A stretch of DNA of 27,069 nt from a virus: the IMG/VR virus record IMGVR_UViG_3300042288_001473, positions 1 to 27,069 of that record; one strand, 5' to 3'. Below the pieces are notes generated by a model. That model was not told the DNA's origin. It saw only the letters and a program-made list of their open reading frames with translations, and ran no database searches. The translations under genes and the position numbers were made by a program. Of the stretch, positions 1 to 27,069 are shown piece after piece (within the stretch, counting starts at the first letter, position 1; the number at the start of each line of letters is the position of its first letter).

Positions 1-310
1 GGTCGAGCTTGTCTTGCTGGGCGGCTTCTAGCGCTTCAATTCGCTCGCGAAGTGCGTGCATTCCAGAACGGACCATCGCCCAGCAGTTTGCGTCTTCTTT
101 GTCGTATGCCTCCAGCGCCTCCACCCGCCGAACGATGGCGTCAACGCAGAATCGGTGGCTCTCGGCCTGTTCCAGCTGGACGGCTTCTAGCGCCGCAATG
201 CGGTCGCGGAGTTCGATGATGCAGGATCCGTACCCGTCGTCGAGGCCATCATCCTGATACTCCTTCATGTTTGCCCACTGCTCAGGCGTGGCGCGGTGTT
301 GGTCGGTCAT
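1..310 (-). CDS. Coiled-coil small protein, 3' end outside window
   Basis: The frame opens with ATG at 310, overlaps the stop of the upstream gene by four bases (ATGA), and is still open at base 1, so at least 103 residues are present and the C-terminus is missing. The visible protein begins MTDQHRATPEQW and then carries repeated heptad-like segments (RDRIAALEAVQLEQ, RRVEALEAYDKE, RERIEALEAAQQDK), which predict a coiled coil. The same LEA-rich motif occurs three times, as an internal repeat. It is the last visible gene of a three-gene minus-strand set (722 to 1) that probably starts at the promoter at 782-810. I recall similar MTDQ-RATPEQW proteins as hypothetical proteins of cyanobacteria and their phages, but no function can be assigned. 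Confidence 0.75.
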   Translation of the reverse strand, partial: MTDQHRATPEQWANMKEYQDDGLDDGYGSCIIELRDRIAALEAVQLEQAESHRFCVDAIVRRVEALEAYDKEDANCWAMVRSGMHALRERIEALEAAQQDKLD

Positions 311-537
311 GGCTGGGTTTCCGTCAGGTCAACAGTCGGGATGTCGCGCCATTCGTGGCCAGCTTCCGAGCCTTGCCACCACAGGTAACAGCCCTGTAGC
401 TTCAACTCAATGGCGCCGTCGTCGGCTCTGCATCGCGCCAGCCGGTAAGCGTCGGGCGCTCCCTTCTCAACACGGGCGGCGGCGATTTGGTGCCCGACTG
501 AAAACGTCAACGCGCCGGTTTGGCTTTCGGTGCTCAT
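307..537 (-). CDS. Hypothetical protein, 76 aa
   Basis: Start ATG at 537 overlaps the stop of the preceding gene (534-537), and its own stop overlaps the next start at 310, so it is locked into a translationally coupled set. The protein is soluble-looking. It has a basic N-terminal half (VGHQIAAARVEKGAPDAYRLARC) and a C-terminal half rich in aromatic residues (GCYLWWQGSEAGHEWRDIP). No catalytic motif, membrane segment or known family is recognisable. The gene is supported by its codon-level protein character and the two four-base overlaps. Confidence 0.7.
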   Translation of the reverse strand: MSTESQTGALTFSVGHQIAAARVEKGAPDAYRLARCRADDGAIELKLQGCYLWWQGSEAGHEWRDIPTVDLTETQP

Positions 538-722
538 GCCCCCACCCCCACCAACCGGCGAGCGGTGGTCTGTGAGCAGCCCAGCCGCTCAGCGATCACC
601 CGATAGGTGAGCCCATCGCGGCGCCACCGCCGGGCGCGTTGCTCGCGTGATTCGGTGGCCCACAGCAGGATCAACAGAGGCAGCAGCAGCGCGGCCAGCA
701 GCAGACAGGTAAACGTGGTCAT
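534..722 (-). CDS. Membrane-anchored helix-turn-helix-like small protein, 62 aa
   Basis: Residues 3-21 (TFTCLLLAALLLPLLILLW) form one hydrophobic membrane segment at the N-terminus. The rest is highly basic (RARRWRRDG) and ends in YRVIAERLGCSQTTARRLVG, which looks like a helix-turn-helix of the kind found in small phage regulators and resolvases. A single-pass protein with a cytoplasmic DNA-binding-like tail is therefore inferred. It is the first gene after the promoter at 782-810. Its leader is C/A-rich (CACCACCACTACC ... ACCACC before ATG) with no clear Shine-Dalgarno. Function unknown. Confidence 0.72.
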   Translation of the reverse strand: MTTFTCLLLAALLLPLLILLWATESREQRARRWRRDGLTYRVIAERLGCSQTTARRLVGVGA

Positions 723-781
723 GGTGGTTTAAATGGTAGTGGTGGTGGCGCCAGCGGCTCGCTCGACCTGCTGACATCCAC

Positions 782-810
782 ACACTACCGCATAGGTTGC
801 GCAACTGCAA
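782..810 (-). promoter_or_regulatory. Class I phage promoter P1 with operator
   Basis: Read leftward, a -35 TTGCAG (805-810) and a -10 TAGTGT (782-787) are separated by exactly 17 bp that begin TTGCGCAAC. The -35 and spacer together form the GTTGC-N6-GCAAC repeat shared by six other promoters here. It would drive the gene at 722 and the two genes after it. Part of the -10 is weak (TAGTGT). Confidence 0.6.
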
Positions 811-813
811 CAC

Positions 814-1008
814 CTACGCCATCCGCGACAGCCACAGCCGGCCAGCACCGCTGATCGACGCATGCAGCACCGTTGCCACCTTATGGGCCTGTGCATCCGG
901 CAATTCCACTGCAGCAGCCCTCAGCGCTTGCCTGGTGGCATCCTCATCGCGGGCGCTGACGCAGGCATGGCACAGCAGAAAAGCGGCTAGATCGGGTGGG
1001 AGTTCCAC
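814..1008 (-). CDS. Hypothetical protein, 64 aa
   Basis: The first possible start is GTG at 1008; an in-frame TAG lies further upstream. The sequence is alanine-rich and helical (LAAFLLCHACVSARDEDATRQALRAAAVELPDAQAHKVATVLHA split over two helices) and ends GRLWLSRMA. It stops five bases left of the P1 -35, so it is not driven by P1. Its start lies next to the operator at 1011-1039, but I see no good minus-strand -10 there. No domain is recognised. It is probably real because of its amino-acid composition and because it fills the space between two promoters, but the start is uncertain. Confidence 0.5.
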   Translation of the reverse strand: MELPPDLAAFLLCHACVSARDEDATRQALRAAAVELPDAQAHKVATVLHASISGAGRLWLSRMA

Positions 1009-1010
1009 TG

Positions 1011-1039
1011 TTGCTGTTGCGCAACTGCTCCGCTATTGT
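1011..1039 (+). promoter_or_regulatory. Class I phage promoter P2 for cyAbrB gene
   Basis: TTGCTG (-35, 1011-1016), a 17-bp spacer starting TTGCGCAACTGC and TATTGT (-10, 1034-1039). The predicted start near 1046 gives a leader of about 20 nt with an AAGGTG Shine-Dalgarno-like element before ATG 1066. The overlap of the GTTGC-N6-GCAAC repeat with the -35 and spacer suggests repression by occlusion, possibly by the cyAbrB product itself. Confidence 0.65.
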
Positions 1040-1065
1040 GGCAGTTCCCCACCAAGGTGCAGTTA

Positions 1066-1521
1066 ATGCCCACCGCACTCACCGGCGATGCGCTTAAGGC
1101 CAAGGTCGCTGAACTCGGCCCGCAGCCCGAATCCGACATCGCCATCGCCTGCGGCTACATCACCGCCAACGGCAAAGCCAAGCTCTCAGCGTTCAAGGAT
1201 GCCCTCCTGGCTGCCCATGGCCTGAGCCTCAAGCCCGCCAAGACCGGCGGCCGCAAGGGCAAACCGCTCTCCTTCACGGTCACGACCGGCAAGACCGGGA
1301 ACATCGTGATGGCTGGCGGCTATTCCGCCCTGCTGGGTATCGAGCCTGGCGGCACTGTGCAGATCACCCATCTGCGTGATGCTCTGATCCTCACCGCTGC
1401 TGTTGTGCCGGCACCTGCCGCTACTGCTGAACCGGTCGCCGCGATCGGTTCGCCCGTCGTCACCTATGACTCTGTTCCCCAGCCTGAGCCTGCCCTGGCC
1501 GGTGCGGTTACTCCGTTCTGA
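1066..1521 (+). CDS. abrB: Cyanobacterial AbrB-like (cyAbrB) transcriptional regulator
   Basis: A 151-residue protein that matches the cyAbrB layout. The N-terminal segment LTGDALKAKVAELG (5-18) resembles the family's LTG..L..K..ELG opening. It is followed by IACGYITANGKAKLSAFKDALLAAHGL (27-53, helical), a basic linker with GRKGKPLSF (62-70), and a C-terminal beta segment TGNIVMAGGYSALLGIEPGG (77-96), the AbrB-type DNA-binding fold. Residues 113-151 form an extra Ala/Pro-rich tail. Known family members are global transition-state regulators in cyanobacteria; here it is phage-encoded and probably modulates phage or host transcription. ATG 1066 is chosen over an upstream ATG because it lies just downstream of P2 and matches the family N-terminus. 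It converges on the head protein gene with a 14-bp overlap. Confidence 0.88.
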   Translation: MPTALTGDALKAKVAELGPQPESDIAIACGYITANGKAKLSAFKDALLAAHGLSLKPAKTGGRKGKPLSFTVTTGKTGNIVMAGGYSALLGIEPGGTVQITHLRDALILTAAVVPAPAATAEPVAAIGSPVVTYDSVPQPEPALAGAVTPF

Positions 1522-2596
1522 ACAACGGCACCGATTCATCTAGCGACGGCTGACCTTTCGGGTACAGCCGTCGCTCTGATGCCGTAGGTGTACGCAATGC
1601 CCGTGCCAGTTCGGCGCGGGCTTTTTCAATGCTGATCTCTCGCGCTTTGGCGTAAGCCTCAACGCCACGCTCATGTTCAGCTCGCCAGCGTTTGGAATCC
1701 AGCAAAACATCCTGCGTTTCGGGATCGGATTCCTCGACAGCCTCGTTGGGAACGGGGATAGCAACGCATCGGCAGCGCGGATGAAACGGAATTGGCGCCC
1801 GATCCACCGGATAGATCCTCCCGTTCCTGCTGGCACACGTCGGGCAGGTCCGCTCATCATTCGATGCCAACACCCTCACGTAACCATCGCCCCTTTCACG
1901 GGCACGCTGCAGGCTGCCTTTCACGTATGCAGTAGCCAGCTCCGACCTGGCGATCAACGCAGCACGCTGCTCAAGCCCTAGCCGTTGGTTGAGCCGTTTC
2001 GGGTCACGGGCGCCGCGTAGTGCTTCGCGAATCTGGCGTTCCAGGCGAGTGGGGCCCCAGCCACGGGCGATGCCTTCACCCACGATCTCCACCATCTGCG
2101 CACGAAACCGGGCCGTTTCGTTCTGGATAAACGCTGAGGCATTCAACGCTGCAGCGCGTACAGCCAAGGGATCAGCACCAGCGAATGGCACCATCGAATC
2201 CGGCTGGCTGACCATACGGATCAGCTCTGTTGCCAGGTCGCCTCCGAGCTGGGTAGCAGCGCGTAGGTCGCGTTCGTAGCCCTCACGCCAGAACGCCACC
2301 TCAGTGGGTGACATGAACTGCTGGGCATCCTGCAGGATCGCCCTGAACTTCGCTGTCGATTCAGCGGTGGTATATGCACCGGGCCGGCGAGTGACCTGCC
2401 CTTCAGGGTCGGTTGTGATACCGCCTATGTCGCTCAGGTAGGCGTTATACGACCGGCGAAGTGTGGTGAGCGTGCCGTCAAGCGAACGACGGAGCAGCGC
2501 GAGCGTATTGTTAACGCTGCGCCGCTCTAGTTCCGCCAGGGTTTTGGCGTAGTCATCAGCGATGCCGGTGAGCTGCCGTGGCCCTGGTGTTGCCAT
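1508..2596 (-). CDS. Phage head morphogenesis / minor head protein (SPP1 gp7, Mu F-like)
   Basis: This 362-residue protein carries the hallmark C-terminal module of the Mu F/SPP1 gp7 family (PF04233 type): IARSELATAYVKGSLQRARERG (about 215-236), then a zinc-binding-like block DERTCPTCASRNGRIYP, and PFHPRCRCVAIPV (about 247-283). The N-terminal 200 residues are helical and scaffold-like. Such proteins enter the procapsid with the portal and are needed for head assembly or DNA delivery. It lies downstream of the portal gene, as is normal, separated only by a 66-aa gene. The C-terminal 80 residues after the CRCV motif are charged and helical. The stop overlaps the convergent cyAbrB gene. Confidence 0.88.
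   Translation of the reverse strand: MATPGPRQLTGIADDYAKTLAELERRSVNNTLALLRRSLDGTLTTLRRSYNAYLSDIGGITTDPEGQVTRRPGAYTTAESTAKFRAILQDAQQFMSPTEVAFWREGYERDLRAATQLGGDLATELIRMVSQPDSMVPFAGADPLAVRAAALNASAFIQNETARFRAQMVEIVGEGIARGWGPTRLERQIREALRGARDPKRLNQRLGLEQRAALIARSELATAYVKGSLQRARERGDGYVRVLASNDERTCPTCASRNGRIYPVDRAPIPFHPRCRCVAIPVPNEAVEESDPETQDVLLDSKRWRAEHERGVEAYAKAREISIEKARAELARALRTPTASERRLYPKGQPSLDESVPLFRTE
1542..1575 (+). terminator. Perfect 11-bp hairpin behind cyAbrB gene
   Basis: AGCGACGGCTG (1542-1552) and CAGCCGTCGCT (1565-1575) are perfect inverted repeats around a 12-nt loop, 20 nt after the cyAbrB stop and inside the 3' end of the convergent head gene. No T-tract follows on the plus strand, so it would be an atypical terminator or an mRNA-stability structure. 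Confidence 0.35.
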
Positions 2597-2603
2597 TCAG
2601 CGA

Positions 2604-2804
2604 TCAGGCTGCTTCAGGGATGCAGCACGCGCCATCCATCGGCTCAGGGTCGTCGTCGTTCTCGGCATCATCGAAGGCGACCAGCAGATCATGCTTCACC
2701 ATTTCGATGGCACCGACGATTTCCATCATGGACAGCGGATCGTCAAGATCCATCTGCTCCGAGACGGTGTTGTGCAGCGCTTCGTAGAGGCTTGCGGCAG
2801 ACAT
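2604..2804 (-). CDS. Small acidic phage protein between portal and head protein, 66 aa
   Basis: An acidic protein: MSAASLYEALHNTV, then MDLDDPLSMMEIVGAIEMVKHDLL, then a very acidic stretch DDAENDDDPEPMD. It starts at ATG 2804 after a C/A-rich leader (GACACCACCCACC). Its position between portal and head morphogenesis genes suggests a structural accessory or chaperone role, but no family is recognised. The downstream head gene begins 8 bp after its stop. Confidence 0.72.
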   Translation of the reverse strand: MSAASLYEALHNTVSEQMDLDDPLSMMEIVGAIEMVKHDLLVAFDDAENDDDPEPMDGACCIPEAA

Positions 2805-2838
2805 GGTGGGTGGTGTCTGGGACGGCTTAGGTTTCCGG

Positions 2839-4287
2839 TTACAGCTCGCCCAGGTCGTTCAGGCCCACGTCATCGGCAGGTGCTGGACGTTCTGCACGGA
2901 TGCGGTCCATTTCGTCCTCGACGCTGGTTGTGGCCTTGAGCCGGCCGGCGCGTTGCAGTTCCTCGATTGCGGACTGCACTGAGACGAGCTGCTCACCACC
3001 GGTTAGGTCTTGGAGTTGTTTGATGTCCGTTGCTTCCAGTGGCCGCTCAAACAGCGACGCGCTCATGGCGATGCCGGCATCTTCGGGGAGCTGCTCACCG
3101 GTGAACGCGCACCAGATCTGCATGAGCGATTGCACGGCGGATGTCTTGCGCTCAGCGATGCTGGCGATGGTCGCCTCAGTTTGCGCACCTTCAAGGCCCG
3201 CCTGCGTGGCGGTTTTCGTGCTGCCCGGATCGCCGTAAAGGAACCCGAGTGTCTGGCGGGAGATGAGCTTCTCAACCTCCTTGATCTGCTCACGCTGTTC
3301 CGCCAGGCTGCTGGCCGATGGTTCGGCGAAACTGAACGAACCGCCAGCGTCTAGATCAACGATGCTGTTGGGCCCGATCACCAGCGGCTTGCGGGCTTCA
3401 CCAGGCGCAGGCGGTGTACGGCCAATGGCAACGGGCACCGGCATTGCACAGCGGCGGGTTTTGTTGCGCAGGTCTGAACGCTGCTGGAAATGCTCAATGC
3501 TGTGCTCCACCACCTGCCGGAGCGGCAGCTCACCCTGGCCAAACCCGGCATGCTCGGCGGGATACCAGACCACGGGCGGGAAGGGTAGCGGCTGGCCAGA
3601 TGGGGTCTGGTAGAGACCTTCGGATTCGACTGAGACGGTGAGTTCGTTGCTGGCATCACGATCGATGCGGTAGACCGTCCAGCCCGCGCGGGTGATCACC
3701 TTGTAGCGGGGAACGGTGCGAACACCAAACGGCGGGTCGGGTTCTTCCTGCAGCAGCAGGATGCCAACCTGCTGCAGTGTTTCGACGCCATTGTCAAGGG
3801 CGGCGATCCAGTTGAGCACCTTGGCGCGAGGGTGCATCAGGAGATACGGCCTGCGGCCTTGGGCGATCTCTTCGGCAGCGTTCATCGGCCGACCGGCGGG
3901 CATGTCCACTGCCAGCAGCACACCACCATCACGGAGCATGAAGGTGTCGGCCTTCTCAAGGAACACCGAGATGCTGTTGCCCTCTAGGTCGATGTTGTCC
4001 ACGGCATCAGCCATGGACTTAGGTGGATTGGAGAGCGAAAACTTAGACAGGATGCCGGTGAAGGCAACGATCGAGCTACGAAAGAAATCAGCGAAGACTG
4101 AACAGTTCAGCCGTGATTGATACGCCTCGGGCGGTTCGGCCTCTTCCTGCGGTAGGTATTTGGATTTAACGCCACGCAGCATGTGGAACGCGTCGTAAGC
4201 GCGATCAAGGTCGTCCTGCAGCTCGCGCAGGGTTGGATGCCGGTAGCTGGGTAGTTGTGGATCGTCTGTTGGGTGATCGAGCTGCAC
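2839..4287 (-). CDS. Portal protein (DUF4055-type)
   Basis: 482 residues, the usual size of siphovirus portals. The sequence YLPQEEAEPPEAYQSRL (about 44-60), FADFFRSSIVAFTGILSK (about 66-83) and GFLYGDPGSTKTATQAGLE near residue 355, followed by the helical ERKTSAVQSLMQIWCAF segment, are typical of DUF4055-family proteins annotated as portals. The portal forms the dodecameric vertex through which TerL pumps DNA. The only in-frame start is GTG at 4287, because a stop lies just upstream, and there is no strong Shine-Dalgarno. Its neighbours downstream are head genes, while TerL lies 3.8 kb upstream with many small genes between, which is an unusually large gap. Confidence 0.88.
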   Translation of the reverse strand: MQLDHPTDDPQLPSYRHPTLRELQDDLDRAYDAFHMLRGVKSKYLPQEEAEPPEAYQSRLNCSVFADFFRSSIVAFTGILSKFSLSNPPKSMADAVDNIDLEGNSISVFLEKADTFMLRDGGVLLAVDMPAGRPMNAAEEIAQGRRPYLLMHPRAKVLNWIAALDNGVETLQQVGILLLQEEPDPPFGVRTVPRYKVITRAGWTVYRIDRDASNELTVSVESEGLYQTPSGQPLPFPPVVWYPAEHAGFGQGELPLRQVVEHSIEHFQQRSDLRNKTRRCAMPVPVAIGRTPPAPGEARKPLVIGPNSIVDLDAGGSFSFAEPSASSLAEQREQIKEVEKLISRQTLGFLYGDPGSTKTATQAGLEGAQTEATIASIAERKTSAVQSLMQIWCAFTGEQLPEDAGIAMSASLFERPLEATDIKQLQDLTGGEQLVSVQSAIEELQRAGRLKATTSVEDEMDRIRAERPAPADDVGLNDLGEL

Positions 4288-4320
4288 TGCCCACGCCTGG
4301 CCGTCATGTGGAGTTTTCCG

Positions 4321-4455
4321 TTACCGGCACAGCCAGATCGCATGCCACGTGCCGGCCATGAGCAGAGCACCTAGCAGGCCAGACCAGAGCGCCACTCTGA
4401 TTTCATGATCACGGATAGCGCGATCCACCATTAGCCGCACGTCTTCCTGGCTCAT
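4321..4455 (-). CDS. Single-pass membrane small protein, 44 aa
   Basis: The start ATG at 4455 overlaps the stop of the preceding gene (ATGA, 4452-4455). The N-terminal half is charged and soluble (MSQEDVRLMVDRAIRDHEIR). Residues 21-41 (VALWSGLLGALLMAGTWHAIW) form one membrane helix, and the protein ends LCR. Function unknown; it may be a small inner-membrane effector. The coupling to its neighbour and its coherent topology support it. Confidence 0.65.
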   Translation of the reverse strand: MSQEDVRLMVDRAIRDHEIRVALWSGLLGALLMAGTWHAIWLCR

Positions 4456-4637
4456 TGGTGGATGGGAGGCGTGTGGTGTAATTGCGTAAGGTTTCCAGGC
4501 GCCTCATGCACGACCAACCGGTAGCGGTCATAAGGGATCCGCTCAACGCGAAACCATGCGCCGGGGTTGTCGCGGATGTAGCAAAGGCCCAGCGCGTGTG
4601 CTTCGGCTGCGGTGTCGAACTCAAGGAGGCTGGCCAT
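4452..4637 (-). CDS. Hypothetical protein, 61 aa
   Basis: The sequence after MASLLEFDTAAEAHALGLCY contains a compact domain DNPGAWFRVERIPYDRYRLVVHE and a short unstructured tail. An upstream in-frame ATG at 4667 exists, but it abuts the predicted -10 of promoter P3 (4668-4673), so transcription should begin inside that extension and ATG 4637 is preferred. The real frame is fixed by the ATGA overlap with the 44-aa membrane protein. No family recognised. Confidence 0.65.
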   Translation of the reverse strand: MASLLEFDTAAEAHALGLCYIRDNPGAWFRVERIPYDRYRLVVHEAPGNLTQLHHTPPIHQ

Positions 4638-4667
4638 GGCATGGCGTGGCTGTGTGGTGGTGTTCAT

Positions 4668-4697
4668 AGCGTAGGGGTTGCGGTTGGGCAATAGCAA
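4668..4697 (-). promoter_or_regulatory. Class I phage promoter P3 with operator
   Basis: Leftward -35 TTGCTA (4692-4697) and -10 TACGCT (4668-4673) with an 18-bp spacer starting TTGCCCAACCGCAAC. It is the only member with an 18-bp spacer. It should drive the genes at 4637 and 4455 and probably the portal and head genes. Confidence 0.5.
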
Positions 4698-4757
4698 CGG
4701 TTCAGCGGATGCGGAGCGGGAAAGCCCGGCGGTTAGGCCGGGCGGGTGGCTGGTGCG

Positions 4758-5150
4758 TCAGTCCACCAGCTCGGTGGTAATGCCCAGCCGCTTGGCATTC
4801 CGCCAGATCTCGCGGGCCTCTTTGGCTGACAAGATGACCCTGAAAAAACTGTCGCGGCCCCATTCCTTGCAAAGTCCGACGGTTTGATTGGCGCCTGAGC
4901 CAATCGAGCATTGGCTCATCTTCCAGGTCCGGCGCCGCAGCTCAGCACCGCTGAAAGTGCCGTTGTTGACCCAGACGGTCAGCAGCAGATCTGAGTTGTC
5001 ACCGATGAAAGCATTGAGATCGCGCAGCTTGCCGGTAGCACCGCAGGCAAAGCAGTCGCCGTTCTGTATGTGGGAGAAATGTGGGAGCTTGCCGGAGCCA
5101 CCGCAGAAGGGGCAGGTGCAGGTGGCGTTGTGGATTTTGGTTGCGGTCAT
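4758..5150 (-). CDS. Zinc-ribbon protein with DnaJ-like CxxCxGxG repeats, 130 aa
   Basis: The N-terminus holds two cysteine pairs in a DnaJ-like setting: CPFCGGSGKL (about 12-21) and CFACGATGKL (about 31-40). These should bind one zinc ion. The rest (LNAFIGDNSDLLLTVWVNNG, then RRRTWKMSQCSIGSG and VILSAKEAREIWRNAKRLG) has alternating strands and a C-terminal helix. No known enzyme is recognised, and a nucleic-acid or protein-binding role is inferred. ATG 5150 is chosen because it lies about 40 nt downstream of promoter P5 with a C/A-rich leader (CACCACACCACCAGTC); the longer upstream reading would cross that promoter. Confidence 0.7.
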   Translation of the reverse strand: MTATKIHNATCTCPFCGGSGKLPHFSHIQNGDCFACGATGKLRDLNAFIGDNSDLLLTVWVNNGTFSGAELRRRTWKMSQCSIGSGANQTVGLCKEWGRDSFFRVILSAKEAREIWRNAKRLGITTELVD

Positions 5151-5195
5151 GACTGGTGGTGTGGTGGTGGTGGAGGTCTTCCCTCCGATGCCCAT

Positions 5196-5224
5196 ACTGT
5201 AACCCGTGGCGGACACCATGGCAA
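5196..5224 (-). promoter_or_regulatory. Class II phage promoter P5
   Basis: Leftward -35 TTGCCA (5219-5224), 17-bp spacer and -10 TACAGT (5196-5201). The spacer carries TGTCCGCCACGGGT, identical to the one in P6 at 6289-6317 and absent from class I promoters. It drives the zinc-ribbon gene at 5150. Confidence 0.6.
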
Positions 5225-5241
5225 CCAGTGCAGGGGGCAGT

Positions 5242-5454
5242 TCACACAGCGTCACGTTTCCGGGCTCGTCGTTTCCGCTCCGCATCAGCAGCCCGGCCTT
5301 CAGGCGTCAGCTTCCAGCACCGGCTACACAACGGCGCTGTGCGGTCGCTGATCACGCTCCGGCCGCACTCAGGACAGGTGGGCAGCTGGGGGAGCTCACT
5401 AGCCTGGCGGAGGCGGAAGCGCTGGGTTTTCTCGCGGCTGGGTTGGCGGGGCAT
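5242..5454 (-). CDS. Basic zinc-ribbon small protein, 70 aa
   Basis: A lysine/arginine-rich N-terminus (MPRQPSREKTQRFRLRQ) is followed by CPECGRSVISDRTAPLCSRC (27-46), a four-cysteine zinc ribbon, and then a very basic tail (RAADAERKRRARKRD). This looks like a nucleic-acid-binding protein. It starts 6 bp after the stop of the previous zinc-binding gene, in the same operon. No named family. Confidence 0.7.
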   Translation of the reverse strand: MPRQPSREKTQRFRLRQASELPQLPTCPECGRSVISDRTAPLCSRCWKLTPEGRAADAERKRRARKRDAV

Positions 5455-5460
5455 GTCAGT

Positions 5461-5832
5461 TCAGATCGACAGGCCGAGCGCTCTGCTGCGCAGCCATTCG
5501 GGGAAGTTGCCGTGTACTTGGTGGCCACCTGTCTGGTGGTAGTTCTTTCGCTGCACTTGGAGGTCTAGGCAACTCAGATCTTCAGACTGCCAGGCAGTGA
5601 ACGCTTTGGCGCATGATGCCATCTTTGCTTTGCGGTTCCGTTGGCGAGCCTCTTCGGCAAACACTTCTTGTTTGATTTGCTTGCTGGTCTTGCCGCTATT
5701 ACGTGCTGCACAGGTGCGGCCGTAATGCAAGATCCCGCCATCGCTGAGTTTCATAGCGACAGTGGCTTTTAGATCAGTGCGACCGCAGCAGTCGCAGGTG
5801 TCGATCTCGTCAGTGATGTAGAGCGCTTGCAT
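5461..5832 (-). CDS. Putative zinc-binding phage protein, 123 aa
   Basis: The N-terminal module IDTCDCCGRTDLKATVAMKL (10-29) with GGILHYGRTCAAR (32-44) is a CxxCGRTxLKxT...C pattern that I recall from hypothetical proteins of actinobacterial and cyanobacterial phages. It probably binds zinc through C13, C15, C16 and C41. The middle is a basic helix (KTSKQIKQEVFAEEARQRNRK). Start ATG 5832 follows a C/A-rich leader (CCACCACTCCACCAGCC). Role unknown. Confidence 0.7.
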   Translation of the reverse strand: MQALYITDEIDTCDCCGRTDLKATVAMKLSDGGILHYGRTCAARNSGKTSKQIKQEVFAEEARQRNRKAKMASCAKAFTAWQSEDLSCLDLQVQRKNYHQTGGHQVHGNFPEWLRSRALGLSI

Positions 5833-5888
5833 GGCTGGTGGAGTGGTGGGGTAGGCGCCGGATAGGCTCCGGCGGGCCGTGGGGTGGG

Positions 5889-6239
5889 TTAGGCGGCGGC
5901 CAGCTGGCGACGCTGGGCCCAGCGCTCTTCCCGCTTGGCTTGCATCTTGGCGTGGTGGGCATCAGAGGCATGCACCGCCTTGAGCGCCTGAGCGTAGAAG
6001 GGGTGATCAGGGCGGACGCGAATCCGGTCTGTCTCGAAGTAGTCAGTCATGCTGTCGGAATCGTTCTGAACGTCAAAGGCCTCCCACACCTCAGCAGAAA
6101 AACGGCGGTAGTTCTTGGCGTAGATGGTGATCGTGCCTTGGGGGTGATTCAGGGTGTTGCCGATGCTGAAGCTGGCTTTCTGCAGGGGTCCGTTGTTGAC
6201 TTTGATGCCGTTCCAGAAAAACTTGAAGGTAGTGGTCAT
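5889..6239 (-). CDS. Conserved hypothetical phage protein (KFFWNGIK family), 116 aa
   Basis: The N-terminal pattern TTTFKFFWNGIKVNNGPLQK, the central GTITIYAKNYRRFSAEV and MTDYFETDRIRVRPDHPFY form a beta-rich domain that I recall as a widespread uncharacterised bacterial/phage protein. The C-terminal 30 residues are a charged helix (HHAKMQAKREERWAQRRQ). It is the first gene after class II promoter P6 and has a C/A-rich leader (CACCACACCACCGCACCAGCC). No catalytic function is claimed. Confidence 0.75.
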   Translation of the reverse strand: MTTTFKFFWNGIKVNNGPLQKASFSIGNTLNHPQGTITIYAKNYRRFSAEVWEAFDVQNDSDSMTDYFETDRIRVRPDHPFYAQALKAVHASDAHHAKMQAKREERWAQRRQLAAA

Positions 6240-6288
6240 GGCTGGTGCGGTGGTGTGGTGGGCGGGGCTCTCTCGCCCCTGTGATCAC

Positions 6289-6317
6289 ACTGTAACCCGT
6301 GGCGGACAGACTGGCAA
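6289..6317 (-). promoter_or_regulatory. Class II phage promoter P6
   Basis: Leftward -35 TTGCCA (6312-6317), 17-bp spacer and -10 TACAGT (6289-6294). Hexamers and spacer block TGTCCGCCACGGGT match P5 exactly. It drives the gene at 6239 and probably the two genes after it. Confidence 0.6.
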
Positions 6318-6344
6318 CCTTCGGGCAGGCCGGTTCACAATCCG

Positions 6345-6383
6345 TCATGCAACCAGCAGCCCCAGCTGCAGTACCTCTAACAG
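6345..6383 (-). pseudogene. Remnant resembling 3' end of sigma-like gene
   Basis: The frame reads LLEVLQLGLLVA then stop, with no start nearby. It matches the SEVLQLGL segment and the ALQLGLIVA terminus of the sigma-like protein encoded 400 bp away. At DNA level 18 of 21 bases match between 6363-6383 and 6861-6881, and 14 bases (6358-6371) are identical to 6760-6773. It is probably debris of a duplicated or rearranged gene end. Confidence 0.35.
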
Positions 6384-6405
6384 TTGATGGTCTTGCAAAC
6401 CCAAG

Positions 6406-6690
6406 CTAGACGTCCGGGAATTCCCCCAGTAGCCCGCCATCGGCATCCACAAAAAACTTCCTCGTAGTGGGGATCGGCACCCGGCACAGTGCATGCAGCC
6501 AAGCGGCGCCGAGAGCAGTTGTCATCCACCTGCCTGGCTCTTTGTGGGTCGTGATCGCGCCGCATTCTTGCAAACATTGCAGTGCGTCCCTGACGGCAGG
6601 CGCATCAATCCTGGGATGGGGCTCGGGGCAGCAGTGGCAATGGATCAACACCTCGATAGCATTGGGCGTTTGAAGCGTGATGGGCTTCAT
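6406..6690 (-). CDS. Small winged-helix-like phage protein, 94 aa
   Basis: From MKPITLQTPNAIEVLIH the protein runs through a His/Cys cluster (CHCCPEPHPR) into PAVRDALQCLQECGAITTH, EPGRWMTTALGAAWLHALC and TRKFFVDADGGLLGEF. The helix plus GRW.TT.LG..W wing is typical of small winged-helix proteins seen in phages. An ATG at 6711 is in frame, but it lies 3 bp from the -10 of promoter P4, so ATG 6690 is preferred. Function unknown; DNA binding is inferred. Confidence 0.65.
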   Translation of the reverse strand: MKPITLQTPNAIEVLIHCHCCPEPHPRIDAPAVRDALQCLQECGAITTHKEPGRWMTTALGAAWLHALCRVPIPTTRKFFVDADGGLLGEFPDV

Positions 6691-6713
6691 AGGTTGGTGG
6701 GCAATTGCCATAA

Positions 6714-6742
6714 ATCCTACCGTTGCAGTTGGGCAATGGCAA
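6714..6742 (-). promoter_or_regulatory. Class I phage promoter P4 with operator
   Basis: Leftward -35 TTGCCA (6737-6742), a 17-bp spacer beginning TTGCCCAACTGCAAC, and -10 TAGGAT (6714-6719). It sits in the 56-bp gap after the sigma-like gene and drives the gene at 6690. Confidence 0.65.
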
Positions 6743-6746
6743 CGGT

Positions 6747-7538
6747 TCAGGCGACGATGAGCCCCAGCTGCAGCGCCGCTGCCTCCAGCGCCTTCCGCGA
6801 CCGCTTCCGCCTAGGTGCCTTCGGCTCAGGCGTGACCAGCGGCACGGTGATCTGTAGACCCAGCTGCAGCACCTCCGACAGCCGCCGGCCCTGCAGGATT
6901 GCCTTCACCCGGCGGTGGAACTGCTCCATCGGCCCGGCAGGGTATGCCAAACGTCTGGGGTTGGCCCACCACTTCAGCAGCAGCCCGCGATCGGCAGAAT
7001 GAATGTTCCCCCATGCGGTGTTGACCAGATCCTTGAGCGGATCAATGCGGGGCAGCTCCAGCTCAGGTACGTCGTAACCATCAGCGCCATGGATATCGTC
7101 AAGGTTGGCGGTGCCGGTCATCGCGCCAAGCATCTCTGTGAGATCAGCGATGGTGAGGCCTGAGCGCTCGGCAACATCCTGAGCGGTCAGGTCGGGATCA
7201 CTCATCAGGCGCTGCACCTTGCCCCACTTCTCCCGCCACTTTGTTGGAAACTTCATGGCGAACCCACGATCGCGGAACCAGTGCAGGATCTCCCCTTGGA
7301 TGAACGGCACCACGATGGTGGACAAGGCGTAGGGCTTGCCTGAACCTGGGTTGAGGCGGTCGGGGTCATACCGCCGGCAGCCACGGATCAGGCCGACGTA
7401 GGCAATCGCCTCCAGCTCGTCATAGGGCTGGCCGGTCTTGCGATGGAACCGCCAGGCGGACTGCCGTGCCAGGCCGAGGTTGGCGGTGATCAGATCCTCG
7501 CTGATCGCGGTGGGGGTGGGGAAGGTGGTTGCGGTCAT
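6747..7538 (-). CDS. Phage-encoded sigma-70-like factor
   Basis: 263 residues. Region 2 of sigma-70 is clear: NLGLARQSAWRFHR (20-33), AYVGLIRGCRRYDPDR (46-61), then YALSTIVVPFIQGEILHWFR (70-89), equivalent to the core-binding and -10-recognition helices. Region 3-like sequence follows (KWGKVQRLMSDP, then DLTAQDVAERSGLTIADLTEML, 105-138). A canonical region 4 is not evident; the C-terminal 100 residues (SADRGLLLKWWANP, RRVKAILQGRRLSEVLQLG) are divergent, and the basic stretch APRRKRSRK precedes the end. It probably redirects host RNA polymerase to phage promoters. The start at 7538 overlaps the upstream stop by 4 bp. It lies between TerL and portal genes, so it is co-expressed with late genes. 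Confidence 0.8.
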   Translation of the reverse strand: MTATTFPTPTAISEDLITANLGLARQSAWRFHRKTGQPYDELEAIAYVGLIRGCRRYDPDRLNPGSGKPYALSTIVVPFIQGEILHWFRDRGFAMKFPTKWREKWGKVQRLMSDPDLTAQDVAERSGLTIADLTEMLGAMTGTANLDDIHGADGYDVPELELPRIDPLKDLVNTAWGNIHSADRGLLLKWWANPRRLAYPAGPMEQFHRRVKAILQGRRLSEVLQLGLQITVPLVTPEPKAPRRKRSRKALEAAALQLGLIVA

Positions 7539-7882
7539 GGGTGGAAGGCCTCGCGCTCACCGTTGCCAACGATGCAGGCCTGACCATCGGGCATGGGACC
7601 ACCAGGCCAGACAGGCTTCGGCACGATGTGCAGCGGCGCGGGCCAGAACCCGTGGCGGGTGGGGACGTGTGACCTGAACGCCAGCCACCGCCAGCGCTGA
7701 TGGCGTCTGCTGCGCAGCGTGGTGGTGAGCCGCTGCCAGAGCGTCGGCCGCCAGTCCACCATGATCACCTCGCCGGTGTCAGGGTTGCAGGCGAAGACAT
7801 GCTTCAGCCGGCGGCCGGTGGCATCGAACACCCAGCAGCCTTGCGGGTGGCGCTCGAGGACCTCGGCGGCGGTGATCATCAC
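7535..7882 (-). CDS. Hypothetical protein, 115 aa
   Basis: It begins MMITAAEVLERHPQGCWVFD, continues with GRRLKHVFACNPDTGEVIMVDW, and has a Trp/Arg-rich second half (LWQRLTTTLRSRRHQRWRW, then PTRHGFWPAPLHIVPKPVW). No motif fits a known family. It is coupled by ATGA overlaps to the genes on both sides (7535-7538 and 7879-7882), which supports expression and the start at 7882. Confidence 0.65.
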   Translation of the reverse strand: MMITAAEVLERHPQGCWVFDATGRRLKHVFACNPDTGEVIMVDWRPTLWQRLTTTLRSRRHQRWRWLAFRSHVPTRHGFWPAPLHIVPKPVWPGGPMPDGQACIVGNGEREAFHP

Positions 7883-8058
7883 AACCTCGCCTCCACCTCG
7901 ACGCGGTAGCTGGCGGGAGCGCCCAGCACGATCACAGGATCAATAAACACGTTGGTGACCGTGGCGCCGGTGTCAGCCGAGAACTGCCGCAGGGCATTAG
8001 CAATGATCTGCTCAAGCGCGGCCTTGGCCGCTTTGGCTTCGGGGATGGTGGTGGTCAT
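7879..8058 (-). CDS. Hypothetical protein, 59 aa
   Basis: It starts at ATG 8058 with TTTIPEAKAAKAALEQIIA, a helix, followed by a beta-rich half (TGATVTNVFIDPVIVLGAP, SYRVEVEARL). The longer open frame upstream overlaps TerL and is not protein-like. It overlaps the next start by 4 bp and lies 22 bp after the TerL stop. The fold (one helix, then strands) resembles small phage capsid-completion or unknown proteins, but no assignment is made. Confidence 0.62.
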   Translation of the reverse strand: MTTTIPEAKAAKAALEQIIANALRQFSADTGATVTNVFIDPVIVLGAPASYRVEVEARL

Positions 8059-8080
8059 GGCGCATGCGGTGGGTAAGTGA

Positions 8081-9667
8081 TCACCTGAAACCCGGCGTCG
8101 TGGAGAGCCGGCGCTGCCTGGGTTTGAAGGTGTCGGCATCAGCGAACGGATCTGGTGGCGGTGCACCAGACCCGTGGCCGTAGTGGACTGTTGAAACGCG
8201 CATCGGGCCGGTGCCCTGCACGTAGTTTACTGCCTGCGTGGTGGAGTCCACGAGGTCATCGAACGTATCGCCAGGGAACCTGACCAACTGCGACACCAAC
8301 ACCGACAGCAACGGGTGGTTACGCGGCAGCCAGACGCGGCCCTGGTTGAACTCAGGCGTAGCAGCATTGGCGCGGGCGATCTTCCCGCCAATGGGGTTCA
8401 CAGCGATCACGCTGAACCCTGCAGCGGCACGTTTCAGGGTGCTGATCACAGCCGGGCCGTTGGCCTTGTCTTCCACCAGCAGCTCACCGAACCCCCAGGT
8501 GGGCCACAGCGCGGCAATGGTGTCCATCGTGCCGGCGAAGTCGAGGCGCTGGTTGATCATGTCCAGCAGCCACAGCCCGGCGCTGCCCTGGCCCCAGAGC
8601 GTGAAGGCCACCATGTCCGTTCCGGCTGAGTCTTTGAACGCGCAATCGATCGATGCCAGGCGCCGCACGAACCGACCGGGGAGCGTTGCATCATCCGGCT
8701 GGCCGGGGCGCTCGGCGGTGCCGTAGTAGCGGAACATCTCCGCACTGAAGATGGTTCCCTTGCCGGGTGTTGGCCGCTGCTGATACAGCGCCTCCCAGTC
8801 GCGGATAGGGGTGTTGAGCCGTTTACGGCGGGCCCATTCCTCGTCGTATCTCGACGGGTCCAGTGCCTGGCCAGGCTCGCGGTCGTCTGGCTCGCGGGTG
8901 ACCAGGGTCGGCAGGGGTTTGATCACCGGCTCAGCGATCATCGGCAGGCTGATGACGTGCCAGGGCTCAGCCGCGTCGCCGTCGCCGTCACGTTCCAGCT
9001 GCTCCACCTGCTGCAGCAGCCAGCCGATCAGGTCGGCCTCTGCCCAGCGGGTGTGGGTGATCAGTTTGATGCCGCCCGGTTCCTCGCGGGTGTTCAGGAC
9101 GGTTGACCACCAGTTGTACAGCTGCCTGCGGTAGGCGGCAGATTCAGCTTCCTCCCGCCCCTTGATCGGGTCGTCCACGTTGAGGAAGTCGGCCGGCAAG
9201 CCCGTTCCTTTGCCGACGCCTGCAGCCCAGAACCCACCCAGGCCGCCAGCGGTCTTCCAGCGATCCTTGCCGGTGCTGGAGGGGTGCAGTGTGCCACCAG
9301 AGGCGAGGTAGTAATCCCGTGCCGCCTCACCGAACTCTGCGGCGAGCGTCTGGGTGTTAGCACCCTGGCCCCAGGTGCGATCGGGATAGCGGCGGAGGAA
9401 GTAACCAGGCAGGAACCGGCTGAAGATGGTGGACTTGTAGTGCCTAGGCGGGAGTTCCACCATCAGGCGTGGTAGTTCACCATCAGCAACACGCTGGGCG
9501 ATGGCGATCAGGCGGTTGGTGTGACGGGTGAAGGTGAAGCTGGGGAAAACGGTGGCGATGTAGTCGCCGAAGGATTTGGTGTATAGCTCAGACAGTGGCA
9601 GGGTTGAAACCTGCAACGGGTCTGCGAGCACGTGGCCGCCTGATCGATCGGCGGTGAGAATGCTCAT
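8081..9667 (-). CDS. terL: Terminase large subunit
   Basis: 528 residues with both terminase domains. ATPase: Walker A variant ELPPRHYKST (71-80), adenine-side VELPPRH, Walker B FLNVDDP (161-167) and coupling motif ITHTRW (203-208). Nuclease (RNase H-like): RLASIDCAFKDSAGTDMVAF with metal ligand D341, then LLVEDKANGPAVI (about 394-406) and an acidic DDLVDSTTQAVNY near residue 475. The enzyme cuts concatemeric phage DNA and pumps it through the portal. The start ATG 9667 overlaps the TerS stop (ATGA). The PPRHxKS Walker A type is usual for this terminase branch. Confidence 0.95.
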   Translation of the reverse strand: MSILTADRSGGHVLADPLQVSTLPLSELYTKSFGDYIATVFPSFTFTRHTNRLIAIAQRVADGELPRLMVELPPRHYKSTIFSRFLPGYFLRRYPDRTWGQGANTQTLAAEFGEAARDYYLASGGTLHPSSTGKDRWKTAGGLGGFWAAGVGKGTGLPADFLNVDDPIKGREEAESAAYRRQLYNWWSTVLNTREEPGGIKLITHTRWAEADLIGWLLQQVEQLERDGDGDAAEPWHVISLPMIAEPVIKPLPTLVTREPDDREPGQALDPSRYDEEWARRKRLNTPIRDWEALYQQRPTPGKGTIFSAEMFRYYGTAERPGQPDDATLPGRFVRRLASIDCAFKDSAGTDMVAFTLWGQGSAGLWLLDMINQRLDFAGTMDTIAALWPTWGFGELLVEDKANGPAVISTLKRAAAGFSVIAVNPIGGKIARANAATPEFNQGRVWLPRNHPLLSVLVSQLVRFPGDTFDDLVDSTTQAVNYVQGTGPMRVSTVHYGHGSGAPPPDPFADADTFKPRQRRLSTTPGFR

Positions 9668-9984
9668 GACACCAGCTTCGCCAGCTTGGCGGCAGTATTG
9701 ATTGCACCTAGCGCAATGTGATACTGCTTCGCCTTGCGTGCTTCAAGCTGTAGTGTGCTGCACTGGCTGAGCAGATCAGCGATCATCTGCGGGCGTTCTA
9801 GGTCCCAATCAGCACGTAATTGATCGCGTGCGGCGGCGAGGTAATCACTGCAGACGCGATCACCAACCCCCCATTTCTCAGCAGCAAACCGCACACAATC
9901 AGAACGGCGGCCACCATGCGCGATGATTTCCGCGAACTTGCGAACGCGAATCTCGAACTCTGCAGAGGATGACCTGGCTGCCAT
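9664..9984 (-). CDS. terS: Terminase small subunit (putative)
   Basis: 106 residues. The N-terminal half contains an HTH-like segment (VRKFAEIIAHGGRRSDCVRF, then KWGVGDRVCSDYLAAARDQL). The C-terminal half is a helical oligomerisation region (QMIADLLSQCSTLQLEARKA, then ALGAINTAAKLAKL). Size, fold and a 4-bp overlap with the TerL start support a packaging-site recognition subunit that hands DNA to TerL. The start ATG 9984 shares one base with the stop of the Mom-like gene. TerS proteins are poorly conserved, so the assignment rests mainly on context plus this layout. Confidence 0.75.
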   Translation of the reverse strand: MAARSSSAEFEIRVRKFAEIIAHGGRRSDCVRFAAEKWGVGDRVCSDYLAAARDQLRADWDLERPQMIADLLSQCSTLQLEARKAKQYHIALGAINTAAKLAKLVS

Positions 9985-10766
9985 CAGGTAGCCACCGGGA
10001 TGGGATTGGAGCGTCCGGGTCGGTTCTGCCCCGCCGCCTCACTGGTGGACCCAGGAGTCGCCTGCTTCGGACGCATGCTCTGTCCACGATACATGGATGC
10101 CCCCATCTCGTCGATCTTGCTGAACGGCAGGATTGGCACGGTTAGCCGTTCGCGGGCGGCGGGGTTCAGGAAGTAGATGTATTTCAGCTGAAACCCTATT
10201 GCCGGGACCGCTCCTAGTATCCGTGCGTTTTTCTGGTAACTCCAGGCGCTTGATATGTCTGGCCTAGCCCTCAGTTCAGCAAGCATTAACTTCCCGGTCA
10301 TGCAGAGATTGTTGACCACTCTGCCATCTGGCAAGCGATAAAGACTTTTGTTTTCCTTGATGTCTATCAGATGAAAGCCTGAAGCCCTGTAAATGGTTCC
10401 GTCTCCGCATTGGCACGCATCTGAAAAGCTGACAATCCACTCAATCCAGGGGTAGGACCCCTTTATTAATCGAAAGGCGATAGATAGAGAGCGGCTTTCG
10501 CTGTTGCGAGGAAGGCGATCAGAGAAAGCCATCCTGTTTAGCTCCATCGCTCCAGTCCATTGCGTACCCTCTACCAGTGGCAGCATTTCACGCTGCTTCA
10601 TGCTGTTACCGAATGACATTACCCCTTCGGCTTTGCCTTTCCAAAACACGCCTAAATGCAAGCGGCTGTTGTTCACTGGCTTGCCACTGTAGTGATAGCG
10701 GCGTACTAAATCTCTGGCTGCGGTTGCCCCGATCGGCGCCACTCGCAGATCCTTAGCTGAGCCCAT
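9984..10766 (-). CDS. mom: Mom-family DNA adenine modification protein
   Basis: 260 residues matching phage Mu Mom: RRYHYSGKPVNNSRLHLGVF (near 22-41), EGVMSFGNSMKQREMLPLVEG, ELNRMAFSDRLPRNSESRSLS, a GNAT-like core, then WIEWIVSFSDACQCGDGTIY and RASGFHLIDIKENKSLYRL. Mom converts adenine in phage DNA to N6-(methylcarbamoyl)adenine and blocks many restriction enzymes. Mu-type Com, the zinc-finger translational activator of mom, is not seen upstream; instead a ParB-like gene overlaps it. Start ATG 10766 has GGGGTGG upstream; GTG 10775 is the alternative. About 10190-10720 is visibly AT-richer than its neighbours, suggesting recent acquisition. The C-terminal 40 residues (after YRGQSMRPK) are a Pro/Gly-rich tail absent from my memory of Mom. 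Confidence 0.88.
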   Translation of the reverse strand: MGSAKDLRVAPIGATAARDLVRRYHYSGKPVNNSRLHLGVFWKGKAEGVMSFGNSMKQREMLPLVEGTQWTGAMELNRMAFSDRLPRNSESRSLSIAFRLIKGSYPWIEWIVSFSDACQCGDGTIYRASGFHLIDIKENKSLYRLPDGRVVNNLCMTGKLMLAELRARPDISSAWSYQKNARILGAVPAIGFQLKYIYFLNPAARERLTVPILPFSKIDEMGASMYRGQSMRPKQATPGSTSEAAGQNRPGRSNPIPVAT

Positions 10767-11412
10767 GGTCGCCACCCCAGCTCAGGAACAGCTCGGCCAC
10801 TCTCGCCAGTGCGTTGCCGTTGCTGTTCTCGTTGCCCGTCTCAATAAATGGCCCGATCGTCTTGGCCTTTTCGATCGCCTCCTTGATGATCTCGGCCTGA
10901 TCGTCGTGCAGGGTGAAGGTCATCTGCTGGATAGGCTCGCGGTCGCCTGATGGCAGGTCGGGCATGCCGTCCAGCTCATCCACCTCCGGCGCCAGCAACC
11001 CGCTTAGCTCATCTGCTGACCATCCCAGCAGGCTCAGGTCGAAGTCATCCGATCGCAGATCGTCAAGCTCGGAGGTGAGCAGGTCCAGATCCCAGCCAGC
11101 GTTGAGCGCCAGCTTGTTGTCCGCGAGCACGTAGGCGCGTTTCTGCGCTGGTGTGAGGTGATCCAGCACCACGACGGGCACGGTGGCCATGGCCAGCTCA
11201 CGGGCGGCCTGTAGGCGGCCGTGGCCGGCGATGATGCCGTCCTTGCCGTCCACCAGGATCGGGTTGGTGAACCCGAACTCCTGAATCGAGGCAGCGATCT
11301 GCGCCACCTGCTCAGCGCTGTGGGTGCGTGCGTTGCGGTCGTAGGGGACCAACCGATCCAGCGGCCAGTGCTCAATGCGCTGAGCGGCCTGGATGGCTGC
11401 GGCGGCTGGCAC
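10753..11412 (-). CDS. ParB/Srx-fold (ParB-like nuclease domain) protein
   Basis: 219 residues starting at GTG 11412. The ParB N-terminal domain spans about 12-110: WPLDRLVPYDRNARTHSAEQ, IAASIQEFGFTNPILVDG, then GIIAGHGRLQAARELA, where GHGRLQAA is the phosphate-binding motif of the fold, and AYVLADNKLALNAGWD. In phages this domain is often fused to, or next to, DNA methyltransferases. The C-terminal part carries MTFTLHDDQAEIIKEAIEKA and TGNENSNGNALARVAELFL. It overlaps the Mom-like gene, so a role in the same DNA-modification step is inferred, such as target binding or cofactor handling. It is not a plasmid-partition ParB: there is no HTH domain and no ParA nearby. Confidence 0.8.
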   Translation of the reverse strand: MPAAAAIQAAQRIEHWPLDRLVPYDRNARTHSAEQVAQIAASIQEFGFTNPILVDGKDGIIAGHGRLQAARELAMATVPVVVLDHLTPAQKRAYVLADNKLALNAGWDLDLLTSELDDLRSDDFDLSLLGWSADELSGLLAPEVDELDGMPDLPSGDREPIQQMTFTLHDDQAEIIKEAIEKAKTIGPFIETGNENSNGNALARVAELFLSWGGDHGLS

Positions 11413-11451
11413 GGTGGCGGTGCGGTGATCGGCGACAGCTTACCCCGTCCC

Positions 11452-11475
11452 GTAGCGGTTGTGCAACCGCACTAC
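11452..11475. promoter_or_regulatory. Operator-like inverted repeat before parB-like gene
   Basis: An imperfect inverted repeat with CGGTTG-TG-CAACCG at its centre and GTAG...CTAC flanks. It contains a GTaGC-N6-GCAAC copy of the class I operator. No class I -10 is correctly placed on either strand; TAAGCT (11438-11443, leftward) is a possible -10 for the parB-mom-terminase operon. Confidence 0.35.
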
Positions 11476-12338
11476 ACGGCAGGCTCCAGGGCGATGTCCA
11501 CGCCATCAGGGCCGGGTGTGAGGCGCAGCCAGACACCACCGAGCGATTTGGGCATGACGATCCGCTCGACGGCCCAGCCGGCGCCCTCCTGGAACTCTTC
11601 CTTGTAGGTGCCGGTTTGGACGTGCCAGCGCTGTGCGATGCGCTGGCGGCCGGCGGCCGTGAGGCGGTAGCAGGGGTGGGAAACGATAGTGCGTTCGTGG
11701 TTGTGGCCGTTGACGTAGAGGTCGGCCTCTGCGACGGCTGCATAACGCATGCCACCGAGGGTGCCCTTGGTCACGATGCCGCCCCATGCACCGTGATGGA
11801 AGAACAGGGCAACGCGGCGGATGCGTTCACCACGGGTTTTGCCAGGGCGGTAGAAGGTGAACCAGATCCAGCCCTGGTAGCGCATGTGCTCGACGGGTGA
11901 GCTGTAGCGATCCCGCATGAGGCGGGTCATGTTGCCAAGCGGGTCGATTTCGTTGTGGTTAATGATGGCGGTTTCGTGGTTGCCATCGCTCATCATGAGG
12001 ATGGTTTGCGCGAAGGGCTTGAGCCATTCCGCGCATTCGCTGAATACCAGATCGAAGTAGTTGCTACCAAGGTGCTCAGGGCGTATTGAGGACTTAGAAC
12101 CACGACGATCTTTCTTGCCTTGCATCAGGCAAAGGATGTCACCAAAGAAGAGGGCATGACCGCCACGGCCTTGAACGTGCTTGAGGTGTTTGCGTAGCAG
12201 TTCGCGGTCGCAGTGTGGGTTGTCGAGGTGAATGTCTGATGCGAGCAGGAACTCGTGGGGATCAGCGTGGCTGTAGGGGATGCGGATTTCCAACAGCTCA
12301 GGGCTGTGGCGGATCAGCTGGAGCTTGCTGAGCGTCAC
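11472..12338 (-). CDS. Calcineurin-like metallophosphoesterase
   Basis: 288 residues from GTG 12338. All five metallophosphoesterase blocks are present: SDIHLDN (D35, H37), FFGDIL (G66-D67), SDGNHE (G119-E122), FFHHG (H181/H182) and NGHNH (G211-H214). These bind two metal ions and act on phosphodiesters such as nucleic acids or cyclic nucleotides. Phage members are found among replication and recombination genes and are presumed nucleases or phosphatases. The frame stays open upstream to a TTG at 12425, but that extension contains a GTTGC-N6-GCAAC repeat and low-complexity sequence, so the GTG is preferred. It lies downstream of the putative origin region. Confidence 0.85.
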   Translation of the reverse strand: MTLSKLQLIRHSPELLEIRIPYSHADPHEFLLASDIHLDNPHCDRELLRKHLKHVQGRGGHALFFGDILCLMQGKKDRRGSKSSIRPEHLGSNYFDLVFSECAEWLKPFAQTILMMSDGNHETAIINHNEIDPLGNMTRLMRDRYSSPVEHMRYQGWIWFTFYRPGKTRGERIRRVALFFHHGAWGGIVTKGTLGGMRYAAVAEADLYVNGHNHERTIVSHPCYRLTAAGRQRIAQRWHVQTGTYKEEFQEGAGWAVERIVMPKSLGGVWLRLTPGPDGVDIALEPAV

Positions 12339-12383
12339 CCGGTTTGTTGCTGTTGCTGCAGTTTGCCTGCCCAGAGCGGATGT

Positions 12384-12399
12384 GTTGCGGGTGGGCAAC
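12384..12399. promoter_or_regulatory. GTTGC-N6-GCAAC operator copy
   Basis: GTTGC GGGTGG GCAAC matches the inverted repeat found in class I promoters. It lies 46 bp upstream of the metallophosphoesterase start. No convincing -10 was found at the usual spacing, so it may be an operator without a class I promoter. Confidence 0.4.
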
Positions 12400-12444
12400 G
12401 GATCCAGGTGGTTGCCAACTTCCAACCTCTGCCAACCTTTGTCT

Positions 12445-12478
12445 TAGGAGGCAGGAAAACGGCTATTCCTGCCTCCTA
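12445..12478. repeat. Perfect 13-bp inverted repeat
   Basis: TAGGAGGCAGGAA (12445-12457) and TTCCTGCCTCCTA (12466-12478) are exact complements around an 8-nt loop. Neither strand has an adjacent T-tract, so a simple intrinsic terminator is unlikely. An origin structure, or a leader hairpin of the metallophosphoesterase mRNA, is possible. Confidence 0.6.
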
Positions 12479-12632
12479 CCCCCTATCTCCCCTCTTTTTA
12501 TCAATTCTTCTTAAGAGGTTAGAAGGTTAGCAAGGGTAGAAGACGCCATGCGCCGCAGCCGATTTGCCGCTGCTAACCTCTGCCGACCAGGTTGGCAATC
12601 CCGTCAGTCCAGGGTGGGTCCCAGGATGAGAC

Positions 12633-12662
12633 AAAAAAAGAGGTCAGCAAGTTGCCGACCTC
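12633..12662 (-). terminator. Intrinsic terminator after primase-helicase gene
   Basis: Read leftward: GAGGTCGGC, loop AACTT, GCTGACCTC (one G-U pair), followed directly by seven Ts. It lies 24 bp beyond the 3' end of the primase-helicase gene and ends the 15759-to-12686 transcript. Both stem arms contain the GGTYRGCA octamer. Confidence 0.85.
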
Positions 12663-12685
12663 ATGGGGCGATGGTTAGCAGCTGC

Positions 12686-15025
12686 TCAGCCCTTGGTGAA
12701 CACCCAACGTTGGACACCAGCAACGCTGCGCCGAGCCTTGCCGTAGCCGAGTTCGCGCATGATGGTGGCCACCTGCATTTGATCGGCGCGGGTCTGCCGT
12801 TCAGTGGGCTTAGCGATGGCTTTGCTGAGGATCGTCTCTGACGTGAGTTCAGCGTTGAAATTGCTAGGCCTGGACAGCCAGTCAACGATGGGCGTCTTCC
12901 ACGGGTTTTCCACCTGATAGTTTTCGTTTTCTTGGCTGACGATCGTGGCCAGTTCAGGCGGCAGGAAGTTGGCTTCACCGTCGCGGTAGGCCTTGACGGC
13001 ACCAGCCCAGATGGCGTCCCGTTCGGCCATGAGGTTAGGCGTGTCGATTGGATTGGTTTCGGTGCAGGTGGTAGGAACAACCCAGAACCGGCGGTTACCG
13101 GTGTCGTCTTGCAGGAAACCGGTTGAGCGGTTAGTTGAGCCGACGATGATCCCGCGCCTAGGGAATGCTTCGGTTGCTTTGCCGTAGGGCACGCGGAAAA
13201 GGTCGGTCGATTGCGAAAGGAAAGATTTGATCTGGCCGGCGTGCTTTCGGCCCATGATGTGGTCGAGTTCCGCCCATTCCATGATCCATGAGCGGTGCAG
13301 AACCATTAGGTCGTCTTTGCTGGAGATGTCGCCTAGGGCATCAGAAAAGAACGCGCCGCCGAGGGCAGACCAGAAGGATGATTTGCGGGCGCCTTGCTCA
13401 CCCATCAGGACGCAAGCGGTATCGTGTTTGCAGCCCGGCTCAAAGATCCGTTTTACGGCACCGATGAGGGTGCACCGGATCATGTGGTCGTAGATGGTGG
13501 TTTTGCCTAAGTCTGCGTCTTCGGGCCTGAGGTATGCGCTTGCTAGGCCGCCGATGTAGGCCGGCTCAACCGTGGCGGCGACGTGCTCCAGGTAGAGCGC
13601 CACGGGGTCGTAGGGGTGTTCGTGCGCGACCTGGACTAGGCAGTCCACCGCGAGCTCCTTGGAGACCTTGTAGCCCTGCTCAGCGAGCGAGAGGTAGAAC
13701 CGCTCCGCGCCTTCCAGCACGGCGCCGTCCATCTCGATCTGTTGAGAGAAGCGGTTGAACCGGATCCGGTCGGAGCCAGCCTGTGCGCGAAGCATGGTGA
13801 GCAGCTCAGCTGCGTCCACGGGCTGCAGCTTGCCGGGTGATGACGAGATTCCTTGGTTGAGTTCAGAGACCTGCTTGGCCAGGCCTTTGATCTTCGCCTT
13901 TGTGCGCTCGAGATCTGGCGAGCTTGGTTGGAGCCCCTTGAGCGTGGATCGTGCTTCCTTTAGTTCCGACTCCAGTTCACCGATCGTCTTGGCGTTAGGC
14001 GAGGAAGCCAGAGCAGTGGTTCTAGGCGGCAGCGCCGGCCTGGCAGTCCGGGTGTGGAACCTCAGCCGCGATTCGAGCTTGTCGAGGGGGGTGCCGGGGT
14101 GTGGGTTGTGCGCGGCCGCGCCATCGAAGCGCTTGCGGGCCTTGCGTGCGTCGAAGTCCCTGGCCTTGGCCTGAGCTGCTGAGATGTGCTGCTCAAAGGC
14201 CTCAGCCGCTGTGATGTCGGGGCGATGGCCCTGATCGATGATCCATTGCTCGGTACCCTGCAGGTCGAGGGCCAGCTTGAGCTGATCGTCGTTCCACTGA
14301 CCAGGCGTGCCGCCAGTTTCAACGAGCGTGCGGCTGTCAAGAGTGATGAAGTCCAGCAGCGGCAGGGTTGCTGGGATGATCGGCTGAGGTGTGACGGTGA
14401 GCAGCGGTGCAGGTTGCGGCTCGGGATCCTCAAATAACAGGGCGATCAGCGCCTCTGGCGCCTCAGCAACGCCGGCTTCTGCGGGTGATCGGCCTTTGAT
14501 CCAGCGGTAGCTGCCGGTGATGGGGTGAGCGCCGATGACGACGGACTGGTGACGATTCCAGCGAAGGTCGAGCTGCTCAGCCTTGCCGTCAGCGTCCACC
14601 TTGCCGGTGTCGAAGACGCGGCGGTTACGCATCCTGGGCCAGTAGCGCTCAGGCACCGTGAACAGCACCTGAAAGCGGCCATCGCGGCCAGAGGTGCAGG
14701 TGGCGGTTTTGGGGAGGCTGCGGGGCGGGATGCCTAGTTTTTCGAGCTGCTCAGTCGCTGATATGCCGTCGTGATCTAGGAACAGGAGGCCACCTGAAAT
14801 CGGTCCAGCGATGACGCCGATGGCTTTGGCCTTGACGATCCTCTTCTCAGTCTTCTCTCCTACCTTGAACTCGATTTCGCTGCCAATGGTGATCTCTTTG
14901 GCGGCTTGCTCCTTGGTGAGCGGGTTGGCTTGCCAGTTGTCTAGGTAGGGCCGCTTGTTGCCGCTGACGGCAACGAGTCCCCAGGATGCTGGAAGCTCCT
15001 GGAGCTGTTCTAGGAGCGTTGGCAT
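12686..15025 (-). CDS. Primase-polymerase/helicase, VapE (VirE) family
   Basis: 779 residues. The N-terminal part (about 1-200) resembles bifunctional primase-polymerase (primpol) domains: GVIAGPISGGLLFLDHDG with D84/D86 as likely metal ligands, then SGRDGRFQVLF and HQSVVIGAHPITGSYRW. Residues about 345-395 form a charged coiled coil (IGELESELKEARSTLKGL). The C-terminal part is a VapE/VirE-type helicase: CVLMGEQGARKSSFW with a degenerate Walker A (542-549), SWIMEWAELDHI as Walker B (about 579-590), and GIIVGSTNRSTGFLQDDTGN. It would prime and unwind phage DNA. Its ATG at 15025 lies 2 bp after the HNH stop, and a strong terminator follows the gene. Confidence 0.88.
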   Translation of the reverse strand: MPTLLEQLQELPASWGLVAVSGNKRPYLDNWQANPLTKEQAAKEITIGSEIEFKVGEKTEKRIVKAKAIGVIAGPISGGLLFLDHDGISATEQLEKLGIPPRSLPKTATCTSGRDGRFQVLFTVPERYWPRMRNRRVFDTGKVDADGKAEQLDLRWNRHQSVVIGAHPITGSYRWIKGRSPAEAGVAEAPEALIALLFEDPEPQPAPLLTVTPQPIIPATLPLLDFITLDSRTLVETGGTPGQWNDDQLKLALDLQGTEQWIIDQGHRPDITAAEAFEQHISAAQAKARDFDARKARKRFDGAAAHNPHPGTPLDKLESRLRFHTRTARPALPPRTTALASSPNAKTIGELESELKEARSTLKGLQPSSPDLERTKAKIKGLAKQVSELNQGISSSPGKLQPVDAAELLTMLRAQAGSDRIRFNRFSQQIEMDGAVLEGAERFYLSLAEQGYKVSKELAVDCLVQVAHEHPYDPVALYLEHVAATVEPAYIGGLASAYLRPEDADLGKTTIYDHMIRCTLIGAVKRIFEPGCKHDTACVLMGEQGARKSSFWSALGGAFFSDALGDISSKDDLMVLHRSWIMEWAELDHIMGRKHAGQIKSFLSQSTDLFRVPYGKATEAFPRRGIIVGSTNRSTGFLQDDTGNRRFWVVPTTCTETNPIDTPNLMAERDAIWAGAVKAYRDGEANFLPPELATIVSQENENYQVENPWKTPIVDWLSRPSNFNAELTSETILSKAIAKPTERQTRADQMQVATIMRELGYGKARRSVAGVQRWVFTKG

Positions 15026-15027
15026 CG

Positions 15028-15429
15028 TCAGTTGCGGGTCTGGTAACGAGCGAACGCCTCACGGCGCCGGTGGATCTCTGCGTAGCACTCAGCGCAGACC
15101 AGTTGAAGGTTTGCCGGGTCGTCAGTGCCGCCATGCTTCACCTCGATGATGTGGTGCACCTGCAGGCACACCGAAGGCCGCAAGAGCTTGAGGTGATCCT
15201 CTTGGCGCATGCAGTGCCAGCAATGGGAGCGCATGGCCTCAGGCAGCAGATGCTTGAGGCACTCATTCGTTTTCCGCCGTGGCTTGCGGTCTTCAGATGG
15301 CTTAGGAATCCAGAGGAAGCCGTGCTGCGGGCAGCGGATTGATCCCCAGTGTTGAGTGTCTGGCCTGGGGTTGAAATCGCAAGGGTGACCGCACTTGGGG
15401 CAGTCATGAAGCGAGGGGTAATCGCTCAT
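15028..15429 (-). CDS. HNH endonuclease with N-terminal zinc ribbon
   Basis: 133 residues. The C-terminal HNH core is CWHC (70-73), VHHIIEVKHGGTDDPANLQL with H92/H93 and N107, then CAEC (112-115) and H120. The two Cys pairs form the structural zinc site, and the second His of HH is the general base. The N-terminal 45 residues add a separate zinc-ribbon-like motif (CPKCGHPC at 10-17, IRCPQHGF near 31-38), an uncommon extension. It lies between the ribbon-helix-helix regulator and the primase-helicase in one operon, so a role in replication or recombination, or homing, is possible. Confidence 0.85.
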   Translation of the reverse strand: MSDYPSLHDCPKCGHPCDFNPRPDTQHWGSIRCPQHGFLWIPKPSEDRKPRRKTNECLKHLLPEAMRSHCWHCMRQEDHLKLLRPSVCLQVHHIIEVKHGGTDDPANLQLVCAECYAEIHRRREAFARYQTRN

Positions 15430-15432
15430 GGA

Positions 15433-15759
15433 TCAGCCCTGTCTGCGGATGTCGCGGGCGATCAGGTGGCGGATGAATGCGGCCCGGCTGCAGTCGTGGC
15501 GGGAGGCTTGGAGGTCGAGGTGATCAACGAGGGTGTCAAGCATCTCGAAGGTGGCAGCGCGGGGGCTGTCGCCTGGCGGGACTGGGGTGAGGGCGACGTG
15601 GGTTGTGTCGCGGTCGCGGTCGGTGATCACCAAGCGGCGCAAGTACGCGGCACGAGAGCAGCCTTCGTAGTGGGCCTGAGCGTCGAGGTGCGCGAGGTGC
15701 TCAGGTGGGAGCTCCAGGAAGATGGATCGCTTACCGGCGACTGGGGGCCAGGTGGGCAT
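15433..15759 (-). CDS. Tandem ribbon-helix-helix-like protein, putative repressor
   Basis: 108 residues with two copies of a ribbon-helix-helix-like unit. Copy one: SIFLELPPEHLAHLDAQAHY then GCSRAAYLRRLVI. Copy two: ATFEMLDTLVDHLDLQASRH then DCSRAAFIRHLIA. The matching CSRAA[YF][LI]R.L helices show an internal duplication. RHH proteins bind DNA through a beta ribbon and often repress their own promoter. ATG 15759 is chosen because the -10 of promoter P9 (15788-15793) lies inside the longer frame. It is divergent from the helicase operon and the two promoters share an operator, so it is the best candidate for the regulon's controller. Confidence 0.72.
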   Translation of the reverse strand: MPTWPPVAGKRSIFLELPPEHLAHLDAQAHYEGCSRAAYLRRLVITDRDRDTTHVALTPVPPGDSPRAATFEMLDTLVDHLDLQASRHDCSRAAFIRHLIARDIRRQG

Positions 15760-15787
15760 GGGTGCAGCGTGGGTGGTGTTGATCCGC

Positions 15788-15816
15788 ATTATAGGGTTGC
15801 AGTTGCGCAACCGCAA
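15788..15816 (-). promoter_or_regulatory. Class I phage promoter P9 (leftward, divergent)
   Basis: -35 TTGCGG (15811-15816), a 17-bp spacer and consensus -10 TATAAT (15788-15793). This is the strongest-looking promoter in the window. It overlaps P8 on the other strand: each promoter's spacer is formed by the same palindrome. It drives the ribbon-helix-helix, HNH and primase-helicase genes. Confidence 0.8.
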
Positions 15817-15825
15817 CGCTAGGAT
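15797..15825 (+). promoter_or_regulatory. Class I phage promoter P8 (rightward, divergent)
   Basis: -35 TTGCAG (15797-15802), a 17-bp spacer beginning TTGCGCAACCGC and -10 TAGGAT (15820-15825). It overlaps P9 almost completely, so the two should compete for polymerase. It drives the small gene and helicase operon at 15888-18053. Confidence 0.72.
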
Positions 15826-15887
15826 GTGAGAGCCACCGCACCGAAGCCCCGCTCCCTGACGATGCCGACCACTGCCCGGACCAGGCG

Positions 15888-16022
15888 GTGGGTCTCAATC
15901 GGCCTCTCATCTGTACGGGTCCCATCGAGGACTGCCGCTGGTTCCAGGTTGATGACCATCCGGGCGGCAGCAAGCGGGGTGGGCGGTGGCTGTTATTCAC
16001 CACACACGCACCACAGCCATGA
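15888..16022 (+). CDS. Small protein upstream of SF2 helicase, 44 aa
   Basis: The frame ends in TGA overlapping the helicase start (ATGA, 16019-16022), and its sequence is clearly protein-like: RPLICTGPIEDCRWFQVDD, HPGGSKRGGRWLLFTTHAP. The start is uncertain. GTG 15888 is the only ordinary start codon downstream of the P8 transcription start in this frame, but protein-like sequence continues upstream (ESHRTEAPLPDDADHC), so a non-standard start is possible. It has no recognised family. It should be co-translated with the helicase. Confidence 0.5.
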   Translation: MGLNRPLICTGPIEDCRWFQVDDHPGGSKRGGRWLLFTTHAPQP

Positions 16023-17422
16023 CCACCCCCACCCTCCGCCCCTACCAGCAAACCTTCACCGCCGACATCTCCACCGCCCTGCGTATCCACCGCCGCGTGG
16101 TGGGCACGATGGCGACCGGCTCAGGCAAGGGCACGGTGGCTGCGCACATGGCGGCCACTGCTGCCGAGCGCGGCCACAGGGTGTATGTGCTAGCGCATCG
16201 AAAGGAGCTGATTGAGGATCTCTCGGGCCGGATGAGCAGTCATGGCGTACGCCATGGTCTGATCGCCATGAATCGAAGCATGGACCTGAGCCAGCCGGTC
16301 CAAGTGTGCAGCGTGGACACCTTGGCCAGGCGGCTGCACAAGGTGCCGGCGCCAACGCTGATCATTCAGGACGAGGCGCACCATCTGATCGAAGGGAACA
16401 AGTGGGGCAAAGTCATCGCCGCATGGCCCAAGGCCTATCTGGTGGGGCTCACGGCAACACCACAGCGGCTGTCAGGTGAAGGCCTGGGTGAGGGTTACGG
16501 CGGATACTTCCGGCATCTGGTGCTAGGTCCTACCGCTCAGTGGCTGACCGATGAAGGGTTCCTTGCCAGGGCAAAAGTGCTGGCACCACCAGGGATCGAC
16601 CTGTCTGGTATCAAGAACTTTGACACGCCGACCGGCAAAGCGAAGGCCTCCCAAATCCTCGGCACTCGCGAAGCGATGGGCGATCCTGTTGGTCATTATC
16701 AACGGGAGATTGCGCCTATCCACAACGGCACGGTGCTGGGATTTTGCGTCAGCGTCCCGCATGCCACAGCGATGGCTGAGCTGTATCGAGAGGCCGGAAT
16801 CCCTGCAGCGGCTTTGGATGGCAAGACCGATCCAACCCTGCGCCGGCAGATGATCAGCGACCTGGGTGATGGAGTGCTCAAGGCGCTGTTTAGCTGTGAA
16901 ATCGTGAGCGAAGGCACTGATATTCCCAGTGTCGCAGGCGTGCAGCTATTCAGGCCCACAGACAGCCTGTCGCTATATCTCCAGCAGGTAGGCCGTGGGT
17001 TGCGGAAGTGCGACGGCAAGCCGTATGCCGTGGTGTTGGATCACGTTGGCAACAGCCACCGGCACGGCCTCCCGACCGATGATCGTGAGTGGAGCCTAGA
17101 AGGCAAGGTTGGCCGCCAAGGTGGCGAAAAGTCGCCATCGGTAAAGGTCTGCCCCCAGTGTTTCAGCTGCATGCCCTCGGCAAAGGCTGTGTGCCCCGAC
17201 TGCGGCCACCAGTTCACGCCTGAGCGGCGAGAGATCACGACCGTGGACGGTGAGCTGGTTGAGATCCAGCGGCGGGAAGCCAAGCGCGAACAAGCCCAAG
17301 CCCAGACCGTCGAAGACCTAATCGCGATCGGCAAACGCCGGGGCATGAAAAACCCCCGTGGCTGGGCCCGGCACGTGATGGCGGCCAGGCAGGCGAAGGG
17401 CAACTGGAGGGCGGTGGCGTGA
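16019..17422 (+). CDS. Superfamily 2 DEAD/DEAH helicase with C-terminal zinc finger
   Basis: 467 residues from ATG 16019, overlapping the upstream stop. Motif Q region LRPYQQ (6-11), Walker A ATGSGKGT (32-39, Gly in place of the usual Thr), DEAH (118-121), GLTATP (143-148), EGTDIPSV (298-305) and QQVGRGLRK (322-330), so both RecA-like domains are complete. A CPQC...CPDC zinc finger (378-395) and a helical, basic C-terminus follow. This is the SSL2/RadD-like helicase family frequent in phages, acting in replication, recombination or repair. The K37-G38 Walker variant should still bind phosphate through K37. Confidence 0.92.
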   Translation: MTTPTLRPYQQTFTADISTALRIHRRVVGTMATGSGKGTVAAHMAATAAERGHRVYVLAHRKELIEDLSGRMSSHGVRHGLIAMNRSMDLSQPVQVCSVDTLARRLHKVPAPTLIIQDEAHHLIEGNKWGKVIAAWPKAYLVGLTATPQRLSGEGLGEGYGGYFRHLVLGPTAQWLTDEGFLARAKVLAPPGIDLSGIKNFDTPTGKAKASQILGTREAMGDPVGHYQREIAPIHNGTVLGFCVSVPHATAMAELYREAGIPAAALDGKTDPTLRRQMISDLGDGVLKALFSCEIVSEGTDIPSVAGVQLFRPTDSLSLYLQQVGRGLRKCDGKPYAVVLDHVGNSHRHGLPTDDREWSLEGKVGRQGGEKSPSVKVCPQCFSCMPSAKAVCPDCGHQFTPERREITTVDGELVEIQRREAKREQAQAQTVEDLIAIGKRRGMKNPRGWARHVMAARQAKGNWRAVA

Positions 17423-17568
17423 CCACTCGAGCCCCAACCTTCCAGATCACCGACAAGGGCGGCTGCATCGGCCGGTTCTGGTGGGTGAACACGATCCCCT
17501 ATACCGGCCGGGAGTGGTGGCCGGAACTCTTCCCGTTCTGGGGTACGTCGCACTGGTATCGGCCATGA
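17419..17568 (+). CDS. Trp/aromatic-rich small protein, 49 aa
   Basis: It starts at GTG 17419 overlapping the helicase stop (GTGA) and ends at TGA overlapping the next ATG (17565-17568). The product is rich in Trp and Phe (GRFWWVNTIPYTG, REWWPELFPFWGTSHWYRP) with no membrane segment. The double coupling and composition support translation. Function unknown; it may assist the helicase. Confidence 0.62.
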   Translation: MTTRAPTFQITDKGGCIGRFWWVNTIPYTGREWWPELFPFWGTSHWYRP

Positions 17569-18053
17569 TTGATCCCACATACCTCGCCCAAATCCGCCGG
17601 CAATATCGCGCCGAGCTGGTGATTGCCTTCGTGCAGCTTGAACAGGTTTCGCCTGGATGGTGGTCAACTCAGATTGAAATGGCTGAGCAGCTTGGCACTG
17701 AGCGCCGCACGCTCACCGATGCACTCACTCGACTGCGTGAGGACGGTCTGATCAGGACGACCGTAATGGGTAAGAACGGTGGCACTTGGCTGTGGTGGGT
17801 GAAACGCTTCCCTGATGACAAGCCGCTGGCAGGTGCCGAACCGGGATGGCGGATTCGGGACATGACAACTCAAGCTGTCATCAAGATCCCCATCAGCCGC
17901 CGTTGGAGCTGGGCAGATGCGCATGAGATCCCGAAGGCGACTATGCAGTCATTCCTGAACGGGTATCAGCTGACGTTGCGCCGCCGGTGGCGAATTGTCA
18001 CGAGTCCGTGGGATGAGGTGGGAGCAGAGCAGGTGAGTGGGTGCCGTGCGTAG
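17565..18053 (+). CDS. Winged-helix protein, 162 aa
   Basis: It starts at ATG 17565 (ATGA overlap). Residues about 10-70 form a MarR/replication-initiator-like winged helix: RAELVIAFVQLEQVSPGWWS, TQIEMAEQLGTERRTLTDAL, TRLREDGLIRTTVMGKNGG, where TRLREDGLI is the helix before the wing. The C-terminal part (RRWSWADAHEIPKATMQSF) is basic and amphipathic. Transcriptional or replication control of the operon is inferred. It ends 2 bp before the convergent HNH stop. Confidence 0.72.
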   Translation: MIDPTYLAQIRRQYRAELVIAFVQLEQVSPGWWSTQIEMAEQLGTERRTLTDALTRLREDGLIRTTVMGKNGGTWLWWVKRFPDDKPLAGAEPGWRIRDMTTQAVIKIPISRRWSWADAHEIPKATMQSFLNGYQLTLRRRWRIVTSPWDEVGAEQVSGCRA

Positions 18054-18054
18054 C

Positions 18055-18381
18055 TCACGCCGCTTCCCGCTGCGCCGCACCCAGCCAGCCATCGATTCGT
18101 AATGCACGGTCGGGGCAGTGCCAGGCCTGAGCGGCGAACCACTCCCGCCAGCTGACGCTCGATTTAGCCAGGTTGCATCGCCGGCAGGCTGGCACCAGAT
18201 TCTGGGCCACGGTCAGGCCACCAGCGGAGCGCGGGATGACGTGATCCAACGTGTCTGCGCGTTCAGCACAGTAGGCGCACTGGTGACCCCAGGCCTCAAA
18301 GATTCGTGCTCTGAATCGGTGTTTGGTTGCTCGTTTGGTCTGGAGTTCGGTTTCATCGATCAGCGATCGGAACTCCGACAT
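18055..18381 (-). CDS. HNH endonuclease
   Basis: 108 residues with a compact HNH core: CAYC (35-38), TLDHVIPRSAGGLTVAQNLV with D46-H47 and N61, then CRRCN (66-70). This is the McrA-like HNH type with the C4 zinc site. Phage genomes often carry such a gene near lysis or packaging genes, where it can assist DNA cleavage at packaging. Here it is 3' of the endolysin gene, separated by 36 bp that include a CTACCGGTAG palindrome. Confidence 0.88.
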   Translation of the reverse strand: MSEFRSLIDETELQTKRATKHRFRARIFEAWGHQCAYCAERADTLDHVIPRSAGGLTVAQNLVPACRRCNLAKSSVSWREWFAAQAWHCPDRALRIDGWLGAAQREAA

Positions 18382-18417
18382 GGGCAGCGAGCCTCTACCG
18401 GTAGGTTTCCTGTCGGG

Positions 18418-19608
18418 TTAGCGCTCGGCGATGACGGCCCAGCCGGTGTTGGCGCCCTCGACCATCCACCGAGGCCCAAAATTCCGCCGGCTGTATCTGG
18501 CGAACCGTGCCACACCTCCCAACGTGGTGCCGTTCACCATGTCAGCTTCGCCGAAGGGGTCATGCACGATGAGGTGATCTCGGGTGTGGCCTACCACGAT
18601 CAGCCAGTGGCCGCCGCCGGATGGTGCTGACACGGGGCCACGGTGCAGGAACCCGCAGGGCACGGGGATGCCCTTGGCGATCTGATCTTCCACCACTCGC
18701 CAGCCGGCCACCTTGGTGAATCGTGCCTTGACGCCATAGCTCGACAGCGCCCTGATCTGCGCGGTTGGGTCAGTGGTGTCGCCGAACTGCTGGACCCGTT
18801 TGAGGTACTGGTCGTCGCCGTTCGGGCCGGTGAGCGTGCCGGGCTTGAGGTACTGGAGCAGCATGGCGCAGCTGGAGCTGAAACACATCCGCGCCGCCTG
18901 GGCCCGGTCGGCTGAGTCCATCTGCGCGTACCAGGGCACTTGCAGCGGGTTTCCGTAGCCGGTCTGCTGCTGCAGCTGCTGCCCCAGGAACAACGACAGC
19001 TCTGCAGCACGGCGACGGGTGAGGCCTGCCTCGACTGGGGTTCCTTTGTTGATCCACCTGGGGAGCTCCTCGGCGGCCACCTTGGCGGGATCCTCACCGG
19101 CCAGGATTCGGCGCCGCAGGGTTGAATCCTGCATGGCGCCGACGCCGATGTTGTAAGTCCAACTTACAAGTGCCGCCACCCTGTTTCCTGGCCAGCTGGT
19201 GACTGCAGGGATGGCACGGGCGAGCGCGTCGTAGAACCGCTGCAGGTCGGCGTTCAGCTGAGCATCGGCCTGTGCCTGGCTGATGGATTGGCCCTCACGC
19301 ACCACCTTGCCGCCGATGGTGGTGCTGCCCCATCCGATCGTTGGCACACCAGCAGGGCAGATATAGGCCTGGAGTTTGCAACCCTCAAATTCCTTCACGA
19401 TCCGCTGAGCCGGTGCTAACCAGGCAGCCACGGGCGCCGGTGCCGCCGGGCTGCCAGCGGCCCTCCAGCCTTCGGTGAACTCCTGCAATATGTCCGGGTG
19501 CGCCTTCAAGCGTTCATCCAACCGTCCCAGAGCGGCCAGCTGGTGAGGTGTGATCGATCCGACCCGTGCGACGTGCTCAGCAGCGGCGCGGACTGAGGCG
19601 AGTGTCAT
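18418..19608 (-). CDS. Two-domain endolysin: GH24 lysozyme plus C39-like peptidase domain
   Basis: 396 residues. The lysozyme domain (about 65-220) shows the GH24 triad spacing E75-x8-C84-x5-T90 in EGCKLQAYICPAGVPTIGW; Cys in place of Asp is a known active variant. NRVAALVSWTYNIGVGA and TRRRAAELSLF complete the fold. Residues about 228-396 form a papain-like C39-type domain: QVPWYAQMDSADRAQ, MCFSSSCAMLLQYL with the likely catalytic Cys, GGHWLIVVGH with the catalytic His, and VHDPFG. The N-terminal 60 residues are an extra helical region without a signal peptide, so a holin would be needed for export. The start ATG 19608 overlaps the preceding stop. Confidence 0.85.
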   Translation of the reverse strand: MTLASVRAAAEHVARVGSITPHQLAALGRLDERLKAHPDILQEFTEGWRAAGSPAAPAPVAAWLAPAQRIVKEFEGCKLQAYICPAGVPTIGWGSTTIGGKVVREGQSISQAQADAQLNADLQRFYDALARAIPAVTSWPGNRVAALVSWTYNIGVGAMQDSTLRRRILAGEDPAKVAAEELPRWINKGTPVEAGLTRRRAAELSLFLGQQLQQQTGYGNPLQVPWYAQMDSADRAQAARMCFSSSCAMLLQYLKPGTLTGPNGDDQYLKRVQQFGDTTDPTAQIRALSSYGVKARFTKVAGWRVVEDQIAKGIPVPCGFLHRGPVSAPSGGGHWLIVVGHTRDHLIVHDPFGEADMVNGTTLGGVARFARYSRRNFGPRWMVEGANTGWAVIAER

Positions 19609-19751
19609 TTCAGATCAGGCAAGCGGTCGCCAGTGGCTTGATCGGCGTGGGCGTAGAGGCGAAACAGGACCGGTTTGAACAGCAGCTCCACAACGGCTGT
19701 CCAGGCGAGCTTGGCCAGCAGCAGATCGGCCACCAAGTGGAGATCGTTCAT
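19605..19751 (-). CDS. Small amphipathic/membrane lysis-cassette protein, 48 aa
   Basis: It starts at ATG 19751 (ATGA overlap with the gene before) and ends overlapping the endolysin start. Residues 4-33 are hydrophobic to amphipathic (LHLVADLLLAKLAWTAVVEL, LFKPVLFRLY) and the tail is polar. Its position immediately before the endolysin suggests a holin partner or antiholin, but this is inferred from context only. Confidence 0.6.
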   Translation of the reverse strand: MNDLHLVADLLLAKLAWTAVVELLFKPVLFRLYAHADQATGDRLPDLK

Positions 19752-20005
19752 GCGTCCGGGTCGGTCGGGAATCTGCGGGCGCCAGGCGGGGCGTCGTCCT
19801 TACGGAGCCTGGGATTCAATGTTTCGTAGCCCAACTGGAACGCACCACCGGCAGCACCGCCCAGGCCCATAAATGGCGCACCGGTCAGCCAGCACTTGTC
19901 CACCTCGCCACCAGAGCGACGGCAGTCGATGATGTAAACCGTGCCCACCAACACTGAAAGGGTGGCAGCAGAGAACATGCCGGCCAGGATGCTCTGGCGA
20001 TTCAT
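19748..20005 (-). CDS. Holin-like membrane protein, 85 aa
   Basis: Residues 8-26 (AGMFSAATLSVLVGTVYII) form a first membrane helix. A second, Gly-rich hydrophobic segment (TGAPFMGLGGAAGGAFQLGY, about 41-60) follows a short polar loop with two cysteines, and the C-terminus is charged (LRKDDAPPGARRF). A two-helix protein directly upstream of an endolysin fits a class II-type holin or a related lysis protein. It starts at ATG 20005 after a 44-bp gap that follows a terminator. Confidence 0.6.
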   Translation of the reverse strand: MNRQSILAGMFSAATLSVLVGTVYIIDCRRSGGEVDKCWLTGAPFMGLGGAAGGAFQLGYETLNPRLRKDDAPPGARRFPTDPDA

Positions 20006-20049
20006 CGATTCAGCTGCAGGCGGGCTACCTGAGTTTTCCGGCCTGCAAG

Positions 20050-20076
20050 AAAAAACCCCGCCGGACCAGGGCGGGG
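20050..20076 (-). terminator. Intrinsic terminator upstream of lysis genes
   Basis: Read leftward: CCCCGCC, 7-nt loop, GGCGGGG, then six Ts. It points into the lysis cassette from its 5' side, so it stops transcripts arriving from the right, for example from the leftward gene at 21527, or acts as a regulated leader terminator. Confidence 0.8.
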
Positions 20077-20129
20077 CGAGAAGTGTTCTCTGGTGGCACT
20101 ATGGCGTTTCACAATCGCAACGGCAGCGA

Positions 20130-20555
20130 ATGTCAGAACATGCTGTTCAGCAACGGATCCTGCTGAGCTGCGGCAGCGGTGACGTGCGGCTGTGGCGGAA
20201 CAACACCGGACTGGGCTGGGCCGGGCAGTCCACCAGGGTGACGGCTGGGAACCTGCGGGCGGTGGCGGCTGGTCTGCGGCCTGGTGACGTGGTGATCAGG
20301 AACGGCCGGCCGCTGCACGCTGGCCTATGCGTCGGGTCGAGTGACCTGATCGGCTACCGGCGGGTGGGTGAGCTGGCACAGTTCGTGGCGCTGGAGGTGA
20401 AGAGCAAACGGGGCCGCCCCACGGCGGAGCAGGCAACGTTTCTCAACCACATCGCTGCAGCGGGGGGCATTTCGGGTGTAGTTCGTAGCGTTGCGGAAGC
20501 ACAATCGCTACTGCATAGCGCGACACCAACCAATAGCGGTACGGTTGGCCAATGA
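20130..20555 (+). CDS. VRR-NUC domain nuclease
   Basis: 141 residues from ATG 20130. The VRR-NUC (PD-(D/E)XK-like) signature is complete: QQRILLSCGSGDVRLWRNNT (7-26), GLRPGDVVI, GSSDLIGY with D72, FVALEVKSKRG with E89 and K91, and AEQATFLNHIAAAGG with Q101. Stand-alone phage VRR-NUC proteins act on branched or structured DNA in replication and recombination. The longer upstream frame crosses the terminator and is not used. An operator-like half site (CAATCGCAACGG) lies just before the start. The stop overlaps the next start (ATGA). Confidence 0.88.
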   Translation: MSEHAVQQRILLSCGSGDVRLWRNNTGLGWAGQSTRVTAGNLRAVAAGLRPGDVVIRNGRPLHAGLCVGSSDLIGYRRVGELAQFVALEVKSKRGRPTAEQATFLNHIAAAGGISGVVRSVAEAQSLLHSATPTNSGTVGQ

Positions 20556-21400
20556 AACTAACCGCAGGGGCTCACCCCGATCTGCCGTTCCCGTTTTCCA
20601 ACGGCCCCGAGCCACCGCCAGAACCGCTTGGCGGGCTGGCAGAACCCTTGCGGCTGGCGACGATCCGACACGAAAACGGGGTGCGGCACCTGTCATCGCT
20701 GCTGAACTACTGGCTGACGCGATCAGGGCTGAGCTATGAGCAGCTGCTGCTGATTGCTGATTGGGGCCTGAACGAGCGGGGGATGCTGGATAAGGGCACC
20801 CTCAGCCGGATCAAGTCTGGCAGCCGCACACGTGGCGCCAGCTGGCGACATTTGGACGCCATGGCGGCCGCCAATCAGGCGATCTGGCTGTGGCAGGTAA
20901 AGGGCAGCGAGTACGCGCATCGGAAGCTCGGGCCCCATACAGGCTGGGGCGTGCAGGATAAATGGCTGGATTCCGCCGCATGGCTGCCGCATCCTGATCA
21001 TCCCAACGAACCGCTGGAGTTCGCCGACATGGCCGAGGTGCTGGCCGGCTACCTCGACCTGCCATACCTGGGCGCCGCGCCGATGACCGCGACGGATGCA
21101 CGGCTTGCAAGTGGCGCGTTGGCGCAGCTGCTGGACCGGATCTGCGGCGAGCGGAACTGGGGGCCGATGGTTGGCGCTCGTAACCTGATGCAGGCATACC
21201 CGGTCGGTGATCGGGGTCGGCAGCAGCGGATGCGGCGGGTGATTGCTGGTGAGCACGTGCTGAGCGCAGATGAGCTGGAAGGCGAGCTGCATGCCCTGGC
21301 GGAAATGATCCGCATTATCCGGCGGCTCAAGCCTGGTCTGTACGGACCACGTGAGCTGAGAGATGAGCTGATGTCTGGGAGCCCTCCTGGTCACGAGTGA
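20552..21400 (+). CDS. Putative HTH regulator/replication accessory protein, 282 aa
   Basis: The start ATG 20552 overlaps the nuclease stop. The N-terminus is proline-rich (PDLPFPFSNGPEPPPEPLGG). Residues about 45-95 resemble an XRE-type helix-turn-helix: LNYWLTRSGLSYEQLLLIAD, GMLDKGTLSRIKSG. Further parts include SWRHLDAMAAANQAIWLW and a C-terminal helical region with a duplicated-looking HTH-like segment (GDRGRQQRMRRVIAG). The family is unknown to me beyond its cyanophage look. Its position at the head of the recombination cluster suggests early regulation. The 3' 74 bp overlap the convergent gene at 21327-21527. Confidence 0.7.
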   Translation: MKLTAGAHPDLPFPFSNGPEPPPEPLGGLAEPLRLATIRHENGVRHLSSLLNYWLTRSGLSYEQLLLIADWGLNERGMLDKGTLSRIKSGSRTRGASWRHLDAMAAANQAIWLWQVKGSEYAHRKLGPHTGWGVQDKWLDSAAWLPHPDHPNEPLEFADMAEVLAGYLDLPYLGAAPMTATDARLASGALAQLLDRICGERNWGPMVGARNLMQAYPVGDRGRQQRMRRVIAGEHVLSADELEGELHALAEMIRIIRRLKPGLYGPRELRDELMSGSPPGHE

Positions 21401-21527
21401 CGACGTAGAGCTGGCCGTGACCGTCCAGGTGTAGGGCGACCGGCTGGAAGTCGGGATCAGGGACGTGGGTGAGCATGCGCCAGGCGGCGTCGGCTTCGTC
21501 CTGGGTGGCGCAGTGGATACGGATCAT
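21327..21527 (-). CDS. Small protein convergent to regulator gene, 66 aa
   Basis: From ATG 21527 the product MIRIHCATQDEADAAWRML, THVPDPDFQPVALHLDGHG, QLYVVTRDQEG is a coherent beta-alpha-beta domain, followed by a tail (SAHLSAHVVRTDQA) that is antisense to the 3' end of the 282-aa gene. The upstream extension (MWWWLPVLYRCG...) crosses promoter DNA and is not real. No family is recognised. Transcription must come from the 21540-21640 region, where only the operator is clear. Confidence 0.6.
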   Translation of the reverse strand: MIRIHCATQDEADAAWRMLTHVPDPDFQPVALHLDGHGQLYVVTRDQEGSQTSAHLSAHVVRTDQA

Positions 21528-21575
21528 GAGGGGTGAGGCCGATGTGCTGCGTTTTAGTGCAGAAATGCAGCAGCC

Positions 21576-21591
21576 GTTGCTATGCAGCAAC
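21576..21591. promoter_or_regulatory. GTTGC-N6-GCAAC operator copy
   Basis: GTTGC TATGCA GCAAC, a perfect inverted repeat of the class I operator type, 16 bp upstream of the -35 of P10 and between divergent genes. It could regulate both the leftward gene at 21527 and P10. Confidence 0.5.
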
Positions 21592-21596
21592 TGCAT

Positions 21597-21608
21597 GGGG
21601 GGGGGGGG
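21597..21608. repeat. G12 homopolymer tract
   Basis: Twelve consecutive G residues lie directly in front of, and touching, the -35 element of promoter P10, in an intergenic regulatory region. Such tracts can change length by strand slippage during replication and alter promoter strength. Confidence 0.75.
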
Positions 21609-21636
21609 TGCGTTTTCGCAACCGCAACGGTATAGT
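21608..21636 (+). promoter_or_regulatory. Class I phage promoter P10 for Sak4-ssb operon
   Basis: -35 GTGCGT (21608-21613, weak), a 17-bp spacer TTTCGCAACCGCAACGG and -10 TATAGT (21631-21636). The predicted leader of about 20 nt is C/A-rich (GCCACCACCACACACCACC) and leads into ATG 21663. Confidence 0.6.
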
Positions 21637-21662
21637 ACGGGGAGCCACCACCACACACCACC

Positions 21663-22706
21663 ATGTTTCAGAAGGCCACCAAGGAGGCCGCCAAGCTCCG
21701 GGCCGCGCTGTTCGGCCCGTCAGGAGCTGGCAAGACCTTTACCGCATTGCGGCTCGCGACCGGCATTGGCGGTCCCATAGCTGTTGTTGACAGCGAGCGG
21801 GGCACCGCATCGAAGTACGCCGATCGGTTTGATTTTGACGTGTGCAACCTGCCCAGTAAGCAGCACACGATCAAGGATTACGTGACCGCTATCAACGCTG
21901 CCGGCCAGGCCGGTTACAACGTGCTGATCATTGACAGCATGACTCACGCATGGCAAGAGCTGCTGACTGAGATCGATGCCATCGCTAAGGCCAAGTACCG
22001 GGGGAATACCTGGTCAGCCTGGTCTGAGGGGACGCCGAAGCAGAAAGCACTCGTTGATGCCATCCTTGACTTCCCAGGTCACGTGATTGCCACGATGCGA
22101 TCGAAGACCGAGTGGAGCACCGAGCAGACTGGCGGCGGCAAGAGCAAGCCAGTGCGCGTTGGCCTGACGCCTGAGCAAGGCAAGGGAATCGAGTACGAGT
22201 TCGACATGCTGTTTGAGCTGACCACTGAGCACATGCTGACGGTACTCAAGGATCGCTCTGGGAAGTTCCAAGATCAGATCATTGAAAAGCCCGGCGAGGA
22301 TCTGGGTGCCGCGATGGCGTCATGGCTTGACGAAGGTGCACCGCCGATGACGATGGCGCAGCAGATCATGGCGAAGGCCCGAGCTGTTGGACTGACCGAG
22401 CTAGGCCAGCAAGCGATGCTGGCGCAGTGCACTGGCAGCAGTACGGGCACGCTGGAGGGTGCCAAGCCGGCGGTGCTCCAGCACCTGATGAACCATGCGC
22501 TAAACACAGCAGGGATCATCCAGTCGTGGAATGCTGGGGCAGACAGCAGGACCGGGGCGGCGCTGGACCTGGGGAGCGCACCGGCGGCGGCACCGGCACC
22601 AGCTGCCGATGACTCTGTGCCGGCTGAGGTGTTCAGCGAGCCTGGATTCCCAGATCCCGACGAGCAGGACGACCCGGACGACCTGCCAGCAGCATGGGCG
22701 GCCTGA
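21663..22706 (+). CDS. RecA-fold AAA ATPase, Sak4-like single-strand annealing/recombination protein
   Basis: 347 residues. Walker A GPSGAGKT (18-25), SERGT after strand two (44-48), Walker B VLIIDS (87-92), and the WSAWSEGTPKQKALVDAILD and GHVIATMRSKTEW segments (sensor region) are typical of the phage AAA_24/Sak4 group. Members are RecA-like, stimulate annealing and normally work with a cognate SSB, which is the next gene. The C-terminal 60 residues are Ala/Pro-rich and very acidic (DPDEQDDPDDLP), a likely flexible tail. ATG 21663 follows P10. Confidence 0.87.
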   Translation: MFQKATKEAAKLRAALFGPSGAGKTFTALRLATGIGGPIAVVDSERGTASKYADRFDFDVCNLPSKQHTIKDYVTAINAAGQAGYNVLIIDSMTHAWQELLTEIDAIAKAKYRGNTWSAWSEGTPKQKALVDAILDFPGHVIATMRSKTEWSTEQTGGGKSKPVRVGLTPEQGKGIEYEFDMLFELTTEHMLTVLKDRSGKFQDQIIEKPGEDLGAAMASWLDEGAPPMTMAQQIMAKARAVGLTELGQQAMLAQCTGSSTGTLEGAKPAVLQHLMNHALNTAGIIQSWNAGADSRTGAALDLGSAPAAAPAPAADDSVPAEVFSEPGFPDPDEQDDPDDLPAAWAA

Positions 22707-22751
22707 TCGGCTGCCCTGCTGCGATGCTGTTTAACAACCACAACACCCACC

Positions 22752-23201
22752 ATGAACGCTCTAGTCCAGACCCTGCTCCGCGCCCAGACCTACAGCTTCC
22801 GTGGCCGACTGGCTGCCGACCCTGAGATCAAGTACCTCGCCAACTCCATGGTGGCCAACGCCAAGATTGCAGTTGATAACCCTGAAAAGAAGGGTCGTGA
22901 TGACGGCAAGGAGCCTGATTGGCTGAAGCTTGAAATCTGGTTTGAGGCAGCCCAAGAGTTCGCCAACAACGCCAAGAAAGGCCAGCTGATCGACTGCACC
23001 GGTCGGATCCGTTTCGAGTCATGGACCGATAAGCAAACCGGCGAGCCCCGCCACCAGCCGGTACTGAAGCTGCACAGCTGGGCGCCGGTTGACACCACCG
23101 CGCCGGCCACCGCTGCCAAGCCTGCTGCAGTACCTGCTGCCGGTGGGTCGGTGTGGGAGTCGAGCGCTAGCGACATCAACGAAGACGACGTTCCCTTCTG
23201 A
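22752..23201 (+). CDS. ssb: Single-stranded DNA-binding protein
   Basis: 149 residues. The OB-fold runs from SFRGRLAADPEIKY (15-28) through VDNPEKKGRD, LKLEIWFEAAQEFANNAKKG and CTGRIRFESWTDKQTGEPRH to LKLHSW (about 107). The linker is Ala/Pro-rich and the last residues EDDVPF form the classic acidic SSB tip that recruits partner proteins. Start ATG 22752 follows a C/A-rich leader (AACCACAACACCCACC) without Shine-Dalgarno. Placed directly after the Sak4-like gene, it should coat ssDNA for replication and recombination. The 45 bp before it contains no obvious promoter. Confidence 0.92.
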   Translation: MNALVQTLLRAQTYSFRGRLAADPEIKYLANSMVANAKIAVDNPEKKGRDDGKEPDWLKLEIWFEAAQEFANNAKKGQLIDCTGRIRFESWTDKQTGEPRHQPVLKLHSWAPVDTTAPATAAKPAAVPAAGGSVWESSASDINEDDVPF

Positions 23202-23204
23202 CCC

Positions 23205-23483
23205 ATGCCGAAAATCGACACCATCCGCCAGCAGCTGAACGACCTGCTGGCCTACATCGAAACCGACCGCCAAGCCCTCGCCGCCGAGCAGGCCGCCGTG
23301 GCCCGTGCCACTGAGGCGCTGCACGAATCCCCGGCGCTGCAGGCTGCCCTATCCCAGGGCCAGGAGCTGATGCGCGGCCGGGTGCTGATGCTGATCGATC
23401 ACCAGCTGGGGATGCTCAGGGAATCGCCCACGGCGGTGCTGCTGCGGGCGCTGCGGCAGCAGGTGAGGGAGGTGGAGTTGTGA
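23205..23483 (+). CDS. Alpha-helical hypothetical protein, 92 aa
   Basis: It starts 3 bp after the SSB stop. The product is almost all helix with coiled-coil character (IRQQLNDLLAYIETDRQALA, AVARATEALHESPALQAALS, LLRALRQQVREVEL). It may be a small scaffold or adapter. The stop overlaps the next GTG start. No family recognised. Confidence 0.68.
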   Translation: MPKIDTIRQQLNDLLAYIETDRQALAAEQAAVARATEALHESPALQAALSQGQELMRGRVLMLIDHQLGMLRESPTAVLLRALRQQVREVEL

Positions 23484-23767
23484 GCACCATCACGATGTGG
23501 TGCCTCTCGTGGGGCGAAATCAAGCCCGTCCCCTGCACCAAGGTCACAGCCGGTTTCGTGTGGCCTGCTGAGCGCAACGGCCGCCGCGAATCCCGATCAG
23601 GCAGCTGGGCCAGTTACCACGAAACCTGGGCCGATGCCCACGCCGCGATGCTGGCCAAGGCTGAGCTCGAACTGGACGCCGCCCGTAGCCGGCTCGAGCG
23701 TGCACAAAACGAGCACGGCCGAATCCAGGCCATGAAACCACCGGCCGATGCGGAGGTATCCCAGTGA
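23480..23767 (+). CDS. Hypothetical protein, 95 aa
   Basis: Start GTG 23480 (GTGA overlap). The N-terminal half is beta-like (ITMWCLSWGEIKPVPCTKVT, GFVWPAERNGRRESRSGSW) and the C-terminal half is one long helix (DAHAAMLAKAELELDAARSR, LERAQNEHGRIQAM), reminiscent of small phage proteins that wrap substrates with a coiled coil. Function unknown. Coupled on both sides. Confidence 0.68.
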   Translation: MSTITMWCLSWGEIKPVPCTKVTAGFVWPAERNGRRESRSGSWASYHETWADAHAAMLAKAELELDAARSRLERAQNEHGRIQAMKPPADAEVSQ

Positions 23768-23895
23768 CCCTCTGCATCCTCGCTGGCATGGTCGAAATCA
23801 TCGCCGTGCTGGCCATCGTCGGCACCGCCACCCTGGCCACGTCGCTGTGGTGGGCGCTGTGTGAGCGGTTGGTGGGGGAGGGGATTGATGCCTGA
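23764..23895 (+). CDS. Single-pass membrane small protein, 43 aa
   Basis: GTG 23764 overlaps the previous stop, and the TGA at 23893-23895 overlaps the next start at 23888 by 8 bp. Residues 10-31 (VEIIAVLAIVGTATLATSLWW) are a membrane helix, and the tail (ALCERLVGEGIDA) is cytoplasmic or periplasmic. Role unknown. Confidence 0.6.
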   Translation: MTLCILAGMVEIIAVLAIVGTATLATSLWWALCERLVGEGIDA

Positions 23896-24103
23896 CAACA
23901 CCCTGCTAGGCCGCTGCACCGTGGCCTATGAAGAGGCCTTTAACGATGCACTGCAGGCCTGGCCCGACGCCTCAGCCCGCCGCCGTGGCGTGGCTGCCGT
24001 AATCGAGCATCTGGCCGCTGAGCTGCTGGTGATGCACCAGCGCAATGAGGGCCGGCTGTCGGCGCACGACGCAGCGCGGATGCTGCTGGAGGATCTGCGA
24101 TGA
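23888..24103 (+). CDS. Hypothetical protein, 71 aa
   Basis: From ATG 23888 the protein is helical: CTVAYEEAFNDALQAWPDAS, ARRRGVAAVIEHLAAELLVM, SAHDAARMLLEDL. The stop overlaps the SNF2-like helicase start (24100-24103), so it is translationally coupled to that enzyme. It could be a helicase partner, but nothing specific is visible. Confidence 0.68.
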   Translation: MPDNTLLGRCTVAYEEAFNDALQAWPDASARRRGVAAVIEHLAAELLVMHQRNEGRLSAHDAARMLLEDLR

Positions 24104-25467
24104 CCACCTACGCTGAGTTCCTAGACCGCAAGCTCCACACCGGCGCTGACCACGGCTTCGATCCAGTGTTCATGCCGCCGCAGCTGTTCGACTTCCAGCA
24201 AGCCCTAGTCGAGTGGGCTGTCCGCAAGGGCCGCGCCGCAATCTTTGCTGACTGTGGTCTGGGCAAAACCGCCATGCAGCTCACATGGGCTGAAAACGTG
24301 GCGCGTCACACCGGCCGCCCGGTGCTGATCCTGACCCCGCTGGCCGTCGCCGCGCAGACCATCCGCGAGGGTGAGAAGTTCGGCATTGAGGCTCACCGCT
24401 CCAGCGATGGCAGCGTGATGGGGCGGATCGTGATCACGAACTATGACAGGCTCCACCTGTTTGATCCTGCTGATTTCGGTGCGGTTGTCTGCGACGAATC
24501 CAGCATCCTCAAGTCGTTTGACGGGGCACGCCGTAACGAGATCACCGACTTCATGCGCAAGGTGCCCTACCGGCTGCTGGCCACCGCCACCGCCGCGCCC
24601 AATGACTTCATTGAGCTGGGCACCAGCTCCGAGGCCCTCGGCTACATGGGCCACATGGACATGCTGGCGCGGTTCTTCAAGAACGACCAGAACAACCTGA
24701 CTAGCCGGCGGATGTACGGAGAGGCTCCTAAATGGCGCTTTAAGGGGCACGCTGAGCAGCCGTTCTGGAGATGGGTCACCAGCTGGGCCAGGGCCTGTCG
24801 CAAGCCCTCAGACCTTGGCTTTGACGATGGCCGCTTCATCCTGCCGCCACTGAATGAGATCGATCACCTGATCGAAACCAGCACGGTGCCGGAGGGGATG
24901 CTGTTTGCCATGCCTGCCACCGACCTACGGGAGCAGCGGGCAGAGAAGAAGCGCACCGTTCAGGAGCGCTGCGAACAGGTCGCGGCCATGGTCGCCACTA
25001 CGGGCAAACCCGCTCTGGTGTGGTGCCACCTGAACGAGGAGGGGAACCTGTTGCAGCAGCTAGTCCCCGATTCAATTCAGGTCTCTGGATCTGATCGGGA
25101 TGACGTGAAGGAGTCAAGGCTGGTGGACTTTGCGGAAGGTCGCGCCAGGGTGCTGATCACTAAGCCCAAGATCGGCGCATGGGGCCTTAACTTCCAGCAC
25201 TGCAACCACATCACGTATTTCCCATCTCACAGCTTTGAGCAGTACTACCAGTCGGTCCGCCGATGCTGGCGGTTCGGCCAAAAGCATGCCGTCAAGGTTG
25301 ACATCATCCTGACGGAAGGGGAGCGGCGAATCATGGAAAACCTCAGCCGCAAACGGCAACAGGCTGAGCAGATGTTTTCCAATCTGGTGACAGAGATGAA
25401 CCACTCCATCGCCATCAGCAAGCCCACCTACAACACCACCACTATCACCCTGCCGCCATGGCTGTAA
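24100..25467 (+). CDS. SNF2-like helicase/translocase (phage DEAD-like)
   Basis: 455 residues with both RecA-like lobes. Lobe 1: motif Q region LFDFQQALVEWA (29-40), Walker A ADCGLGKT (50-57), ILTPLAVAAQT (77-87), DESS in place of DEAH (132-135) and LLATATAAPNDF (159-170). Lobe 2: GRARVLITKPKIGAWGLNFQ, HSFEQYYQSVRRCWRFGQ (the QxxRxxRxGQ-type motif). This is the phage SNF2-family helicase usually found beside a DNA methyltransferase. It probably remodels DNA for replication or modification. It overlaps the methyltransferase gene by 10 bp. Confidence 0.9.
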   Translation: MTTYAEFLDRKLHTGADHGFDPVFMPPQLFDFQQALVEWAVRKGRAAIFADCGLGKTAMQLTWAENVARHTGRPVLILTPLAVAAQTIREGEKFGIEAHRSSDGSVMGRIVITNYDRLHLFDPADFGAVVCDESSILKSFDGARRNEITDFMRKVPYRLLATATAAPNDFIELGTSSEALGYMGHMDMLARFFKNDQNNLTSRRMYGEAPKWRFKGHAEQPFWRWVTSWARACRKPSDLGFDDGRFILPPLNEIDHLIETSTVPEGMLFAMPATDLREQRAEKKRTVQERCEQVAAMVATTGKPALVWCHLNEEGNLLQQLVPDSIQVSGSDRDDVKESRLVDFAEGRARVLITKPKIGAWGLNFQHCNHITYFPSHSFEQYYQSVRRCWRFGQKHAVKVDIILTEGERRIMENLSRKRQQAEQMFSNLVTEMNHSIAISKPTYNTTTITLPPWL

Positions 25468-26429
25468 TCACTGACCGTTACGCGATCTATCACGGCGACT
25501 GCATCGAAGTGATGCAGGGACTGCCGAGCGAGTCCGTTCACTTTTCGATCTATTCCCCACCGTTCGCCGGCCTGTACGTCTACAGCTCAAACGAGCGGGA
25601 CATCAGCAACAACAACGACTATGATCAGTTCTTGCTTCACTACGGCTATGTGGTTTCACAACTGCATCGCCTGACACTGCCTGGCAGGTTGACCGCTGTT
25701 CACTGCTGCGACATTCCAACCGGCAACAGTGGACAGGATGCGCTGTTTGATCTGCCGGGCGCGATTGTGCGTTTGCATGAGCAGCACGGATGGCACTACG
25801 TGGCCCGCCACACCATCTGGAAAGAACCGCTATGGGTGCGCAATCGCACGATGGTGAAGAACCTGGCACATAAGACGATTGTGGATGATGCAGCTTTTGC
25901 TGGTGTTGCATCCGCTGATTATCTGTTGATCTTCCGCCGCAGCGGAGAGAACAAGATCCCCATCGCCAATCCGACCGGGCTTGACCATTACGCTGGAGAG
26001 TGTCCCATTCCGCAGGAGCTGCACCGCTATAAAGGCTGGAAAGGTAAGCAAACCGAAAACCGTTTCAGCCACTGGATCTGGCGTCGGTATGCCTCATCTA
26101 TCTGGGATGACATCAACATGGGCCGGGTTCTGCCGTTCCGTGATGGCAAGGATCCTGACGATGAAAAGCACGTTCACCCGCTGCAACTGGATGTGATCGA
26201 TCGTGCTATCTGCCTGCGGTCAAACCCCGGCGAGACAGTGTTAACTCCATTTATGGGTGTGGGCAGTGAGGTCTACGGGTCGGTGTCGCTAGGCCGCCGT
26301 GGTATCGGAATCGAGCTGAAGGAGTCTTACTTCAACCAAGCAATCAAGAACATGGAGATCGCCGTGGAGGACACCCGCGACCCTGACCAGGGCAGTCTGA
26401 TCAACCTCGATGAGATGGAGACCGCCTAA
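25458..26429 (+). CDS. DNA amino-methyltransferase (SPPF type, probably N4-cytosine)
   Basis: 323 residues. Motif IV YSPPF (32-36) comes first; SPP(F/Y) is more typical of N4-cytosine than of N6-adenine enzymes. The AdoMet-binding motif I lies near the C-terminus (NPGETVLTPFMGVGSEVYGS with FMGVG), followed by LGRRGIGIEL, so the motif order is that of the beta class. Between them lies the variable target-recognition part (WKEPLWVRNRTMVKN, KGWKGKQTENRFSHWIWRR). No restriction enzyme is adjacent, so this is an orphan modification enzyme of the phage, able to mask its genome or mark its replication. The start overlaps the helicase end. Confidence 0.9.
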   Translation: MAVITDRYAIYHGDCIEVMQGLPSESVHFSIYSPPFAGLYVYSSNERDISNNNDYDQFLLHYGYVVSQLHRLTLPGRLTAVHCCDIPTGNSGQDALFDLPGAIVRLHEQHGWHYVARHTIWKEPLWVRNRTMVKNLAHKTIVDDAAFAGVASADYLLIFRRSGENKIPIANPTGLDHYAGECPIPQELHRYKGWKGKQTENRFSHWIWRRYASSIWDDINMGRVLPFRDGKDPDDEKHVHPLQLDVIDRAICLRSNPGETVLTPFMGVGSEVYGSVSLGRRGIGIELKESYFNQAIKNMEIAVEDTRDPDQGSLINLDEMETA

Positions 26430-26569
26430 TGGAAACCCGCCGCCTAACCATCTGCCTCACCCTCCCTGAGGTTGAGGCCCTCCGCCGCCAGCTCCGGCCT
26501 GGCGAGGGGATGAACGATCTGCTCCGGCGGATCGTGAACGACCGACTCCACAACCCCACCTCCCGATGA
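26429..26569 (+). CDS. Tiny RHH-like protein, 46 aa
   Basis: ATG 26429 shares one base with the methyltransferase stop, and its own stop overlaps the next start (26566-26569). The sequence TRRLTICLTLPEVEALRRQL, RPGEGMNDLLRRIVNDRLHN fits one ribbon-helix-helix unit: a beta strand, a helix and a basic second helix. It may bind DNA as a dimer and regulate the late part of the operon. Confidence 0.6.
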   Translation: METRRLTICLTLPEVEALRRQLRPGEGMNDLLRRIVNDRLHNPTSR

Positions 26570-27069
26570 GCACCACCACCAGTCGCATCCCCCTGGCCCA
26601 GGCCGAGGCCATCGCCGTGGGGGTGATGGAGCAGCTCGACCCGCACTGCGAGGTGATCAGCCTCGCCGGCAGCATCCGACGGCAGCGGCCCACGATCGGC
26701 GACATCGAGATCGTCTGCGTGCCGAAGCCCTACGACCCCTCGCCCCTGTTCGCCAGCGGCCTAGCCACCGTGGTGAACCAGTGGCCGAAGGTGCGGGGGG
26801 AGCTCCCATGCAAGTACACGCAGCGGATTCTGCCCGAGGGCATCAAGCTCGACCTGTTCATGGTTGAGGCCGATGGCTACGGCCTGCAGCGGGCGATCCG
26901 CACTGGCTCCGCAGAGTGGAGTCACCAGGTGCTGGCCAGGGCCTGGGTGCGTGGCGGGTTCCACTCCGAAGGCGGTCTGCTTCGGCGCGCCGACGGATCG
27001 GTGGTGCCAGTGCGCACCGAGCCAGAGCTGTTCCGCCTGATTGGCCTGGCCTGGGCGGACCCTCGTGAC
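26566..27069 (+). CDS. Family X DNA polymerase-like nucleotidyltransferase, 3' end outside window
   Basis: 168 residues are visible without a stop. The palm has the family X pattern LAGSIRRQRPTIGDIEIV (33-50), with G35-S36 and the metal ligands D46 and E48 (E in place of the second D), and KLDLFMV (95-100) giving the third ligand D96. IRTGSAEWSH (111-120) matches the TGS region of Pol X, and the thumb-like end GGLLRRADGSVVPVRTEPEL, FRLIGLAWADP resembles the C-terminus of complete Pol X domains, so only a few residues may be missing. The fingers and 8-kDa domains are absent. Such mini-Pol X proteins occur in phages, where gap filling or nucleotide addition is inferred. Confidence 0.82.
   Translation, partial: MSTTTSRIPLAQAEAIAVGVMEQLDPHCEVISLAGSIRRQRPTIGDIEIVCVPKPYDPSPLFASGLATVVNQWPKVRGELPCKYTQRILPEGIKLDLFMVEADGYGLQRAIRTGSAEWSHQVLARAWVRGGFHSEGGLLRRADGSVVPVRTEPELFRLIGLAWADPRD

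Follow-up and report, generated by a model that had tools for sequence, protein, structure and literature searches.

The origins of PICIs lie immediately 3′ of the rep gene, consist of two sets of iterons placed around an AT-rich region, and replicate plasmids (PMC6092414). In SaPIs, the C-terminal domain of Rep recognises iterons downstream of its gene, and the C-terminal domain of the SCCmec protein Cch2 binds, in vitro, direct repeats located after its gene (PMC7581432).

The stretch of DNA analysed here in its full length of 27,069 bp, hereafter the window, is a virus record of 27 kb, from a freshwater siphophage of Synechococcus that resembles S-LBS1. An earlier note on this DNA had placed a candidate replication origin beside the primase-helicase gene, and this is the best-supported reading of the locus, whose architecture is kept in dozens of relatives. 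The repeat array is very probably the replication origin of this S-LBS1-like cyanobacterial siphophage, with the adjacent VapE as its initiator. The parts of the array are listed below, with their positions in the window.

12413-12532, minus strand: predicted core origin, two opposed iteron blocks separated by a 79-bp AT-rich/purine-rich spacer
12413-12437, minus strand: iteron block B, composed of GGTTGGCA (12430-12437), GGTTGGAA (12420-12427) and AGTTGGCA (12413-12420)
12438-12460, minus strand: conserved box GTTTTCCTGCCTCCTAAGACAAA, adjoining block B; one arm of the hairpin pointed out in the earlier note
12445-12478: perfect 13-bp inverted repeat (hairpin) with an 8-nt loop
12470-12505, minus strand: tract rich in purines (83% on this strand)
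12498-12516: AT-rich segment adjoining block A, 21% GC, at a position conserved in relatives
12517-12532, plus strand: iteron block A, composed of GGTTAGAA (12517-12524) and GGTTAGCA (12525-12532)
12571-12578 (minus), 12581-12588 (minus) and 12590-12597 (plus): accessory iterons
12633-12662, minus strand: intrinsic terminator of vapE, formed by the inverted iteron pair 12642-12649 (plus)/12653-12660 (minus)
12673-12680, plus strand: iteron nearest to the vapE stop, GGTTAGCA, 5 bp past the stop codon
12430 (minus), 12525 (plus), 12571 (minus), 12581 (minus), 12590 (plus), 12642 (plus), 12653 (minus) and 12673 (plus): starts of the exact copies of GGTYRGCA
12413 (minus), 12420 (minus) and 12517 (plus): starts of the near copies of GGTYRGCA

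Read in the direction of vapE, a first iteron is followed by the terminator pair, by three iterons (12597-12571) and then by the core, where the iterons at 12532-12517 precede the AT-rich segment, the purine tract, the GTTTTCCTGCCTCCTAAGACAAA box and the opposed iterons at 12437-12413. The AT-rich segment at 12498-12516 is likely the DNA-unwinding element. The terminator has a 10-bp stem (12640-12662) followed by a T run, and terminators built of iterons were also found in S-LBS1, L016, L018 and L028.

Compared with the SaPI/PICI origins, the array is likewise immediately 3′ of the initiator gene, its opposed iteron sets surround AT-rich DNA, and the initiator is of the D5/VapE type, the fold match of VapE being SaPI PriRep1. 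In its repeats and AT-rich stretch the array matches experimentally tested PICI/SaPI origins, and to that extent the layout that had been called typical of origins holds; the hairpin included in it does not, as it is lost in most relatives. Several differences from SaPI/PICI origins were found. The window has GGTNRG words, a purine tract and a CTCCTAAG box, and the likeness noted is one of layout. The core occurs in both orientations, and an iteron pair doubles as a terminator. Finally, the window is that of a phage, not of a satellite: it carries its own terminase, portal, head and endolysin genes, for which reason it was rejected as a PICI itself. By analogy, the array would be a phage version of a PICI-type origin, working like one.

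The putative origin of SCCmec Cch2 likewise has direct repeats past the gene of a D5-type helicase. It differs from the array in having only three 5-nt iterons, and its helicase is not joined to the polymerase in one protein. A classical iteron plasmid origin was considered and rejected: the window contains no exact match to the DnaA box TTWTNCACA, and no plasmid-type Rep was present among the Pfam matches of the initiator. Among phages, Foley et al. reportedly described in 1998 a non-coding element of a Streptococcus thermophilus phage with the characteristics of a replication origin; the array is also non-coding and origin-like, a likeness by description only.

The octamer GGTYRGCA was found in 8 exact copies within 251 bp (12430-12680), on both strands and with three near copies, in agreement with the earlier count. 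Over the complete 27,069-bp record, the count that had been proposed as a check, 16 copies were present versus 5.3 expected. The maximum per 270 bp was 8 in the window and never exceeded 3 in 500 dinucleotide-preserving shuffles, so that the density is, as had been claimed, beyond chance. No comparable density, which the earlier note had named as decisive against its reading, was found elsewhere in the window, and the array was the sole cluster in each of four related records of 22-36 kb. The AT-rich stretch noticed before is borne out: the lowest-GC 30-mer of the window (23%, 12495-12524) lies within the array. Rfam and tRNA searches gave no matches. Only the short length of the word speaks for a chance or compositional repeat cluster without function; this is refuted by the density above shuffles and by the conservation described below, and its probability is practically nil.

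Related VapE loci were then taken from viral contigs and genomes, 93 of them non-redundant. The 330 bp after vapE contained 860 GGTNRG sites in total, versus 212 from shuffles; in the adjoining upstream coding DNA, over 300 bp, there were 329. The location immediately 3′ of the initiator, which characterises SaPI/PICI origins, was thus found in the window and, over these 330 bp, among the 93 loci. When the region was compared in related phages, as the earlier note had advised, dozens of them had the same architecture after vapE: an iteron block, an AT-rich segment, a purine tract, a CTCCTAAG-like box and an opposed iteron block. The inner distance between opposed blocks had a median of 70 bp (range 58-87, 72 measurable loci), the window having 79. 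The iteron words share the core GGTNRG and differ around it: GGTYRGCA in the window, GGTTRGGCA in S-LBS1, and GGTAGGGCA, GGTTGGGAC, GGTTRGAA, GGTAGGAAC, GGTTRGTA and others in the remaining relatives. The genome paper of S-LBS1 does not mention repeats or iterons (PMC6157547). The end of the S-LBS1 record (MG271909.1, L087, 34236-34641) holds part of its own array a second time, the sequence from GGTTGGGCAGCTGCC onward being present in two copies; the duplication may be real, or may stem from assembly, if a circular contig was opened at repeats.

The gene past the array is metallophosphoesterase-like in the window, terS in S-LBS1, and a tail, neck or unknown gene elsewhere. As this next gene varies, the array belongs with vapE. 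The orientation of the core relative to vapE, scorable in 84 loci, was the same in 42 and inverted in 42, with about 8 changes on the VapE tree. An array tied to vapE, with a core placed in either direction, therefore points to an origin rather than an operator. The iterons could otherwise be operators by which VapE or another regulator controls vapE or the downstream operon, replication starting elsewhere; the array does lie between two co-directional genes, an inverted pair of its iterons serves as the vapE terminator, and VapE could autoregulate. However, a core flipping relative to the genes would not be tolerable for a promoter/operator, the downstream gene differs between phages, no sigma-70-type promoter was found in 11000-16200, and an AT-rich spacer between opposed blocks suits an origin. 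We consider operators unlikely.

The same neighbouring genes bear on another alternative, in which the array would be a pac site for the small terminase or a partition site for a ParB-like protein. In S-LBS1, terS is directly past the array, and in the window a ParB-like gene is found two genes downstream (10753-11412). However, the array is not consistently accompanied by either gene, the iteron word tracks the VapE C-terminus residue by residue (see below), and the S-LBS1 terminus is predicted at 25,643, its array being near 34.2 kb (PMC6157547). A pac or partition site is thus extremely unlikely. The ParB-like gene of the window stands beside a Mom-like DNA modification gene (PF25680), the two covering 9984-11412 on the minus strand.

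The perfect 13-bp hairpin at 12445-12478, which the earlier note had placed within the origin, does exist, and is the only one of that size in the window. Its right arm is kept in relatives as the CTCCTAAG box. The left arm is present in the window and, nearly complete, in L015 and L017 only; it is absent in L016, L018, L019, L030 and S-LBS1, where the right-arm box stays, and the L016 region folds no better than shuffles. Since only the right arm is conserved, the hairpin is clade-specific and not a defining part of the array, and it was rejected as the functional core.

Cumulative GC skew, another of the checks put forward earlier, brought no support for the origin and was uninformative: neither the window nor two related records showed a switch at the array. 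No end repeats were found in the record, which may be incomplete; another origin may lie outside it.

The gene preceding the array is, as first described, that of a VapE-type primase-helicase. Its relevant parts are the following.

12686-15025, minus strand: vapE, VapE-type primase-polymerase/helicase of 779 aa, predicted initiator (Prim-Pol PF09250, VapE PF05272)
12689-12937, minus strand: C-terminal domain of VapE, aa 697-779, a predicted winged helix and the predicted reader of the iterons (from covariation and AlphaFold2)
12737-12739, minus strand: codon of K763, which tracks iteron base 4
12725-12727, minus strand: codon of S767, associated with iteron bases 8-9
12710-12712, minus strand: codon of Q772, which tracks iteron base 7

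Distances between iteron words were compared with distances between VapE proteins at 81 loci with a clear array, chosen for having GGTNRG. When distance over the remainder of the protein was controlled for, the final 45 columns of the alignment followed the word with a partial r of 0.54 (Mantel permutation p = 0.0005), while the rest of VapE, with the C-terminus held constant, gave 0.014. Sliding windows placed before residue 690 remained near 0 (at most 0.15), and the C-terminus reached 0.57. Because the C-terminal codons adjoin the array, a linkage control was run. Synonymous differences in the same codons gave 0.03 with the word, versus 0.54 for amino-acid differences when synonymous distance was also held constant. 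Some ∼100 bp separate the C-terminal end of vapE from the array, and phages often exchange blocks, so the two might be exchanged together by recombination, another protein binding the repeats; this is very unlikely, as synonymous changes do not follow the word, and as the signal is on single residues, with steady base preferences over repeated changes. The conserved array, the architecture of its core, and the VapE C-terminus as its sequence-matched partner are supported by computation. Given that the word tracks the C-terminus of VapE, and neither the rest of the protein nor synonymous sites, VapE is likely the iteron binder, judging from the sequences compared; the binder proposed in the earlier note, the primase-helicase, is in this way supported.

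Since the loci had been selected for their arrays, and Mantel tests remove relatedness only in part, changes were also mapped on a tree for which the last 60 columns at the C-terminus had been dropped. At residue 763, 11 of the 14 changes shared a branch with a change of base 4, and at residue 772, 13 of 14 shared one with a change of base 7; such coincidence was never reached in 5,000 draws of random placement. Base 4 was T or C with K or Q at position 763, and A or G with R: purines were found in 37/37 cases with R, pyrimidines in 36/39 with K and 4/4 with Q. For base 7, the pairings with residue 772 were R-G (36/45), L-A (18/19) and Q-C (12/14). In 13 held-out loci of the near family, base 4 was a pyrimidine at 38 of 58 sites in K763 arrays and 3 of 32 in R763 arrays, with a weak signal at some of the K loci (L367, L490, L511), and with one clade containing several of the R loci. 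In distant VapE proteins (30-38% identity), the code fails at 763, R being found with T in L380, L402, L429 and L443. Owing to this inconsistency, the claim of a residue code is confined to the near family.

An AlphaFold2 model of VapE aa 430-779 (mean pLDDT 76.9) had as best fold match SaPI PriRep1 with dsDNA (7pds, E 1e-15), followed by the NrS-1 and D5 helicases. The C-terminal domain alone was modelled with a pLDDT of 87.9 as three helices and a beta-hairpin. A PDB fold search with this isolated domain yielded no significant match, the weak hits including winged-helix domains. In the model, which is without DNA, residues 763, 767 and 772 are placed on both strands of the beta-hairpin, and specificity therefore appears to be set by the wing rather than by the usual recognition helix. 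A code of the wing (763 for base 4, 772 for base 7, 767 for bases 8-9), with many single-residue switches accompanied by rewriting of the whole array, is rather probable. In L263, L265 and L269, the coding match of the VapE homologue spans ∼530 bp more DNA than those of close relatives do, which suggests an intein or another insertion within vapE.

As two residues change together with two iteron bases, the "address" of the origin would be largely readable from VapE, across about 80 related viruses. This covariation of the iteron word with the VapE C-terminus is new here. A literature search combining cyanophage, origin of replication and iteron gave a full-text match only to a Vibrio phage satellite. 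Geminiviruses are ssDNA plant viruses replicating by rolling circle, and their Rep is an unrelated protein, not a winged helix. Their likeness to the present case, described for begomoviruses, is that related viruses have different short iterons, which match the residues that give each virus's own Rep its specificity.

From the above we infer physical binding, melting, helicase loading and replication start, in the following manner. The C-terminal winged-helix domains of VapE would bind the GGTYRGCA iterons, and residues 763-772, in the beta-hairpin wing, would read bases 4 and 7-9. VapE subunits would gather on the opposed blocks 12413-12437 and 12517-12532, as one or two rings, and the AT-rich segment 12498-12516 would melt. 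The D5-type helicase would then load onto the strands thus exposed, with synthesis primed by the N-terminal Prim-Pol domain. The extra iterons close to the gene, terminator pair included, probably let more initiator bind, and through them the transcription of vapE may be coupled to that binding.

Within a large aquatic phage family the rep-adjacent iteron layout is common; it is also found at some bacterial VapE loci. Among distant VapE from bacterial genomes (∼30-38% identity), 13 of 64 loci had at least 5 GGTNRG sites just past the gene, with near-perfect arrays in L390 (GGTTGGGCAG, 11 sites), L396 (GGTAGGACG, 11 sites) and L429 (GGTTGGGAC, 10 sites). GGTNRG arrays after VapE were seen in L380, L390, L396, L402, L410, L423, L429 and L443, genome contigs mostly of Rhodobacteraceae and other Proteobacteria; they are likely origins of this type, belonging to prophages or satellites. 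The residue-base code raises a testable question, namely how an initiator and a dozen sites change specificity together. If the code is true, the origins of many uncultured phages could be located, and their word partly predicted, from the initiator sequence alone.

Other genes of the window were noticed. A phage RNA polymerase sigma factor is encoded at 6747-7538 (minus strand), and S-LBS1 also has one, at 22.0-23.0 kb. Two HNH endonuclease genes are present on the minus strand (18055-18381 and 15028-15429), one adjoining vapE on its upstream side, the other next to the endolysin gene.
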